DNA from: Cupriavidus sp. WGlv3
Lineage (GTDB): Bacteria; Pseudomonadota; Gammaproteobacteria; Burkholderiales; Burkholderiaceae
Direction of reading: 5' to 3'
DNA: 64,000 nucleotides
NCBI RefSeq assembly: GCF_023952475.1
Contig: NZ_JALHRX010000018.1
Coordinates: 1 to 64,000, forward strand
The notes below the pieces were generated by a model, which was not told where the DNA came from, made no database searches, and saw only the letters and a list, made by a program, of their open reading frames with translations. The position numbers and the translations under genes are program-made. How positions within the stretch are numbered: position 1 is the first letter of the stretch; every line of letters begins with the position of its first letter. Shown in pieces: positions 1 to 64,000 of the stretch.

Positions 1-217
<217 letters not shown>

Positions 218-261
218 TGGGGGTCCTCCGGAATCACGAATTTGGGGCGGCTTGCGGGGTG

Positions 262-282
262 GCGCGGCGGCGAACGCCGCGC
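262..282. other. GC-rich stem-loop between the GlpP-like gene and adhC
   Basis: An 8-bp perfect inverted repeat (GCGCGGCG / CGCCGCGC) with a 5-nt loop lies in the 177-bp gap. There is no T-run on either side, so it is not a standard Rho-independent terminator; it may be a Rho-type or processing structure. Confidence 0.4.
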
Positions 283-394
283 GAGCCGGCAAGCCCGGTC
301 CGAGGACATGACTATACGATCTTCCTGCGGTGGCAGGCCAGCTTTGGCCGATCAGCGGTCAGCGAAACCCGCCGGGCGATGCCCGGCGACGGTT

Positions 395-979
395 TCACGG
401 CTGGAGCGCCTTCGCGTCCAGGCTCCACAGCTTGCGGTCGCTGGTCGACACTGCGACGGCGCCATGTGCCAGCGCCTCGCGGATATCGGCACGGTTGCAG
501 ACAAAGCCCGAGGTCACGATCGGTGGCAGCGCCTTGCGATCCGCTTCCGGCAGGTGCGACAGCATCGGCGCCGGCATCAGCTGCACCAGGTTCGGGTCGC
601 TCTGCTCGAGCGCCTTGACGCTGCGCGGCCAGGTGGAACGGTCGGTGACGAAGACCTTCTGCATCGTCACCATGCCGGCGCGATTGGCGCGCTGGATGGT
701 GGCCACGCGTGTCGAGACCAGGCTGGTCACCCCGATGTCGGCCAGGTAGTCGACGCCGCCCTTGTCCTGCGACAGGCCCTCGCAGCTGTCGATATTGACG
801 ATGACATACTTGCCGGCGTCGGCCAGCGTCGCGATCACGCGCTGCAGCTTGCGCAATTCAACGTTGGCGACGATGCAGACTTCGGCGACGCTAGCGAGGA
901 TGGCGTCGATCTGGTCGACACCGTAGAGCGTGCCGATGACGGGATGCCGCGTCAGGCGCGCACCGAGGGACCTGTCCAT
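395..979 (-). CDS. Glycerol-3-phosphate-responsive antiterminator, GlpP family
   Basis: A 194-residue protein matching the GlpP/G3P_antiterm family, a TIM-barrel-like RNA-binding regulator. In Bacillus, GlpP binds glycerol-3-phosphate and the glpD leader mRNA, allowing readthrough and stabilising the message. Recognisable stretches are HPVIGTLYGVDQIDAIL near the start, VNIDSCEGLSQDKGGVDYL in the middle and QLMPAPMLSHLPEADR followed by PPIVTSGFV near the end; length fits the family. It is the last gene of the operon, 5 bp after the FAD oxidase. Its presence implies leader-RNA control of this operon (see the leader at 7241-7318). Family assignment is firm; the ligand here is inferred. Confidence 0.85.
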   Translation of the reverse strand: MDRSLGARLTRHPVIGTLYGVDQIDAILASVAEVCIVANVELRKLQRVIATLADAGKYVIVNIDSCEGLSQDKGGVDYLADIGVTSLVSTRVATIQRANRAGMVTMQKVFVTDRSTWPRSVKALEQSDPNLVQLMPAPMLSHLPEADRKALPPIVTSGFVCNRADIREALAHGAVAVSTSDRKLWSLDAKALQP

Positions 980-984
980 GCGGA

Positions 985-2535
985 TTACTTCGCTTCATTG
1001 GCGAGCCGGTCGCCGAGACCCAGCTTGCCGGGGTTCAGGAGATGCTGCGGGTCAAGTGCCTGCTTGACCGCCGCCAGCAGCGGGAGCGCCGTGTCCAGCG
1101 ACGACGCCATGTAGGGTGCGCGCAGCAGACCGATCCCGTGATGGTGGCTCAGTGCCGCATTGTATTGGATCAGCACCGCATTGGCCGCATCCCACGCCTG
1201 GCGGTACCATTTCTGGCGGTCTTCCACCGCCACCTCGCCGCGCAAGGAGAAGTACAGGCAGGCACCGTCGATGTAGGCATGCGACTGGTGCGCGGAGCCG
1301 GCCAGTGTGCCCGGCACGGCATTGATTGCCTTGACCACGTCGGCGTAGATCGCGGCGAGGTCGCGCCAGGGTCCGCACATTTCCAGCGTGTCGGCGACAA
1401 AGCCGGGGCTGCGCTTGAAGCCCTCGGCGCTCTTGCCGGTCAGGTAGCGCGTGTCGAGCCAGCGCTCGAAGATGGCGGCGCTGTCGAGTTCCTCGCCGAG
1501 TTCCCGGCACACACGCTCGCTGATGGTCATCACGGCATCGACCATCTCGCGCGCGCCTTCGTCGGCGACCAGCAGCACATTGGTGTCGGGCAGGCCGAAC
1601 TGGACCCCGCTTTCGAGCGCGTCATAGAGGCGCAGCGCGGCCGGGTTGGCGCCGCGCTGCATGATCTCGCGGCAGGCGTCCAGGCCGATCGCGAAACTGC
1701 TGAAGCCATAGGCGATGGCACGCCCGTAGTCCGGCAGGCGATGCAGCTTCAGGCGCACGCGCACGATCACGCCCAGCATGCCCTCGGAGCCGATGAACAG
1801 CTGCTGCAGGTCCGGGCCCACGGCCGCGCGCGAATAGCCGCCCACGGTCACCAGGCTGCCGTCGGCCAGCACCACGTCCATGCCGAACACCATGTCTTCG
1901 ATCTTGCCGTAGCGCGTGGACAGCTGCCCGGCGCCGCGGCAGGCGACCCATCCGCCAACCGTGCTGATCGCGTACGAAGACGGCCAGTGGCCCATGGTCA
2001 TGCCGAATTCGCGCTGCACGGTCTGCTCGAAGATGTCGCCGAACATGCCGGCTTCGACCTCGACGATCTGGCTTGCCTTGTCGATCCCGATCAGGCGGTT
2101 GAGCGCGCACACGTCGAGCACGATGCCGCCGCGCACGGGCAGGGCCGCTCCGGTCACGTTGCTGCGTCCGGCCGACACGGTGACCGGAATGGCGCCCGCG
2201 CTGGCGATGCGCATGACCGCCTGCACCTGTTCGACGCTGGAGACGCGCACGATGACAGCGCGCGGCGTGGCGGGCTTGCCGGCGGTCTCGGTGATCATGG
2301 AGCCGGCCCACCAGTCACGGGTCCATGCCACCACGTCGGCGGTTGCGGTCAGCACTTCGTCGGCAACCTCGCGCAGGGCCGCGAGATCTGCGGCGCTAAG
2401 CGCGACCGCATCGCGCTGCAGGCCGGGCGCATCCGGGGTGTCGCGGATAGTCGCCGCGTACCCGGGCGGCGTATGGGCGCCGATGACGTATTGGCCGCGG
2501 TTGTAGCCGCGTTTGATGGCTTCCTTGCTGATCAT
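985..2535 (-). CDS. FAD-linked oxidase, alkyl-dihydroxyacetonephosphate-synthase-like
   Basis: A 516-residue vanillyl-alcohol-oxidase/PCMH-type flavoprotein. The FAD-binding domain occupies about residues 90-270 (VTVSAGRSNVTGAALPVRGG, then HWPSSYAISTVGGWVACRGAGQ and IGSEGMLGVI). The C-terminal FAD-oxidase domain carries SHHHGIG and ends DPQHLLNPGKLG, both typical of alkylglycerone-phosphate synthase relatives. In eukaryotes that enzyme swaps the acyl group of acyl-DHAP for a fatty alcohol; bacterial homologues in glycerol-type operons are mostly uncharacterised. The start ATG overlaps the GlpD-like stop by 4 bp, so translation is probably coupled. A role on a glycerol-3-phosphate analogue or glycerol ether is inferred from context only. 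Confidence 0.75.
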   Translation of the reverse strand: MISKEAIKRGYNRGQYVIGAHTPPGYAATIRDTPDAPGLQRDAVALSAADLAALREVADEVLTATADVVAWTRDWWAGSMITETAGKPATPRAVIVRVSSVEQVQAVMRIASAGAIPVTVSAGRSNVTGAALPVRGGIVLDVCALNRLIGIDKASQIVEVEAGMFGDIFEQTVQREFGMTMGHWPSSYAISTVGGWVACRGAGQLSTRYGKIEDMVFGMDVVLADGSLVTVGGYSRAAVGPDLQQLFIGSEGMLGVIVRVRLKLHRLPDYGRAIAYGFSSFAIGLDACREIMQRGANPAALRLYDALESGVQFGLPDTNVLLVADEGAREMVDAVMTISERVCRELGEELDSAAIFERWLDTRYLTGKSAEGFKRSPGFVADTLEMCGPWRDLAAIYADVVKAINAVPGTLAGSAHQSHAYIDGACLYFSLRGEVAVEDRQKWYRQAWDAANAVLIQYNAALSHHHGIGLLRAPYMASSLDTALPLLAAVKQALDPQHLLNPGKLGLGDRLANEAK

Positions 2536-4211
2536 GCTGAGTCTCCCATGAGGACGGATTTTTCGTGCGCGACGGCGGCGAGGTATGCGCTGACCTGCTG
2601 CGCCACGGCGGCATCGGACAGGCCGAGTTCGGCCTGAAGGATCTGGCCCACCCGAGCCGCGGCGCGGGCGGAGGCATCGCGTGCCATCAGGCGCGCGCGG
2701 ATGCGTCGTGACAGGACGTCGTCGACCGTGCCGGCCAGCTCGTGGCGCGCGGCATAGACGATCTCGGCTTCGGTATAGGGCAGGCCCTCGACGATCGGCC
2801 TGGCGAGGGCGGGATCGGCCTGCAGGATGTCGCTGACGAAGCGGGCTTCGGTGCCATAGCGCTCGCCCAGGTGCGCGGCCATGCCGCCGGACGCGACGAT
2901 GGCTTGCGCGTCATAGCCGGCCGCGCCGAGCAGATAGGCCGAGCGGGTCCGGCACTTGCCGCGCTTGCCGATGACCTTCTGCGCCGCGTCGATGGTTTGC
3001 TCGGCCATGTGGCGCGAGGTGGTGAGCTTGCCGCCGACGATGGTCACGAGCCCGTCATGCGCGGTATGGATTTCATGGTCGCGCCGGATTTCCAGGGTCT
3101 TGCCGCCGGGCGGAGCCACCAGCGGGCGGCAACCCGCGATACTGCCCACCACGTCCTGCGGCAACAGGTCCACCTTGAGCGCGGAGCGCGCGCCTTCGAG
3201 CAGGAAATCCAGTTCCTGGCGCGTGCACAGCACGTTGTCGAGGTCGCCGTCATAGTCTTCGTCGGTGGTGCCGAGGTAGGACACGTTGCCCCAGCGTGTG
3301 ATGGTGGCGCGGCGGTTGCGGCCCGGCACCGGGATCGTCACGGTGCAGTCGTTGCGGATCTTCAGCCAGGGGATGGCAATGTGGACGCCCTTGGCCGGGC
3401 GTATATGCAGCGTCCTGGCTTCGCCCGGATTGCGGCCGGTCCAGTCGCGCAGCCAGACTCCGGTGGCCATGATGACCGCGCCCGCGCGCACGCGGATCTC
3501 GCGCTCGCCGGCATGGACGATGGCGCCATCCACCTTGCCATGCCCGTCGCGGGTGATCGCGGTGGCGGTGGCATGGTTGAGCACCGCCGCGCCGTGGAAC
3601 GCCGCGGTACGCGCCAGGTTCAGCGTCAGGCGGGCATCGTCGACGCGCGCGTCGAAGTACAGGTAGCCGCCGGTCAGGTGTTCCTCGTTGAAGGTCGGGC
3701 AGTGGGACAGCACCTCTGCCTTGGTCAGCTTCTGGTGCAGGATGCCCTCGCGCCATCCGCCGGCCAGGTCGTAGGTCCACAGCAGGCTCTCGAAGGCCTT
3801 GGCCAGGCGCTTGTCGAAGACGCCGTTGCGCTCGAGCACCGGAAACAGGAACGGCAGCCGTTGCACCAGGTGGCGCGCGTTGCGGCGCAGGCGCTGGCGC
3901 TCGAGCAGCGAATGACGCACCAGGCCAAGGTTGCCCTGTTCGATATAGCGCAGGCCGCCGTGCACCATCTTCGACGACTTGGACGAGGTCCCCGCGGCGA
4001 AGTCGCTTTTTTCGACCAGCGCCACGCGATAGCCGCGCAGGCTGGCATCGAGCGCGGCGTAGGCGCCGGTGACACCGCCCCCGACCACGAGGATGTCGAA
4101 CGCGTCCGTGCCCAGGCGGTCGAGCAGGTCTGCGCGTACCAGCCGCAACGGCTCCGTGCCGGTCATGGCGGCACGCTCGCGGTTTGCGCTGCGGGAGGGA
4201 AAAATCACCAT
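2532..4211 (-). CDS. FAD-dependent glycerol-3-phosphate dehydrogenase-like protein (GlpD/EryB type)
   Basis: A 559-residue FAD oxidoreductase. The Rossmann motif VVGGGVTGAYAALDASLRG is at about residues 41-59, followed by GTSSKSSKMVHGGLRYIEQG, the GlpD signature. GVWLRDWTG and IRPAKGVHIAIP follow, and the C-terminal GlpD domain has EAEIVYAARHELAGTVDDVL. The reaction would be oxidation of glycerol-3-phosphate (or an analogous polyol phosphate) to the ketone at the membrane, feeding quinones. It lies 18 bp after the kinase gene and overlaps the FAD oxidase by 4 bp. The first Met is kept, but a second Met at residue 16 is possible. Erythritol-phosphate dehydrogenase (EryB) belongs to the same family, so the substrate is open. 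Confidence 0.85.
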   Translation of the reverse strand: MVIFPSRSANRERAAMTGTEPLRLVRADLLDRLGTDAFDILVVGGGVTGAYAALDASLRGYRVALVEKSDFAAGTSSKSSKMVHGGLRYIEQGNLGLVRHSLLERQRLRRNARHLVQRLPFLFPVLERNGVFDKRLAKAFESLLWTYDLAGGWREGILHQKLTKAEVLSHCPTFNEEHLTGGYLYFDARVDDARLTLNLARTAAFHGAAVLNHATATAITRDGHGKVDGAIVHAGEREIRVRAGAVIMATGVWLRDWTGRNPGEARTLHIRPAKGVHIAIPWLKIRNDCTVTIPVPGRNRRATITRWGNVSYLGTTDEDYDGDLDNVLCTRQELDFLLEGARSALKVDLLPQDVVGSIAGCRPLVAPPGGKTLEIRRDHEIHTAHDGLVTIVGGKLTTSRHMAEQTIDAAQKVIGKRGKCRTRSAYLLGAAGYDAQAIVASGGMAAHLGERYGTEARFVSDILQADPALARPIVEGLPYTEAEIVYAARHELAGTVDDVLSRRIRARLMARDASARAAARVGQILQAELGLSDAAVAQQVSAYLAAVAHEKSVLMGDSA

Positions 4212-4229
4212 GTCTGTGGTTGCTCCTGG

Positions 4230-5780
4230 TTAATGGGTCTGGGTGCGCATCCCGGCCGGCTTGGCCGCGAGCGCATCGGCATGGTCGAGTTCGGAGGCCA
4301 CGCGCGCCTGCCAGTGCGCGCGCCGCTGGGCACGCTGAGCGGCGCTGATTGCCGGCTCGAATACCGCCTCGGGCGTGGTGGTCGCGCGCGCCTGCTGCAT
4401 CGAGTCCCACAACAGGCCCGAAGCGCCGGCAAGATAGGCGATGCCGCGCAGGCTGGCGCGGTCAGTCTCTTTCATGCGCTGGACGGGAATGCCGCTGAGG
4501 TCGGCCTGCATCTGCAGCAGCGCATCGCTGCCGGACAAGCCGCCACCAACCACCAGCGCCGACACCGGCACGCCGGCAATGTCCTGGTTGGCGTCGATGC
4601 ATGAGGCCACGGACTGCGCAATGCCTTCCAGGATGGCAAACGCCATCTCGGCGCGCGTCGTTGCCATCGAGATGCCGCTCAGCGCCGCGCGCGCCTCGGG
4701 CTGCATGCGCGGCACGCGCAGGCCGGTCAGCGCCGGGATAAAGGTCACGCCGCGCGCCGACGCCACCGTGCCGGCCAGCGTGCTGATCTGCCGGGCGTTG
4801 TCGAACCAGCCCAGCTTGCCGCAGACCCAGTCGAGCGCCGAGCCGGTGGTCGCGACGAAGGTCTCGACCGAGAAATGCGATATGCCCGACTGCCGGCGCG
4901 CCGTCATGGTCAGGGTGCTGTCCGACATGCCGGTGCGGGCGGGCAGCTGCGGACCGACGATCAGGTCGACGAAGCTGCCGGTGCCGTGCAGGCACATCGC
5001 CTGCCCGGCATCGAGGCATCCCAGGCCGATGGCGCCGGCGAGCTGGTCGCCCGCACAAGCCAGGATCGGCACGTCGATCCCCAGCACTTCGGGCCGGGTG
5101 CGGCCAAAGTCGTCAGCATCCTGGCGCAATTCCGGCAGCAGTTCGCGCGGGAAGCCGAGCGCATCGATCCAATCGAGCTGGTAGCGATGCTCCGTCAGCA
5201 CGTAGGCGTTGCAGGAAGTGGCATTGGTCGGCGTGGTCAGGCATGCGCGCGCTGTCGACAGGTGCCACAGCAGCCAGGTGTCGATGGTGCCGAACGCCAG
5301 CCTGCGCGCACGGAAGGCTTCGGCCACCGCCGGTGTGTCGCGCAGGTGCCGCGCGGCCCACAGGTATGGCGAGCGAACGCCGCTGGGGCGGCCGACGGTC
5401 TGGCGCAGGATCGGGTCCCAAGCCGGCGCAAGCCGGCTCAGTTCGGCCGCATAGCGCGTGTCCTGCCATACCATCGCGGGTACCAGCGCGCGCCCGGTGC
5501 GGGTGTCCCACAACACCGCGGTGGCGCGCTGGGTGGCGATGGCAAGGGCGACTACGTTCAGGTTTTCGCCGGCCGCCTGGGCCAGCGTGGCGCGGCAAAC
5601 CGCGAGGGTTCGCTCGAGCAGGGCGTTGGCGTCCTGCTCCACCACGCCAGGGCAGGGACTGTGGATCTCGAGCGTGGCGTAGTGAAGGCACTGCACATGG
5701 CCGTCTGCACACACCACCGCGGCCCGCGTGCCCGAGGTGCCTTCATCGATCGCAAGGATGACGTCGCTGTGCTGGGTCAT
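4230..5780 (-). CDS. FGGY-family carbohydrate kinase, glycerol-kinase-like
   Basis: A 516-residue two-domain kinase of the FGGY family. The N-terminal phosphate-binding motif is AIDEGTSGTRAAVV (glycerol kinases usually read DQGTTSSR). The WQDTR active-site loop, the TIDTWLLWHLS segment and CAGDQLAGAIGLGCLDAG follow, and the C-terminal ATP site has VVGGGLSGSDALLQMQAD. It would phosphorylate glycerol or another short polyol to give the substrate for the dehydrogenase downstream. It overlaps the MFS transporter gene by 4 bp. The divergence of the first motif and the MFS rather than GlpF partner make a substrate other than glycerol possible. Confidence 0.8.
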   Translation of the reverse strand: MTQHSDVILAIDEGTSGTRAAVVCADGHVQCLHYATLEIHSPCPGVVEQDANALLERTLAVCRATLAQAAGENLNVVALAIATQRATAVLWDTRTGRALVPAMVWQDTRYAAELSRLAPAWDPILRQTVGRPSGVRSPYLWAARHLRDTPAVAEAFRARRLAFGTIDTWLLWHLSTARACLTTPTNATSCNAYVLTEHRYQLDWIDALGFPRELLPELRQDADDFGRTRPEVLGIDVPILACAGDQLAGAIGLGCLDAGQAMCLHGTGSFVDLIVGPQLPARTGMSDSTLTMTARRQSGISHFSVETFVATTGSALDWVCGKLGWFDNARQISTLAGTVASARGVTFIPALTGLRVPRMQPEARAALSGISMATTRAEMAFAILEGIAQSVASCIDANQDIAGVPVSALVVGGGLSGSDALLQMQADLSGIPVQRMKETDRASLRGIAYLAGASGLLWDSMQQARATTTPEAVFEPAISAAQRAQRRAHWQARVASELDHADALAAKPAGMRTQTH

Positions 5781-7240
5781 GGCCGGGCCTTTTCGATGAC
5801 GGGATGCATCAGGGCCGACGCGTCGGCAATATCGCTCTTGAACTGTGGCGCATCCGCTTCGTTATCGGGATGGATCGTGGTACGGGTCGGGTCCCAGCGG
5901 ATCGAAAAGCAGACCAGGCTGGCCAGCAGCGGCACCACCGACAGGATCAGGAAGGTGGTCTCCAGCCCGTACTGCGCGCGGAACAGCGGGAACACCAGCA
6001 GGCCCAGCGCCGCGCCGATGGCGCCGAGCGCGCCGATGATGCCGTTGGCGCCCGCGCGCAGTTCGCTGCGGAAGGACAAAGACGACAGGCTCTTGCCATT
6101 GGCGCCTGGCCCGGCAGAGTGGAACAGGATGAACAGCGACGGCACCACCACGGCCACCCACATCGGCATCTTGCCGTTGAACAGCCCCAGGATCAGCAGC
6201 ATGGCGAACACCGCCGCGAAGCCGAATGCCGAGGCGCGGCGCAGGCCCAGCGTGCGGCCGACCAGCGGCGACAGGAAGCCGCCGACAATGCCGCATACGT
6301 TGAACACCAGCGCGCCGATGGTCGCGTAGACGAAGTCCTTGCCGAACAGCGCGGCGCTGATCAGCGGCAGGTACCAGCCGATCGCGAAATACTGGATCGA
6401 CTGTCCGATCTGCACGGTGGCCGCGAGCATGGTGCGCGGCAGATAGGTGCCGCGGAAGATCAGCAGCACGTTGGCCAGGCCGCGGCGCGCCTGGTTGAGG
6501 ACGCGGATTCGCTCCGCCGGCGGCGCGGCAACGAAGGCGCGCCCGTAGATGCGCGTCATGGCGGTGGCGGCGGCCTCGAGCCGCTCTTTGCGCGCCAGCC
6601 AGGTCGGGCTTTCGACCAGGAACAGGGCCTGCAGCAGCAGGATGGCCACGCCGAACACCGCCGTGGCGGCGACCGAGTAGCGCCAGATCGCGTCGCCGAC
6701 GTCCCGCGAGTAGAACAGCAGCGCCAGCAGCAGGTTGGCGCAGACGGCCGTGTACCACATGCCCTGCCATGTGTTCAGCCGGCTCTTGAGCTTTACCGGC
6801 GTGAATTCCGCCAGCACGGCCATGGCGATGGCAAAGTCGATGCCATAGGCCGCGCCGACAAAGAAACGCCCGGCCAGGATCACCTCGAATCCGGGCGCAA
6901 ACACCACCAACAGCGCACCGGCAACCGCCAGGACCTTGGCCAGGATCAGCGGACGGACACGGCCCCAGCGGTCGGCCATCCAGCCGCCGATCGGGTTGAA
7001 GGCAATGGCCACCCACGATGCAAACGACGTCAGCAGCGCAACCCTGGCGGGCGCGAGCTGGAGATCGCGCGTCATCGGCCCGAGGCCTGCGCTCAGCGCG
7101 GAATTGGAAAATGCGTCGAGGAACAGCCCGCCCAGGGCGAGCCACCAGATGACACCGGCCCTGCCGCGTATCCCAGGGCAGGAATCGATGTAGGCAATGA
7201 CGTCATCGATGCCACGAAGCTTGATGGCAGAGGATTGCAC
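5777..7240 (-). CDS. MFS transporter, sugar/polyol porter type
   Basis: A 487-residue inner-membrane protein with about 12 hydrophobic segments. Conserved MFS features include GGWMADRWGRVRPLILAK after helix 2 (motif A) and a second half starting near residue 270. The central loop (LARKERLEAAATAMTRIYGR) resembles sugar-porter and metabolite:H+ symporter proteins. It is the first gene of the operon and presumably imports the polyol used by the kinase. The start is GTG, preceded by GGAGA at 5 bp. The preceding 90 bp hold the promoter and structured leader described separately. Substrate not readable from sequence. Confidence 0.8.
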   Translation of the reverse strand: MQSSAIKLRGIDDVIAYIDSCPGIRGRAGVIWWLALGGLFLDAFSNSALSAGLGPMTRDLQLAPARVALLTSFASWVAIAFNPIGGWMADRWGRVRPLILAKVLAVAGALLVVFAPGFEVILAGRFFVGAAYGIDFAIAMAVLAEFTPVKLKSRLNTWQGMWYTAVCANLLLALLFYSRDVGDAIWRYSVAATAVFGVAILLLQALFLVESPTWLARKERLEAAATAMTRIYGRAFVAAPPAERIRVLNQARRGLANVLLIFRGTYLPRTMLAATVQIGQSIQYFAIGWYLPLISAALFGKDFVYATIGALVFNVCGIVGGFLSPLVGRTLGLRRASAFGFAAVFAMLLILGLFNGKMPMWVAVVVPSLFILFHSAGPGANGKSLSSLSFRSELRAGANGIIGALGAIGAALGLLVFPLFRAQYGLETTFLILSVVPLLASLVCFSIRWDPTRTTIHPDNEADAPQFKSDIADASALMHPVIEKARP

Positions 7241-7318
7241 GGCGGTCTCCTTTTACTTGTTCTGTAAGAGGCCGCGGCAACCGCAAGGCGCGAAGAGACC
7301 ATCTTACAGATGGTCTCT
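7241..7318 (-). promoter_or_regulatory. Structured leader of the polyol operon with a 25-bp dyad
   Basis: The palindrome AGAGACCATCT-GTA-AGATGGTCTCT (7294-7318, arms of 11 bp, no mismatch) lies between the promoter and the first gene. In the RNA, its centre UCUGUAAGA is also complementary over 9 nt to UCUUACAGA at 7261-7269. Its right arm GGUCUC is complementary to GAGACC in the Shine-Dalgarno region (7244-7249). These pairings exclude or cross one another, as in a switchable leader. It could equally be a DNA operator just downstream of the promoter. No poly-U follows the hairpin. Confidence 0.55.
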
Positions 7319-7336
7319 ATCTGGATCTGCGAGGCC

Positions 7337-7365
7337 AATGTATGACTTCGCAGGGGGAGCGTCAA
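7337..7365 (-). promoter_or_regulatory. Sigma70-type promoter of the polyol operon
   Basis: On the minus strand TTGACG and TACATT are separated by exactly 17 bp, a near-consensus sigma70 promoter. It predicts a start near 7330 and a 90-nt leader to the GTG of the MFS gene. It also lies beyond the stop of the upstream transporter gene (7391), so it can drive the five-gene operon on its own. Confidence 0.7.
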
Positions 7366-7390
7366 CCGGGAAAACCCTTGATGGTTGGGG

Positions 7391-8758
7391 CTAGCGTGCC
7401 GGCACATTGCGCGCCGCATGGCCACGGCTGGCATCTGCCGGGTCAAGCTGGCCGGCATGCCGCCGCCCCAGCCACCAGCCGAGGACCGCCCAGCCCACCG
7501 CGAGCAACGCGCCCGCCAATGCCACCGTCGCCGGATGGCCGGACAGTGCATCGATCGCGGTCTTGACCCAGGCGCTGACCGCATCGCCGGCGCGGTAGAC
7601 GGCGGTGTCGATCACGTTCTTGGCCTTGTACTTGGTCTCGGCATCGACCACGGTGAACAGCATCTCGCGGCCCGGGCGCAGCAGTGCGTATTCCCCCACG
7701 CGCCGCAGGATCATGACGCCGGCGAGCACGCCGAAGGTGGGCAGCAGGGCCAGCACGACGAAGCCCGCGGCAACGGCCAGCGGCACCGCGGTCAGCAGCA
7801 CGGTGACGCCATAGCGGCGCGCCATGCGGCCGGTGAAGAACAGCTGTACCAGGATGGTCAGTGCCTGCACCGCGGCATCCAGTGCGCTGAACACCTGGGT
7901 CTGGCGGGTGCGCTCGGGAAAGGCCTCGGCGACCAGCCGGGCCTGCTCGAAGTAGAGGAAGGTGCTGGCGGTGGCCAGCAGGATCACGAACAGGGCGATG
8001 CCGAGCAGATAGCGAGAGCGCAGCAGCAACGACAGCCCGGCCAGCAGCCCGCCGCCGATCGGATTGGCCGGATCCTGCTCCGCGCTGGCAACAGCCTGGT
8101 CCGACGGCCCCACGCCCGCGCCGGCACGGCGGCGCCAGCCGAACAGCCAGCCCACGCCTGGCAGCGTGGCGGCCAGCAGGGCGGCCGACAGCAGCATCAG
8201 GCCGGTCAGGCCGATGTGAGGCACCAGCCAGCCGCCCAGCACCGGCCCGGCCAGGCCGCCCGCGCTGGCGCCGGCGGCCAGCAGCGCGAACAGGCGGCGC
8301 GCTTGCTCGGGCCGGAACACATCGGCCATCAGGCTCCAGGCGACCGACACCACGAACAGGTTGAACACGGATAGCCACACGTAGAACATGCGCGCCAGCC
8401 AGACGTTGTCGGGCAGGACGCGCGTGGCCAGCGCAAAGGCCAGCAGGTTGGCAATGAAGAAGGCATAGACCCAGGGCACGAAGCGGCGCCGCGGCAGCCA
8501 TGCGCAGACCGCGCCGTAGAGCGGGATCGCCGCCAGCATCACGACAAAGGTGGCGGTGAACAGCCATTGCAGGTTTTTCACGCCGCCGGCGATGCCCATG
8601 GTCTCGCGCACCGGGCGCAGCATGAAGTAGCTGGCGAACAGGCAGAAGAAGAACAGGAAGCCGGCCACCACGGCGCCGGCTTCGCCGCTGCGCACGCCGA
8701 AGCCGTGCCACAGTCGGGCCAGGCCACCGGTGGATTTGTCGCGCGCGGGCTTGTCCAC
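7391..8758 (-). CDS. Membrane transporter of the AAA (ATP/ADP translocase-like) MFS group
   Basis: About 455 residues with 12 hydrophobic segments. FFFCLFASYFMLRPVRETMGIAGG contains the RPVRE(T)MG motif typical of bacterial relatives of ATP/ADP translocases. The second half has FVILLATASTFLYFEQARLV and RRVGEYALLRPGREMLFTVV. The open frame extends upstream into the reductase gene. I chose the GTG 12 bp after that gene's stop because the residues before it are Arg/Pro/Ala-rich shadow sequence; no clear ribosome site is visible, so the start is uncertain. It is probably co-transcribed with the aldo/keto reductase. Substrate unknown. Confidence 0.7.
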   Translation of the reverse strand: MDKPARDKSTGGLARLWHGFGVRSGEAGAVVAGFLFFFCLFASYFMLRPVRETMGIAGGVKNLQWLFTATFVVMLAAIPLYGAVCAWLPRRRFVPWVYAFFIANLLAFALATRVLPDNVWLARMFYVWLSVFNLFVVSVAWSLMADVFRPEQARRLFALLAAGASAGGLAGPVLGGWLVPHIGLTGLMLLSAALLAATLPGVGWLFGWRRRAGAGVGPSDQAVASAEQDPANPIGGGLLAGLSLLLRSRYLLGIALFVILLATASTFLYFEQARLVAEAFPERTRQTQVFSALDAAVQALTILVQLFFTGRMARRYGVTVLLTAVPLAVAAGFVVLALLPTFGVLAGVMILRRVGEYALLRPGREMLFTVVDAETKYKAKNVIDTAVYRAGDAVSAWVKTAIDALSGHPATVALAGALLAVGWAVLGWWLGRRHAGQLDPADASRGHAARNVPAR

Positions 8759-8769
8759 GGCGGGGCGGC

Positions 8770-9687
8770 TCAGCGCAGCAGCGCCGCGATGCGCTCGCGC
8801 TGGCCGGGATCGGGCATGCGGCCCAGCGCGGCGCCGAGGTTGTCGGCCATGTTGCGCGGCTTGGAGGTGGCCGGGATCGCGGCGGTCACGGCCGGATGGC
8901 TGACGACGAACTTCAGGAACAGCTGGCCCCATGAGCCGCAGTCAATGTCGCCGGCCCATGGTGGCAGCGCGCGGTCCTTGACCACGCGGAACAGGCGGCC
9001 GTCCTGGAACGGCCGGTTGACCAGCACCGCCACGCCGCGCGCCTCGCACAGCGGCAGCAGCGTGCGCTCGGCATTGCGCTCGCCCACGGAGTAGTTGATC
9101 TGGACGAAATCCACACGCTCGGCGCGCACGATTCTCTCCAGCGCCTCGTGGGCGTCGTCGCGGTAATGGGTGATGCCCAGGTAGCGGATGCGGCCCTGTT
9201 CCTTCAGCTGGCGCAGCCAGCGCAGGTTGCCCTGCCAGTCGATCAGGTTGTGTATCTGCAGCAGGTCGACCTTGTCGACGTGCAGGTTGGCCAGTGACCG
9301 TTGCCATTGCGCCTGCGCCGGCGCGCCGGAAGGTGCCGAGATCTTGGCGGCGAGGAACACCCGGTTGCGCGCATTGGCCGCCCGCAGCAGGTCGCCGGTC
9401 ACGGCTTCGGCGCTGCCGTAGCTGGGCGCGGTGTCGACCACCGAGCCTTCGGTCTGCAGCAACAGCCCCATGACCTCCGCCAGCGGCTTGCGTTCGTCAG
9501 GGCCGGTGCCGACGTTGAAGGTGTCGGCGGTGCCCATGCCGATCACGGGCAGGGCTTCGGTGGTGCCGGGAATGGTGCGGCGCAGGGGCGCGGCAACGGT
9601 GGCGGCATGGGCCGGCGGCGCTGGCCCGATGCCGGTGGCGGCCAGTCCCGCGGCCAGGCCGAGGAATGAGCGACGGTCGATCGACAT
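8770..9687 (-). CDS. Tat-exported aldo/keto reductase
   Basis: A 305-residue NADPH-dependent aldo/keto reductase. The N-terminus is a twin-arginine signal (DRRSFLGLAAGLAATG, then an Ala-rich stretch ending AHAA near residue 29), so the enzyme is predicted to fold in the cytoplasm and be exported. The barrel follows with GMGTADTFNVG, VVDTAPSYGSAEAV (catalytic Asp and Tyr), FLAAKISAP (catalytic Lys), VDLLQIHN (His) and YLGITHYRDDAHE. The C-terminus has AAIPATSKPRNMADNL for cofactor binding. It precedes the AAA-type transporter on the same strand. Family and export signal are clear; the substrate is not. Confidence 0.85.
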   Translation of the reverse strand: MSIDRRSFLGLAAGLAATGIGPAPPAHAATVAAPLRRTIPGTTEALPVIGMGTADTFNVGTGPDERKPLAEVMGLLLQTEGSVVDTAPSYGSAEAVTGDLLRAANARNRVFLAAKISAPSGAPAQAQWQRSLANLHVDKVDLLQIHNLIDWQGNLRWLRQLKEQGRIRYLGITHYRDDAHEALERIVRAERVDFVQINYSVGERNAERTLLPLCEARGVAVLVNRPFQDGRLFRVVKDRALPPWAGDIDCGSWGQLFLKFVVSHPAVTAAIPATSKPRNMADNLGAALGRMPDPGQRERIAALLR

Positions 9688-9772
9688 GGGAGGGTTTCCC
9701 GGCGAGTCACTGACTGGTTGACCTTAGGCGTTGAGCCCGGCCGTGTAAACCGTTGCGTGCGCGGCGGAATCC

Positions 9773-10153
9773 CTAGTGCAGGCGAGGACGATATCCCACG
9801 CCAAACCGGACGGACAAGGCGCTCAGGCGCTGGTCCATCGTCCACAGGCGGGCACCGGGGGTGATCAGGGTCGAAGCCAGCAAGGTGACATCCACCAGGC
9901 CGCAGCCCAGCCCATACAGTTGCTCGCGCTCAACCAGTGCGATGACTTCGGCCAGCGTTGCCTGCCTGGCAGCCTGCAGCAGCCCGATGTCGCCGAGCGT
10001 CTGTGCCCGGGGCGCCGGTGGCGTGCCGCAGGCCAGTTCGGCCACGACCAGGGGATGGGTCAGCACCTGGTCCGCTTCCATCAGGCGGATCAGGGCGTCG
10101 TTGCGCTGCCGGAAATGGCCCACCCACACCGAAGTGTCGACGAGCACGTTCAT
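9773..10153 (-). CDS. vapC: VapC-type PIN-domain ribonuclease toxin
   Basis: A 126-residue PIN-domain protein. The acidic metal-binding residues expected for VapC are visible: Asp in [11 protein letters not shown] at the start, Glu in LVVAELACG, Asp in [14 protein letters not shown] and Asp in LWTMDQRL. VapC toxins cleave tRNA or rRNA and are held in check by VapB. The start ATG overlaps the end of vapB by 4 bp, the usual arrangement. Length and motif order fit the family; the RNA target is unknown. Confidence 0.85.
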
Positions 10154-10356
10154 TTGGCGTCGGGTTCGGGATTGCGGCGCGGTACGTCTTGCATGTCGGG
10201 CGCTGCGCCGCCCAGGGCCGCAAGGCGCTTGGCAGCCTGCACCCGAACGAAAGTCTTGATTGCCTCGCGAAACAGGTCTGCTTTGTCCATACCAGGGTCC
10301 GCCATCTCCAGTGCTTGTTCATACAGGGCGTCATCGATCGTGACTGTCGTGCGCAT
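10150..10356 (-). CDS. vapB: VapB-type ribbon-helix-helix antitoxin
   Basis: A 68-residue protein starting [20 protein letters not shown], the beta-strand and first helix of ribbon-helix-helix antitoxins (VapB with DUF2191-like N-terminus), followed by a charged tail that would bind and block VapC. The ATG has GGAGC upstream. A palindrome 20 bp further upstream (10376-10399) is the likely autoregulatory site. Confidence 0.8.
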
Positions 10357-10375
10357 CGCTGGCTCCTTGAATCAG

Positions 10376-10399
10376 TTTTGATGTCAATATGCATCAAAA
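10376..10399. promoter_or_regulatory. Probable vapBC operator
   Basis: TTTTGATG and CATCAAAA form a perfect 8-bp inverted repeat with an 8-bp spacer, ending 19 bp before the vapB start codon. It sits in an A/T-rich stretch unlike its surroundings, as expected for an autoregulated promoter bound by a VapB ribbon-helix-helix dimer pair. Confidence 0.6.
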
Positions 10400-10580
10400 A
10401 CGGAATCAGGGCAAGGCCGCAATCGCTTGCGAAGCCGAGCGCCGCCGACACGCAGCAGTATTGGCTGCCGATGGCAGGGCGTCGATGAGAGATGTCGCAT
10501 TCCGGGCCGGCCATGGCAGGCATGGCGCCGGAGCCGCCGCGGCGCGGCCCCGTCGGCCCGCGGTCGGCCCCGGTCCGCCG

Positions 10581-11942
10581 TCAGATCAGCGTGGCCAGGC
10601 CCAGCGTCAGCAGCAGCGCCACCACCGAGATGATGGTTTCGCAGACCGACCAGGTCTTGAAGGTCTGGGCCACGGTCATGTTGAAGTACTCCTTGACCAG
10701 CCAGAAGCCGCCGTCGTTCACGTGCGACAGGATCAGCGAGCCGGCGCCGGTGGTCAGCACCAGCAGTTCCGGGCGGGTGCCGGGCACGCTGGCGGCAATC
10801 GGCGCGACGATGCCGGCGGCGGTGGTCATGGCAACCGTTGCCGAGCCCGTGGCGATGCGGATCATCACCGCGACCAGCCAGCCCAGCACCAGCACCGAGA
10901 CATTGGCGCCGGTGGCGACGTCGACGATGGCGGTGGAGATGCCCGAGTCGCGCAAGATGCGGCCGAAGCCGCCGCCGGCACCGACCACCAGCGTGATGAT
11001 GGCGGTGGGCGCCACGCACTCGTTGGTGAACTTGAGGATGGTCTCGCGATTGAAGCCGCGCGCCTTGCCGAAAGTGTAGAAGCTCACCAGCGCGGCGATC
11101 AGCAGCGCCATCACCGAGTTGCCGATCAGCTTCAGGAAGTCGTTGGCGAAGGTCTTGGGCGTGGTGAACAGGTCGGCCCAGCTGCCGATCAGCATCAGCA
11201 CCACCGGCAGCAGGATGGTGAACACCGTGATGCCAAAGCCTGGCAGCTCGTGCGATTCCTTGACGCGCTCATCCTCTTCGGTGAACTGCTCGGCCAGCGG
11301 GTTGTATTCTGGCAGCTTGACGTAGCGGTCCATCAGCCGGGCGAACAGCGGGCCTGCCAGCGCGGCGGTGGGAATGCCCACGATCAGCGCGTACATGATG
11401 GTCTTGCCGATATCTGCGCCGTATGCGGTCACCGCCAGCAGCGCGGCCGGGTGCGGCGGGATCAGGCCGTGCACGACCGACAGGCCGGCCACCATCGGAA
11501 TGCCGACCAGCACCATCGACGTGCCGGTGCGCTTGGCGACGTTGAAGGCGATCGGCACCAGCAGCACGAAACCCACTTCGAAGAACACTGGCAGGCCGAC
11601 GATGAAGGCGATGGTGGCCATGGCCCAATGCACGTTCTTCGCGCCGAAGAAATCGATCAGCGTGTTGGCGATGCGCTCGGCGCCGCCGGACTCGGCCATC
11701 ATCTTGCCCAGCATGGTGCCCAGGCCCACCACCAGCGCGATATGCCCCAGGGTGCCGCCGACACCGGCTTCAAAGGACTTGACGATCTCGCTCATCGGCA
11801 TGCCCACGGCAAAGCCGAGCAGCACCGAAACGACCACCAGGGTAATGAACGGGTTGAGCTTGTAGCGCGCGATCAGCACCACCAGTGCAATCACTGCGAT
11901 CAGCGCATACACCAAGAGCGTGGTTCCGGTGACGGGACCCAT
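10581..11942 (-). CDS. gntP: Gluconate:H+ symporter family permease (GntP)
   Basis: A 453-residue inner-membrane permease of the GntP family with 12 or more hydrophobic segments. Family stretches include GFAVGMPMSEIVKSFEAG, ALVVGLGTMLGKMMAESGG, VHGLIPPHPAALLAV and LILSHVNDGGFWLVKEYF near the end. GntP proteins import gluconate and related sugar acids. The ATG at 11942 has GGAGACAAT before it; the open frame runs further upstream only through repeat sequence. It is followed by no gene of the cluster and is presumably transcribed with ridA and the D-aminoacylase. Here an amino sugar acid may be the substrate. Confidence 0.9.
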   Translation of the reverse strand: MGPVTGTTLLVYALIAVIALVVLIARYKLNPFITLVVVSVLLGFAVGMPMSEIVKSFEAGVGGTLGHIALVVGLGTMLGKMMAESGGAERIANTLIDFFGAKNVHWAMATIAFIVGLPVFFEVGFVLLVPIAFNVAKRTGTSMVLVGIPMVAGLSVVHGLIPPHPAALLAVTAYGADIGKTIMYALIVGIPTAALAGPLFARLMDRYVKLPEYNPLAEQFTEEDERVKESHELPGFGITVFTILLPVVLMLIGSWADLFTTPKTFANDFLKLIGNSVMALLIAALVSFYTFGKARGFNRETILKFTNECVAPTAIITLVVGAGGGFGRILRDSGISTAIVDVATGANVSVLVLGWLVAVMIRIATGSATVAMTTAAGIVAPIAASVPGTRPELLVLTTGAGSLILSHVNDGGFWLVKEYFNMTVAQTFKTWSVCETIISVVALLLTLGLATLI

Positions 11943-12006
11943 ATTGTCTCCTTGCGTGGAAAAAGAGCCGCTTGTGGCGGCAGCAGAGGTTTGGCTTTCT
12001 TGTTTT

Positions 12007-12026
12007 CTCTCCCGTTTGCGGGAGAG
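12007..12026. repeat. Short palindromic repeat unit (REP-like), copy 1
   Basis: CTCTCCCG-tttg-CGGGAGAG is a perfect 8-bp stem with a 4-nt loop in the gntP-ridA gap. It shares its core with the copy 60 bp away and resembles the dispersed CTCTCCC-type palindromes common in this group of bacteria. Confidence 0.6.
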
Positions 12027-12086
12027 GCGGTGGGGAAGAGAGCATGCGTGGCAAGCACCTTGGCGGCTCACTTTGTGGTGACGCCG

Positions 12087-12129
12087 GCTCTCTCCCCCGG
12101 CCCCTCGCCCGCGCGCGGGAGAGGGGAGC
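12087..12129. repeat. Palindromic repeat unit (REP-like), copy 2
   Basis: A 43-bp imperfect palindrome with outer GCTC/GAGC ends and a CTCTCCC / GGGAGAG core around GCCCGCGCGCGGG. It is the longer form of the unit at 12007. The two lie between ridA and gntP and may stabilise or attenuate the polycistronic message. Confidence 0.6.
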
Positions 12130-12167
12130 AAACAGTGCGGAAGCAGTGAATCAGGCGGGCAGCCGGC

Positions 12168-12560
12168 TCAGGCTGCCGGCTTCTTGTAGGCGATGCAGTC
12201 GACCTCGACCTTGCAATCGACCACCATGCTCGACTGCACGCAGGCGCGCGCGGGCGGGTTGGCGCCGAAGTATTCCTTGAAGATCTTGTTGAACGAGGCG
12301 AAGTCGCGGGTGTCGTCCAGCCATACGCCGCAGCGCACGACATGCTCGGGGCCGTAGCCGGCCTCGGCCAGGATCGCCAGCACGTTCTTGATGGCCTGGT
12401 GGGTCTGGGGCACGATGCCGCCGTCGATGACCTCGCCGTTGACCATCGGCACCTGGCCGGAGACGTAGAGCCAGCCATCGGCCGCGACCGCGCGGGCAAA
12501 GGGCATGTGCTGGCCACCGGTACCGGTGCCGCCTTCGACGCCGAATCGTTTGATGTCCAT
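12168..12560 (-). CDS. RidA-family enamine/imine deaminase
   Basis: A 130-residue YjgF/YER057c/RidA-fold protein. Family features are LYVSGQVPM near residue 31, VLAILAEAGYGPEHVV in the middle and ARACVQSSMVVDCKVEVDCIAY at the end, with the conserved Arg in PARAC that binds the carboxylate of 2-imino acids. RidA proteins speed hydrolysis of reactive enamines and imines made by PLP dehydratases. The start follows CCAGGAGTACCC. It sits between the D-aminoacylase and gntP on the same strand, which fits a partner for the PLP dehydratase encoded divergently at 15206. Confidence 0.85.
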   Translation of the reverse strand: MDIKRFGVEGGTGTGGQHMPFARAVAADGWLYVSGQVPMVNGEVIDGGIVPQTHQAIKNVLAILAEAGYGPEHVVRCGVWLDDTRDFASFNKIFKEYFGANPPARACVQSSMVVDCKVEVDCIAYKKPAA

Positions 12561-12612
12561 GGGTACTCCTGGAATGAGTTGGATAGGGTAGGGAAGCGGC
12601 GGTGCGTGCGGG

Positions 12613-14067
12613 TCAGTCCGCACCGCGGGGCAGGAACCGGCCGGCGCGCACGCCGGTGCTCTGGCGCTGCTGCCATGACAGCTCGCCGTTGACCCAGACC
12701 GAGGCAATGCCCTCGGCCGGCTGCATCGGACCGGTAAAGCTGGCGGCGTCGCGGATGGTGGCGGCGTCGAACAGCACCAGGTCGGCCCAGTAGCCTTCGC
12801 GCACGAAGCCGCGCTGGTGCAGGCCGAAGCGCTCGGCCGACATGCCGGTCATCTTGTTGACGGCCACGGTCAGCGGAAACAGCTCGCGGTCGCGCGCGTA
12901 GTGGCCCAGCACGCGCGGGAACGCGCCCCACAGGCGCGGGTGCGGCAGCGGGTCGTTGGGCAGGCCGTCCGAGCCGACCACCGTGGCCGGGTGGCTCAGG
13001 ATGCGGTCGACGTCGGCGTCTTCCATGCAGTGGTAGACCGCGCCGGCGGGCATCAGCCGGCGCGCCGCTTCGTGCAGGTCGACCTGCCATTCGGCGGCGA
13101 TGTCGGCGAGCAGGCGGCCGCCCATCTCGGGCGCGCCTTCGGACCAGGTCACCATGATGTCGAAGTCGCCGGTGACCTGCTTCAGGTCCAGCGTGGACGA
13201 GCTGGCGGTGTAGGGGTAGCAGTCGCAGCCGACCGGCTGCCAGCGCTGCGCGCCGTCGAGCGCGTCCAGCACCTCGGTGCTGCGGCCCCAGTTGGCCACG
13301 CCGGCGCACTTCAGGTGCGAGATCACCACCGGTACGCGCGCATGGCGGCCGATGCGGAAGGCCTCGTCCATGGCGTCGAGGATCTCGGCGAACTCGCTGC
13401 GCAGGTGGGTGGCGTAGAGCGCGCCGGCCTTGGCCAGCGGCTCGGCCAGCGCCAGCACTTCCTCGGTCGGCGCGCTGAAGGCGTTGGCATAGGCCAGGCC
13501 TGTCGACAGGCCCAGCGCGCCGTGCTGCAGCGCTTCTTCGAGCTGCGCGCGCATTGCCTCGATTTCGTGCGGCGTGGCGGCGCGGTCGAAGCGGTCCATA
13601 TGGTTGCTGCGCAGCGCGGTATGGCCTACCAGCGCGGCAACGTTGACCGCGGGCTGCGCGGCCTCGACCGCATCGACATAGGCCTTGAAATCCGGGTAGC
13701 GGAAGGCGTCGGCATGGCCGAGCAGGTTCATCGGGTCGGGCGGATCGCCCGCCAGCATGACCGGCGCGGCGCTGATGCCGCAGTTGCCGACCACCACCGT
13801 GGTCACGCCCTGCGATAGCTTGGGCGTCATCTCCGGCTGGCGCACCACGTTGGTGTCGTCGTGCGTGTGGACGTCGATAAAGCCGGGCGCGAGCACCAGG
13901 CCATCGCCCTCGACCACGTGCGCGGCCGCATCGGGATCGATTGCGCCGGGGGCATCGATGCGGGCGATGCGGCCATCGCGCAAGGCCACGTCGGCCAGGC
14001 GCGGGGCCGCGCCGGAGCCGTCGATCAGCGTGACGCAGCGGATCAGGGTATCGAACAAGTGTGGCAT
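12613..14067 (-). CDS. N-acyl-D-amino-acid deacylase (D-aminoacylase)
   Basis: A 484-residue amidohydrolase-superfamily enzyme. The first metal site is GFIDVHTHDDTNVV near residue 60; others are YATHLRSEF, VISHLKCAG and VVGSDGLPNDP with the catalytic Asp. The C-terminus has RFGLHQRGFVREGYWADLVLFD typical of D-aminoacylases/dihydroorotase-like proteins. These enzymes remove acyl groups from N-acyl-D-amino acids using zinc. The ATG is 2 bp after the rpiR stop, so the two are translationally linked. In this cluster it could deacylate an N-acyl amino sugar acid before dehydration. Family firm; substrate inferred. Confidence 0.88.
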   Translation of the reverse strand: MPHLFDTLIRCVTLIDGSGAAPRLADVALRDGRIARIDAPGAIDPDAAAHVVEGDGLVLAPGFIDVHTHDDTNVVRQPEMTPKLSQGVTTVVVGNCGISAAPVMLAGDPPDPMNLLGHADAFRYPDFKAYVDAVEAAQPAVNVAALVGHTALRSNHMDRFDRAATPHEIEAMRAQLEEALQHGALGLSTGLAYANAFSAPTEEVLALAEPLAKAGALYATHLRSEFAEILDAMDEAFRIGRHARVPVVISHLKCAGVANWGRSTEVLDALDGAQRWQPVGCDCYPYTASSSTLDLKQVTGDFDIMVTWSEGAPEMGGRLLADIAAEWQVDLHEAARRLMPAGAVYHCMEDADVDRILSHPATVVGSDGLPNDPLPHPRLWGAFPRVLGHYARDRELFPLTVAVNKMTGMSAERFGLHQRGFVREGYWADLVLFDAATIRDAASFTGPMQPAEGIASVWVNGELSWQQRQSTGVRAGRFLPRGAD

Positions 14068-14069
14068 GG

Positions 14070-14975
14070 TCAGTCTCCCAGCGGCTGGCGGCTGTCGGGG
14101 CCCTTGCCAGGGCCGCTGTCGCCGCGGTGGCTGTCGAGCACGTACTTGAGCCGGCGCAGGCGCTCCTTGCTCTGGTCCGGCTGCAACAGTGCGCACTGCG
14201 TGGCCAGCACGTCCAGCACCATCAGCATGGCGTAGCGCGAGGCCGATGGCTTGAAAATGAAATCCGTCTCCAGCGTGCGCACCGGCAGCAGCACGTCGGC
14301 GCGCGCGGCCAGCGGCGATCCCAGCGCGGTCACGGCCACCAGGCGGGCGCCGTACTCGCGCGCGATATCGCAGCTGGCCAGCATCTCCGGCACGCGGCCG
14401 CTGGCCGAGAAGGCCAGCACCACGTCGTCGCGGCCAAGCGTGGCCGCCACCATCTTCTGCAGCAGGGCGTCCTGGTAGCTGGCCACCGGCAGGCCCAGGC
14501 GCGCCAGGCGGTGGCGCGCTTCATCGGCCATGAACGACGAGCCGCCGCCCATGCCAAAAGCGTAGACCATGCGTGCGCCCAGCAACAGGCGCGCGGCCTG
14601 CTCGATGCGCTGGGTATCCAGCAGCCCGCGGTTGGCTTCCAGCGCGGTGAGGATGTCGGCGTGGATGTTGTCGGCAAGCGTGGCAGGCGCGGCTTCAGCG
14701 GCGGGAACGTTGCCGGGCTGCAGGAAGCGCGCGCCCACCGCCGCGGCCTGGGCCAGGCGCAGCTTCAGGTCGCGCACGTCGCGGCAGCCGATGGCCTTGG
14801 CAAAGCGCGTCACGCTGGCCTCGCTGACGCCGGCCTGGCGGGCCAGTTCATTGATGCTCGCCGCCGCCGCGCCGGCCAGGTCTTCCAGCACCACCTGCGC
14901 CACCTTCTGCTCGGCCAGGCGCAGCGCGGGACCGCGCTCGGCGATGCGGGTCAGGATGTCGAAGGGCGCGGTCAT
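14070..14975 (-). CDS. RpiR-family transcriptional regulator (HTH + SIS)
   Basis: A 301-residue regulator with the RpiR helix-turn-helix at about 20-75 (SINELARQAGVSEASVTRFA) and a SIS sugar-phosphate-binding domain at about 120-265 (VYAFGMGGGSSFMADEARHR, VLAFSASGRVPEML). Such proteins sense phosphorylated sugars or sugar acids; KDPG and 6-phosphogluconate are known ligands of the HexR branch. It is divergent from the dehydratase-kinase-aldolase operon across a 230-bp gap and heads the operon with the D-aminoacylase. It is the likely local regulator of both arms. Confidence 0.88.
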   Translation of the reverse strand: MTAPFDILTRIAERGPALRLAEQKVAQVVLEDLAGAAAASINELARQAGVSEASVTRFAKAIGCRDVRDLKLRLAQAAAVGARFLQPGNVPAAEAAPATLADNIHADILTALEANRGLLDTQRIEQAARLLLGARMVYAFGMGGGSSFMADEARHRLARLGLPVASYQDALLQKMVAATLGRDDVVLAFSASGRVPEMLASCDIAREYGARLVAVTALGSPLAARADVLLPVRTLETDFIFKPSASRYAMLMVLDVLATQCALLQPDQSKERLRRLKYVLDSHRGDSGPGKGPDSRQPLGD

Positions 14976-15142
14976 GGTGGGTGATGGGGGCGAGGTGGCG
15001 AAGCGGGTTCGAATCGTGATGTGACGAAATCTGCAGTCGGCGCGGGCAGGGGCTATAACAGTGACTGGCGCCTGAGGGTGAGAACCTTTCCTGGTACCGC
15101 GCGGCTGCCGCCGCAGCGCTGTGTGTTACTTTATAACAAGGA

Positions 15143-15160
15143 TGAAATATCTTATTTTCA
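15143..15160. promoter_or_regulatory. Candidate RpiR operator in the divergent gap
   Basis: TGAAATATCTTATTTTCA has 5-bp outer arms (TGAAA/TTTCA) in an A/T-rich core, the shape of sites bound by RpiR-type regulators. It lies 46 bp before the dehydratase start and 168 bp from the rpiR start. The short arms make this tentative. Confidence 0.35.
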
Positions 15161-15205
15161 GGGCTATCATTACGTCAATCAGATTTTTTCAGGGTGATGA
15201 CAGGC

Positions 15206-16474
15206 ATGCGTGAAATAAAGTATCAGGCTGGTGTGATCGATCCGCTCAACAAGGCGCTGGGCCGGATGGAGGCTCCGCTTGCTCCGGATGCGGCCGGCCA
15301 GACCGGCTGGAACCTGTTGCAGGAAGAACTGAGCCTGCCTGCCGCGGTGCTGTATGAAGACCGGCTGGCGCACAACCTGGAGTGGATGCGACGCTTCATG
15401 AACGAATACGGCGTGCAGCTGGCGCCGCATGGCAAGACCACCATGGCGCCCAAGCTGTTTGCCCGGCAGCTCGACGCCGGCGCCTGGGGCATCACCCTGG
15501 CCACCGCGCACCAGACCGCGGCGGCGCATGCGCATGGCGTCAAGCGGGTGCTCATGGCCAACCAGCTGGTCGGCCGCCGCAATATGGAAATCATCGCGGA
15601 CCTGCTGCGCGATTCCGACTTTGAATTCTTCGCGCTGGTGGATTCGGCCGAACTGGTCGATCAGCTCGGCAGGTTCTTCCAGCAGCGTGGACAGACGCTG
15701 CAGGTGCTGCTCGAGCTGGGCGTCGAAGGCGGGCGCACCGGCGTGCGCGACGATGCCCAGCAGCAGGCCGTGCTCGACGCGCTGGCGCGCTGGCCCGACG
15801 CGCTGTCGCTGGCCGGCGTGGAAATCTACGAGGGCGTGCTGAAGGAAGAGGCCGATATCCGCAAGTTCCTGCAGCGCACCGTGGCGGTAACGAAGCAACT
15901 GGCCGCGCAAGGCCGCTTCGGCCGCAGCCCGGTGGTGATGTCGGGCGCGGGCTCGGCCTGGTACGACGTGGTGGCCGAGGAATTCGCGCGCACCGACATC
16001 GGCGCGCCGATCGACATCGTGCTGCGTCCCGGCTGCTACCTGACGCACGATGTGGGCATCTACCGCGCGGCCCAGCAGCGCATCCTGGCGAGCAACCCGG
16101 TCGCGCAGAAAATGCGCGAGGGTTTGCTGCCGGCGCTGCAGCTGTGGGCCTATGTCCAGTCGATTCCGGAACCCGACCGCGTCATCATCGGCATGGGCAA
16201 GCGCGATGCCGCCTTCGACGCCGGCATGCCGATCCCGGCGCGCCGCTACCGTCCCGGTGAAGAGACGCCGGTGGACGTGCCCGCGCATTGGGAGGTCACC
16301 GGCATGATGGACCAGCATGCCTACCTGCAGATCCGGCCGGGCGACGACATCCAGGTCGGCGACATGATCGCCTTCGATATCTCGCACCCGTGTCTGACCT
16401 TCGACAAGTGGCGCCATATCCCGGTGCTGGATCGCGACCTGCGCGTGATCGACATCGTGCAAACCTTCTTCTGA
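15206..16474 (+). CDS. PLP-dependent D-serine dehydratase/D-threonine aldolase-like enzyme (amino acid deaminase)
   Basis: About 422 residues. The alanine-racemase-type PLP barrel has LAPHGKTTMAPKLFARQ, where the Lys would bind PLP. The D-serine-dehydratase-like C-terminal domain ends FDISHPCLTFDKW; the His and Cys of HPC match the metal ligands of DSD1-type enzymes. The family removes water and ammonia from D-beta-hydroxy amino acids. The ATG at 15206 is 9 nt after an AGGG; in-frame GTG/ATG codons at 15194-15197 sit on top of that site and are less likely. It leads an operon with a KDG kinase and KDPG aldolase, so its product is probably 2-keto-3-deoxygluconate, which would make it a D-glucosaminate dehydratase. 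That last step is inference. Confidence 0.8.
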   Translation: MREIKYQAGVIDPLNKALGRMEAPLAPDAAGQTGWNLLQEELSLPAAVLYEDRLAHNLEWMRRFMNEYGVQLAPHGKTTMAPKLFARQLDAGAWGITLATAHQTAAAHAHGVKRVLMANQLVGRRNMEIIADLLRDSDFEFFALVDSAELVDQLGRFFQQRGQTLQVLLELGVEGGRTGVRDDAQQQAVLDALARWPDALSLAGVEIYEGVLKEEADIRKFLQRTVAVTKQLAAQGRFGRSPVVMSGAGSAWYDVVAEEFARTDIGAPIDIVLRPGCYLTHDVGIYRAAQQRILASNPVAQKMREGLLPALQLWAYVQSIPEPDRVIIGMGKRDAAFDAGMPIPARRYRPGEETPVDVPAHWEVTGMMDQHAYLQIRPGDDIQVGDMIAFDISHPCLTFDKWRHIPVLDRDLRVIDIVQTFF

Positions 16475-16487
16475 GGCAAACGGCCCC

Positions 16488-17423
16488 ATGAGCATCGATA
16501 TCCTGGCCTATGGCGAGCCGCTGGTTGAATTCAACCAGCAGCCGGACGATCCGTCGCGCTACCTGCAGGGCTTTGGCGGCGACACCTCCAACTTCTGCAT
16601 TGCCGCTGCGCGCCAGGGCGCGAGCACCGGCTATATCTGCGCGGTCGGAGCCGATACCTTCGGCGAACGCCTGCGCGCACTGTGGACGCAGGAGCGGGTC
16701 GACACGCGGCATGTGCACGTCGACGCGAGTGCTCCCACCGGCGTCTACTTTGTCTCGCACGACAGCCATGGCCATCGCTTCGACTACCTGCGCGAAGGCT
16801 CGGCCGCGAGTCGCTACCAGCATGAACAGCTGCCGCTCGGCGCCATCGCCGCGGCGCGCTACCTGCATCTGTCGGGCATCAGCCTGGCCATCAGCACCAG
16901 CGCGTGCGATGCCGGCCTGGATGCGATGGAGCATGCGCGCAAGGCCGGCACCAAGGTCACGCTCGACACCAACCTGCGGCTGCGCCTGTGGTCGCTGGCG
17001 CGCGCGCGCGGCATCATGCGCGAAGCGTTCCGGATGACCGACGTATGTCTGCCCAGCTGGGACGACATCACCGTGCTGACGGGGCTGGACGACCGCGACG
17101 CCATCGCCGACTATCTGCTCGGCTGCGGCATCGGCCTGGTCGCGCTGAAGCTGGGGGAGGAGGGCTCGTACATCGCCACGCCCGAGTCCCGCAGCCTGGT
17201 GCCGGCCTATCCGGTCAAGCCGGTCGACGCCACGGGCGCGGGCGACTGCTTCGGTGGCAGCTTCGTCGCGCGGCTGGCCGCGGGCGCCGACCCGTTCGAG
17301 GCCGCGCGCTATGCCAACGTGGCGGCAGCGCTGTCGACCACCGGCTATGGCGCGGTGGCGCCGATTCCCGATGCGCAGACCGTGCTGGCGCGGCTGGCGC
17401 AGTCGGTATCGGTGATCGCCTGA
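16488..17423 (+). CDS. kdgK: 2-Keto-3-deoxygluconate kinase, PfkB/ribokinase family
   Basis: A 311-residue PfkB sugar kinase. GGDTSNFCIAAARQG near residue 30 binds the sugar, and the C-terminal anion hole and catalytic base are in VDATGAGDCFGGSFVARLAAG (about 242-262). VTLDTNLRLRLW is typical of KDG kinases. It would convert 2-keto-3-deoxygluconate to KDPG. It starts 13 bp after the dehydratase and is followed 51 bp later by KDPG aldolase, giving an obvious pathway order. Confidence 0.85.
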   Translation: MSIDILAYGEPLVEFNQQPDDPSRYLQGFGGDTSNFCIAAARQGASTGYICAVGADTFGERLRALWTQERVDTRHVHVDASAPTGVYFVSHDSHGHRFDYLREGSAASRYQHEQLPLGAIAAARYLHLSGISLAISTSACDAGLDAMEHARKAGTKVTLDTNLRLRLWSLARARGIMREAFRMTDVCLPSWDDITVLTGLDDRDAIADYLLGCGIGLVALKLGEEGSYIATPESRSLVPAYPVKPVDATGAGDCFGGSFVARLAAGADPFEAARYANVAAALSTTGYGAVAPIPDAQTVLARLAQSVSVIA

Positions 17424-17474
17424 GCCGCTGCCCGACCCTGATGTTTTCCTGAACCCCCATACCGCGAGATCGCC

Positions 17475-18119
17475 ATGCCAAACCAGACTTCCCCGCTGCT
17501 TCAACGCCTTGCCGATGTGCCGGTGATCCCGGTGCTGGAATTCCACTCGGTCGACGAGGCCCTGCATGTCAGCGAGGCGCTGGTGACCGGTGGCTTGCCG
17601 CTGCTGGAGATCACGCTGCGCACCCCGGTGGCGCTGGAAGCGATCCGTGCCGTCGCCGCGGCGCTGCCGCAAGCCTGCGTCGGCGCCGGCACGGTGCTGA
17701 ACGTGGAGCAACTGCACGCGGTGCGCGACGCGGGCGCCCAGTTTGCGGTCTCGCCCGGCCTGACGCCGACGCTGGCCGCGGGCGCGCGAGGCGCGGGGAT
17801 TTCGCTGCTGCCGGGCGTTGCCACCGCCAGCGAAGCCATGGCGGCGCTGGAAGCCGGTTTCACCTTCCTGAAGTTCTTCCCGGCGCAGGCCGCGGGCGGG
17901 GTACCGATGCTGAAGTCGCTGGGCGGGCCGCTGCCGCAGCTGCGCTTCTGCCCGACCGGCGGCATCGATGCCGCGCTGGCGCCGTCGTACCTGGCACTGC
18001 CCAATGTGGTGTGCGTGGGCGGCTCCTGGGTGGTGCCCAAGGATGCCGTCGCCGGTGGCGACTGGGGCCGCATCCGCGCGCTGGCCGAACAGGCCAGGGC
18101 CCTGCGCGGCAAGCCCTGA
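17475..18119 (+). CDS. eda: 2-Dehydro-3-deoxy-phosphogluconate (KDPG) aldolase
   Basis: A 214-residue class I aldolase. The catalytic Glu is in LLEITLRTPVALEAI (about 46), with the substrate-binding Arg next to it. The Schiff-base Lys is in FTFLKFFPAQAAGG (about 135), followed by LRFCPTGGI, the phosphate loop. It splits KDPG (sometimes KHG or KDPGal) into pyruvate and glyceraldehyde-3-phosphate, the last Entner-Doudoroff step. It closes the operon and is followed by a strong bidirectional terminator. Confidence 0.9.
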   Translation: MPNQTSPLLQRLADVPVIPVLEFHSVDEALHVSEALVTGGLPLLEITLRTPVALEAIRAVAAALPQACVGAGTVLNVEQLHAVRDAGAQFAVSPGLTPTLAAGARGAGISLLPGVATASEAMAALEAGFTFLKFFPAQAAGGVPMLKSLGGPLPQLRFCPTGGIDAALAPSYLALPNVVCVGGSWVVPKDAVAGGDWGRIRALAEQARALRGKP

Positions 18120-18148
18120 GCCGGCGCGCAGCAAAGCAAAGCTGCAAA

Positions 18149-18182
18149 GCAAAACGGCACGCCATCGGGCGTGCCGTTTTGC
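18149..18182. terminator. Bidirectional Rho-independent terminator
   Basis: A perfect 15-bp stem beginning GCAAAACGGCACGCC with a 4-nt ATCG loop. The stem ends in four A and four T residues on the two sides, so it can end transcription from the aldolase operon (plus) and from the entericidin-type gene (minus), which converge here. Confidence 0.85.
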
Positions 18183-18203
18183 TGTCGATGCAGCCGGGCC
18201 GGC

Positions 18204-18335
18204 TTACTTGTGGCGGTCTGCCGAGCTTTCCAGCTTCTGGCCGCCGCGCTGAATGTCCTGGCCGAGCCCCGCCATCGTGTTGCAACCGGCCAACAGAGTG
18301 GCAAACAAAACGCACCAGATCCAACCTTTCTTCAC
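18204..18335 (-). CDS. Entericidin-type small lipoprotein
   Basis: A 43-residue protein starting at a GTG preceded by AAAGGAG. It reads VKKGWIWCVLF, then the lipobox TLLAGC, then NTMAGLGQDIQRGGQKLE. The Cys would be lipidated and the C-NTxxGxGxDIxxxGxxLE pattern is that of the entericidin A/B family, small envelope lipoproteins linked to stress and lysis in Escherichia. It is easily missed because it is short and starts with GTG. It shares a terminator with the convergent aldolase operon. Confidence 0.88.
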   Translation of the reverse strand: MKKGWIWCVLFATLLAGCNTMAGLGQDIQRGGQKLESSADRHK

Positions 18336-18479
18336 GCCGGGCTCCTTTCGATAGGGTCGAGAATCGAGCGATTCTCCGAGTTTGGGATTGACGCAGATTT
18401 TACCGCTGCTGGGCGCGGCTTTGATAGCTGGTATGTCGCAATTTGTAAATCGTGCAACCGCGCGGTTCGCAGTTGGCGG

Positions 18480-19808
18480 TCAGGCTGGCGGGCAGGCCGG
18501 CGGCGCCAGCAAGGCCCTGGCGCGTTGCTGGATCGCCGCATGGGTCTGCAGCAGCCAGACGGCCGGAAACGGCTGCGCCAGCAGGTAGCCCTGCACGCTG
18601 TGGCAGCCCCAGGCGCGCACCGCTTCCAGCTGCTGGCGGGTTTCGATGCCCTTGGCGCAGACCGAGGCGCCGGCGCGCCGCGCCGCGCGGCAGGCTTCGC
18701 GCAGGCTGTCGGCACGGCAGCGGACCTCGCGCGCATGGCCGAGGCCCCTTGCGTCCAGCGTGACGGCGTCCGGATGCAGCGCCGCCAGCGCCTCTCGGGA
18801 AGCCGGGCTGTCGTCGAAATCGCCCAGCGCCAGCTGCAGCCCGCGCCGGCGCAGCGTGGCAAAGCGGTCGATCAGTTCGGCGTCGGTCGGCACGGTGCTG
18901 GCCGGCAGTTCGATGCACAAGTGCTCTGGCGTGATGCCGCCCGCATCGAGCGCCTGCGCCAGGGCTTCGACCATTTGCGGCCGATGCAGTTGGGCGCTCG
19001 AAGCCAGCAGGGTGAATTGCAGCGGGGCGATGGTCTCCGCGGCACGGACCAGCGGCAGCACGCTTTCCAGCAGCCAGTTGCCGATGCGGCCGACCAGTCC
19101 GAGTGCTTCGACGCCGGGCAGGAAGTCCTGCGGCGCCACGCGGCCGAGTACCGGATGCTGCCAGCGCAGCCGCACCGTGTAGCCACTGACGGTAGCGCCG
19201 GCGAGGTCGGCGCGCGGTTGCAGTTGCAGGCTCAGCTCGCCGCGCTGGAGTGCGTCGGGCAGCGCCGCCAGCAATGGGGCAGCGGGCGGGGACAGCGGCT
19301 TGTCGGCACGCGCCAGGCCGGCGCCGCCCTGGCGGTTGACGCGCAGCATGGCGTCGAATGCCTGCTGCAGGCTGCGCTCGGCCGGAATGTCGGCATGGTC
19401 ATTGGCCACGCCAATGCTGCAGGACAGGTGCAGCTCGAAGCCGTCCAGTGCAAACGGCCGGGACAGGTCGTCGGCCACGCGGCTGGCAACCTGGCCAGGA
19501 TCCGGCACGCCCGCGGGCAGCGCGGTGATGACCACCAGGTCGGCCGCGGCCATCCAGTGCATGAACGCGCCCGGCGGCAGCAGGCAGGCGATGCGCGCCT
19601 GCACGATGCCGCGCAGCCTGGCGGAGCGGCCAGCCCCGAGGGTTTCACCGGCGCTGGCAAAGCGGTCCAGGCGGATCGCCAGGATCGCCGCCGGCGGACC
19701 GGCCCGGGCGCGGCGCGCGGTCAGCGCGCCTACCAGCGCGGACGGTTGCATCGCCCCGCTGCCGCTGCTGGCAGCGCTCTCGACGAGGTCGTCGGCATCA
19801 GGATCCAT
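18480..19808 (-). CDS. Degenerate GGDEF-EAL protein, probably without c-di-GMP enzyme activity
   Basis: A 442-residue protein. Residues about 30-180 resemble a GGDEF domain without its signature; residues about 195-435 are an EAL fold. Where active enzymes have E-A-L-L-R this protein has YTVRLRW; the Asn-bearing NxS position is LLASSAQL; the DDFGTG loop is GDFDDSPAS; AEGVET is AKGIET. The metal-binding and catalytic residues are therefore missing. The end GYLLAQPFPA is normal. It could be a c-di-GMP sensor or have a protein-partner role like other inactive EAL proteins. An FNR-like box lies 221 bp upstream. Confidence 0.8.
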   Translation of the reverse strand: MDPDADDLVESAASSGSGAMQPSALVGALTARRARAGPPAAILAIRLDRFASAGETLGAGRSARLRGIVQARIACLLPPGAFMHWMAAADLVVITALPAGVPDPGQVASRVADDLSRPFALDGFELHLSCSIGVANDHADIPAERSLQQAFDAMLRVNRQGGAGLARADKPLSPPAAPLLAALPDALQRGELSLQLQPRADLAGATVSGYTVRLRWQHPVLGRVAPQDFLPGVEALGLVGRIGNWLLESVLPLVRAAETIAPLQFTLLASSAQLHRPQMVEALAQALDAGGITPEHLCIELPASTVPTDAELIDRFATLRRRGLQLALGDFDDSPASREALAALHPDAVTLDARGLGHAREVRCRADSLREACRAARRAGASVCAKGIETRQQLEAVRAWGCHSVQGYLLAQPFPAVWLLQTHAAIQQRARALLAPPACPPA

Positions 19809-20111
19809 GCATGATCTTGCGGGCCGCCGGACCTTGGCTTGCGGCGCTCGCGTCTCCCCGTGTCTGAAATGGTTCTTCGGCAGGCCGCAGGCGCGCTGCG
19901 GTCGCAGTCATCGCCAGGGGCAGCCATGCGTGCCGCGGCCGCCTGCGGGCCGCGAAGCCAGATCATAAGCGAACGGAAGAGGGAGGGGCGTTGCCGATTA
20001 CGCCAAAGTGATTTGGCCGCAACTGCATTTGATTTGGATCAACGCGGCGCCTTCGATCCAGGGAAGATGCGATTGACGCCACGGCGTAACGGTGATGCCG
20101 GCCTGCGGTAC
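19809..20111. other. Gene-free stretch between the corC-like gene and the EAL gene
   Basis: 303 bp with no supported gene. Its one clear element is the FNR-like box at 20029-20042; just before it TGATTTGG occurs twice 20 bp apart. No convincing -35/-10 pair was found for the minus-strand EAL gene. Confidence 0.6.
20029..20042. promoter_or_regulatory. FNR/ANR-like box
   Basis: TTGATTTGGATCAA matches the FNR consensus TTGAT-N4-ATCAA with no mismatch. It is upstream of the degenerate EAL gene (221 bp from its start) and downstream of the convergent-facing corC-like gene, so only the EAL gene is a plausible target. No good -10 lies at the usual distance, which lowers confidence. Confidence 0.45.
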
Positions 20112-21425
20112 TCAGCCAGTGGTTTCTTCCTCCGGCCCTTCCTGCGGCGGCAGGCGCTCGGCCAGCACCTTGTCGATGCGCTTGCCGTCCATGTCGATGA
20201 TCTCGAAGCGCCAGTCGCCCCATTGCACCGTGTCGGCAATCTGGGGCAGGCGTCCCAGCAGCAACAGCAGCATGCCGGACAGCGTGTGGTAGCGCTCCTT
20301 TTCTTCCTCGGGCACCTGGCGCAGGCCGATGCGGTCTTTCAGTTCGGGGATCGGGATCAGGCCATCGAGCAGCCACGAGCCGTCGTCGCGCTGGACCGCC
20401 CATTGCTCGCCGGCGGCCTCGGCCTTGAATTCGCCGGTGATGGCCTCGATCAGGTCCTGCAGCGTCACCAGGCCCATCACCTCGCCGTATTCGTCGATGA
20501 CAAAGGCAATCTGCCCGCCCGAGGCGCGGAAGTTTTCCAGCAGCTCCATGCCGGTCACGCTTTCCGGAACGAATACCGCGGGCTGCACCGCCGACTGCAG
20601 GTCGGCTTCCTCGCCGCGCAGCCGGCGCGCCAGCAACTGGCGCGCGCTGACCACGCCGATGATGTCGTGCATGCCGCCACGCACCACCGGGAAGCGCGAG
20701 TGGTCGGACTCCTCGATGCGGCGCAGGTTCTCGTCCATCGTGGCTTCCACATCCAGGTAGACCACGTCGCCGCGCGGCACCATCAGTGACGCGAGCTGGC
20801 GGTCATCGAGCCGGAACACGTTGCGCACCATGGTGTGCTCATGCTGCTCGATCACGCCGGCCTCGGAGCCTTCCACCAGCAGCGCATGGATTTCTTCCTC
20901 GGTCACGCCGGGGCCGCGGTCGACCTGGGTGCCGAGCAGCCGCAGCACCAGCCGCGTCGAGCTCGACAGCAGCTTGACGAACGGGGTCGAGGCCACCGCC
21001 AGCCAGCCGATCGGGCGCGCCACCATGCGCGCGATGGCCTCGGGCGCCATCTGGCCCAGGCGCTTGGGCACCAGTTCCCCCAGCACGATGGAAAAATAGG
21101 TCAGGCCGGCCACCACGATGGCGGTGGCTACATAGCCAGCTGTGGTTTCCGAGATGCCGAAACCCTGCAGCCACACGCCCAGCGGCTGCGCCAGCGTCGA
21201 TTCGCCGACCACGCCATTGAGCACGCCGATCGAGGTGATGCCGATCTGCACGGTCGAGAGGAAGCGGGTCGGGTCCTCGCCCAGCTTGGCCGCGGCAATG
21301 GCGCCGCGGTCGCCGTTCTCGATCTGGCGTTGCAGGCGTGCCTTGCGGGCTGTAACGAGTGCAATCTCGGACATCGCAAACAGGCCGTTCAGCAGAATCA
21401 GCGCCAGTAATATGGCAATTTCCAT
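20112..21425 (-). CDS. CNNM/CorC-type membrane protein (DUF21 + CBS pair + CorC_HlyC)
   Basis: A 437-residue protein of the so-called hemolysin C/CNNM family. The DUF21 transmembrane domain (about 1-190) begins ILLALILLNGLFAMSEIALV and includes ITSIGVLNGVVGESTLAQPLG and VLGELVPKRLGQMAPEAIAR. Two CBS domains follow (VPRGDVVYLDVEATMDENLR; FVIDEYGEVMGLVTLQDLIE), then a transporter-associated CorC_HlyC domain (WLLDGLIPIPELKDRIGL). Relatives take part in Mg2+/Co2+ export or resistance; the hemolysin name is historical. Monocistronic by position. Confidence 0.88.
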   Translation of the reverse strand: MEIAILLALILLNGLFAMSEIALVTARKARLQRQIENGDRGAIAAAKLGEDPTRFLSTVQIGITSIGVLNGVVGESTLAQPLGVWLQGFGISETTAGYVATAIVVAGLTYFSIVLGELVPKRLGQMAPEAIARMVARPIGWLAVASTPFVKLLSSSTRLVLRLLGTQVDRGPGVTEEEIHALLVEGSEAGVIEQHEHTMVRNVFRLDDRQLASLMVPRGDVVYLDVEATMDENLRRIEESDHSRFPVVRGGMHDIIGVVSARQLLARRLRGEEADLQSAVQPAVFVPESVTGMELLENFRASGGQIAFVIDEYGEVMGLVTLQDLIEAITGEFKAEAAGEQWAVQRDDGSWLLDGLIPIPELKDRIGLRQVPEEEKERYHTLSGMLLLLLGRLPQIADTVQWGDWRFEIIDMDGKRIDKVLAERLPPQEGPEEETTG

Positions 21426-21618
21426 CAGGGTGCGCGCCCTCTGCGCGCCGGGTGTCTGAAAAGATCAAGCATACCATTCGCCTGTTGCACAACATCCTCG
21501 CTGTGCTGCCCGCGCCGCACACAGTGGCGCCTTTCGGGCCATCGGCTACGTCAATGGATCGCTGCGATTACCTGCAAGGTATTCGCGGCAAGGCCGCCGC
21601 CATGCTGTAATAGCCCGC

Positions 21619-22512
21619 ATGGAAACGCTCACCCCTGCCTCCGAGGCCACTCTCGACTTCCCCGGATTGTTGCGCTACTGGCGCGGCAAGCGCGGCTACA
21701 GCCAGCTGGCGTTGTCGCTGGCCGCCGGGGTCTCGCAGCGCCACATCTCCTTCCTCGAGTCCGGGCGTGCCCGTCCCAGCCGCGAGATGGTGCTGGCGCT
21801 GGCCGAGCGCCTCGGCGTGCCGCTGCGCCAGCGTAACCGGCTGCTGCTGGCGAGCGGTTTCGCCCCGGCCTACAGCGAACACGCGCTGACCGCGCCGCCG
21901 TTGCAGATGGTGCAGCAGGCGATCGCCCTGATCCTGGCCAAGCAGGAGCCGTACCCGGCCGTGGTGCTGGACCGCTTCTGGAACCTGGTCGACGCCAATG
22001 CCGCCTACCGGCGCATGTTTGACACCTTGCTCGGCGGCCGCCCGCCGGCATCGCTTGCCGACGACCCGCACCGGATCAACCTGATGCTGACGGTGTTCGA
22101 CCCCGACGGCCTGTGGCCGGTAATCGAGAACGCGCGCCAGGTCGGCCGCTACCTGTTGCGGCGTGTCTGGCAGGAGCTGCAGGTGCAGGCGCACGACCAG
22201 ACCGCGCGCGCGCTGTTCGCGCGCATCGCCGACTGGCATCCGGACATGGTCGGCCCCGGCGGCGTGCTGCTGCCCGAGGACGACGGCAGCGACGGCCCGC
22301 CGCCGCCGTTGTTGCCGGTGGTGCTGCATGCGGGGACGTTCCGCGCGTCGTTGTTCTCGACGCTGACCACGCTCGGCATTCCGCAGGACGTCACGCTGCA
22401 GGAACTGCGCATCGAATGCTTCTTCCCGGCCGACGACGCCACGCGCGTCCTGTTTGAAACACAGGGCGGGGCGCATGAGCGGCCGGTCAGAAGCGGTAGC
22501 GCAGGTAGATGA
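21619..22512 (+). CDS. XRE-family regulator with MmyB-like ligand-binding domain
   Basis: A 297-residue protein. The XRE helix-turn-helix (about 15-72) reads LLRYWRGKRGYSQLALSLAA, then GVSQRHISFLESGRARPSRE. The rest (about 100-275) matches the MmyB-type ligand-binding domain with LDRFWNLVDANAAYRRMFD and SLFSTLTTLGIPQDVTLQEL. Related proteins bind fatty-acid-like ligands and often regulate a neighbouring oxidoreductase, but no such gene is adjacent here. Its 3' end overlaps the end of convergent pagL by 26 bp. Confidence 0.85.
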   Translation: METLTPASEATLDFPGLLRYWRGKRGYSQLALSLAAGVSQRHISFLESGRARPSREMVLALAERLGVPLRQRNRLLLASGFAPAYSEHALTAPPLQMVQQAIALILAKQEPYPAVVLDRFWNLVDANAAYRRMFDTLLGGRPPASLADDPHRINLMLTVFDPDGLWPVIENARQVGRYLLRRVWQELQVQAHDQTARALFARIADWHPDMVGPGGVLLPEDDGSDGPPPPLLPVVLHAGTFRASLFSTLTTLGIPQDVTLQELRIECFFPADDATRVLFETQGGAHERPVRSGSAGR

Positions 22513-23116
22513 CGTGGAAGGTGGTGCCAGGGTTGGGCTCCTTGATGCCACCATTGGACAGATGCTGGATGCGGTAGCCGGCGGCAAAATTGCGGTCCTT
22601 GCCTAGCATCACGCCAAGGCCGGCGTATTCCGAGAACTGGAACGCGCTGGAGATCACGTGATCGTCGGAGGTGCGCGTGCCGCTCAGCAGCCGCGCGCCC
22701 ACCGACAACTCCAGGAACGGCACCCAGGTGTGGCGCCACCAGGCGATCCGCACCACCGGTGACGCGCCAAACTCCCACAGATCGTTCGGATTGTTATTGC
22801 TGTCGCTGAGCCAGCGCGCAACGTTGACCTCCCATTGCAGATCGACCTGCCAGCCCTGCGGGTTGCCCCACGCCAGGCCCGAATCCCACAGCATGGCGAT
22901 CTCCGCCTTTTGCACGTGATGGCTGTCGTCGAAGCCGTAGCCGAGCTGGATCGCAGGTGCCGCGCGCGCGGCGGTGCTCAGGCCCCCGGCCAGTGCAAGC
23001 AGCGCCGCCATGGCGGCGCGGCGCGGCCGTCGTCGCCGCCGCGCGGAGAAGGTTGGAAGGAGGGGGATGCAACTCGCATGGCTGTCTTGTCTGGCTTCTT
23101 GGTCGGGTCGGCGCAT
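22487..23116 (-). CDS. pagL: PagL-type outer-membrane lipid A 3-O-deacylase
   Basis: An outer-membrane beta-barrel. After the signal (LLALAGGLSTAARA, cleavage about A-APAIQLGYG) come amphipathic strands and the PagL motif RIQHLSNGGIKEPNPG with the catalytic His and Ser; it ends in YLRYRF with terminal Phe, the barrel-assembly signal. PagL removes the 3-O acyl chain of lipid A. The start is uncertain: I used the ATG at 23116, but one at 23011 directly before the hydrophobic core is possible and neither has a good ribosome site. The acidic catalytic residue about 12 positions after the Ser seems replaced by Thr (comparison from memory). Confidence 0.75.
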   Translation of the reverse strand: MRRPDQEARQDSHASCIPLLPTFSARRRRRPRRAAMAALLALAGGLSTAARAAPAIQLGYGFDDSHHVQKAEIAMLWDSGLAWGNPQGWQVDLQWEVNVARWLSDSNNNPNDLWEFGASPVVRIAWWRHTWVPFLELSVGARLLSGTRTSDDHVISSAFQFSEYAGLGVMLGKDRNFAAGYRIQHLSNGGIKEPNPGTTFHVIYLRYRF

Positions 23117-23373
23117 GGGAAGCACGCTGAAAAGATGCTGCGTTGTTGTCAGGCAAGCCATGGGAAAACCGGCGCTTGCAGCCCCCCGGCGCTGCCTCCT
23201 TACCCTATTTGTAGTACACGGGAAGGCACGTTGCCGAGGCCAAAAGGTGGCCGGCGCCACGGCGTTGTCCGCCGCGGAGTACGGGCTCGGGGCGCGGCGC
23301 GCAGTGACAAAGAACAATCGTGCTAACATGCGCGGGCCGGTGCCGGCCGTCTTGCCGGCCCGGTTACGTTACG

Positions 23374-23522
23374 TCTTCAGGGCGGGGTGGAAGTCCCCAC
23401 CGGCGGTATGCCGCGACGCGCAGCGCGTGTCCGGCGAGCCCGCGAGCGCTCGCATTCCCGTGCGAGGTCAGCAGACCTGGTGAGAAGCCAGGGCCGACGG
23501 TCATAGTCCGGATGAAAGAAGA
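23374..23522 (+). ncRNA. FMN riboswitch (RFN element)
   Basis: The conserved RFN blocks are present in order: TTCAGGGCGGGGTGGAAGTC at the start, CCCACCGGCGGTA, a variable GAGCGCTCGC stem, GTCAGCAGACCTGGTGAGA, then GGGCCGACGGTCATAGTCCG and GATGAAAGAAGA at the end. It binds FMN and usually shuts down the downstream riboflavin gene. Here ribB starts 172 nt after its end. Confidence 0.95.
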
Positions 23523-23694
23523 TGGACGGAGCTTGCCTGCGTGGCCTGGCGCCTGCCTGGCCACGTGGTTTGCCGGGCCTTGCGCGCGCAGGGCGCGGCG
23601 GTTCGCGCGCGTGCCGGCAGTATGGCGTGCGGACCTTGCAGTTCCGTTGACCCTTCCCCTGGAACGCCCATTGATGCTGAACCAGGAGCGTTTC

Positions 23695-24402
23695 ATGTCT
23701 AGCTTTTCCACCGAAGCCATTGCCCCCGCGGTGTTCGCGGATGCCAACCCTGGTGCCACTGTCGATACGATGGCTGGCGCCGACCCGCGCGCGCTGGAGT
23801 TGCGCATCGAGCGGGCCCTCGAGGCCATGCGCGAGGGCCGGCCCGTAGTGCTGCTCGATGACGACGACCGCGAGAACGAGGCCGACCTGATCCTTGCCGC
23901 CGAGCGCCTGACCCAGGCCAACATGGCCATGATGATCCGCGAATGCAGCGGCATCGTGTGCCTGTGCCTGCCGACGGACAAGGTGCGCAGCCTGGGCCTG
24001 CGGCCGATGGTCGAGCACAACCGCAGCCAGTACGGCACTGCCTTCACCGTGTCGATCGAGGCCCGCGAGGGCGTCAGCACGGGGGTCAGCGCGGCCGACC
24101 GGATCACCACCATCCGCGCGGCGATTGCCGAGGACGCCGGCGCCGATGCCGTGGTCAGCCCCGGCCATGTGTTCCCGCTGGTGGCGCGCGACGGCGGCGT
24201 GCTCGAGCGCCGCGGCCATACCGAAGGTTCAGTCGACCTGGCGCGCATGGCGGGGCTGTCGCCCGCCGCGGTGCTGTGTGAGCTGATGAACCCGGATGGC
24301 ACCATGGCGCGGCGCGCGCAAGCGCTGGCCTTTGCCGGGATGTACCGCTTGCCGGTGCTGACCATCGAGGACCTGGTCGCCTGGCGGCGCCTGCACGGCT
24401 GA
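23695..24402 (+). CDS. ribB: 3,4-Dihydroxy-2-butanone-4-phosphate synthase
   Basis: A 235-residue single-domain RibB, with no GTP cyclohydrolase II fusion. The active-site signature is [19 protein letters not shown] near residue 55; further family stretches are [41 protein letters not shown] and the C-terminal [15 protein letters not shown] with [12 protein letters not shown]. It converts ribulose-5-phosphate to the four-carbon precursor of riboflavin. The ATG at 23695 has AGGAG 6 nt upstream; the frame is open well before it. Regulated by the FMN riboswitch upstream. Confidence 0.93.
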
Positions 24403-24414
24403 CGATGGTCGCCG

Positions 24415-24460
24415 GGATGCATGGATCGGGGCGTACCCGCGCGCCGCAATGCATGCATCC
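24415..24460. repeat. Inverted repeat after ribB
   Basis: GGATGCATG and CATGCATCC form a perfect 9-bp inverted repeat around a 28-nt GC-rich interior, directly downstream of ribB. No T-run follows, so a terminator role is doubtful. Confidence 0.4.
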
Positions 24461-24508
24461 TGTGCGACAATGCGGATCGCTTTTTCCCGTCTACATGAGG
24501 GTAATTCC

Positions 24509-25096
24509 ATGATGTTCCGCATGTTTCGACACGCAGCCGCGCTGGCCGGCTGCGTGTTCGGCCTGGCCCTGCCGCAGGCGCACGCCGATGACGGCGCTGT
24601 GCCTGCCACTGACGTGGCGCCGGCCTCTGTGTCCCGACCAGCCGCTGCCGCCGGCCTCTACGAGTGCCAGGTCGCTGGCACCGGTACCGTGTTCCGCTCC
24701 ACACCCAAGGAGGGTTGCCGCCTGGTGGCCGCGCCCGATCCCGGCGCGCCCGACCCGCAGCGCTGGCTGCCGCTGATGGGCGCCAATGGCGTGATTTCTT
24801 ATTTCGATCAGTCGGCGGTGCGCCGACAGGGCACGCAGGTTGGCGTGGTGGTGATGCGCAATTCGCCGTCGGGCGTGATCCGCACCGCCAGCGGCGAACC
24901 GATCCGTTCCTCGCTCAAGCGCATGGTGCTGAACTGCGCCACCTCGATGTTTGCCGTGGTCGAGCAGACCCTCTACAGCAAGCGCTTTGCGCGCGGCGAA
25001 TCGCTCTACACCATCCGCGCGCCGCAATCCGGCACCTTCCAGGTGGCCGGCCCCGGCACCATCGCCGGGGAACTGCTGCGCAAGCTGTGCCGCTAA
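24509..25096 (+). CDS. Secreted protein, surface-adhesin E-like
   Basis: A 195-residue exported protein. A signal peptide (FRHAAALAGCVFGLALPQAHA) ends at about residue 27, followed by an Ala-rich linker and a small cysteine-containing N-terminal region (LYECQVAG, EGCRLV). The C-terminal domain (RWLPLMGANGVISYFDQSAV, LNCATSMFAVVEQTLYS) resembles the surface-adhesin protein E fold found in many short periplasmic proteins. The ATG has AGGG upstream. Function unknown; the family match is by eye and moderate. Confidence 0.65.
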   Translation: MMFRMFRHAAALAGCVFGLALPQAHADDGAVPATDVAPASVSRPAAAAGLYECQVAGTGTVFRSTPKEGCRLVAAPDPGAPDPQRWLPLMGANGVISYFDQSAVRRQGTQVGVVVMRNSPSGVIRTASGEPIRSSLKRMVLNCATSMFAVVEQTLYSKRFARGESLYTIRAPQSGTFQVAGPGTIAGELLRKLCR

Positions 25097-25132
25097 GCCG
25101 GGGCCACGCGGCACAGCCTGCTGCAGCCTGGC

Positions 25133-25558
25133 TTATTCGCCCACGTGGCGCGACTTCCATTGCCCGTTGGACTGCTTGCAGAACCAGCCGCTCCAGTGCT
25201 CTTCGGCACTGCCGCGCTTGAGGTCTGACTTCAGGCGCCGGCACGGCTGGCCCTTGTCGGTCTTACTCTCGACCGGGGTGATGGTGCCGTCGATCTGCTG
25301 GCGCCGTCCCGCGGCCGGAAAGGTCCACGCCACTGACTGGCCATCGGCCGTATCGTTCAGCGCGGTACGCACCGACTTGGCCAGCGACGCGCCTTCCTTG
25401 TCGTTGAGCGTGCCGATGATAGTGCCGCTCAGGTAGTTGTCGAAGTACGCATGCGCCGGCGTGGCGCAGAGCAGCACGGCCCCCAGCGCGCCTGCGAGTG
25501 CGGCACGCAAGGCGGGGCGTGCGAGGCTGCCGGAGGATGAGGTTTGCCGAGTCAGCAT
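25133..25558 (-). CDS. Small secreted protein resembling 17-kDa surface-antigen domain
   Basis: A 141-residue protein with a signal peptide (LRAALAGALGAVLLCATPAHA). The mature part has ALNDTADGQSVAWTFP, then IDGTITPVESKTDKGQPCRR, the pattern of the C-terminal domain of rickettsial 17-kDa antigen-like proteins, where TVTP and a Cys-Arg follow a short strand. It ends in WSGWFCKQSNGQWK. Divergent from the repeat protein at 25758. Role unknown, possibly envelope structure. Confidence 0.6.
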   Translation of the reverse strand: MLTRQTSSSGSLARPALRAALAGALGAVLLCATPAHAYFDNYLSGTIIGTLNDKEGASLAKSVRTALNDTADGQSVAWTFPAAGRRQQIDGTITPVESKTDKGQPCRRLKSDLKRGSAEEHWSGWFCKQSNGQWKSRHVGE

Positions 25559-25757
25559 GACGGTTCCTTGTAGCTACATGGTGGCGTTCGAGTGGCATTG
25601 TAAGCGCAATGCGCGGCGGAGACCGCGATTGCCGACGCGTCTCGCCAATTGCCGCCACCGGGCCGCGGTTGACACCCGCCTGCCCCTGACCTAGCGTTGA
25701 TTTCTGTCCCATCGTGCCGCTGCACGACGGGCGCCCATTGCTGCGAGAGGAGATCCC

Positions 25758-26129
25758 ATGATGCTGCGCTATCTCACAATCGGCCTGGCCGTCGCCTGCG
25801 CCTTCGGCACGGTGCACGCCCAGACCGCGGGCAAGGCCGACCAGTTCAGTCCGTACACCGACGGTGCCAAGCAGGACAAGTTCAGTACCTACACCGATGG
25901 GGCCAGGCAGGACAAGTTCAGCCCCTACACCGACGGCGCAAAAAGCGACAACGTGACCGCGCTGAACCCGGGCGCCAGGCCCGACCAGATGGAGCCGATC
26001 CAGGGCGGGGCGCAGAAGTCGTTCGACTCGTTCAGCCAGGGCGGCATGAACAGCGGCAAGTTCGATCCTTATTCCGAAGGCGCCAAGAGCGGCAAGTTCG
26101 ATCCCTACAGCGAAGGCGCCAAAAAGTAA
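25758..26129 (+). CDS. Secreted protein made of eight 12-residue repeats
   Basis: A 123-residue protein. A signal peptide (MMLRYLTIGLAVACAFGTVHA) and six further residues are followed by exactly eight 12-residue units filling residues 28-123. Units 1-3 and 7-8 follow D/G-K-F-S/D-P-Y-T/S-D/E-G-A-K-Q/S, for example DKFSPYTDGAKS and GKFDPYSEGAKS; units 4-6 have diverged but keep the G-A/G pair. It has no Cys, is hydrophilic and is probably periplasmic. The ATG follows AGAGGAGATCCC. I do not recognise a named family. Confidence 0.75.
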   Translation: MMLRYLTIGLAVACAFGTVHAQTAGKADQFSPYTDGAKQDKFSTYTDGARQDKFSPYTDGAKSDNVTALNPGARPDQMEPIQGGAQKSFDSFSQGGMNSGKFDPYSEGAKSGKFDPYSEGAKK

Positions 26130-26457
26130 CAGTGTATTAAAGGGGCCGGACGCGTTCCGGCCCGCATCGGTGCGCGACCGGGGCTGCCGAGCGGGGCTGA
26201 CCGTGCCGAGGCTCGCGGCGATGTGACCTGATCGCCCGCAAAGCCATGCGTGGAGCGGCTTTCGGGCTACCTGGCCAACATTTTGTTTCAAACCTTGCGT
26301 GATCGAAACGTGACTTTTGCGTCTCGAATTGCTATGGTTTATTGCGCATCGCAACACACCGGACATGGTGCCCCGCGGGCAACCTGCCCCGCGTCTGGGC
26401 CTCGCCACTCGGCGCCGGGCTTATCTCTTGCCGTGTCCTTCATCGTACAGGCCGCCG
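26130..26457. other. Gene-free stretch upstream of opgG
   Basis: 328 bp without a supported gene. A stem-loop (GGGCCGGA / TCCGGCCC, 26143-26163) right after the repeat-protein gene could end its message but has no T-run. The A/T-richer part around 26280-26345 probably holds the opgG promoter, but no clear -35/-10 pair stands out. Confidence 0.5.
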
Positions 26458-28095
26458 ATGCCGGCCACTCCGATTCAACCGCTCACCCTGGCATACATGT
26501 CACAGATCGCCACGCCACGAATAGCCGTACCGTTTACCTTGCCCGCTGCCGGGCCGGGGGCGCGCCGCCGCGCCGCGCGCGCCGGAGCGCGCATCGCGGC
26601 CTGGCTCGGCGGCGGGGCGCTGGCGCTGTGTGCGATGGCGGCCCATGCGTTCGACTTCGACACCGTCGCGTCGCGCGCGCGCCAGCTGGCGGCGTCGCCC
26701 TACAAGGCGCCGGCACAGAACCTGCCGCGCGAATTGCGCGAACTGACCTACGAGCGCTACCGCGAGATCGAATACAAGCCCGAGCGCTTTGCCTGGCGCG
26801 GCACGCGTTCGCCGTTCGAGCTGTCGTTCTTCCACGAGGGCATGGTGTTCGACCAGCCCGTGCGCATCCATGAAGTGGTGGGCAACAGCGTGCGCGAATT
26901 CCGCTTCGACCCCTCCGCGTTCAACTACGGCCCGCACAAGGTCGATGCCGCCAAGCTGAAAGGGCTGGGCTACGCCGGCTTCCGCATCCTGTATCCGCTG
27001 AACCAGGGCAAGCGCAAGGACGAACTGGCGTCGTTCCTCGGCGCCAGCTACTTCCGCGCACTCGGCAAGGACCAGTGGTACGGGCTCTCGGCGCGCGGGC
27101 TGGCGGTGGATACCGCGCTCAACTCGGGCGAGGAATTCCCGCGCTTCGTCGAATACTGGATCGAACGCCCTGGCGCCAATGCCAAGGAAATCACCATCTA
27201 TGCGCTGATGGATTCGCGCCGCATGAGCGGGGCGTACCGCTTCACCATCAAGCCCGGCGCGGAGACCGCGATGGAGGTCAAGTCGCGCCTCTACCTGCGC
27301 GAGAACGTGACCAAGCTTGGCCTGGCGCCGCTGACCAGCATGTATTTGTTCGGCGAGAACCAGCCGGCGCCGGCGCAGGATTTCCGGCCGGAGGTGCATG
27401 ACTCGGACGGCCTGTCGATCCACCTCGGCACCGGCGAATGGGTCTGGCGTCCGCTGGTCAATCCCAAGCGGCTGCTGGTGACGTCGTTTGCCGCGACCAA
27501 TCCGCAGGGCTTCGGGCTGATGCAGCGCGACCGCAGCTTCAACAGCTATCAGGAGATCGGCGCGTGGTATGAGCGCCGGCCCAGCGGCTGGGTGCAGCCG
27601 CGCGGCAACTGGGGCTCGGGCCGGGTGGAACTGGTGCAGATCCCGACGCCGGACGAGACCAATGACAACATCGTCGCGTACTGGGTGCCCGACAACCCGC
27701 CCAAGCCGAAGCAGGCCTTCGACTATGAGTACCGCCTGCTGTGGCAGAAGGATGGCGAACAAGAGCCGCCGCTGTCGTGGGTGACCCAGACCCGCATGGG
27801 CCAGGGCCAGACCCGCAGCAAGGAGGACACGAGCTTTTCGCTGGTGGTGGACTTCGAAGGCCCCGCCTTCCGCAGGCTGCCGGCGGACGTGCGCATCGAC
27901 CCGGTGGTTTCGGCCGATGCCAACGGCGAGCTGTTGAAGACGTCGGTGCAGCGCAATGACGCGACCGGCGGCTGGCGCATGACCATGCTGATGCGCCGCA
28001 AGGACGAAACCAAGCCGGTAGAGTTGCGCGGCTATCTTCGCAACGGCAATACAACCCTGTCCGAGACGTGGAGCTACATCTTACCCCCCGCCTAA
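26458..28095 (+). CDS. opgG: Periplasmic glucan biosynthesis protein OpgG (MdoG)
   Basis: About 545 residues with a signal peptide whose core is [18 protein letters not shown], cleaved before [14 protein letters not shown]. Typical OpgG stretches follow: [59 protein letters not shown], and [13 protein letters not shown]-like residues at the end. OpgG works in the periplasm with OpgH to make osmoregulated periplasmic glucans. Start at 26458 chosen for its AGG spacing; ATG 26497 is an alternative. Its last 28 bp overlap opgH. Confidence 0.92.
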
Positions 28096-30692
28096 AGCAG
28101 CGACCGGCCCAGGCGGCGGCATGCGAGCGCTATCTCGACCGCCTGCCCGTATCGCCTGAAGTGCGCAGCGAACTGCTGGCCGACAGCGCCAGCATGGCCG
28201 CCACGGCGGCACCCGCCACGCCGCTGGCTTCGGTGACCCCGGTGATCCCGGTCACGACCGATGGCCGCGACGCGCAGGAGGCGATCACGCACCTGCAGTC
28301 GCGCCTGGCCGGCAAGGAAGCGCCGCCGGCGCACGGCAGCAGCGCCTATGCCTCGGTGCCGCGGCGCTTCGCCATGGCCTACGGCAATCCGCAGGCCGGC
28401 GGCGCGCCGCTGCTGCGCCGCCGTGAAGACGGCACCGTGAAGGCCGACACCGGCCCCGCGCCCGAGCGCAGCTCGATGGTGCCGCGCCAGTGGCCGCCGC
28501 ATATCGTCACCGGCTGGCTGCGCAACACCTGGCGCCGCATGCTCGGGCGCCCGCCGGTGCCCGAGACCTGGGACACCCTGCACGATGGCCCCGACGCCGA
28601 AGGCAAATGGCATCCCGCCGGCTCGCACCGGCGCTGGGTGCTGCTGGCACTGGTCGCGGTCCAGACCGTGCTGGCCACGTATTTCATGACCAACGTGCTG
28701 CCGTACCACGGCGCCGATCCGCTCGAGATTGCCATCCTGGTGCTGTTCGCCATCCTGTTCTCATGGGTGTCGGCCGGCTTCTGGACCGCGATGATGGGCT
28801 TCCTGGTCCTGGCCAAGGGCGGCGACAAGCATCTGATCTCGCGCTCGGCGGTGCCGGACCGGCCCGACGCGCCGATCGCGGCCGAGGCGCGCACCGCGAT
28901 CATCATGCCGATCTGCAATGAAGACGTGACCCGCGTCTTCGCGGGCTTGCGCGCCACCTATGAATCGCTGTCGCGCACGCCGCATCTGTCCAACTTCGAT
29001 TTCATCGTGCTGTCGGACAGCGGCAATCCGGACCTGCGCACCGCCGAGCACGATGCCTGGATGGAACTGTGCCGCGCCGTCGGCGGCTTCGGCCGCATCT
29101 TCTACCGCTGGCGCCGCCACCGCGTGAAGCGCAAGACCGGCAACGTGGCCGATTTCTGCCGCCGCTGGGGCAGCAAGTACCGCTACATGGTGGTGCTCGA
29201 TGCCGACAGCGTGATGAGCGGCGACTGCCTGGCCACGCTGGTGCGGCTGATGGAAGCCAACCCCGGCGCCGGCATCATCCAGACCGCGCCGCTGGCGGTG
29301 GGCCGCGAAACGCTGTATGCACGCGTGCAGCAGTTCGCCACCCGCGTGTACGGACCGCTGTTCACCGCCGGGCTGCATTACTGGCAGCTGGGCGAGTCGC
29401 ACTACTGGGGCCACAACGCCATCATCCGCGTCAAGCCGTTCATCGAACACTGCGCGCTGGCGCCGCTGCCGGGCCGCGGCCCGCTGTCGGGCGAGATCCT
29501 GTCGCACGACTTTGTCGAGGCCGCGCTGATGCGCCGTGCCGGCTGGGGCGTGTGGATTGCCTACGACCTCGAGGGCTCGTACGAAGAACTGCCGCCCAAC
29601 CTGCTCGACGAGGTCAAGCGCGACCGCCGCTGGTGCCAGGGCAACCTGATGAACTTCCGGCTGTGGCTCAAGCAGGGCTTCCACGTGGTGCACCGCGCGG
29701 TGTTCCTGACCGGGATCATGGCGTATCTGTCGGCGCCGCTGTGGCTGCTGTTCCTGCTGCTGTCGACGGCGATGCTGGCCAAGCACGCGCTGGTGCCGCC
29801 GGAGTACTTCACGCAGCAATACCAGCTGTTCCCGACCTGGCCCGAGTGGCATCCGGAAAAGGCCCTGGCGCTGTTCTCGGCCACGGCCACGCTGCTGTTC
29901 CTGCCCAAGCTCGCCAGCGTGGCGCTGCTGATGAAGCAGGCGCGGCGCTACGGCGGCGCGGTGCAGCTCTTTGCCAGCATGCTGATCGAGGTGCTGCTGT
30001 CCGCGCTGCTGGCGCCCACGCGCATGCTGTTCCATACCAAGTTCGTGGTCGCCGCGTACAGCGGCTGGGGCATCTCGTGGAAATCGCCGCCGCGTGAAGA
30101 CGCCGAGACCACCTGGGGCGAAGCGTTCCGCCGTCACGGCTGGCATACCGCGCTGGGGCTGGCGTGGGGTGGGCTGGTGTACTGGCTGAACCCGTCCTAC
30201 GTGCTGTGGCTGCTGCCGATTGTCGGCTCGCTGGCGCTGTCGATCCCGCTGTCGGTGATGCTGTCGCGGGTCTCGCTGGGTCGCGCTTCGCGCAACGCGG
30301 GTTTGTTCATGATCCCGGAAGAAACGCTGGTGCCGCGCGAGATCGTCGAAACGCAGCAGCATGTCGAAAACGCCGCCGAAACGCCCAACTTCGTCGACGC
30401 CGTGGTGGACCCGGTCACCAACGCGCTGATGTGCGCCACCGCGACGCCACGCGTGGCGCAGCCGGAATCGGCGCGCAAGCGCCACGAGAGCCTGATCGAG
30501 CATGCCCTGACGCACGGGCCGCGCGCGCTCACGCCGGCGCAGAAGCACGTGCTGCTAGGCAATCCGTTCGCGCTGGCGCGCCTGCATGAACTGGTGTGGG
30601 GCTCGCCGCTGGCCGACGCCGGCTGGAAGGATACGCGCATGCTGGTACGGCGCGCCGCCAACGTGGTGCCGCTGCGCCCGCGCGCGGCATGA
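28068..30692 (+). CDS. opgH: Glucan biosynthesis glucosyltransferase OpgH (MdoH)
   Basis: An 874-residue inner-membrane GT2 glucosyltransferase. An N-terminal cytosolic part ([16 protein letters not shown]) leads to two helices near 185-255, the catalytic domain with VLDADS (DxD), [18 protein letters not shown] and DRRWCQGN (the RW motif), then several C-terminal helices. It polymerises UDP-glucose into beta-glucan and exports it. The start is GTG inside the end of opgG, giving a 28-bp overlap and likely coupling. A bidirectional terminator follows. Confidence 0.93.
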
Positions 30693-30709
30693 GGCGTGTT
30701 GCCTGAAGC

Positions 30710-30739
30710 AAAAACGGCCCGCATCAGCGGGCCGTTTTT
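30710..30739. terminator. Bidirectional Rho-independent terminator
   Basis: AAAAACGGCCCGC-atca-GCGGGCCGTTTTT: 13-bp perfect arms with a 4-nt loop and five-base A/T ends on both sides. It ends opgGH (plus) and the convergent secreted-protein gene (minus). Confidence 0.88.
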
Positions 30740-30759
30740 GTTGGTACTGGCGCGCGCGG

Positions 30760-31347
30760 TCAGCGCAACGCAGCGCTGCAGATCGGCCCGTTGATATAGA
30801 CGTCGCCGATGCGGCGCTCGCCGCGGTCCTTGCGCGTCATGTAGCGGAACAACATGCTGACGCCCAGCTTGGTCAGGATCTCGACATCGCGGTTGGCGCA
30901 GATATTACGCTGCAGCGGCGCGGCGTAGTTGACCTCGAAACTGGCCAGGTCCAGCATCGGCCCGCGATAGTTGGTCAGTTCCAGCTGGAACAATACGTGT
31001 TTGCCCGGGACCGACTGGCAGCGGCGCAGGCGGGTCTCGCCGTCGATCTCGATCGGCAGGGCATCGTTCAGTTGCCGGCAGGCGCGCGCCAGTACGTTGT
31101 CAGGGCGGGTGGCATTGCGCAGCAGTTCCGGCACGCCGGCCGCGCCGGTGTTCTGGCCGGTGGCCGCGCCCTTGAGCATGCGCGCCACCGGGTCGGCTTC
31201 ATCGGGCGCGGGAACCAGCAATGGGACGCTGGCACTGCGCAACTGCGCCGGTGCCGCCCTGGCCGTCTGGGGCAGCGGCAGCAGCAGCACGACCGCGAGT
31301 ATGGCAGTGCCTAGCGAAGCGGAAAGCGGCGTTTGTCGTATTCTCAT
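30760..31347 (-). CDS. Hypothetical secreted protein
   Basis: A 195-residue protein with a signal peptide (LGTAILAVVLLLPLPQTARA, cleavage about ARA-APAQL). The mature part has three or four Cys (ARACRQLND, LRRCQSVPG, QRNICANRD, NGPICSAAL) that could pair in the periplasm, and a C-terminal piece LTKLGVSMLFRYMTRKDRG. I do not recognise the family. It stands alone, convergent with opgH and divergent from the MFS gene. Confidence 0.7.
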   Translation of the reverse strand: MRIRQTPLSASLGTAILAVVLLLPLPQTARAAPAQLRSASVPLLVPAPDEADPVARMLKGAATGQNTGAAGVPELLRNATRPDNVLARACRQLNDALPIEIDGETRLRRCQSVPGKHVLFQLELTNYRGPMLDLASFEVNYAAPLQRNICANRDVEILTKLGVSMLFRYMTRKDRGERRIGDVYINGPICSAALR

Positions 31348-31735
31348 GCAGGCTAATGTTGCGGGGACCTGTACTGTCGTCCCTCTCTGCGAGGCCGACG
31401 GCGAGTCTTACGCCGACAGGCTGGCATTGTACCCTCCACCCCGGCGCGCATGAAAGTCGCGCCCCGCAAGGGTCGTAGCGATGCCGCCATCCAAGGCCCA
31501 TGGACAACGGGGCCTGACACCACTATTCACCAATCCTGCCTGGTTTGCCAGCTTTGCCGGACCCGACTTGGCGATGAAATCTGGCAGGCCGGTTTTTCTT
31601 CTCCATCGGCCGCAGGGCAAGTCCTCGGGTTCGCGGCTGCATTGGTTATGTTGTGCAACAATTGCGTCTTTCGACGGGGCTGCCGGTGCCGCACGGCCGC
31701 GCACGACAGCGCCATCGCCCTCGGATACTGTCCCC
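31348..31735. other. Gene-free stretch with terminator-like stem and TGTTGTGCAACA
   Basis: 388 bp between divergent genes. It contains a long stem (GGTTTGCCAG with CTGGCAGGCC, two G-U pairs, 29-nt loop) ended by GGTTTTT near 31600, which looks like a weak plus-strand terminator with no gene before it. TGTTGTGCAACA at 31649-31660 is the exact reverse complement of a 12-mer at 21483-21494. Confidence 0.45.
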
Positions 31736-32959
31736 ATGCCTCATTCCCCAAGCGCCGCGCCGACGCCGCGTTTCCCTGCCTGGCTGCTGATCTGCGGCTC
31801 GCTGATGGCGATCGCGCCGCTGTCGATCGACATGTACCTGCCGAGTTTCCCGACGCTGGCGGGCGACCTGGGCGTCGACATCGGGCAGGTCCAGCTGACG
31901 CTGGGCACCTTCCTGATCGGGCTGGCGATCGGGCAGGCCTTCTATGGTCCCTTCAGCGACCGCTTTGGGCGCAAGCCGCCGCTCTATGTCGGGCTATGCC
32001 TCTACGTCATCGCCGCGGTGGGCTGCGCGCTGGCGCGCAACGTGGAATCGCTGATGCTATGGCGCTTCCTGCAGGCACTGGGGGGCTGCGCCGGCATGGT
32101 GATGGCCCGGGCGGTGATCCGCGACCGGCTCGAGGCGCATGAATCGGCGCGGGCGTTTTCCTCGCTGATGCTGGTGATGGGGGTGGCGCCGATCCTGGCG
32201 CCGATCATCGGCGGCGCGGTGCTGACCGTATCGGGCTGGCGCGCCATCTTCTGGGTGCTGGCGGGGGCCGGCCTGCTGATCCTGCTGCTGGTCCACCTGC
32301 GCATGGAGGAATCGCTGGACCGCGGCCATGTGGCGCCGCTGCGGCTCGGCACCGTGGCCCGCAGCTACGCGGAACTGCTGCGCGACCGGGAATTCCTGGG
32401 TTATTCGCTGTCGGCCGGCTTCGGCTCGGCGGGCATGTTTGCGTATATCTCGGGCTCGCCCTTTGTGCTGATCGAACTGCACGGCATCGCGCCGTCGCAC
32501 TATGGCTTTGTGTTCGGCGCCAATGCGTTCGGGCTGATCACGATGTCGCAGCTCAATGCCCGGCTGGTGCGCGGGCGTTCGCTCGACCAGGTGCTGGGGG
32601 CCACGCTGCTGGCGGCGCTGGCCGCGGGGCTGGTGCTGGCGCTGGCCGCGCTGGCGGGGATGGCGGTGCTGCCGGTGCTGCTGGGCGGTTTCTTCGTGTT
32701 TATCGGTGCGCTGGGCTGCGTCTCGCCGAATGCCTCGGCGCTGGCGCTGGCGCACCAGGGGCATCGCGCCGGCACGGCTTCGGCGCTGATGGGCACGTTG
32801 CAGTTTTCGCTCGGCACGCTCGGCGGCGCGGCGGTCAGCGTGTGGCGCGACGGCAGCGCGCTGCCGCTGGGCGTAGTGATGGCGGCCTGCGGCGCCGGCG
32901 CGGTGCTGATGCGCCATTACGGGCGCTCGGGCGCACGCGCGCGCCCGACCACTCACTGA
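31736..32959 (+). CDS. Bcr/CflA-family drug efflux MFS transporter
   Basis: A 407-residue MFS protein of the DHA1 Bcr/CflA branch with 12 predicted helices. Hallmarks are LSIDMYLPSFPTLAGDLG in helix 1, GPFSDRFGRKPPLYVGL (motif A), QALGGCAGMVMARAVIRDR in helix 4 and APIIGGAVLTVSGWRAIFWV in helix 5. Members export bicyclomycin, chloramphenicol or sulfonamides, and some export cysteine. The ATG at 31736 directly precedes the helix-1 region; no strong ribosome site is seen. Substrate not predictable. Confidence 0.85.
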   Translation: MPHSPSAAPTPRFPAWLLICGSLMAIAPLSIDMYLPSFPTLAGDLGVDIGQVQLTLGTFLIGLAIGQAFYGPFSDRFGRKPPLYVGLCLYVIAAVGCALARNVESLMLWRFLQALGGCAGMVMARAVIRDRLEAHESARAFSSLMLVMGVAPILAPIIGGAVLTVSGWRAIFWVLAGAGLLILLLVHLRMEESLDRGHVAPLRLGTVARSYAELLRDREFLGYSLSAGFGSAGMFAYISGSPFVLIELHGIAPSHYGFVFGANAFGLITMSQLNARLVRGRSLDQVLGATLLAALAAGLVLALAALAGMAVLPVLLGGFFVFIGALGCVSPNASALALAHQGHRAGTASALMGTLQFSLGTLGGAAVSVWRDGSALPLGVVMAACGAGAVLMRHYGRSGARARPTTH

Positions 32960-32977
32960 AACCGCCGCCGCGCCAGT

Positions 32978-33847
32978 TCAGGCAGCCTGCTGTGCCGCGG
33001 CTTGCTCCGCGGCGGCGTGCGGCACCCCAGCCTGTTGCACCACCACCATGTGCGCCGGCATCGGCGCGGCGTAGCCGGCCTGGCCGAAGCACTCGCGGAT
33101 GACGCGATTGGTGTCGAAATAGACTTGCCAGTAATGGTCGTTATGGCAATGGGGCCGCACCGCCAGCACCGGGCCGACCAGCGTGAACTCGAGGATTTCG
33201 ACGTCGACCGGCGGCTCGGCCAGCACGTTGGGGATCTCGGCGATACGGCTCTTCAGCAGCGCCACTGCCTCGGCCACGTCGGTGCTGCCGGCCAGCTGCG
33301 CTTTCAGTTCCACGCGCCGGAACGCATTGGCGGTGAAGTTCTGGATGGTGTCGCTGAAGATCTTGTTGTTGCCGATCACGGTCTGGACATTGTCCGGCGT
33401 ATCCAGCATGGTGGCGAACAGGCCGATTTCGCGCACGGTTCCGGTCACGCCGCCGATGGTGACGAAATCGCCCACCTTGAACGGCCGCAGTACCACCAGG
33501 AAGGCGCCGGCGGCGAAGTTTGCCATCAGCCCCGACCAAGCCATGCCGATGGCGACGCCGGCCGCGGCGATCAGCGCGGCAAAGGTGGTGGTCTGGATGC
33601 CGAAGTAGCCAAGGATGCCGATCACCAGCACGACGTTCAGCGTCACGGTGACGATGGAACCGACATAGCGCAGCAGCGTCGGATCGACCTTCTGCTTGCC
33701 GAGCGCGTTCTGAACCAGGCGCACGACAAAGTGGATCAGCCAGCGGCCAATGACCCAGAAGGCGAGGGCCGCGAGGATCTTGACGCCGAATTCGGTGGCG
33801 TAGGAGACCACCAGGGTCTTGAGGTTGTCGAAGGTAGAGGCGTCCAT
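32978..33847 (-). CDS. mscS: Small-conductance mechanosensitive channel (MscS)
   Basis: About 289 residues: three N-terminal helices, the pore helix TM3 (FAALIAAAGVAIGMAWSGLMANFAAGAFLVV, Ala/Gly packed) and the beta domain with RPFKVGDFVTIGGVTGTVREIGLF and VIGNNKIFSDTIQNF. It opens under membrane tension to release osmolytes. The ATG at 33847 has AAGGA 8 nt upstream; an ATG 6 bp earlier would be too close to it. The C-terminal Ala/Gln-rich tail is longer than usual. Convergent with the MFS gene. Confidence 0.92.
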   Translation of the reverse strand: MDASTFDNLKTLVVSYATEFGVKILAALAFWVIGRWLIHFVVRLVQNALGKQKVDPTLLRYVGSIVTVTLNVVLVIGILGYFGIQTTTFAALIAAAGVAIGMAWSGLMANFAAGAFLVVLRPFKVGDFVTIGGVTGTVREIGLFATMLDTPDNVQTVIGNNKIFSDTIQNFTANAFRRVELKAQLAGSTDVAEAVALLKSRIAEIPNVLAEPPVDVEILEFTLVGPVLAVRPHCHNDHYWQVYFDTNRVIRECFGQAGYAAPMPAHMVVVQQAGVPHAAAEQAAAQQAA

Positions 33848-34061
33848 CGGCATATTCCTTTCGTGTTGGTGTAACCGGGCAGCCGCCGACCCAACATCCC
33901 CCGAACCAGCCGGCTGCGGCGTGCGAGCCCCTGCGCGTTGCGCGCAATTCCCGGGCACGGCAATTATTGAGAGGCCGTGCGCGGAAGTGCAAGCAAATAA
34001 TTGTTAAGACAAGGCGCCTTGCACGGCTTGTCTGTTTATATCGGAATTGTGCTGGCGGGTA

Positions 34062-35264
34062 TTACCAGTTGGTTTCGCGCTCGGGGGTCGCGGAAATCCG
34101 GTGCAGCGTCAGGTCGGCGCCGTTGAACTCGCCCTCGGCGTCGAGGCGGATGCCCACCAGCCGCTTCAGCGTGCCATAGACCAGCGTGCCGCCGGCCAGC
34201 GCCACCACGATGCCAAGCAAGGTGCCGAGCAGCTGCGCGCCGAGCGACACCCCGCCAAGGCCGCCCAGCGCCTTCGCACCGAAGATGCCCGCGGCGATGC
34301 CGCCCCAGGCACCGCACAGCCCGTGCAGCGGCCACACGCCCAGTACATCGTCGATATGCCATTTGTTTTGCGCCAGCGTGAACATATAGACGAACAGCAC
34401 GCCGGCCACGGCACCGGTGACCAGCGCGCCCAGCGGATGCATCAGGTCCGAGCCCGCGCATACCGCCACCAGGCCGGCCAGCGGCCCGTTATAGACGAAG
34501 CCCGGATCGTTGCGTCCGGCCATCCAGGCGGCCAGCGTGCCGCCGGCCATCGCCATCAGCGAATTGATCGCCACCAGGCCGCTGATCTTGTCGACGGTCT
34601 GCGCGCTCATCACGTTGAAGCCGAACCAGCCCACCGCAAGAATCCAGGCGCCCAGCGCCAGGAACGGGATGTTCGAGGGCGGATGCGCGCTGATGCGGCC
34701 GTCCTTCTGGTAGCGGCCGCGGCGCGCCCCCAGCAGCAGCACCGCAGGCAGCGCAATCCATCCGCCCAGCGCGTGCACCACCACCGAACCGGCAAAGTCG
34801 TGGAAGGGCGCGCCGGCGACGCGCGCGATCCAGTCCTGCACGCCGTAGCGCTGATTCCACACCATGCCCTCGAAAAATGGGTAGACAAAGCCCACCAGCA
34901 CGAAGGTGGCGACCAGTTGCGGATTGAAACGCGAGCGTTCGGCAATACCGCCGGAGATAATCGCCGGAATGGCCGCGGCAAAGGTTGCCAGGAAAAAGAA
35001 CTTGACCAGTTCATAACCGTTCTTCTGGGCCAGCGTTTCGGCGCCGGAAAAGAACTGCACGCCGTAGGCGATGGTGTAGCCGATAAAGAAATAGGCGATG
35101 GTGGAGACCGCGAAATCCACCAGAATCTTTACCAGCGCATTGACCTGGTTTTTCTTGCGTACCGTGCCGAGTTCGAGGAACGCAAAGCCGGCGTGCATGG
35201 CCAGCACCATGATGGCGCCTAGCAGGATAAACAGCGCGTCGGTGCCGGTCTTCCAGTTGTCCAT
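34062..35264 (-). CDS. amtB: Ammonium transporter, Amt family
   Basis: A 400-residue channel with 11 helices. It contains FHDFAGSVVVHALGGWIAL (the Asp and first pore His), FNVMSAQTVDKISGLVAINS and HGLCGAWGGIAAGIFG (second pore His). It conducts ammonium across the inner membrane. GAGGT lies 4 nt before the ATG. No signal peptide and no neighbouring glnK gene, although PII-Amt pairing is usual, so it may be a second copy in the genome. The C-terminal tail still has the GxRLDAEGEFNGADL motif involved in regulation. Confidence 0.92.
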   Translation of the reverse strand: MDNWKTGTDALFILLGAIMVLAMHAGFAFLELGTVRKKNQVNALVKILVDFAVSTIAYFFIGYTIAYGVQFFSGAETLAQKNGYELVKFFFLATFAAAIPAIISGGIAERSRFNPQLVATFVLVGFVYPFFEGMVWNQRYGVQDWIARVAGAPFHDFAGSVVVHALGGWIALPAVLLLGARRGRYQKDGRISAHPPSNIPFLALGAWILAVGWFGFNVMSAQTVDKISGLVAINSLMAMAGGTLAAWMAGRNDPGFVYNGPLAGLVAVCAGSDLMHPLGALVTGAVAGVLFVYMFTLAQNKWHIDDVLGVWPLHGLCGAWGGIAAGIFGAKALGGLGGVSLGAQLLGTLLGIVVALAGGTLVYGTLKRLVGIRLDAEGEFNGADLTLHRISATPERETNW

Positions 35265-35614
35265 AGTGACCTCATGCTCAAAATGGGCGCACCAGTATGC
35301 AAAAAGCGTTCCACAGACCGCTGCATGCTGGTGCCGCTTGCACCGTGCCGGGTAAAAAGCCGCACCGGCATGCCGCACGCGGCCGATTCCCCGAGGCCCG
35401 GTGCCGTCGGGACGCTGCCGGCAGCAGGGCGCCTCTGCGCCAGAATGGAGCCGGCAAGGGGCGTCTGGCGATTCGTTGTGGTGCGGCGCCCCATTTGGGG
35501 GAATCTGTCCTATGCTGTTTAGCTTTGAGGGCACGATTGCGCGCGCCCGCTCCCGGCGCGGCTCCGGCCCGGCAAAAAGCGGCGCCTGGCAAGCGCGAAC
35601 AGCAGTGGAAATTG

Positions 35615-35655
35615 CCCGCTAACCGGCCTCAAGCAAGGATTTGCGGGTTTTTTTG
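35615..35655 (+). terminator. Terminator-like stem with eight T residues and no gene upstream
   Basis: CCCGC (35615-35619) and GCGGG (35643-35647) flank a 23-nt interior, followed by a run of eight T. On the plus strand no coding region precedes it, so it would end either a small RNA from the region after 35520 or stray transcription before HU. The 5-bp stem is weak. Confidence 0.4.
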
Positions 35656-35676
35656 TCGCATTGGTGCCACTGGGGA

Positions 35677-35706
35677 TTGCTCAACGCGCGAAGGGCAGAT
35701 TAGACT
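35677..35706 (+). promoter_or_regulatory. Probable HU promoter
   Basis: TTGCTC and TAGACT with an 18-bp spacer, 67 bp before the HU start codon. Plausible sigma70 hexamers, not tested. Confidence 0.4.
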
Positions 35707-35772
35707 GCGCCGATCGATGGCCTGCCGCGAGGCACGCACATCGGTGACGACGACCAACAAGGGAAATCAGCC

Positions 35773-36054
35773 ATGAATAAAGGTGAACTGGTATCGGCCA
35801 TCGCCGCGGAAGCAGAATTGAGCAATGCCGCCGCCGAGCGTGCGCTCAACGCAGCGCTGGACAGTATCAAGAAGGCAGTGGCAAAGGGCGATTCTGTAAC
35901 GCTGGTGGGTTTTGGCAGCTTCAGCGCCGGCAAGCGCGCTGCCCGTACCGGCCGCAATCCGCGCACCGGCGAAACCATCAAGATTCCGGCCGCCAAGACG
36001 GTCAAGTTCTCGGCAGGCCAGGGTTTCAAGGACGCCGTGAACAAGAAAAAATAA
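35773..36054 (+). CDS. DNA-binding protein HU
   Basis: A 93-residue HU-family histone-like protein: [17 protein letters not shown] at the start, [20 protein letters not shown] and [21 protein letters not shown] for the DNA-binding arms with the Pro that intercalates. It binds and bends DNA without sequence preference. Standard length with a strong terminator right behind. A second, tailed HU-like gene is at 46065. Confidence 0.95.
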
Positions 36055-36077
36055 GCAGTTTGCGTCCATAGCGAAAG

Positions 36078-36103
36078 AAGCGGCCTGGCAGGCCGCTTTT
36101 TTT
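36078..36103 (+). terminator. Rho-independent terminator of HU
   Basis: AGCGGCC-tggca-GGCCGCT followed by a run of T, 25 bp after the HU stop codon. Confidence 0.88.
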
Positions 36104-36253
36104 ATGTGCCGGACGCGCCCGTTGGGTCCGATGCGCCGGCAGACCAATTGCCAACGCCGCGCCATGTCCGCCGGCAACGGCGCGGCGATCCGGGTTAAAC
36201 TGCCGGCGCCCGCAGCCGGCAATCCCGCCCCCGCAATCTTCGTATCCCGCATC

Positions 36254-36739
36254 ATGAATGACCTGTCCCACCAGCTTTCCATGACCGTGCTGATGACGCC
36301 GGACATGGCCAACTTCTCCGGCAACGTCCACGGCGGCACCATCCTCAAGTACCTGGACATGGTGGCGTATGCCTGCGCCAGCCGCTACGCCGGCCGCTAC
36401 GTGGTCACGCTGTCGGTGGACCAGGTGGTGTTCCGCCAGCCCATCCACGTGGGCGAGCTGGTGACCTTCCTGGCATCGGTCAACTACACCGGCCGCAGCT
36501 CGATGGAGATCGGCATCAAGGTGGTGACCGAGAATATCCGCAGCAAGCTCGTGCGCCATACCAACAGCTGCTATTTCACCATGGTGGCGGTGGACGATAA
36601 CGGCACCCCGGCCGAGGTGCCGCCGCTGGAGCCGCGCGACGAGGTCGAGCGCCAGCGCTTTGCCGCCGCGCAGCAGCGCCGCGCGCTGCGCCAGGAAATG
36701 GAAAAGCGCCACGGCGACATCAAGTCGTCGGTGAACTGA
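36254..36739 (+). CDS. Acyl-CoA thioesterase, hotdog fold (YciA/ACOT type)
   Basis: A 161-residue single hotdog domain. NFSGNVHGGTILKYLDMVAY near residue 20 carries the catalytic Asp and the GGxxL turn of acyl-CoA hydrolases, followed by VVTLSVDQVVFRQPIHVGEL and KLVRHTNSCYFTMVAVDD. The C-terminal helix is long and charged (ERQRFAAAQQRRALRQEMEK). It would hydrolyse acyl-CoA thioesters in the cytosol. The creA gene starts within a few bases of its stop, so they are likely co-transcribed. Confidence 0.88.
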   Translation: MNDLSHQLSMTVLMTPDMANFSGNVHGGTILKYLDMVAYACASRYAGRYVVTLSVDQVVFRQPIHVGELVTFLASVNYTGRSSMEIGIKVVTENIRSKLVRHTNSCYFTMVAVDDNGTPAEVPPLEPRDEVERQRFAAAQQRRALRQEMEKRHGDIKSSVN

Positions 36740-36745
36740 GTGCCG

Positions 36746-37243
36746 ATGCGCGATTCAGCCATGAAGTCCAGCCACCCACTCATTAGCATCCTGCTCGCCG
36801 CCGCCTGCGCCGGCGCAGCCGCGGGTGCCAGTGCCGAGGAGATCGGCAGCGTCAGCACCAATTTCCGCATGACCGGCTCCGACAAGGTCGTGATCGAAGC
36901 CTATGACGACCCGCAGGTGGACGGCATCACCTGCTACGTGTCGCGCGCCCGCACCGGCGGCATCAAGGGCCAGCTCGGCATGGCGGAAGACCCGCCCGAG
37001 GCCTCGATCGCGTGCCGGCAGGTGGGTCCGATCGGCTTCAAGGCGCCGATCAAGCAGCAGGACAATGTGTTCTCCGAGCGCATGTCGATCCTGTTCAAGG
37101 CGCTGCATGTGGTGCGCGCGGTCGACCGCAAGCGCAATACGCTGGTCTACCTGACGTATTCGGATCGCATCGTCAGCGGCAGCCCGCAGAACAGCGTGAC
37201 CGCCGTGCCGGTGCCGGCCGGCACGGTGATTCCGGTAAAATAG
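36746..37243 (+). CDS. creA: CreA-family periplasmic protein
   Basis: A 165-residue exported protein: signal peptide [19 protein letters not shown], then [59 protein letters not shown] and a C-terminal [20 protein letters not shown], all typical of the CreA family. In Escherichia it belongs to the creABCD locus but its function is unknown; no creBCD is here. Start taken at 36746; ATG 36761, directly before the hydrophobic stretch, is also possible. Confidence 0.88.
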
Positions 37244-37263
37244 GCCGGCCTTACATCCCGGAG

Positions 37264-38106
37264 TTACGGCGCCAGCGCCGCGGTCTCCGCCTGGCAATCG
37301 CGCGATGGCCGCGCACCCGCGGCGCGTGCGGCAGCGACTTCACTGCGTGCCCGTTCCAGGTCGGCACGGAAGGTGGGATCGGCATGCAGCCGTGCCACCG
37401 TGGCCGCCGCCATGGTGCGGCCCGCGTTGACATCGCTCTGCCAGTGCACGTTACAGACCACGCGGCTTTGCCCGAAGGCCTGGCCGCGCGCCAGCAGTTC
37501 ATTGGCACGCGCCGGCTCGATCTCGGTCAGGATCAGCGCCCAGGCCCAGCCGATGGCGCTGTGGCCGGACGGGTAGGAACCATCCTTCTCCAGCTTGGCG
37601 GCCTCGGCCTGCGTGCACATCGAGGTCTTGGTGGCCACGAACGGGCGGGTGCGCTTGTAATGGTCCTTGGCCTTGTACGTAGACAGGCCGGCATCGACCA
37701 GGCTGCGGCGCAGCAGCATGTTCAGGTAAGGCGTGTCCTTCTCGCTGACGGGCACGCCCAGCGCGCAGGAGAAGGTGCTGGCGGCCTGCGGGAACGTCAG
37801 CACGGCATCGTCGGACGCCAGTTGCCAGCGTGGCGAACCGCGCAGCGGGCCGGCCTGGCGCGCGGAGTCCTGGTCCAGCGCCAGCGCGGCCGACCCCTGC
37901 GCCGGCGGCGCCGACAGCAGCTTCAGGCTGTCGGGGCGGGCATCGGCGGCGAGGTAGCCGGCCGGCACCCCGGGACGCAGCTCCGGCACCGCGGCCAGGT
38001 TGGTGCCGCCGGCGGCGCAGCCGGCCAGCAGCGCGGCGAGCGCTGCCGCGCCAGGCGCCCGCATGGGTCGGGGGAGGGAGGAATCCGGCTTGGCTTGGTC
38101 CGTCAA
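37264..38106 (-). CDS. Class A acid phosphatase, PAP2 superfamily, lipoprotein
   Basis: A 280-residue secreted phosphatase. The N-terminus ends in the lipobox AALLAGC, so it is predicted to be lipid-anchored. The three PAP2 motifs are KAKDHYKRTRPF (K-x6-RP), GSYPSGHSAIG and SRVVCNVHWQSDV (SR-x5-H-x3-D). The surrounding residues match the class A non-specific acid phosphatases (PhoN type), which dephosphorylate organic phosphates in the periplasm with a His intermediate. Convergent with creA, 20 bp apart. Confidence 0.88.
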   Translation of the reverse strand: MTDQAKPDSSLPRPMRAPGAAALAALLAGCAAGGTNLAAVPELRPGVPAGYLAADARPDSLKLLSAPPAQGSAALALDQDSARQAGPLRGSPRWQLASDDAVLTFPQAASTFSCALGVPVSEKDTPYLNMLLRRSLVDAGLSTYKAKDHYKRTRPFVATKTSMCTQAEAAKLEKDGSYPSGHSAIGWAWALILTEIEPARANELLARGQAFGQSRVVCNVHWQSDVNAGRTMAAATVARLHADPTFRADLERARSEVAAARAAGARPSRDCQAETAALAP

Positions 38107-38152
38107 TTTGTCTTCCTGGTGAGGGATCGGATCGATGCGGTGCTGCCCTGGC

Positions 38153-39901
38153 TTACGCAGCGGCGTCGAACAGCTTGCGCAGGTTCGATTTCATGATCTT
38201 GCCATTGGCATTGCGTGGCAGCATCTCGTGGTAAATCAGGATACGCACCGGCACCTTGAACGCGGCCAGCCGCTCGCGCACGAAATCCTGCAGCTCGGTC
38301 TCGCTCGTCTGCATGCCCGGCTTCAGGCTCACCACGGCGGCCGGCTCCTCGCCCAGGGTCCGGTGCGGCAGCCCGACCACCGACGCGTCCATGACCGCGG
38401 GATGCTCGTACAGCGCGCTTTCCACCTCGATGCAGTAAATGTTCTCGCCGCCGCGGATCAGCATGTCCTTCATCCGGTCGACGATGTAGACGTAGCCCTC
38501 ATCGTCCAGCCGGGCAATGTCGCCGGTGCGCAGCCAGCCGTCGACAAAGGTCTGGGCGGTGGCCTCGGGCTTGTTCCAGTAGCCGCGCACGACATTGGCG
38601 CCGCGCGCCATCAGCTCGCCGGTTTCCCCCGGCGGCAGCGCCTGGCCGCGGCCGTCGACCACCTTCATTTCGCCGATCGGCAGCGCCGGGCCGCTGCTGT
38701 CCGGGCGCATCACGTACTCTTCGGCGCTGTGGCTGGTGAAGGTGGACGAGGTTTCGGTCATGCCCCAGCCAATGCCGGGCGCGGCCATCGGGAAGACCTC
38801 GCGGATGCGCCGGACCAGCTCGGGCGAGGCCGGCGCGCCCCCGTAGTTGATGTTCTCCAGCGACGACAGGTCGAAGCGGCCGCGCTCGGGATGCTCCAGG
38901 ATCTGCCATGCGATGGTGGGCACGCCGCCGGCCGCGGTGCAGCGCTCGCGTTCGATCAGTTCCATGCCACGCAGCGCGTCCCAGCGGTGCAGCAGCACGA
39001 TCTTGCCGCCGGTGGCGATGGCGCCGTTGAGCACCGCCATGCAGCCGGTGACGTGGAAGAACGGCACCGCCAGCAGCATCGATTTTTGCGGCGCGGCCGG
39101 ATCCGGCGCCGGGATCGGCTCGCCGCGGCGCAGCAGGTTGCGCAGCGGGCTGAAGCCGCCAGCCACCGCCACCGAAGTGGAATTGCGATGCGTGCCGAGC
39201 GCGCCCTTCGGCTTGCCGGTGGTGCCTGAGGTGTAGAAGATGGTGGCGTCGTCGTCGGGGTCGATGTCGACCGCGGGCGGCGTCTGCTCCGGCAGAGTCG
39301 CCCAGTTCGCCGAAGGGCCGATCACGCTTTCCAGCGCCGTCACGCGCGGCTCGGCCGGCGCAGCCCCCGCGCGCGAGACGTAGATGCGTTCCAGCGCCGG
39401 GCAGCCCGGCAGGTGTTCGAGGATGCGGTCGAGCCGCTCCGCATCGACGATGGCAATGCGGCTGCCGGAATCGGCCAGGCCATATTCCAGCTCCTGGCCG
39501 GTCCACCACGCATTGAGCGGGGTCACGATGGCGCCGGTCAGCAGCGCGCCGTAGAACGCCACCGGCCATTCGGGCAGGTTGCGCATGGCCAGCGCCACCC
39601 GGTCGCCCTTGCGCACGCCGTCGCGCACCAGCGCGTGGGCCATGGCGATGGCGGCGCGCACAAACGCATCGTAGGAGACGCGCTCGTCCTCATACACCAC
39701 GAAGGTGCGTTCGGCAAACGCGCGCGTGGCCAGCAACAGCTCACGCAGCGTGGGCGGCGCGTTCTTCCAGACCGTGGTGGGGATGCCGCGGATCACGCGC
39801 GTCTCGGTTTCGAACGGCGCGCCCGGCGCGGTCAGGCGGGCGTGGGCCTCGGCCAGCGACATGACCGGCCAGGTGCCGGCCGACTGCGGATTGCTCGACA
39901 T
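38153..39901 (-). CDS. AMP-dependent acyl-CoA synthetase (ligase)
   Basis: A 582-residue class I adenylate-forming enzyme. The phosphate-binding loop is IFYTSGTTGKPKGALGTH (about 180), later motifs are GWGMTETSSTFTSH (A5), GWLRTGDIARLDDEGYVYIVDR (A7/A8) and the C-terminal PRNANGKIMKSNLRKLF with the catalytic Lys of A10. It activates a fatty or other carboxylic acid to acyl-CoA through acyl-AMP. A good GGGAGG precedes the ATG. It follows an SDR gene on the same strand with 97 bp between, suggesting a two-gene acyl catabolism unit. Chain length unknown. Confidence 0.9.
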   Translation of the reverse strand: MSSNPQSAGTWPVMSLAEAHARLTAPGAPFETETRVIRGIPTTVWKNAPPTLRELLLATRAFAERTFVVYEDERVSYDAFVRAAIAMAHALVRDGVRKGDRVALAMRNLPEWPVAFYGALLTGAIVTPLNAWWTGQELEYGLADSGSRIAIVDAERLDRILEHLPGCPALERIYVSRAGAAPAEPRVTALESVIGPSANWATLPEQTPPAVDIDPDDDATIFYTSGTTGKPKGALGTHRNSTSVAVAGGFSPLRNLLRRGEPIPAPDPAAPQKSMLLAVPFFHVTGCMAVLNGAIATGGKIVLLHRWDALRGMELIERERCTAAGGVPTIAWQILEHPERGRFDLSSLENINYGGAPASPELVRRIREVFPMAAPGIGWGMTETSSTFTSHSAEEYVMRPDSSGPALPIGEMKVVDGRGQALPPGETGELMARGANVVRGYWNKPEATAQTFVDGWLRTGDIARLDDEGYVYIVDRMKDMLIRGGENIYCIEVESALYEHPAVMDASVVGLPHRTLGEEPAAVVSLKPGMQTSETELQDFVRERLAAFKVPVRILIYHEMLPRNANGKIMKSNLRKLFDAAA

Positions 39902-39998
39902 GGACTGCCTCCCGGAACTGCACTGCAGGTTGAGGGAAATGCAGGAAAGCGGCCAGCGCTATCAGCGCCGGCCGCCTGGCAACGCTTGCGTCAAAGGC

Positions 39999-40763
39999 TC
40001 AGATGGTCACGCCGCCGTCCACCACCATGGCCTGGCCGGTCATGAAGGTGCTGGCCGCGGAGGCAAGGAACACGGCCGCGCCGGCGATCTCGACGGGTTC
40101 GCCGATGCGGCGCAGCGGGGCGCCCTGGGTGGACTGCTTGTAGCGCTCGGGATCTTCCCACAGCGCGCGCGCGAAGTCGGTCTTGATCAGCCCCGGCGCG
40201 ATGCAGTTCACGCGCACATTGTGCGGCCCGAACTCGACCGCGAGATTGCGCGCCAGCTGGAAGTCGGCGGCCTTGGAAATGTTGTAGACGCCGATGGTGG
40301 GCGAGCCGCGCAGGCCGCCGATCGACGACACGATGATGATCGAGCCATCCTTGCGGTCGATCATCTGCGGCGCCACCATCTGGATCAGCCAGTGGTTGGA
40401 GATGACGTTGTTGTCCAGCACCTTGCGGAACTGGTCGTCCGAGACGCCGCTCATCGGCCCGTAGTACGGGTTGGAGGCGGCATTGCAGACCAGCACGTCG
40501 ATCTTGCCGAAGGCGCGGTTGGTCTCGTCGACCAGGCGCTGCAGGTCGTCCTTCGAAGAGATGTTGGCCGGGACTGCAATGGCGGTGCCGGCGCCATGGC
40601 GGGCGTTGATCGCATCCACCACTTCCTGGCAGGCGTCGGCCTTGCGCGAGGAAATCACGACCTTGGCGCCCTGTACGGCCATCTGCTCGGCGATGGCGCG
40701 GCCGATGCCGCGCGAAGAGCCCGTGACGATGGCAACCTTGCCCGTCAGATCGAACAATGACAT
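39999..40763 (-). CDS. Short-chain dehydrogenase/reductase (SDR)
   Basis: A 254-residue classical SDR: TGSSRGIGRAIAEQMA binds NAD(P), VLVCNAASNPYYGPMSG gives the NAA(S) motif, IIIVSSIGGLRGSPTIGVYNISK has the catalytic Ser, Tyr and Lys, and VNCIAPGLIKTDFARALWED closes the site. CAGGAGACTCC precedes the ATG. It is upstream of the acyl-CoA ligase and may act on a hydroxyacyl or alcohol intermediate of the same pathway; that is inference. Confidence 0.88.
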   Translation of the reverse strand: MSLFDLTGKVAIVTGSSRGIGRAIAEQMAVQGAKVVISSRKADACQEVVDAINARHGAGTAIAVPANISSKDDLQRLVDETNRAFGKIDVLVCNAASNPYYGPMSGVSDDQFRKVLDNNVISNHWLIQMVAPQMIDRKDGSIIIVSSIGGLRGSPTIGVYNISKAADFQLARNLAVEFGPHNVRVNCIAPGLIKTDFARALWEDPERYKQSTQGAPLRRIGEPVEIAGAAVFLASAASTFMTGQAMVVDGGVTI

Positions 40764-41012
40764 GGAGTCTCCTGTATGGCTGCGCCGGCGTCAGCGATGC
40801 TGGCCGGCTTGTGCTGGCGGCGGGGTGCCGCGCTGTTGTGCTGCGGACGCGCCCGCAGGCAGCATCGCCGGGACATTATGTGGCGCGGCCATGGCCGCGT
40901 CCACAGCGCCGGGTGGCGGTTACAGGCCTTATCAGCATTCTTTCTGCCGGCAATGCGCGCGGTGCATGGAGCCCGATGCTGCAGTGCGCAGCCGCTGCTA
41001 GGCAGCTGCAAT

Positions 41013-41879
41013 TCAGCCGCCGGCGGATGCCGTCGCAGGCGCCAGCAGGTCAGGCAGCGCAGCCATCAGGCCCTGGCGCAACTCGTCGTCCAGCACGATG
41101 CCGAAGCGCTCCGACAGGGCCTGCACCACGGCGTCGGCATGCTGCAGGTGCGTGCGGCGCACGCTGCCGTCCGGGGCGCGCTCGGCCAGTTCGCCATTGG
41201 CCAGCGTCACGCGCGTGCCGCCATCGGTGCGCGCGGCCATCAGGCGCTGCAGGAAGACGCTGTCCGGGTGCGTCGAGACATACCAGTTGCGTGCCTCGAA
41301 GTCGATCGGTGGCTGCGGCGTCAGGTCGAAACGGTAGACCGGGATCCATCCCGCATCGCCGCGTGCCTGCAGGTCATAGCTGTGGAATGCGCTGGTGCCG
41401 GCTTGCGCCGGGGACGGCGCGAGCCGGTAGGGAAAGCCATCGTCGGCCGGTTCGGACAGCGGCATCGCACGGAACGGCGTGGGACCGCCGAAGCCCACAT
41501 CGACCAGATAGCTGCGATGCGCTACCTCCACCCGCAGCAGCATGTGCGAGGTCATGGTCGGCACGTCGTCCGGCACGCCCCAGCGCACGCGCGCGGCCAG
41601 CGGCGTGACCTCGTAGCCCAGCGCACCCAGCCCGGCGCTGAGCAGCGTATTGAGTTCAAAGCAGTAGCCGCCGCGCCGGCGCGTGACCAGCTTGTCGAAC
41701 ACGGCGTCGAGGTCGATGCGCACCGGGCGGCGCAGCAGCGGGTCGACGTTCTCGAACGGAATGCTGGCCAGGTGCGCGGCCAGCACCGCGTCCAGCGCCT
41801 GCAGCGTCGGCGAGGGTGGCGCGGCGATGCCGAGGCGCGCCAGCCAGGCGTCCAGTTGGGCGGCGTCCAGGATAGTCAT
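41013..41879 (-). CDS. nat: Arylamine N-acetyltransferase (NAT)
   Basis: A 288-residue NAT. The catalytic triad is visible: Cys in RRRGGYCFELNTLLSAGL (about 73), His in TMTSHMLLRVEV (about 112) and Asp in SYLVDVGFGGPTPFRAM (about 127). The N-terminal IPFENVDPLLRRPVRID is also conserved. NATs move acetyl from acetyl-CoA to arylamines and hydrazines. It follows the Crp/Fnr-type regulator gene on the same strand by 27 bp. Confidence 0.92.
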   Translation of the reverse strand: MTILDAAQLDAWLARLGIAAPPSPTLQALDAVLAAHLASIPFENVDPLLRRPVRIDLDAVFDKLVTRRRGGYCFELNTLLSAGLGALGYEVTPLAARVRWGVPDDVPTMTSHMLLRVEVAHRSYLVDVGFGGPTPFRAMPLSEPADDGFPYRLAPSPAQAGTSAFHSYDLQARGDAGWIPVYRFDLTPQPPIDFEARNWYVSTHPDSVFLQRLMAARTDGGTRVTLANGELAERAPDGSVRRTHLQHADAVVQALSERFGIVLDDELRQGLMAALPDLLAPATASAGG

Positions 41880-41906
41880 GGTGTATGGGGCTCCGGTACG
41901 GTGCGG

Positions 41907-42692
41907 TCAGTTGAGCGTTTCCAGCGCGGGCAGGTCGAGCAGTTCGATGCCGCCATATTGAAGGCGCAGCAGGCCGTGCGCCTCCAGTTCGCGCAGCGCG
42001 TGGTTCACGGTCTGGCGCGACAGGCCCAGCATCTGCGCCAGCTGTTCTTGCGCAATGCGCACGCGCCGCGTGGCACTGCCGTCCGGCAGGTTGCCGTAGC
42101 CATGCGCGATTGCCGCCAGCCGGCGCGCGACGCGTGCCGGCGGCGGCAGCAGCTGCGCTTCCTCGACGTAGTGGAAGGCCTCGCGGGTCTTGGCCGCCAG
42201 CAGTTGCCCGAACGCCTGCCACCATGCCGGCTGCTGCGCGAGGCGCTGCGCCAGGGCGGCGCGCGGCACATGCCACAGCGTGGCGGCGGTGCTCGCACGC
42301 GCGTCATGGGTGCGCGGCAGGCCATCGAACAGGCAGATCTCGCCGAACCAGGTGCCGGGTTCGAGCAGGCCCAGCACCGCGGCCTTGCCCGATTCGCCGC
42401 TGGCGTGGATCTGCATGGTGCCGCTGGCAACACAATACAGGCCATCGAAGCGGTCGCCGCGCGCAAACAGGGTCTCGCCGGCGACCAGCCGACGCAGGCT
42501 GCCGTCGTCCAGCAGCGCCTGCCGCAGCGCCGGCGGCAACTGGCTGAACCACGCGCCCGCGCGCACCGCGGCGAGCGGGTCGCTGCATGGCAACATCGGG
42601 CTGGACATTGTGTCTGGGGGCTGCATCTTGGGGTCGTGTGGGGCGAGCAGAGCGGGGTGTGGCGGGCGCGCCGGCCGCATGCGGGTCTCCAT
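41907..42692 (-). CDS. Crp/Fnr-family transcriptional regulator
   Basis: A 261-residue regulator. The cyclic-nucleotide-binding-like beta roll spans about 45-160 (LVAGETLFARGDRFDGLYCV, LLEPGTWFGEICLFDG), and the winged helix about 195-250 (QEQLAQMLGLSRQTVNHALR). The recognition helix has Gln where CRP has Glu (SRQTV versus SRETV). The FNR iron-sulfur Cys cluster is absent. The ATG follows AGGTG by 7 nt; later Mets at about residues 23 and 29 are possible starts. A TGTCA-N6-TGACA site 20 bp upstream is a likely self-target. Confidence 0.88.
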   Translation of the reverse strand: METRMRPARPPHPALLAPHDPKMQPPDTMSSPMLPCSDPLAAVRAGAWFSQLPPALRQALLDDGSLRRLVAGETLFARGDRFDGLYCVASGTMQIHASGESGKAAVLGLLEPGTWFGEICLFDGLPRTHDARASTAATLWHVPRAALAQRLAQQPAWWQAFGQLLAAKTREAFHYVEEAQLLPPPARVARRLAAIAHGYGNLPDGSATRRVRIAQEQLAQMLGLSRQTVNHALRELEAHGLLRLQYGGIELLDLPALETLN

Positions 42693-42711
42693 GTCCGGGC
42701 ACCTGGTGGAA

Positions 42712-42727
42712 TGTCAAAAACCTGACA
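42712..42727. promoter_or_regulatory. Crp/Fnr-type operator TGTCA-N6-TGACA
   Basis: A perfect 5-bp dyad with a 6-bp spacer, the geometry of Crp/Fnr sites with TGTCA half-sites. It lies between the regulator gene (start 42692) and the divergent Mpo1-like gene (start 42810), so it may control both. Confidence 0.55.
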
Positions 42728-42809
42728 GACCGGCCGGTGCGCGCCCACTACTATAAATCCACCTCGCGCCCGCCGCGCGCGCACCACAGCGCAGTCCAGG
42801 AGACGCCCC

Positions 42810-43307
42810 GTGAAAACCCTGATCGAACATCTCGCCAACTACGCCGCCTACCATCGCGATCCGCGCAATGTCTTCACGCATTTCATCGGCATCCCGATGA
42901 TCGTGCTGGCCGTGACCACGCTGCTGGCGCGGCCGGCGCTGGCATTGGGCGATGGCAGCGCCGTGCTGACGCCGGCCATGCTGCTGTATATCCTGTCGTG
43001 CCTGTTCTACCTGCGCCTGTCGCTGGGCTTCGGCGTGGCGATGGCGCTGATCCTCGCGGTGTTCCTCTACGCTGGCGCGCATATCGCGGCGATGCCGACG
43101 AGCTGGTGGCTCGCGCTCGGCGTCGGGCTGTTCGTGGTGGGATGGGTGATCCAGTTCATCGGCCACTATTACGAGGGGCGCAAGCCCGCCTTCGTCGACG
43201 ACTTGGTCGGGCTGCTGATCGGCCCGCTGTTCCTGGTTGCCGAGACGGCCTTTGCAATGGGCCTGGCGCGCGATACGCGCGATGCCATGGCCGCCCGCGC
43301 GCACTGA
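42810..43307 (+). CDS. Mpo1-like (DUF962) membrane protein
   Basis: A 165-residue integral membrane protein with about four helices. It matches the DUF962/Mpo1 family: YAAYHRDPRNVFTHFIGIPM at the N-terminus and VGWVIQFIGHYYEGRKPAFVDD at the C-terminus, with the conserved His residues of both segments. Yeast Mpo1 is an iron-dependent dioxygenase that shortens 2-hydroxy fatty acids; bacterial members are little studied. CAGGAG lies upstream of the ATG. Divergent from the Crp/Fnr gene. Confidence 0.85.
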   Translation: MKTLIEHLANYAAYHRDPRNVFTHFIGIPMIVLAVTTLLARPALALGDGSAVLTPAMLLYILSCLFYLRLSLGFGVAMALILAVFLYAGAHIAAMPTSWWLALGVGLFVVGWVIQFIGHYYEGRKPAFVDDLVGLLIGPLFLVAETAFAMGLARDTRDAMAARAH

Positions 43308-44675
43308 TCAGGGTTGCCCCGCCGGCAGCCGCAGACACGCCGCCAGACCGCCCAGCGGGCTCGATGCCAGCGCCAGGCTGCCGTCATACAGGGCGGCGAT
43401 TTCCGTGACGATGGCCAGGCCCAGGCCGCTGCCGGCGGCGGCCTCGTCGAGCCGGCCAAAGCGCGCGGTCGCCAGCGCCCGCGCCTCGGGCGGCATGCCC
43501 GCGCCATCGTCCTCGACCAGGATTTCCAGCACGCCAGCGTCCTCGCGCAGCGTGGCGCGCACGCGGGTGCGCGCCCACTGGCAGGCGTTGTCGAGCAGGT
43601 TGCCGAGCATCTCGACCAGGTCCTGACGGTCGCCGGCGAAATGCCCGCCACCGTCGACGGTCAGCTCCAGGGCCCGTTCACGATGCAGCCGCGCCAGCGC
43701 GCGCGCCAGCTCGCGCAGCGCGGGTGCGGCGTCGATGCGCTCGCCGCGGGCCCCGGCCGCGCCGGCGGCACGGGCGCGCGCGAGGTGCCGGTCCACCTGG
43801 CGCCGCATCGCTTCGACCTGGCCCGAGACGGCCAGCGCCGCGGCGCCAGGCAATGCCGCGGCTTCGTTGGCCAGCACCGCCAGCGGGGTCTTGACCGCAT
43901 GCGCCAGGTCGGCGGCCTGGCGGCGCGAGCGCTCCAGCGCCTGCGCATTGTGTGCCAGCAGGGCATTGATTTCGGTCACCAGCGGTTCGACCTCGGCGGG
44001 CCAGGCGCCGCCCAGGCTCGCCTCGCGCCGCGCCTGCATGGTGGCGAGCGCGCGCCGCAGCCGTGCCAGCGGCGCCAGCCCGAACCGCACCTGCGCCGCC
44101 ACCGCTAGCATCAGCCCCAGTCCCAGCGCCGTCAGTGACCAGGCCAGCGTCTGGTTGAAGCTGCGGCGCGCCGCGCGCAGTTCGGTGCGGTCCAGCGCCA
44201 CCGAGATTTCCACCGGGGTATCGGCCGACGCCAGCACCAGTTGCCGCGACACCACCAGCAGCGACTGGCGGTTCGGACCGGAGCGCACCTCGGCGATTCC
44301 ATCCGAGGCGTCCGAGGCACCGGACGCATCGGAAATACGGCGCAGCGCCGTCGCCGGCATCTCCGTATCCCACAGCGAGCGCGAGCGCAGCAGCGTGCCG
44401 GGGGCCCGCGCCTGCCAGTAGGCGCCGGAATAGGGCAGTTCGTAGCGGGGATCGGCGGGACTGCGGTGCAGGACCAGCTTGCCCTCGGCACTCCAGTCCA
44501 GCGCCGCGGCCAGGCTGGCGAGCTGGTGCTCGAGCTGGCGCACATAGGTCTGGTTGACGTGGCGCTCGAACAGGGCCGACAGCAGCCAGCCGCTGACCCC
44601 GAGCGCCGCGGCGAGCCAGATCGCCGCCACCGCCAGCAGGCGCAACGCAAGCGAGCGACGCAGGTGCACCGGCAT
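43308..44675 (-). CDS. Two-component sensor histidine kinase
   Basis: A 455-residue membrane kinase. One helix is at the N-terminus (LLAVAAIWLAAALGVSGWLL) and one near 165-185, enclosing a periplasmic sensor domain. The dimerisation domain has the phospho-His in DLAHAVKTPLAVLANE; the ATPase domain has MLGNLLDNACQWA (N box), VEDDGAGMPPEA (G1) and GSGLGLAIV (G2). The linker replaces a clear HAMP by FGLAPLARLRRALATM. Its ATG directly follows the response-regulator stop. The gene order pepSY, regulator, kinase suggests sensing of envelope conditions such as Mg2+ or antimicrobial peptides, unproven. Confidence 0.9.
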   Translation of the reverse strand: MPVHLRRSLALRLLAVAAIWLAAALGVSGWLLSALFERHVNQTYVRQLEHQLASLAAALDWSAEGKLVLHRSPADPRYELPYSGAYWQARAPGTLLRSRSLWDTEMPATALRRISDASGASDASDGIAEVRSGPNRQSLLVVSRQLVLASADTPVEISVALDRTELRAARRSFNQTLAWSLTALGLGLMLAVAAQVRFGLAPLARLRRALATMQARREASLGGAWPAEVEPLVTEINALLAHNAQALERSRRQAADLAHAVKTPLAVLANEAAALPGAAALAVSGQVEAMRRQVDRHLARARAAGAAGARGERIDAAPALRELARALARLHRERALELTVDGGGHFAGDRQDLVEMLGNLLDNACQWARTRVRATLREDAGVLEILVEDDGAGMPPEARALATARFGRLDEAAAGSGLGLAIVTEIAALYDGSLALASSPLGGLAACLRLPAGQP

Positions 44676-45350
44676 CTAGGATCGCGCCTGCGACGGCGGG
44701 CGCAGCCGATAGCCCTGGCCGCGCACGGTTTCGATGACATCGACGCCGAGCTTGCGCCGCAGGCGGCCGACGAAGACCTCGATGGTATTGCTGTCGCGGT
44801 CGAAGTCCTGCGCGTAGATGTGTTCGGTCAGCGCGGTCTTGCTGACGATCGCGCCGGGGTGGTGCATCAGGTAGTCCAGCACGCGGAATTCATGAGCGGT
44901 CAGCACCACCGGCGCGCCGTCCACGATGACCGTGCCGGCGCGGGGATTCATCCGCACCGGGCCGCACTGCAGTTCCGGCGCGGGCATGCCGTGCGCGCGC
45001 CGGATCAGCGCCCGGATGCGCGCCAGCAGCTCTTCCATGCGGAAGGGCTTGGCCAGGTAGTCGTCGGCGCCGGCATCGATGCCTTCGACCTTCTCGGTCC
45101 AGCTGTCGCGCGCAGTCAGGATCAGCACCGGCGCGTTGACCTGCGCGGCGCGCCAGCGGCGCAGCACCGAGAGTCCGTCCAGCCGCGGCAGGCCGAGGTC
45201 AAGGATGACCGCGTCGTAGGGTTCTTCGGCGCCCAGGTGCCAGGCGTCCAGGCCATCGGCAGCCGTGTCGACGGCATAGCCGGCGTCGGCCAGGCTGGCA
45301 CGGACCTGCGCGGCAAGGGCGGTTTCATCTTCGACCAGCAGGATGCGCAT
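44676..45350 (-). CDS. OmpR/PhoB-family response regulator
   Basis: A 224-residue regulator. The receiver has the acidic pair in VEDETALAAQV, the phosphoacceptor Asp in AVILDLGLPRLDG (about 51), Thr in LILTARD and Lys in DDYLAKPFRMEEL. The winged-helix domain ends VIETVRGQGYRLR. It would be phosphorylated by the kinase encoded immediately downstream and is preceded by the PepSY gene 16 bp upstream. Confidence 0.92.
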   Translation of the reverse strand: MRILLVEDETALAAQVRASLADAGYAVDTAADGLDAWHLGAEEPYDAVILDLGLPRLDGLSVLRRWRAAQVNAPVLILTARDSWTEKVEGIDAGADDYLAKPFRMEELLARIRALIRRAHGMPAPELQCGPVRMNPRAGTVIVDGAPVVLTAHEFRVLDYLMHHPGAIVSKTALTEHIYAQDFDRDSNTIEVFVGRLRRKLGVDVIETVRGQGYRLRPPSQARS

Positions 45351-45366
45351 GGTTGTCGTTGCCGGG

Positions 45367-45717
45367 TCAGGGTTTGCGGCGCGCGCCTTCCAGCCCGCGC
45401 CCCTTGGCCTTGAGCAGGGCGGCGGTGCGTGCATCGTATTCGAGCTTGGCCACCGAGCCGCCGGGCAGCAGCAGCTTGACCTCGTACTGCCAGATGCCGT
45501 CGTCGTGATCGAGTTCGACGCCGATGACGTCGCCGGCGTACTGGCGCGAGACGGTCTCGAGGATGCGCGACAACGGCAGGATTTCGCCGGACTGCACCGC
45601 GGCGCGCGCGCGATCGGCATCCTTGTCGGCGCGCGCGGCGGGGACCGCCGCCAGTGCCAGCAGCGCGGCGGCCACCAGCGCGCGCGGGCGCAGAAGGGCC
45701 TGGAAACAAGGGGTCAT
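45367..45717 (-). CDS. Secreted PepSY-domain protein
   Basis: A 116-residue protein with a signal peptide (LVAAALLALAAVPAARA) and one PepSY domain (ILPLSRILETVSRQYAGDVIG, then WQYEVKLLLPGGSVAKLEYDA). PepSY proteins next to two-component systems are common in Proteobacteria and are thought to modulate the sensor or to be a target of the system. First gene of the three-gene operon. Confidence 0.85.
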   Translation of the reverse strand: MTPCFQALLRPRALVAAALLALAAVPAARADKDADRARAAVQSGEILPLSRILETVSRQYAGDVIGVELDHDDGIWQYEVKLLLPGGSVAKLEYDARTAALLKAKGRGLEGARRKP

Positions 45718-45762
45718 GGCTCGGAGTTTGCATCAAAACAGCTGAACGCGGGCTGAACGGAA

Positions 45763-45923
45763 CGCTCGATGCGAGCGCGAACGGTAGCGTTCGCAGGCGC
45801 GCGCAGCGTTGCGCGCGAGGCCTGGCGGCGCGGCCGCGCACGCCAAAACGGGGGGACGTAGGCCGTTTTCGCGCTTGCACTGAGGCAAAGCCGCGACAAA
45901 ACCCGGGGTTTTCACCGGGTTTT
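45763..45923. other. Run of seven adjacent hairpins, possible structured RNA
   Basis: In order: CGCTCG/CGAGCG (3-nt loop), GCGAACG/CGTTCGC (4-nt), CGCGCGC/GCGCGCG (6-nt), TGGCG/CGCCA around a self-complementary 12-mer, AAAACGG/CCGTTTT (11-nt), a weak TTGC/GCAA, and AAAACCCGG/CCGGGTTTT (8-nt). The fifth and seventh have A/T ends on both sides and could end transcription either way. Either a structured RNA or an insulator between two divergent operons. Confidence 0.5.
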
Positions 45924-45947
45924 GCGTGTCGCATGCATGAAAACCCC

Positions 45948-45974
45948 TTGACTTACGGCACTTTCCGCTATGAT
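45948..45974 (+). promoter_or_regulatory. Probable promoter of the HU-like gene
   Basis: TTGACT and TATGAT with a 15-bp spacer, 90 bp before the start codon. Good hexamers, short spacer. Confidence 0.45.
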
Positions 45975-46064
45975 TCAGTGGGCGTCGATCAGGCGATTGC
46001 GCAACGCTCAGAAGCAATGCATAACACCTGCCGGCATCCATCTGTTCAACCTACGAATATCGAT

Positions 46065-46523
46065 ATGGCGACCAAAGCGAAACCGACCGCGAAGACTGCA
46101 ACCAAGCCCGCCGCCAAGAAGGCTGCGGCAACCAAGGCACCCGTGAAGGCTGCCGCCAAGAAGGCCACGCCGGCCAAGAAGGCTGCTCCCGCCGCTGCGC
46201 CCGTTGCGCGCCCGCTGAAGGACACCTTCAACAAGTCGAGCCTGGTCGCTCACCTGGTAGCCCAGACGGAACTGGAAGCCAAGACCGTGAAGACGGTGCT
46301 GGCCCACCTGGAAAACACCATTGTCAGCGCGCTGAACAAGAAGGGCGCTGGCGAATTTACGCTGCCCGGCCTGCTGAAGGTCACGGCACAGCAAGTGCCG
46401 GCCAAGAAGAAGCGCTTCGGCAAGGACCCGTTCACCGGTGAAGAGCGCTGGTTCCCGGCCAAGCCGGCCAGCGTCAAGGTCAAGGTCCGTCCGCTGAAGA
46501 AGCTGAAGGACGCCGCAGCCTGA
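46065..46523 (+). CDS. HU-like DNA-binding protein with Lys/Ala-rich histone-H1-like tail
   Basis: A 152-residue protein. Residues 1-50 are almost only Ala, Lys, Pro and Thr (AKPTAKTATKPAAKKAAATK and on), like eukaryotic H1 tails and AlgP. Residues about 50-140 match the HU/IHF fold of the type with FNKSSLVAHLVAQTELEAKT, then KKGAGEFTLPGLLKVTA and RFGKDPFTGEERWFPAKPAS. It probably compacts or bridges DNA. The ATG lies 5 nt after ATATCG without a clear Shine-Dalgarno. A terminator follows. Confidence 0.88.
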   Translation: MATKAKPTAKTATKPAAKKAAATKAPVKAAAKKATPAKKAAPAAAPVARPLKDTFNKSSLVAHLVAQTELEAKTVKTVLAHLENTIVSALNKKGAGEFTLPGLLKVTAQQVPAKKKRFGKDPFTGEERWFPAKPASVKVKVRPLKKLKDAAA

Positions 46524-46550
46524 TCTGCGCCAGTTGTCCAGAAAGAAAAG

Positions 46551-46576
46551 GAGCCGCTTGCCGGCTCTTTTTTTTT
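46551..46576 (+). terminator. Rho-independent terminator of the HU-like gene
   Basis: GAGCCG-cttgc-CGGCTC followed by nine T residues, 27 bp after the stop codon. Confidence 0.85.
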
Positions 46577-46640
46577 AAGGCCGCCGGCACCAATCCGACA
46601 GCGTTTAATCCAGGTCAAATCGGTGGCCATGTCCGCCACC

Positions 46641-46742
46641 TAGAATCCACTACGTCATGGGTGCGGGGGCGCTCCCCATGACAGAGCTTCCGGAGTCTTC
46701 CTGAAGCTTCCGCCCGCGGCCGCAATGGCCGCGGGTTTTTTA
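46641..46742 (+). ncRNA. Candidate small RNA of about 90 nt with own promoter element and terminator
   Basis: TAGAAT at 46641-46646 could be a -10, giving a start near 46653 (the -35 is poor). The RNA would fold as GTCATGGG/CCCATGAC (46654-46682), AGCTTC-c-GGA/TCC-t-GAAGCT (46685-46708) and CCCGCGGCC/GGCCGCGGG (46713-46735) with six T after it. The preceding HU-like gene already has its own terminator, so this terminator needs another transcript. No open frame fits. Confidence 0.55.
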
Positions 46743-46770
46743 TTGGGCGGCCGCCCGACCGTGCGGCGGA

Positions 46771-47139
46771 TCAGGCCACCAATTGCTTGGCATAGGTGGC
46801 CCGCGCCATCTCGCACACTTCCACTGACACCTGCACATTCTGGCCGTTGCCGCCACCCGAGCGCACGGCTTCGGCAATCACATCGCAGACCGCCTGCGCC
46901 AGCGCCTGGCGCACGGCGGTATCGCGCCCGTCCAGGATCGACAGGCGCGCATGGACAAAGGCCCGCTCGACGGCATCGATGCCCTGGCGGTAGGTTGACA
47001 GCGTGATGCAGCGCGACTTGATATCCGCCTCCTGGAACTGGCCGGAAGCCAGCAGGGCGGCATTGGCCTCATCCAGCAGTTCTTCCTGCGAGCAGTTCAG
47101 GCGGGTGTTTTCAGTCAGTTCGATGACGAGGTGAGGCAT
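46771..47139 (-). CDS. 5-Carboxymethyl-2-hydroxymuconate delta-isomerase-type tautomerase
   Basis: A 122-residue protein of the CHMI branch of the tautomerase (4-OT) superfamily. It starts MPHLVIELTENTRLN, where the Pro after the Met is the catalytic base, and continues with ADIKSRCITLSTYRQGIDAV, FVHARLSILDGRDTAVRQAL and VSVEVCEMARATYAK. CHMI isomerises a homoprotocatechuate ring-cleavage product; no other genes of that pathway are nearby, so its role here may differ. AGGA lies 6 nt before the ATG. Confidence 0.85.
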   Translation of the reverse strand: MPHLVIELTENTRLNCSQEELLDEANAALLASGQFQEADIKSRCITLSTYRQGIDAVERAFVHARLSILDGRDTAVRQALAQAVCDVIAEAVRSGGGNGQNVQVSVEVCEMARATYAKQLVA

Positions 47140-47270
47140 GGCGGGTCCTGGCACAAAGCTCCGGCATGGGGCCGGCGACAGCGAGCATGATACGGGATCA
47201 CTGCGACGGGTATACGCTGGAGCGACGAAGCCCGGGCCCTTTGCATCGCGCGTTCAGGATCGTCGGATGC

Positions 47271-47297
47271 AAAACGGGGCGCCCGTGGGCGCCCCGT
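47271..47297 (-). terminator. Rho-independent terminator of the HAD-like gene
   Basis: A perfect 11-bp stem (ACGGGGCGCCC with its complement, 2-nt loop) followed on the minus strand by TTTT, 25 bp after the stop codon of the HAD-like gene. Confidence 0.8.
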
Positions 47298-47321
47298 CGG
47301 GGACTGCATGGCAGCGGCGGC

Positions 47322-47918
47322 TCAGGCGTGGACGGCCGTCACTTCGCGTGCCGGTGCCGGCGTGCCGCCGAAGCGCGCGGGGTTGTCCCGTGCCAGTTGC
47401 TGCAGCTGCGCCAGCTTTGCCTTGAGGCCCGCATCTAGCTTGGGCGCCGGCATCACCGTCGACGGGCAGGCCACGCCGAGGATATCCAGCGCCAGCCGGA
47501 AGTTCTCCAGGGTCAGGCCCACGGTCGGGTCGACCGTGACCAGATGCTCGCGCAGCGCCTCGGGCATCGACTCGGCCGTGGCGCAGGACAGGATCACATA
47601 ATGCACCGGGCACGCGCCCTGGGCGAAAAACGCTTCGATCTCGGCACCGTGGCCGCCCGCGACCGGCGGCGTCATGGCTTCGACCTGCAGGTCCAGCTGT
47701 TGCAGGATGGCAGCCGGCGTGCCCCGGCGCCAGGCATCGGATACCACCACACGGGCGCCGGCCACGCCGAACAGCCTGCGCACGAAACCAAGCGCGACCG
47801 GGTCGAAGAACCTGACGTCGCGCGGCGTGCCCGAATCCGGAAGGCCGCCAAGGCGGGCGCGGGAGCGGTCGGAGTACAGGACGCCGGGTACGTCCAGCAT
47901 GATGAGTCGTTCAGCCAT
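47322..47918 (-). CDS. HAD-fold domain protein (SAK-type), motif I altered
   Basis: A 198-residue protein. LIMLDVPGVLYSDRSRAR at the start aligns with motif I of HAD domains of the type found with RNA-repair proteins; later LFGVAGARVVVSDAWRRGTP gives motif II (Ser/Asp) and HYVILSCATAESMPEALR a conserved segment. The usual D-x-D-G reads D-V-P-G, so the second Asp, the general acid/base, is lost and phosphatase activity is doubtful. Family assignment by eye, moderate. Alone in its unit. Confidence 0.6.
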   Translation of the reverse strand: MAERLIMLDVPGVLYSDRSRARLGGLPDSGTPRDVRFFDPVALGFVRRLFGVAGARVVVSDAWRRGTPAAILQQLDLQVEAMTPPVAGGHGAEIEAFFAQGACPVHYVILSCATAESMPEALREHLVTVDPTVGLTLENFRLALDILGVACPSTVMPAPKLDAGLKAKLAQLQQLARDNPARFGGTPAPAREVTAVHA

Positions 47919-48103
47919 GGTTTCCTGTGCGGGTGCCAGTTCAGTTGGTGTGAAGCAAGGTTACTCGCCGCAACCGGGCTGTCACGTTACCGGGGCTGGT
48001 TCAGTTGCAACATATCTGTAACTTTGTCGCGTAAGACGTAAATGCCGGTTACGTCGTCATGACAAATGTTTCGACCCGACACATCTTGGCCGCGACTACC
48101 CGG

Positions 48104-49729
48104 TCACGGCTGCTGGAAACGAAAGCGCGCCACGTCGCTGGCCAGCGCGGCGGCCTGCTGGTCGAGCCGCGCCGCCTGGCCCGCCAGTTCGTCGACCAGC
48201 GCAGCATTCTGCCGGGCCGTCTGGCGCAGTTGCGCCGCCGCCTGCCCCGCACCCTTCACGCTGTCGGCCTGCTCGTCCGCTAGCGTGCGCAAGCCCTCGG
48301 CCAGCGCATGGCTGTGGCCCACCGTGGCGGCAATGCGGTCCATCGCCGCCACCACGCTGCCGCTCAGGCTGGCGCCTTGCTGGATCTCATGCGTGGCATT
48401 GCCGACAATGCCGCCGATCTCGCGCGCCGCCTCGGCGCTGCGCTGTGCCAGCGCGCGCACTTCCTGCGCCACCACGGCAAAGCCGCGGCCCGCCGGGCCC
48501 GCACGCGCCGCTTCCACGGCGGCGTTCAGCGCCAGGATATTGGTCTGGAACGCGATGCTTTCGATCACGCCGACAATCTCGGCGATATGGCGCGAATGGC
48601 CGTGCAGGGCATCCATGGCGGCGCGCATGCGCTTCACCACGGCTGCGCCGTCGTCGGTGGCGGCGCGGGCGGCGCTGGCCATCTCGCTCGATTCGGTGGC
48701 CTGCGCGTGCGCGGCGGCGACGTGCGCTGCCAGCGCCTGCATGCTGTCGGTGGTCGCGTCGAGCGCGCTGGCCTGTTGCTCGGTACGTGCCGACAGGGCC
48801 TGGTTGCCCGCCGCGATCTGCTGGCTGGCCGCGGTGACCTCGTGGGCGCTGGCCTGGATCCGTGCCAGCACGCCGGCCAGCTGGTCACGCATGCTGGCCA
48901 CATGGTGCAGCATGCTGCTGTGGTCCGAGCGGCGCAGCGCGATCGGGGCGGTCAGGTCGCCGGCGGCAATGCGGCGGGCGATGTCGGCGGCATCGCGCGG
49001 CTCGCCGCCGAGTTCGGCGCGCAGGCTGCGCGCGGCAATCCACGCCAGCGCGACGGCGGCGAGCAGGCTGGCGCCGAGCAGGGCCGCCATCCAGGCCTGC
49101 GCGCGCAGCTGGCTGGCGGCGACGCTGGCAACAGTGGCGGCGGCTTGCTGCTCCTGTTGGCGGCGTACGGCCTCGACCTGGCTGCTGAGCCGCTGCAGTT
49201 GCTCGGTAACGAAATGGCCATCGACCGAGACCGCGCTGTCGAACTGCAGCGGATCCAGCGGCTGCTTGCGCAGCAGCGCCACGTAGGCCTGGGCCAGCTC
49301 GCTGGCGCGCTGGCGCTCGCGCAGCAGTGGCGCCGCCTGGGCCGGGACGGCTCGCTGCACGCCGGCCAGTGCCGCATCGAGTTGCGACAGCGCTGCCGCG
49401 ATCTCGTCGGCGGCGCCGTCGCGCTCGGTGCTGCTGGTGGCCATGGTCAGCGCCAGTTGCGCGCGCCCGAGCGCGGCCAGTGCCGATTGCGCCCGCTCCG
49501 CCGAGATGGCGCCGTGCATGTCGTGCTGGTACAGGGTATCGGTGCGCGCCTTGATCGAGACCAGGTTGGCGATGCCGGTCAGGCCGACCGCGGCGCCGAA
49601 CAGGTAGACCAGGGCAAAGGCGGCGCACAGGCGCGCCACCAGCGGCAGGCGGCCCAGCCGCGCCAGCCAGCGCACGGGGGCAACTGCCCGACGCTGGCCG
49701 GGCAGGGATGTCTTGAAAACTTGCAACAC
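48104..49729 (-). CDS. Methyl-accepting chemotaxis protein
   Basis: About 541 residues. Two helices ([20 protein letters not shown] and [20 protein letters not shown]) enclose a four-helix-bundle periplasmic sensor domain. A HAMP ([15 protein letters not shown]) and the cytoplasmic hairpin follow, with the tip [40 protein letters not shown]. It signals to CheA/CheW. I chose the GTG at 49729, with GGAG 8 nt upstream; an in-frame ATG at 49882 would add a 51-residue Arg-rich lead. No C-terminal CheR pentapeptide. Divergent from the EAL-CBS-GGDEF gene. Confidence 0.88.
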
Positions 49730-49974
49730 GGAGAGGACTCCAGACGGGCGCACCGGCGTGACCAGCCTGCGCAACCCGGGCTTGACCCGATTCGCCGCGC
49801 GCGCCGTCCTCGGTACGGGACGGTCGCCGCGGCGCAGGGGATCGTCGTCGATCAACGTGACGTCAACGTGACATTGTTCCAATATGGACTGTCATCGTGC
49901 TGTCATGTGGATGTCATGCAATGTGGGCCGCGCTGCGCCCTGATCGCTTCCGCACCATCCCCTGCTTGCTCACT

Positions 49975-51825
49975 ATGAATGGCCTGACCGTCGCCACGCC
50001 CCAGCACGACCATGCACCCCACGCTGCCAGCGTCGCCCCGGGCGGGACCGTGCTTGCCCCGGCGCGCCTGCCGCCGCTGCACGCCGTGTTCCAGCCGATC
50101 GTGCAGGCGGACAGCGGCGCCATCCTCGGCTACGAAGCGCTGCTCCGCGGGCCCGTGGGCTCGCCGTGGGCGGCCCCGGACGCGCTGTTCCGGCTGGCGC
50201 AGGGCGTTCCCGCCACCATTGCGCTGGAGGTGGAAGCGGCGCGCACCGCGCAGGTTGCCTGGCGCGGCTTCGACCTGCCCGGCAAGCTCTTCCTCAATTT
50301 CAGCCCGCAGACCTTGCGCCACCTGCTGGCGGACCGGGGGCGGCTGATGGCGGCCCTGCTCGAAGCCGGCATTGCACCGTCGCGGCTGGTGATCGAGGTT
50401 ACCGAACAAACCCCGATCGGCGATGCCGCCAGCTTTGGCGTGGCCATGGCGGTGTTGCGCGAGCTCGGCATGCAGTACGCGCTGGACGATTTCGGCACTG
50501 GGCACGCCAACCTGGACTTGCTCGCGCACCTGTCGCCGCATTTCGTCAAGATCGACAAGTCGCTGGTGCGCGGCATCGCGTCGTGCTCGCGCCGGCTGGA
50601 GATCCTGCGCGCGCTGCTGCGCATGACGAGTGCCTTTGGCGGGCGCGTGATTGCCGAAGGCATTGAAGACGAAGATGAACTGGCGGTGGTGCGCGACCTG
50701 GGCGTGACCGGAGCCCAGGGCTATTATGTGGGACGGCCGGTGGCGCAACCGGCGGCGCGGGCCGCGCTGCATGTACGTCAGGCGCTGGCGTCGCGCCGCA
50801 TTGCCGTGTTTCCGCAGATGGTGCGCTCGGGCTGGTCCGGCGTCACCGCGGGACGGCTGCTGCGGCCGGCGCCGACGGTATCGCCCTCGGCCAGCAACGA
50901 TGCGGTGCTGCGCACCTTCCAGGACCAGCCCGAGCTGCAAGCCGTGGCGGTGGTCAATGACGAAGGGCGGCCGCTGGCCATCATTGGCCGCCAGGCGTTT
51001 ATCGACCGCTACGCGGCGCCGTTCCATCGCGAGCTCTATGGCAAGAAGGCCTGCATCGCCATGGCCAGCCGCGATCCGGCCTGCTTCGACCAGCGTGCCA
51101 GCCTGGAGGACATGGCGCAGATCCTGTCGGGCGAGAACACGCGCTCGCTCGCTGACGGCTTCGTGATCACCGACCAGGGCCGCTATATCGGGCTCGGCAC
51201 CGGCGCCGACCTGATCCGGGCGATCACCGAGGTGCGCATGGAAGCGGCGCGCTACGCCAACCCGCTGACCTTCCTGCCGGGCAATATCCCGCTGAACCAG
51301 CACATCGAGCGCCTGATCGAGGCCGCCAGCGAGTTCCATGCCTGCTACGTCGACCTGAACCACTTCAAGCCGTTCAACGACAAGTACGGCTACTGGAAAG
51401 GCGACGAGATGCTCAAGGGCGCGGCCGCGATCCTGGCCGAGGCATGCGACCCGGCGCGCGACTTTCTGGGCCACGTGGGCGGCGACGATTTCCTGGTGCT
51501 GTACCAGAGCGCCGACTGGGCCGAGCGCATGCGTGCCGCGATCCTGCGCTTCAACGATGCCGCGCGCGCCATGTATGCGCCGCCCGACCGCGCCGCCGGC
51601 GGCATGCACGGCGAAGACCGGCACGGGCGGCCGGTGTTCTTTCCTCCGGTATCGATGGCGGTGGGGGTGGTATGCGTCAGCGGCGAGGGCGTGGCCGGCC
51701 TGCAGCGCCTGGGCAGCCAGCAGATCGGCGCCGCGGCGGCAGCGGCCAAGCGCGAGGCCAAGCGCTCCGCCGACGGCATGGCCGTGCTCGACTTCCTGGC
51801 CTTGGCGGAGACGCTGCCGGCGTAG
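49975..51825 (+). CDS. EAL-CBS-GGDEF cyclic-di-GMP signalling protein
   Basis: About 616 residues. The EAL domain (about 30-270) keeps GYEALLRG, FLNFSPQTL, VIEVTEQ, YALDDFGTGH, KIDKSLVRG and AEGIEDEDE, so phosphodiesterase activity is likely. Two CBS-like segments follow (QAVAVVNDEGRPLAIIGRQ; DGFVITDQGRYIGLGTGADL), then a GGDEF domain with YVDLNHFKPFNDKYGYWKGD and the signature GGDDF, where the fourth position is Asp, not Glu. Cytosolic, no membrane segment. The CBS pair could sense nucleotides. The upstream part of the frame before ATG 49975 is shadow. Confidence 0.88.
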   Translation: MNGLTVATPQHDHAPHAASVAPGGTVLAPARLPPLHAVFQPIVQADSGAILGYEALLRGPVGSPWAAPDALFRLAQGVPATIALEVEAARTAQVAWRGFDLPGKLFLNFSPQTLRHLLADRGRLMAALLEAGIAPSRLVIEVTEQTPIGDAASFGVAMAVLRELGMQYALDDFGTGHANLDLLAHLSPHFVKIDKSLVRGIASCSRRLEILRALLRMTSAFGGRVIAEGIEDEDELAVVRDLGVTGAQGYYVGRPVAQPAARAALHVRQALASRRIAVFPQMVRSGWSGVTAGRLLRPAPTVSPSASNDAVLRTFQDQPELQAVAVVNDEGRPLAIIGRQAFIDRYAAPFHRELYGKKACIAMASRDPACFDQRASLEDMAQILSGENTRSLADGFVITDQGRYIGLGTGADLIRAITEVRMEAARYANPLTFLPGNIPLNQHIERLIEAASEFHACYVDLNHFKPFNDKYGYWKGDEMLKGAAAILAEACDPARDFLGHVGGDDFLVLYQSADWAERMRAAILRFNDAARAMYAPPDRAAGGMHGEDRHGRPVFFPPVSMAVGVVCVSGEGVAGLQRLGSQQIGAAAAAAKREAKRSADGMAVLDFLALAETLPA

Positions 51826-51831
51826 CGCGGC

Positions 51832-52587
51832 TCAGTTGCCCGAGGGGCCGGGCATGGTGGTCCGCGTCGGCGGCTTCGGCAGCCTGGGCGCGATGCTTTC
51901 TTCGAGCACGTCGAGCCGGTAGCCGTGCGCGTAGACCACCGTGATGACAATGCCGTTGGCCACGCCGATGCGCAGTGTCTTGCGCAGCCGCGAGATCAGG
52001 CCCGCCAGCGCCCGCGACAGCGGTGGCAGCTCATGGCGCCAGATCGCCTGCTGGATGCGCTCGGCGGCCAGCACGCGGCCCACGTTCGAGAACAGCATCA
52101 TGGCCAGGTCGAATTCCTTCGGCGTCATGGCGATGCGCTCGCCGTGCAGCGTGGCGAAGCGACCCATGCTGTTGAGCTGGTAGGGACCGGCCTGCACCAC
52201 CAAACCCTGGCGCACGCGCTCGCCGGTCACGCGCCGGCGCAATGCCGTGATGCGTGCCATCAGCACGCGCGCATTGAGCGGGCGGCAAACGTAGTCGTCG
52301 GCGCCCGCATCGAGCGCGTCGACCAGCTTGTCTTCGCTGTTGTCGGCAGCCAGCAGGATGATCGGCACATCGCGCGAGCGCGCGGTGCGCACCGCGCGCA
52401 CCACTTCCAGCGCCGGCAGGTCGGGCAGGGTATCGTCGATCAGCAGCATGTCGTACAGCTCCTGGCTGATGCGGTGGATCAGCTCGCGGCCGGTCTCGAA
52501 CACGCGGCAACGGAAGCCGGCGCCCTCCAGCAGCTCGGCCACGGTACGGAGTTGGGGCGAAAAGCTCATGAGCAGCGCAATATTCAT
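51832..52587 (-). CDS. OmpR-type response regulator with altered receiver
   Basis: A 251-residue protein with a receiver (LLIDDTLPDLPALEVVRAVR carries the phosphoacceptor Asp) and a winged-helix domain (MTPKEFDLAMMLFSNVGRVL; ISRLRKTLRIGV). The conserved Lys after beta5 is Arg (DDYVCRPLNARVL), and the first acidic pair is replaced by MSFSPQLRT, so phosphorylation may be reduced or absent. No partner kinase is adjacent; it is convergent with the EAL-CBS-GGDEF gene, 6 bp apart. The ATG lacks a visible Shine-Dalgarno. Confidence 0.82.
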   Translation of the reverse strand: MNIALLMSFSPQLRTVAELLEGAGFRCRVFETGRELIHRISQELYDMLLIDDTLPDLPALEVVRAVRTARSRDVPIILLAADNSEDKLVDALDAGADDYVCRPLNARVLMARITALRRRVTGERVRQGLVVQAGPYQLNSMGRFATLHGERIAMTPKEFDLAMMLFSNVGRVLAAERIQQAIWRHELPPLSRALAGLISRLRKTLRIGVANGIVITVVYAHGYRLDVLEESIAPRLPKPPTRTTMPGPSGN

Positions 52588-53022
52588 CGGAGGCGGACCA
52601 CAGGGCAGGATACGAACCGTAAGGCGAAAGCCGGCAATGAACGCCGGGGCCGCGGTCGGACAGCCCTGGCCACGACACCTCGATGGCACCGCGTTGCCTA
52701 GCCAGAAAGCGTATTAAAAGTGCGGTCCGAAAAACAATCAGACATTGCTGAAATATCTGTCGATTCTCGCGTTACCCGTGAGCGAAGCGGAGTCGATCGC
52801 GAGGTTGCGGCAAGCTGCCGGGCGCTACCGAAAGTTGTCCACAGCTCCTGTGGACAAACAGGGGCATGCTGCCCTGACAGCGGCCTGGCACCGTGATGCC
52901 ATCGGCGTGCCAAAAAAGAAGGCAGCTCCGGCTGGCGGCACACGGCGGGGCGCCAACATCCGGACCGTGCTGTGCCAAAATAGCGCGCATCGCGACCCCG
53001 GTCAGCGGACACAAGCCCACCG
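52588..53022. other. Gene-free stretch with a 23-bp palindrome
   Basis: 435 bp between the divergent response regulator and cardiolipin synthase. Its main element is the palindrome at 52835-52857. The part near 52700-52790 is richer in A/T and may hold promoters; no clear hexamer pair was chosen. Confidence 0.55.
52835..52857. promoter_or_regulatory. Perfect palindrome of two DnaA-box-like sequences
   Basis: TTGTCCACAG-ctc-CTGTGGACAA has 10-bp perfect arms. Each arm contains TTGTCCACA, one base from the DnaA box TTATCCACA. It lies 166 bp before the cardiolipin synthase gene. It may be an operator rather than a DnaA site. Confidence 0.5.
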
Positions 53023-54459
53023 ATGCTGCAGAGCCCGAGTGTCATCGCCATCATCGTGCTGGCCTTTCACGTCGTAGGCGTGGTGGCCGCGCTGCATGCC
53101 GTCATGACGGTGCGCACCGCGCCGGGCGCGATTGCCTGGGCCGGCTCGCTGCTGATGATGCCGTACTTCACCCTGGTGCCTTACCTGATCTTCGGGCGCA
53201 GCACCTTCGCCGGCTATGTCGACGCGCGCCGCTTCAACGACGACCGGCTGCGCGAAATCCGCCACGGCATGACCCCGCGCGAGCGCGAGGCGCGCAGCGC
53301 CTGCGTGGTCCACGCGCCGGTGCAGGCCTGCATGCGCGCGCTGCCGCGGCTGACCGGCATGCCCTGCCTGGCCAATAACGATGTGCGCCTGCTCATCGAC
53401 GGCGAGCAGACCTTCGAGGCGATCTTCGCGGCGATGGCGCGCGCCCGGCAGGTGTTGATCGTGCAGTTTTTCATCGTCCACGACGATGCGCTCGGCCGGC
53501 GCCTGCAGGCGCTGATGTGCGAGCGCGCGCAGGCTGGCGTCAAGGTGTACTTCCTGTTCGACCGCATCGGCTGCCACGCCATGTCGCGCCGCTACGTGCG
53601 AACGCTGCTCGATGCCGGGGTCGAGGCGAGGGCGTTCTCCACGCATCGCGGTTTCGTCAACCGGTTCCAGCTCAATTTTCGCAACCACCGCAAGCTGGTG
53701 GTCGTCGACGGCTGCGAAGCCTTCATCGGCGGCCACAATGTCGGCGTCGAATACCTGGGCCAGCGTCCGCCGCTGGCGCCCTGGCGCGATACCCATATCG
53801 CGCTGCGCGGCAGCGCCGTGCTGGACTTGCAGATGGCCTTTGCCGAAGACTGGTACTGGGCCGCGCGCGAGGTGCCGCATCTGCTGATGCCGCCGCCAGA
53901 GGCGGGCGGAAGCATGACCTGCCAGGTGGTGCCGTCGGGGCCGGCCGATGCGCAGGAAACCTGCTCGCTGTTCTTTGTCGAGGCGATCCAGTCGGCGCGC
54001 CACCGGCTGTGGATCACGTCGCCGTATTTCGTTCCGGACGAGGCCGTGTTCGCGGTGCTGCGGCTGGCGGTGCTGCGCGGCGTGGACGTGCGCATCCTGA
54101 TCCCGGCGCGACCGGACCACCTGGTGGTCTATGCCGCCTCCACGCTGTACGCCCACAAGGCCATTGCCGCGGGCATCAAGATCTATCGCTACCAGCCCGG
54201 CTTCCTGCACCAGAAGGTGATCCTGATCGACGACGAGGCCGCCGCCATTGGCACCGCGAACCTGGACAACCGCTCGTTCCGGCTCAATTTCGAGCTGATG
54301 GTGATGACTGCCGACGAGGGCTTTGCGGCGCAGGTGGCGGCAATGCTCGAGGCCGATTTCGCGCAGGCCCGTCGGGTCGGGCTGGATGAATTCCTCGCCG
54401 CGCCGGCACCGCTGCGCGTGGCGATGCACGTCGCCACGCTGTTCGCGCCAATCCTCTGA
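53023..54459 (+). CDS. Cardiolipin synthase (phospholipase D superfamily)
   Basis: A 478-residue ClsA-type enzyme. Two N-terminal helices (SVIAIIVLAFHVVGVVAALH; IAWAGSLLMMPYFTLVPYLI) anchor it in the inner membrane. Two HKD motifs follow: FRNHRKLVVVDGCEAFIGG and FLHQKVILIDDEAAAIGT, each with H-x-K-x4-D. It joins phospholipids to form cardiolipin. The start is the first ATG of the frame; the ribosome site is weak. Monocistronic. Confidence 0.9.
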   Translation: MLQSPSVIAIIVLAFHVVGVVAALHAVMTVRTAPGAIAWAGSLLMMPYFTLVPYLIFGRSTFAGYVDARRFNDDRLREIRHGMTPREREARSACVVHAPVQACMRALPRLTGMPCLANNDVRLLIDGEQTFEAIFAAMARARQVLIVQFFIVHDDALGRRLQALMCERAQAGVKVYFLFDRIGCHAMSRRYVRTLLDAGVEARAFSTHRGFVNRFQLNFRNHRKLVVVDGCEAFIGGHNVGVEYLGQRPPLAPWRDTHIALRGSAVLDLQMAFAEDWYWAAREVPHLLMPPPEAGGSMTCQVVPSGPADAQETCSLFFVEAIQSARHRLWITSPYFVPDEAVFAVLRLAVLRGVDVRILIPARPDHLVVYAASTLYAHKAIAAGIKIYRYQPGFLHQKVILIDDEAAAIGTANLDNRSFRLNFELMVMTADEGFAAQVAAMLEADFAQARRVGLDEFLAAPAPLRVAMHVATLFAPIL

Positions 54460-54510
54460 GCCGCGGCCTGCCAGCACCCCTGCCATCCTCGATGCAACAA
54501 GCTTGTGACA

Positions 54511-54539
54511 GTTTGATTGTGTACACTGTTCACTATAAG
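54511..54539 (+). promoter_or_regulatory. Probable tetR promoter with overlapping GTGTACAC dyad
   Basis: GTGTACAC (54519-54526), a perfect 8-bp palindrome followed by GTTCAC, sits directly before TATAAG (54534-54539), with TTGATT upstream as a rough -35 (15-bp spacer). A regulator bound here would block the promoter, as expected for TetR autoregulation. Confidence 0.5.
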
Positions 54540-54583
54540 ACTCTGCACATCATGAACTGTCATTCGTTTTCCGGGAGGCCCGC

Positions 54584-55228
54584 ATGAACCGGGAAGCCTC
54601 CGCACCGCCCGCACGGGCGACCTACCGCCATGGCGACCTGCGCCGCGCGCTGCTCGACGCCGGCATCGCCCTGGCACGCGAGGGCGGCCCTGACGCCATC
54701 GTGCTGCGCGAAGCGACGCGGCGCGCCGGCGTGGTGCCCAATGCCGCGTACCGCCATTTCGCCAGCCGGCAAGACTTGCTGCAGGCGGTGCGCGCCTCGG
54801 CGCTATCCTCGCTGGCGATCGCGATGGAGGCCGAGATCGGCGGGCTGCGCCCGGGGCGCGGCGCCGCCGCGCATGCGCGCGCCTGCCTGCGTGCGGTCGG
54901 CACCGGCTACCTCCGCTTTGCCCTGACGGAAACCGGCCTGTTCCGCACCGCGTTCTCGGTGCCGGACGACGTCGAGGACGACGCCGACCCGGCCAAGGCG
55001 GGCAACAGCGGCCTGAACCCGTTCCAGTTGCTGGGCGCGGCGCTGGACCAGCTGGTGGAGGCGGGGGTGCTGCCGGCCGAGCGCCGGCCGGGCGCCGAAT
55101 ACCTGGCGTGGTCGGCCGTGCACGGCCTGGCGATCCTGCTGATCGACGGCCCGCTGCGCAGCCGCGCCAGCGAACAGGCGGAGATCCTGGGCCAGCGCGT
55201 GCTCGAGATGGTCGAGAAGGGTCTGTAG
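54584..55228 (+). CDS. TetR-family transcriptional regulator
   Basis: A 214-residue regulator. The helix-turn-helix (about 14-60) reads YRHGDLRRALLDAGIALARE, then LREATRRAGVVPNAAYRHFASR. The ligand-binding part has the WHG-type C-terminal domain (EYLAWSAVHGLAILLIDGPL). The ATG has GGGAGG upstream. No obvious target gene is adjacent, though the promoter region seems autoregulated. Confidence 0.88.
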   Translation: MNREASAPPARATYRHGDLRRALLDAGIALAREGGPDAIVLREATRRAGVVPNAAYRHFASRQDLLQAVRASALSSLAIAMEAEIGGLRPGRGAAAHARACLRAVGTGYLRFALTETGLFRTAFSVPDDVEDDADPAKAGNSGLNPFQLLGAALDQLVEAGVLPAERRPGAEYLAWSAVHGLAILLIDGPLRSRASEQAEILGQRVLEMVEKGL

Positions 55229-56140
<912 letters not shown>

Positions 56141-56190
56141 AGCGGGGAAATAAGGCGTCCGGGCCAGGGCGTCCCGGAAGCGCGGGCGCG

Positions 56191-56610
56191 CTAGGGCAGC
56201 TGGCGCAGTTGCCCGATGACGGACATCAGCCGCCCGTGCGCGACGATGACGCCGGACTCGTCCTGCAGCGCTTCCTGGTAGCGCTTGCGGAACGCGGGCT
56301 CGGCCCCGTCGCTGAAGAGTTTTTCGGCGGCGCGCCCGACGGCACGGCAGGTGTCGTCGTGGTGTTCCTTGGCCTCGAGCTCTTCGTCGATCTCGATGAT
56401 CAGGCGCGACAGCGGGTCGAGCCAGCGGAAGTAGTTGTCTTCAGTCACCAGCTGGACAAACAGGCCGGCCGGAATCGGACCGTTCAGGCGTTCATACTGG
56501 GCCCGGTCATAGCCGATGACTTCCTTGTGAACCTGCAGCAGGGCCGCGCGCAAGGCCTTCAGCCCGGAGCGGCGCGTTTCCTGCGTGGCGAGGAATTGTT
56601 CGTTGGGCAT
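56191..56610 (-). CDS. Hypothetical protein
   Basis: A 139-residue, mostly helical soluble protein (TRRSGLKALRAALLQVHKEV; LVTEDNYFRWLDPLSRLIIE; VIVAHGRLMSVIGQLRQL). I do not recognise the family. The ATG at 56610 has GGAG 6 nt upstream; the ATG 6 bp before it overlaps that site. It is convergent with the small TFPASDP gene and alone in its unit. Confidence 0.7.
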   Translation of the reverse strand: MPNEQFLATQETRRSGLKALRAALLQVHKEVIGYDRAQYERLNGPIPAGLFVQLVTEDNYFRWLDPLSRLIIEIDEELEAKEHHDDTCRAVGRAAEKLFSDGAEPAFRKRYQEALQDESGVIVAHGRLMSVIGQLRQLP

Positions 56611-56858
56611 GCCCATCTCCGCGTTTCCACTTGATCGGGTCCAGGCAGCGGCGCGTCGTCGCACGCCTGTACCGCCCGCGCTTGCGCGGCGGTGACTGTC
56701 TGCCGGATGTTCCGTGCGCGGCGTCCGGCCTGTGCCGGCACTGTCCCGCGCGCCTGCCAGTATAGGCAGGCCCCGCGGGGCGAGCCAGAGGCGCCGGCTA
56801 GCGAAATACCCGTATTTGCGCCGGCCGCGGCGCATGGTTGGCGGACATGGCGAGTCGC

Positions 56859-57980
56859 TCAGGGGCTGTCGGTGGCATCCGGTGCCAGCAGGTCGGCCGC
56901 GCGCGAGCGCCGTGCATCCGCAGCGCGGAAATAACGGACCACCGTCGATACGCTGGCATGTCCGGTCATGGCCATGGTTTCAGCCAGCGGCACTTGCCGC
57001 GCCGCCGCTTCCGTGACAAAGCCCGAGCGCAGCGAATGCGCGGAATAGTCGCCGTCCAGCCCAGCCAGCGCGCAACGGGCCTTGACGATGCGGCTGACCG
57101 CCGCATCCGACAAGCCTTCTCCCACATGTCCACCGCGCCGGATGCGGCGAAACAGCGGGCCGTGTTCGATCCCCGCTGCGGCCAGCCATGCCTCGAGCGC
57201 CTGCCCGGCGGCGCCGGTGACGGGCTTGGCGGTATCGGCGTGCTCGCTGCCCGACTGGTTGGTCTTCGACCAGCCCAGCACATAGACAAAGTCCCCGGGC
57301 CCCACGCGGGTGAGGTTGTCCATGGTGGCGCGCGCGACTTCGGAGCGGCGACGCCCGCCGCTGGCCCACGCGAACAGCAGCAGCGCGCGGTCGCGCAACC
57401 CGGCCAGCGAGCCATCGCAGGTATCGAGCAGGCGCAGCAGCGGCGCGCGCGTCAAGGCAGCCTTGCGTGCCTGGCGAAGGCCGCGACGCGCGTAGGCGCG
57501 CCGGGTGCTGGCCATCAGCTCTCGCACGCCGGCATCGGCGCAGGGGTTGGGCAGGCCTTGCAACTGGTGGGCCTTGGCGATGACCGCGAGCCGGTGGGTC
57601 AGCGTGGACAGCGCGGGCGGGCCGGGTCGTGCCTTGCATCCGTCAGCGACCAGCGCCTGGTCGATCGCCGCGGGCATCTCGCAGACAGGACCCTGCGGCG
57701 TCTGGCGCGTGGCGTGGTCGACGATGAACTGGATAACGACGGCGGGCGCAAGCGGAAGCCGCACGGGCTGCCGGTAGCGCAGGGCATACCAGGCAGACCA
57801 GTAGCGCAATGCGGACCGGTAGCTTGCCACCGTGTTTCGGGATTCGCCTTCCTGGCGCAACGCGTTGGCCGCCTGCTCGGCGAGAGGATCCAGTTGGGAC
57901 GTGCGGAGCGGGGCCGGTAAGTCGACATCGGAGGGAATCGGTGGGAAGTATGCCTCGTGGGCGTCTCGGATCTTTATCAT
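56859..57980 (-). CDS. Tyrosine recombinase/phage-type integrase
   Basis: A 373-residue site-specific recombinase. The SAM-like core-binding domain is at about 35-160 (GESRNTVASYRSALRYWSAW). The catalytic domain has LLLFAWASGGRRRSEVARAT (first Arg), a Lys in GWSKTNQSG, SAHSLRSGFVTEAA (H-x-x-R) and TGHASVSTVVRYFR (His and nucleophile Tyr), so all active-site residues are present. Divergent from the KfrA-like gene across 103 bp, and its start codon lies inside a palindrome. No tRNA or obvious attachment repeat is adjacent. Confidence 0.9.
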   Translation of the reverse strand: MIKIRDAHEAYFPPIPSDVDLPAPLRTSQLDPLAEQAANALRQEGESRNTVASYRSALRYWSAWYALRYRQPVRLPLAPAVVIQFIVDHATRQTPQGPVCEMPAAIDQALVADGCKARPGPPALSTLTHRLAVIAKAHQLQGLPNPCADAGVRELMASTRRAYARRGLRQARKAALTRAPLLRLLDTCDGSLAGLRDRALLLFAWASGGRRRSEVARATMDNLTRVGPGDFVYVLGWSKTNQSGSEHADTAKPVTGAAGQALEAWLAAAGIEHGPLFRRIRRGGHVGEGLSDAAVSRIVKARCALAGLDGDYSAHSLRSGFVTEAAARQVPLAETMAMTGHASVSTVVRYFRAADARRSRAADLLAPDATDSP

Positions 57981-57992
57981 ATTAAATATGAT
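57976..57992. promoter_or_regulatory. A/T-rich palindrome over the integrase start
   Basis: ATCATAT-TAA-ATATGAT, perfect 7-bp arms, covering the integrase start codon. A further GTATG/CATAC pair (57993-58013) follows. The whole 57975-58013 stretch is A/T-rich in a GC-rich region, so it may hold divergent promoters and a KfrA or recombinase binding site. Confidence 0.5.
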
Positions 57993-58083
57993 GTATGCTG
58001 TAATATATCATACCAATGCGGCGAATAAAAGCCGATAAGCATTCATTATCGAACCTTATTTGTGATTTTCCAGTTACCGCCAC

Positions 58084-59052
58084 ATGTCACCCATGGAAAC
58101 GCTCCGCAGCCGAGGCATCACCCGCGACGACGTCTGGCAAGCCGCCGACAGCCTGCTCAAGGCCGGGCAGCGGCCGACCATCGAACGCATCCGCCTGCAT
58201 CTTGGGCGAGGCTCGCCGAATACGGTGAGCCCGCACCTGGATGCGTGGTTTGCCGCGCTAGGCGGGCGGATCCAGGATCCGCAGGGGTTCGCGCCGGCGC
58301 CAGGCTGCCCCGAGCCCGTCACGGAAGCCGCGCGCTACCTGTGGGAGGCGGCGCTGCAAAGCGCCAGGGTCTCGGCCGAGGCCGCGTTGGCGCAGCGGGA
58401 AGCCGCACTGCTGGAAGCCAGCACGGCGCTGCAGCAGGAGCGCGAAGCCCTGGCGCAGGAACGCCAGGTCATGCAGGCGCGGCTCGAAGGCGCGGAGGCT
58501 GCCATGGCGGAACTGACGCGCGCGCGCGACGAGGCGGGAGAGCGCGCCGCGCGTGCCGAAACCGCTGCGGCCGCATGGCAGCAGCAAGCCGCAGCGCTGC
58601 GCGCCGAGCATGCCTCCGCGCTGGCCGCGCGCCATGCCATGCAGAACGATTTCGATGCCCGGCGCGCGGCATGGGACCAGGAGCGTGAAACGCTGATGCA
58701 ACGCACCGCCGCCAACGAGCGCCGCATGGCGCTGGAACTCGACGCGGCGCGGGTGGCCGCCAGGGAAGCGCAAAAGCTGCTCGAGGCCGAACGCAAGGCG
58801 GCGGTCGAGCGACTGAGCCGGGCCGCGGAGGCGGCGTCGCGCCAGGGCAGCGAGATGAGCCGGCTCGGCCAGTCGATTGCAGTGCTCGAGGAACGGGTGC
58901 GCCAGCGGGAACACCTGCTTGCGGAGTATCGGGAGCAAGCTGGGGCGGCGCCTGCCGACCCCACGGCTGCCGCAACGCCGCCCCGGCGGAGCCGTCCGGC
59001 TCGCATCGCGCTGTCCGCCGGCAAGGGGCGACGGCGTGCCCGCAGGCTCTAG
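58084..59052 (+). CDS. KfrA-like coiled-coil DNA-binding protein
   Basis: A 322-residue protein. The N-terminus (about 8-60) matches the KfrA DNA-binding domain: SRGITRDDVWQAADSLLKAG, then ERIRLHLGRGSPNTVSPHLD. Residues about 85-285 are one long coiled coil rich in Ala, Glu, Gln and Arg (ALLEASTALQQEREALAQER). The tail is basic (PPRRSRPARIALSAGKGRRR). KfrA of IncP plasmids is an autorepressor linked to stable inheritance. Chromosomal copies beside an integrase are common in this bacterial group. Met at 58093 is an alternative start. Confidence 0.85.
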   Translation: MSPMETLRSRGITRDDVWQAADSLLKAGQRPTIERIRLHLGRGSPNTVSPHLDAWFAALGGRIQDPQGFAPAPGCPEPVTEAARYLWEAALQSARVSAEAALAQREAALLEASTALQQEREALAQERQVMQARLEGAEAAMAELTRARDEAGERAARAETAAAAWQQQAAALRAEHASALAARHAMQNDFDARRAAWDQERETLMQRTAANERRMALELDAARVAAREAQKLLEAERKAAVERLSRAAEAASRQGSEMSRLGQSIAVLEERVRQREHLLAEYREQAGAAPADPTAAATPPRRSRPARIALSAGKGRRRARRL

Positions 59053-59103
59053 GTCAGCCAGGCTTTCCGGCAAAAAGCGCAGCGCAAGGCATGCTGGCGG
59101 TAA

Positions 59104-59135
59104 ATCAATTGAGCTATACTGAAGGCTCATTTGAT
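59104..59135. promoter_or_regulatory. Operator and promoter of the Xre/RES toxin-antitoxin operon
   Basis: ATCAATTGAGC and GCTCATTTGAT are 11-bp inverted arms with one mismatch around a 10-bp centre that starts with TATACT, a good -10 (59115-59120). A dimer bound here would cover the promoter. The antitoxin start codon follows 11 bp later. Confidence 0.65.
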
Positions 59136-59145
59136 GAGGTCTGCC

Positions 59146-59661
59146 ATGCCGCGCATGCTCACGCCCGAAGGCCATGATCCGCTTGCACACCAACGCCGGG
59201 CCGCCCGCGAACTCAGCGTCAATAGCTACCTGGCGGTTTACGAGGCCACGCTGTCGACCGAAGGCGCCATGTCGGTGATCCACGCCATCCGTGAGGGCGT
59301 GCCGGCTTCCGACCTCAACCGGCTGGCCGAATCCATGGGTACGAGCAAGGAACAGCTGATCAAGACGCTGGACTTGCCGCGTGCCACCGTCGACCGCAAG
59401 GCGCGCGCGCACCAGAACCTGTCGAGCGAGCAGAGCGAACGCGTGCTGGGCATGGTACGGCTGGTTGGCCAGGTACAGGCGCTGGTGGAAAGCTCGGGCG
59501 ATGCGCGCGGCTTCAATGCGGCGCAGTGGGTAGCGCAGTGGCTGGAGCAGCCGTCGCCGGCGCTGGGCGGGCAACGCCCCGCCGAGTTGATGGATACCGT
59601 CGCGGGCCAGCGCATCGTCTCCGACCTGGTGGCCAGGATGCAGAGCGGGGCCTACGCTTGA
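59146..59661 (+). CDS. Xre/MbcA/ParS-type antitoxin (DUF2384)
   Basis: A 171-residue antitoxin. The helical N-terminal Xre-like part (about 45-95) reads VIHAIREGVPASDLNRLAES, MGTSKEQLIKTLDLPRATVD. The C-terminal DUF2384 domain has QSERVLGMVRLVGQVQALVE, then GFNAAQWVAQWLEQPSPALGG and PAELMDTVAGQRIVSDLVAR, which blocks the RES toxin. The ATG at 59146 has GAGG 6 nt upstream. Its stop overlaps the toxin start by 4 bp. An inverted repeat over its promoter suggests autoregulation. Confidence 0.9.
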   Translation: MPRMLTPEGHDPLAHQRRAARELSVNSYLAVYEATLSTEGAMSVIHAIREGVPASDLNRLAESMGTSKEQLIKTLDLPRATVDRKARAHQNLSSEQSERVLGMVRLVGQVQALVESSGDARGFNAAQWVAQWLEQPSPALGGQRPAELMDTVAGQRIVSDLVARMQSGAYA

Positions 59662-60131
59662 GGCAGGCCTGGCGCATCGCGACCGACACGCCCGTCTACA
59701 CCGCGGACGATGCCAGCGGCGCCGGTGCCAAGGCGACCGGAGGGCGCTGGAACCGGCAAGGAACGCCCCTGATTTACGCGGCCTCGAGCATCGCGCTGGC
59801 TTGCCTGGAAACGCTGGTCCACCTGGGCTCGGCCGGCCTGCCGCTGAACCGCTACCTGGTCCGCATCGACATTCCCGATGACTTGTGGGCGGCGGCGCGG
59901 CACTTGACGGCCGCCAGCGCGCCGGTCGGCTGGGATGCCATTCCCGCCGGCAAGACCAGCCTCGACACCGGCGAGGCCTGTGTCAGCGCGGGCACCAGCG
60001 CCTTGCTGCTGGTGCCTTCCATCGTGATTCCCGAAGAGTACAACGTGCTGGTCAATCCCTTGCATGCGGATGCCAGGCGGCTGGCGTATACCAAGGTGCG
60101 CCGCTGGCAGTACGACGCGCGCCTGGCCTGA
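59658..60131 (+). CDS. RES-domain toxin
   Basis: A 157-residue RES-domain protein: AWRIATDTPVYTADDASGAG, ATGGRWNRQGTPLIYAASSI, ALACLETLVHLG and a C-terminal VPSIVIPEEYNVLVNPLHAD. The conserved Arg, Glu and Ser positions that name the domain are present. Characterised RES toxins (MbcT, ParT, Res) attack NAD+ or ADP-ribosylate PRPP synthetase. The likely start is TTG within TTGA shared with the antitoxin stop, which would keep toxin output low; no other start fits. Confidence 0.88.
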   Translation: MRQAWRIATDTPVYTADDASGAGAKATGGRWNRQGTPLIYAASSIALACLETLVHLGSAGLPLNRYLVRIDIPDDLWAAARHLTAASAPVGWDAIPAGKTSLDTGEACVSAGTSALLLVPSIVIPEEYNVLVNPLHADARRLAYTKVRRWQYDARLA

Positions 60132-60138
60132 GGCACGA

Positions 60139-60207
60139 TCACGCCGCGCCGCCAGCGCGCAGCAGGTGTTTCTGGATCTTGCCGCTGGTGGTCGATTTGC
60201 TCTTTCT
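60139..60207 (-). pseudogene. Remnant of the 3' end of an acyl-CoA ligase gene
   Basis: The minus strand reads RKSKSTTSGKIQKHLLR plus five residues and a stop. STTSGKIQKHLLR is the A10 motif with the catalytic Lys that ends AMP-forming acyl-CoA ligases. A TAA lies directly upstream in frame and no more of the ligase is found, since the neighbouring DNA encodes the RES toxin and the helicase. It is a scrap of 22 codons, marking a deletion or insertion boundary. Confidence 0.7.
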
Positions 60208-60248
60208 TTATGCGCGCGGCGCGGGAAGTGCGTCCTCGGCCAGGCCGC

Positions 60249-60268
60249 TACTGTATATTTGTACAGTT
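60249..60268. promoter_or_regulatory. LexA (SOS) box upstream of the helicase
   Basis: TACTGTATATTTGTACAGTT matches the LexA consensus CTG-N10-CAG with A/T-rich centre; it differs from the Escherichia ideal in few positions. It is 19 bp before the proposed helicase start, where binding would block transcription. Confidence 0.8.
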
Positions 60269-60287
60269 TCCGCCGTGCCCATTGTCT

Positions 60288-62612
60288 GTGTCCGCCGTCA
60301 CCGCGCCCCCTCCCGCCACGCCCGCACCGCCCGCACCGGCCACTGCGCAGGCGCAGCCCGCGTACGTCGTCGCCGTCCGCGCGCTGTGCGAGTTCACCGC
60401 CAAGGCGGGCGACCTGGATCTGCGTTTCGTGCCGACGCCGTCGGCGCAGGAAGGGGTGGCGGGGCATGGCGTGGTGACCAGCCGTCGCGGCGCTGGCTAT
60501 CAGGCGGAAGTGGCGCTGTCCGCGGATTTCGGTCCGCTTCATGTCCGTGGCCGTGCCGACGGCTACGATCCCGCTGCCAACCGGCTCGAGGAAATCAAGA
60601 CGGTTCGCGGCGATGCCGCCGTGCCGGACAACCACCGCCACCTGCATTGGGCCCAGGCCAGGATCTATGGCTGCCTGCTGTGCCGCAAGCTCGGGTTGCC
60701 CGGGCTGGAGATCGCGGTGGTCTATTTCGACATCGTCAGCCAGCGTGAGCACCCGGTGGTGGCGCACTTCGACGCGCCGGCGCTCGAGGCGTTCTTCGTC
60801 CAGTCGTGCGAGCGTTTCCTGCACTGGGCCCAGGCCGAGCTGGCGCACCGGCAGGCGCGCGATGCCGCGTTGGCGCAGCTGGCGTTTCCGCACCAGGGCT
60901 TTCGCCCGGGCCAGCGCGAACTGGCGCAGGCGGTCTACAACGCCAACCGCGCCGGCCGCCACCTGCTGGCGCAGGCGCCCACCGGCATCGGCAAGTCAGT
61001 CGGGACGCTGTTCCCGGTGCTCAAGGCCATGCCGGGCCAGAAGCTCGACAAGGTGTTCTTCCTGTCGGCGCGCTCCACCGGGCGCGGGGTGGCGCTGCAT
61101 GCCGCCGCGGCCCTGCGCGGCCATGGCGCGCAGCCGCTGCGCGTGCTCGAACTGACTGCGCGCGACAAGGCCTGCGAGCATCCGGAACTGGCCTGCCATG
61201 GCGAATCGTGTCCGCTGGCGCGCGGCTTCTATGACCGCCTGCCGGCCGCGCGCGAAGCGGCGCGCGCCGTGCCGGTGCGCGACCGCGCCGCGGTGCGCGA
61301 ACTGGCGCGCGAACATGCCATCTGCCCTTACTACCTGGCACAGGAGCTGGTGCGCTGGAGCGACGTGGTGGTGGCCGATTACAACTACTACTTCGACCGC
61401 AGCGCGATGCTGTATGCGCTGACCGTGGCCAATGGCTGGCGCGCCAGCGTGCTGGTGGACGAAGCCCACAACCTGGTCGAGCGCGGCCGTGCGATGTACA
61501 CGGCGGAGCTGGATCCGCAAGCGCTGCGCGAGCTGCGCCGCGGCGCGCCGGCGCCGGTTTCGCGGCCGCTGGCCCGGCTGGCGCGCCAGTGGAACTCCCT
61601 CGCCTGTCAGGGTGACGATGCCTACGAGGTCCTGCCGGAAGTGCCCGCGGCCTTTCGCCGCGCGCTGGAAGAATGCTGTGCGGCGGCGCTGGCCTACATG
61701 ACCGAGCATCCCGGCGCGCACGATCCGGCGTTGCAGCGTTTCTACTTTGACGCGCTGCATTTCGCCCGCCTGGCCGAACAGCTCGATGCGCATTCGCTGT
61801 TCGATATCCAGCGCGTGCCGCGGCGCCGCGGCCACCACGCCCGGCTTTGCCTGCGCAACGTCATCCCGGCCCCGTTCCTGCGCCCGCGCCTTGCCGCCGC
61901 GCATTCGGTCACGCTGTTTTCCGCGACCCTCGATCCCGCGGACTATTACCTCGACACGCTGGGCCTGCCGGCCGATTGCGCGCGCGTGCAAGTGCCATCG
62001 CCGTTCCGCGCCGAGCAGCTGTCGGTGAGGATTGCCGCACGCATCTCCACCCGCTATGCACGTCGCGAGCAGTCGCTGCCGGCCATCGTCGCGCTGATCG
62101 CGGACCAGTTCCGCGCGCGCCGGGGCAACTACCTGGCCTTCTTCAGCAGCCATGAATACCTGCAGCAGGCCGTCGCCCGATTCGCCATGTCGCACCCCGA
62201 CATCCCCCATTGGGTCCAGGCGCGGGGCATGGATGAAGCCGCGCAGGCGGCGTTCCTGGATGCGTTTGCCGAAGGCGGGGAGGGCATCGGCTTTGCGGTG
62301 CTCGGCGGCGCCTTTGCCGAGGGCGTGGACCTGCCGGGCGAGCGCCTGATCGGCGCCTTCGTCGCGACGCTGGGGCTGCCGCAGTTCAACGCCGTCAACG
62401 AGCAGTTCCGCGCGCGCATGCAGCAGGCGTTCGGCCGGGGCTACACCTATGCCTACCTGTATCCCGGGCTGCGCAAGGTGGTGCAGGCGGCCGGCCGGGT
62501 GATTCGCACGCAGCAGGACCAGGGCGTGCTGTATCTGATCGACGACCGCTTTGCCGCGGCGGAGGTGCGCGAGCTGCTGCCGTCATGGTGGGAAATCGCG
62601 CCGGCGGCGTAG
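60288..62612 (+). CDS. Nuclease-helicase: PD-(D/E)xK domain fused to a DinG/XPD-type DNA helicase
   Basis: About 774 residues. Residues about 25-190 look like a Cas4/RecB-type PD-(D/E)xK nuclease: HVRGRADGYDP (Asp), LEEIKTVRG (E-x-K) and HWAQARIYGCLLC (Q-x3-Y). The helicase part has AQAPTGIGKSVGTLFP (Walker A), four Cys spaced for an XPD-like Fe-S cluster (KACEHPELACHGESCPL, AICPYY), VLVDEAHNLVERG (DEAH box), TLFSATLDPADYYLDTLGLP and VQAAGRVIRTQQDQG (motif VI). It would unwind damaged or D-loop DNA. The GTG start after the LexA box is uncertain (TTG 6 bp earlier is possible); the frame is open before the box. Confidence 0.85.
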   Translation: MSAVTAPPPATPAPPAPATAQAQPAYVVAVRALCEFTAKAGDLDLRFVPTPSAQEGVAGHGVVTSRRGAGYQAEVALSADFGPLHVRGRADGYDPAANRLEEIKTVRGDAAVPDNHRHLHWAQARIYGCLLCRKLGLPGLEIAVVYFDIVSQREHPVVAHFDAPALEAFFVQSCERFLHWAQAELAHRQARDAALAQLAFPHQGFRPGQRELAQAVYNANRAGRHLLAQAPTGIGKSVGTLFPVLKAMPGQKLDKVFFLSARSTGRGVALHAAAALRGHGAQPLRVLELTARDKACEHPELACHGESCPLARGFYDRLPAAREAARAVPVRDRAAVRELAREHAICPYYLAQELVRWSDVVVADYNYYFDRSAMLYALTVANGWRASVLVDEAHNLVERGRAMYTAELDPQALRELRRGAPAPVSRPLARLARQWNSLACQGDDAYEVLPEVPAAFRRALEECCAAALAYMTEHPGAHDPALQRFYFDALHFARLAEQLDAHSLFDIQRVPRRRGHHARLCLRNVIPAPFLRPRLAAAHSVTLFSATLDPADYYLDTLGLPADCARVQVPSPFRAEQLSVRIAARISTRYARREQSLPAIVALIADQFRARRGNYLAFFSSHEYLQQAVARFAMSHPDIPHWVQARGMDEAAQAAFLDAFAEGGEGIGFAVLGGAFAEGVDLPGERLIGAFVATLGLPQFNAVNEQFRARMQQAFGRGYTYAYLYPGLRKVVQAAGRVIRTQQDQGVLYLIDDRFAAAEVRELLPSWWEIAPAA

Positions 62613-62738
62613 AAATTACACGCTGGCGCCGCAGATGCGGCATGCTGGCGCCGTAGTCCGCCTCAGGTGGTCGGTCGCGCGCTGGCCTGGAACGAATCTG
62701 GCAAGCAGACCGTCACGCGCCAACTGAAAGGAAACACC

Positions 62739-63062
62739 ATGCCGATGACCCAACATTACGCCGCCACCGAGCCGACCCGCACCGAAGTGGACACGCTGTC
62801 CGGCGCCACCGTGCTGGAGTTCGGCGCACCGTGGTGCGGCTACTGCCAGCGGGCCCAGCCGGCGCTGGCCGAAGCCTTTGCCGTGCATCCGGACCTGCGC
62901 CACCTGAAGATCGAAGACGGCAGCGGACGCCCGCTGGGCCGGTCGTTCCGCATCAAGCTGTGGCCGACGCTGGTGTTCCTGCGCGACGGCCAGGAAGTGG
63001 CCAGGCTGGTGCGCCCGACGGAAGCAGAACCCATCCGCGAGGCGATGCGCCGCATTGCCTGA
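62739..63062 (+). CDS. Thioredoxin-family protein
   Basis: A 107-residue cytosolic thioredoxin fold. The active site is FGAPWCGYCQRAQPAL (CGYC instead of CGPC), and the cis-Pro is in KLWPTLVFLRDGQEV. Only the core fold is present. AAAGGA lies 6 nt before the ATG. It probably reduces disulfides in a specific partner. 126 bp after the helicase gene and likely independent. Confidence 0.88.
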   Translation: MPMTQHYAATEPTRTEVDTLSGATVLEFGAPWCGYCQRAQPALAEAFAVHPDLRHLKIEDGSGRPLGRSFRIKLWPTLVFLRDGQEVARLVRPTEAEPIREAMRRIA

Positions 63063-63083
63063 CCGCCGCGCTCTGGCGCCCGC

Positions 63084-63515
63084 TTACTTCGCGAACACCT
63101 GGCTCAGGTCGCCAAAGGCCTTGAACTCGAGCGCGTTGCCCGACGGGTCGAGGAAGAACATGGTGGCCTGCTCGCCGACCTGGCCCTTGAAGCGCACGTG
63201 CGGCTCGATCACGAACTGCGTGCCGGCCGCGCGCAGGCGACCGGCCAGCGCCTCCCATTGGTCCATCGGCAGGATCGCGCCGAAATGGCGCACTGGCACA
63301 TTGTCGCCATCGACGGCGCTGGTGGCACGGTGGCCGCATTCCTCGGGCGACAGGTGTGCCACCACCTGGTGGCCATAGAAGTTGAAATCCACCCACGCCT
63401 CGGAGCTGCGGCCTTCCGGGCAGCCCAGCAACCCGCCATAGAAACTGCGCGCCTCGGCCAGGTCGCGCACGGGAAACGCCAGGTGAAACAAGGGGATCGT
63501 GGAAGTCGTGCTCAT
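63084..63515 (-). CDS. VOC-superfamily (glyoxalase/dioxygenase-like) protein
   Basis: A 143-residue protein with the two beta-alpha-beta-beta-beta units of the vicinal oxygen chelate fold: [20 protein letters not shown] at the start, then [15 protein letters not shown], and [17 protein letters not shown] near the end, where the His and Glu could bind a metal. Substrate unknown; glyoxalase I, dioxygenases and resistance proteins share the fold. Convergent with the thioredoxin gene and divergent from the LysR gene. Confidence 0.85.
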
Positions 63516-63638
63516 GGGGCTTCTTATGGAGGGGAAGGTTTTGAGCGGGCCCGAACCGGCCTGCGCGTTGATTGTAGTCAGCACAACCCGTAATATGAAG
63601 CGAATCATTTTTGCCCTGAGCATCAAAAATTTCGATAG

Positions 63639-64000
63639 ATGATCCGCTACTTCCAGACCTTCCTGACGGCTGCCGAAACCGGGTCCTTTTCCGCCGCGGC
63701 GGCGCGGCTGGCGCTGACCCAGTCGGCCGTCAGCATGCAGATCCGGCGCCTTGAAGAGGAACTGGACTGCCGCCTGTTCGAGCGCACCGGCAAATCGGTT
63801 GCGCTCAGCGAGGCCGGGCGCCGGCTGCTGCCGGAGGCGCGGCGCTTTGTCGAGCTCTATGCCGCGATGAAGGACCGCGCCGGCCCGCACGCCGATGCCG
63901 CGCCGGTCGAGCTGGGCGCGGTGTCGACGGTGCAGGCCACCCTGCTGGCCGAGGCAATGCGGCACTTCCGCCAGCGCTTCCCGGATTCGCACGTCAACGT
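63639..64000 (+). CDS. LysR-family transcriptional regulator, N-terminal part
   Basis: The first 120 codons are in the window; the gene runs off the right edge. They encode the LysR helix-turn-helix: [60 protein letters not shown]. The start of the ligand-binding domain ([20 protein letters not shown]) follows. It is divergent from the VOC gene across 123 bp and, by usual LysR logic, probably regulates it. Confidence 0.85.

Follow-up and report, generated by a model that had tools for sequence, protein, structure and literature searches.

The five-gene operon that ends with a glpP gene in Cupriavidus sp. WGlv3 is preceded by a leader RNA of about 90 nt, and we consider it quite probable, from sequence comparison, that this leader is controlled by the GlpP protein of the same operon through switching between two hairpins, P0 and H1, which overlap in sequence and are mutually exclusive. 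The leader can be folded in several competing ways and is retained in proteobacteria and actinobacteria whose related operon carries its own GlpP, for which reason recognition of an RNA switch by this protein is the most likely reading. The window, the whole 64,000-nucleotide stretch analysed, comes from a genome of 6.75 Mb. The operon is on its minus strand, as shown by ORF, domain and curated-family searches. It starts with a GTG-initiated gene for an MFS transporter (5777–7240), followed by genes for a glycerol-kinase-like FGGY kinase (4230–5780), a GlpD-like FAD dehydrogenase (2532–4211), an FAD-linked oxidase with FAD_binding_4 and FAD-oxidase_C domains (985–2535; ‘AGPS-like’ is a name given by the preliminary description and retained here) and a GlpP family protein (395–979; PF04309, E = 3.9e-50). 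The last gene of the operon, downstream of the leader, thus encodes GlpP, as the preliminary description had it, and its product matches the solved GlpP structures by sequence (PDB entries 3kts, E = 9.9e-18, and 1vkf, E = 3.7e-10). The kinase and the dehydrogenase score under the curated GlpK and GlpD cut-offs, so that glycerol itself cannot be taken as an established substrate.

All elements of the leader are on the minus strand. The promoter scan returned the near-consensus promoter reported previously, with a −35 box TTGACG (7360–7365), a 17 bp spacer and a −10 box TACATT (7337–7342); a −35/−10 pair scoring at least 8/12 occurs in 52 of 53 relatives’ leaders, a count made without a shuffled control. 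The perfect dyad with 11 bp arms (H1; 7294–7318) is also present as described, with a 3 nt loop. Such arms with a 3–8 nt loop are found at five separate places in the 64 kb (nine overlapping matches), compared with 0–2 matches per sequence when 20 Markov shuffles were scanned: the dyad exceeds what chance would give, yet is one of several in the window. When folded, the stretch 7220–7330 is more stable than its own shuffles (z = −4.1). The sequence GCAGAU at the presumed 5′ end of the transcript is complementary to AUCUGU, with which the left arm of H1 ends, and together they form P0, GCAGAU-(CCAGAUAGAGACC)-AUCUGU (7306–7330), a hairpin with a GA-rich loop that is the proposed GlpP recognition site. 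The preliminary description overlooked P0 and also H2, a hairpin that covers the Shine–Dalgarno sequence.

The operon and its leader are widespread. A contig scan returned at least 80 loci with a related GlpP, and 88 loci were examined after the addition of plasmid and whole-genome records. The gene order MFS–FGGY–GlpD–AGPS–GlpP is identical in 74 of them, spanning the beta-, alpha- and gammaproteobacteria and the Actinobacteria. An upstream region could be read at 75 loci, and every one of these regions has the leader (72 are distinct; near-copies from the same genomes are included). In alignment A1, comprising 21 leaders, conservation runs across its entire length. The promoter, T-run and P2-shuffle counts refer to 53 of the 75 leaders, with near-duplicates excluded, and the P0 stem test to those 53 plus the window. 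Thirteen loci without a usable MFS start were dropped (L030, L046, L080–L082, L084, L088, L094, L096, L099 and L108–L110). Of these, L030 and L094 were recovered by the covariance model R1 described below, and in six others the DNA ends too near GlpP for the leader to be judged. No element was found in L096, L099 or L108–L110, which have ample upstream DNA and at most part of AGPS beside GlpP; these GlpP-like genes or fragments with little or no operon are possibly remnants. Three Herbaspirillum loci keep the leader with FGGY and GlpP, GlpD and AGPS being undetected there; the MFS gene is present at two of them, and none was detected in L094. In a Burkholderia arboris plasmid record (L028:1563–2887) the match to the MFS gene that follows the leader is split in two by a gap of about 1.1 kb, and residues 50–63 are matched on either side of it, as an insertion might leave.

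P0 recurs throughout the relatives: a stem of at least five pairs enclosing two AGA motifs is present in 75 of 75 relatives’ leaders, and the 54 leaders studied closely (the window and 53 relatives) all have it, with stems of 5–9 bp and loops of 13–17 nt. The stem letters vary by clade (GCAGAU, ACAGGU, UGCAGA and CCAAUAGGG) with the pairing kept. The mean stem of 6.35 over the 54 leaders compares with 3.87 for shuffled sequences (highest 4.46 of 200) and with 5.60 after swapping the 5′ halves between clades (highest 5.94 of 200), a swap that made the stem shorter on average in every one of 200 trials; within single clades, 2–9% of shuffles match the observed stem. In 47 of 52 leaders P0 begins 5–7 nt past the best-scoring −10 box. 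When the window RNA is grown stepwise, the best fold at a length of 28 nt is P0, which has given way to H1 by 32–36 nt. We regard P0 as probably what GlpP reads, its capture by the protein being proposed by analogy with Bacillus subtilis GlpP. The Shine–Dalgarno region of the window (AAGGAGACC, 7244–7252) is similar to the motif GAGACC in the loop of P0, and GlpP might contact this region as well.

The other competing pairings are P2 and H2. The centre of the dyad, TCTGTAAGA, is complementary over 9 nt to TCTTACAGA at 7261–7269, as reported previously, and an exact 9 nt complement to any 9-mer of H1 occurs in only five of 5000 random 53 nt stretches of the window. The pairing extends to 13 bp with one bulged U, and does likewise in relatives. 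The upstream strand of this P2 helix (7297–7310) consists of the loop and 3′ arm of H1, and the 5′ part of its downstream strand (GGCCUCUUACAGA, 7261–7273) doubles as the 5′ arm of H2 (7242–7275), which covers the Shine–Dalgarno sequence AAGGAG (7247–7252). The P2 duplex amounts to about −18.7 kcal/mol in Cupriavidus, near the value for H1; inside the window leader the full P2 is at −15.4 kcal/mol, H1 at −16.3 kcal/mol, H1 with H2 at −24.0 kcal/mol, and P0 together with as much of P2 as can coexist with it at −8.0 kcal/mol. A P2 as good as the observed one was reached by at most two of 200 shuffles in 37 of 53 leaders; this level was attained by just two of eight actinobacterial leaders, and P2 was not above shuffles in any of the four enteric ones. 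With the four enterics excluded and the remaining 50 leaders collapsed to 25 distinct strand pairs, pairing is kept in 303 of 325 cells, and in four base pairs both partners differ from clade to clade; the register was set by hand on short anchors and thereby fixes some anchor letters. In the proteobacterial alignment 96.3% of P2 is paired, compared with 41–53% when the strands are slid, and among proteobacteria a single double change was found, which is not above shuffles. Going by the leader sequences, the 5′ arm of H2 is taken up into P2 in proteobacteria as well as in Actinobacteria, and in Aureimonas P2 lies apart from that arm. For H2 itself, 75.5% of cells are paired and three pairs changed on both sides. 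Judged from these alignments, P2 and H2 are kept less evenly than H1 and P0.

A 6 nt pairing between the right arm of the dyad and the Shine–Dalgarno region had also been described; its complement (GGTCTC/GAGACC at 7244–7249) is present, and the pairing was rejected for lack of covariation, with 89.7% of cells paired, no double change over the 21 leaders and scores reached by all 500 shuffles. A cross-clade matrix of P2 energies set Aureimonas apart from the proteobacteria and did not separate the Actinobacteria, owing to permissive G·U pairing, and the per-pair table was used instead.

The place of H1 in expression appears to differ between clades. A T-run of at least five follows it in seven of eight actinobacterial leaders, in two of four enteric leaders (both Citrobacter) and in one of four alphaproteobacterial leaders, and in none of the 35 betaproteobacterial and two Aureimonas leaders; the window H1, with no poly-U, is as previously stated. 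H1 is thus terminator-like in Actinobacteria and in Citrobacter. We propose that P0 would fold first as the RNA emerges from the polymerase, and that GlpP with a phosphorylated effector, probably the product of the FGGY kinase, would bind its GA-rich loop and block H1, which would otherwise displace P0. In Actinobacteria and Citrobacter this would amount to classical GlpP antitermination. In betaproteobacteria, where the U-run is missing, the output is probably translational: the 3′ arm of H1, once freed, would pair with the downstream segment as P2, in competition with H2, and expression, including that of the window operon, would be set mainly at translation. Constraint folding, however, does not support a simple equilibrium model of Shine–Dalgarno release, which was discarded. 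Forcing P0 moved the accessibility of the Shine–Dalgarno sequence in the window from 0.33 to 0.29, with no release, and raised it by at most 0.04 in 17 of 18 relatives (start codons are misplaced in four actinobacterial leaders); Citrobacter alone gained, from 0.06 to 0.39. Release would need kinetic folding or direct competition by GlpP, and control at the translation start, as put forward in the preliminary description, is still something that we infer. As a whole, the earlier interpretation is partly supported.

The same folding result is compatible with another scheme, in which GlpP acts on H1 itself or on the stability of the mRNA, neither P2 nor H2 being part of a switch. P0 is located at the 5′ end of the transcript, and glpD mRNA is stabilized by GlpP in B. 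subtilis, according to the accessible part of PMC7430163. The compensatory changes of P2 between clades and the double changes of H2 argue against it, and we hold this scheme to be unlikely.

A perfect DNA palindrome situated directly after the −10 box could also be an operator bound by a repressor, the alternative that the preliminary description had itself named. The evolution of H1 is informative here. Over the 21 leaders 92.8% of its cells are paired and four pairs changed on both sides; one pair goes from GC to AU in six of the 21 leaders, and another is CG in 12, UG in eight and UA in one. Taken as one set, H1 and H2 have a paired percentage, a count of double-change cells and a covariation score that no shuffle out of 500 reached; their count of doubly changed pairs was reached by 25 shuffles and their count of pair types by 236. 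The loop of H1 goes from 3 nt in the window to 9–11 nt in enterics, so that half-sites of fixed spacing with symmetry at the DNA level are not kept in relatives. The G·U pairs, the compensated changes and the variable loop length indicate an RNA hairpin rather than a DNA operator, and on this comparative evidence H1 is a conserved RNA hairpin. Moreover, conservation spans the entire leader, P0 is placed at the presumed transcript start, and the longest upstream ORF (from crude ORF calls) differs by locus, with no recurring regulator. A repressor bound to the 25 bp dyad just downstream of the promoter is therefore improbable. By eye, some upstream ORFs are regulator-like (LysR-like in L067 and L091, GntR-like in L092).

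The leader and GlpP also occur together. The model R1 was built from 21 alpha- and betaproteobacterial leaders. In a set of 40 genomes of relatives, the window’s own included, GlpP was over the cut-off in four, and R1 found the element in these four and in none of the 36 others, in agreement with the proposal that a leader RNA with competing pairings is linked to the operon’s GlpP; recovery of the four is partly built in, as R1 contains leaders from three of them. In a sample of the order, five of 399 genomes (again with the window’s own) have GlpP over the cut-off, and the three strong R1 matches are all in GlpP-positive genomes; members G089 and G208, with a distant GlpP, showed no element with R1. 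Weak matches in G153 and G369 were counted as false since they sit in GCCGTCTGAA inverted repeats, which we take to be Neisseria uptake-sequence terminators. Over 41 sources, R1 located the element at the expected place in enterics (1.6e-8 to 1.5e-7), in Aureimonas (2.8e-6 and 2.2e-5) and in most actinobacterial leaders (3.9e-5 to 0.56), missing the actinobacterial L104 and L106. GlpP was found in two of 148 genomes of the order of Citrobacter (G421) and in one of 246 of the class of Agromyces (G420), centres included. This co-occurrence, the lack of a conserved multi-helix core in about 90 nt and the recurrence of P0 in other GlpP loci make it very unlikely that the leader is a protein-free riboswitch for a metabolite of the operon with GlpP acting elsewhere, as its competing conserved pairings, its Shine–Dalgarno hairpin and the lack of an Rfam match might suggest. 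In Rfam 15 neither the window leader nor one actinobacterial leader (L100) gave a match, and a threshold of E ≤ 10 added unrelated weak matches alone.

We may wonder whether P0 is also read by GlpP proteins outside this family. The likeness was first spotted by eye in Escherichia coli, Cytobacillus and others, and scanned afterwards with a strict pattern: RGAGA-N(2–5)-GAGA closed by at least five pairs and followed by a terminator. It gave eight matches in six of 16 non-family GlpP loci, including E. coli ygc, Bacillaceae glpF, Streptomyces and Enterococcus, compared with 0.3 on average, and never more than 1, in 20 Markov sets; this test is not independent, as the pattern was derived by eye from part of the same loci. 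One of the eight (L114, near 3789) looks like chance, and the combination is absent from the other ten loci. The flanks, 1.08 Mb of strand-bases that are mostly GC-rich, gave no match. Among loci scanned later, both hairpins are present in the ygc-type L146 and L147, which are orthologues of the E. coli locus, and a Paenibacillus locus (L148) had no P0 with terminator. The P0 loops of the window family are variants (AGAU..AGAC) outside the strict pattern. The loop pattern alone, without stem and terminator, proved useless, as a single genome or record can contain from dozens to hundreds of matches. In E. coli K-12 the gap between ygcW and yqcE (L111:18274–18592) contains two divergent leaders. 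In each, a terminator is preceded by a hairpin resembling P0 (AUUACU-AGAGACCUGAGAAA-AGUAAU and GUUACC-AGAGAUAAUGAGAAA-GGUAAC), and both hairpins are conserved in L146 and L147. These hairpins are predicted targets of YgcP.

GlpP has been known as an RNA-binding regulator since the 1990s. In B. subtilis, GlpP with glycerol 3-phosphate (G3P) binds the antiterminator (accessible part of PMC7430163) and disrupts a terminator downstream of the promoter (likewise PMC9604022). The glpD, glpFK and glpT leaders of B. subtilis share with the window the GlpP family and a hairpin just after the promoter, there a terminator (PMC9604022, same extent); unlike these, the window H1 has no U-run, the window adds the Shine–Dalgarno hairpin and P2, and its operon has an MFS transporter and the AGPS-like oxidase. 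The Bacillaceae likeness of P0 rests on the relative Cytobacillus (L112), where a P0-like hairpin overlaps the glpF terminator by 5 bp and the glpD terminator by 4 bp, rather than on B. subtilis itself. The E. coli ygc locus (ygcP, ygcU, ygcW, yqcE and ygcE) also combines a GlpP family protein with an FAD oxidase (YgcU), a sugar kinase (YgcE) and transporters, and has P0-like hairpins ahead of the yqcE and ygcW terminators; it differs in its divergent genes, its annotated deoxygluconate dehydrogenase (ygcW), the absence of GlpD from the stretch and its standard terminators. BglG/LicT-type antiterminators, which are unrelated to GlpP, similarly use a protein-captured hairpin that excludes an overlapping terminator, and HutP and TRAP, whose folds differ from that of GlpP, show no P0-like hairpin. 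The LicT target has two bulges, and HutP and TRAP recognize short purine repeats (NAG and G/UAG), as given in the accessible part of PMC7430163.

The window GlpP is 22–31% identical to the nine non-family GlpP proteins aligned with it (alignment A2). Proteins of its type carry Q-MP[AW] in place of the E-[LM]P[GS] of these nine and [SA]GF in place of their [GS]GL, and the difference in two otherwise conserved motifs suggests a separate subfamily, whose effector may be other than G3P. The presence of the FGGY kinase in 78 of the 88 loci suggests its product as the putative GlpP ligand. Taking these points together, it is possible, and we advance it tentatively, that a cross-phylum RNA family outside Rfam exists in which GlpP reads a 5′-end hairpin with two AGA/GAGA repeats; it would serve Firmicutes glp operons, the orphan YgcP system of E. 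coli and the window operon, with an effector for the latter that is not G3P and a betaproteobacterial output moved from termination to Shine–Dalgarno control via a third, competing helix. The leader would then be a case of one RNA switch shifting between termination and translation. A shared GlpP hairpin supplies predicted targets of YgcP, a little-studied protein of E. coli, and is a concrete site for mutation in Cupriavidus as well as in B. subtilis and E. coli K-12.

In the openly accessible literature, partly in extract, we found no description of the leader, of any recognition hairpin common to GlpP proteins or of a function for YgcP, and none treating the role of the E. coli ygc genes; subscription work such as Glatz 1996, 1998 lies outside this scope. 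As far as the accessible text goes, a 2013 reconstruction of Thermotoga sugar regulons excluded the GlpP regulon from its comparative genomics (PMC3750489), PMC11223650 uses glpP as the name of a permease, and PMC11683335 also joins Cupriavidus, glycerol and glpP. In records from Streptomyces, Enterococcus and Klebsiella, GlpP adjoins an FGGY kinase and an SDR and/or FAD oxidase (L115:7001–12167, L121:6971–10588 and L123:7995–10878). Finally, elsewhere in the window an FMN riboswitch is present at 23369–23527 on the plus strand (104 bits).
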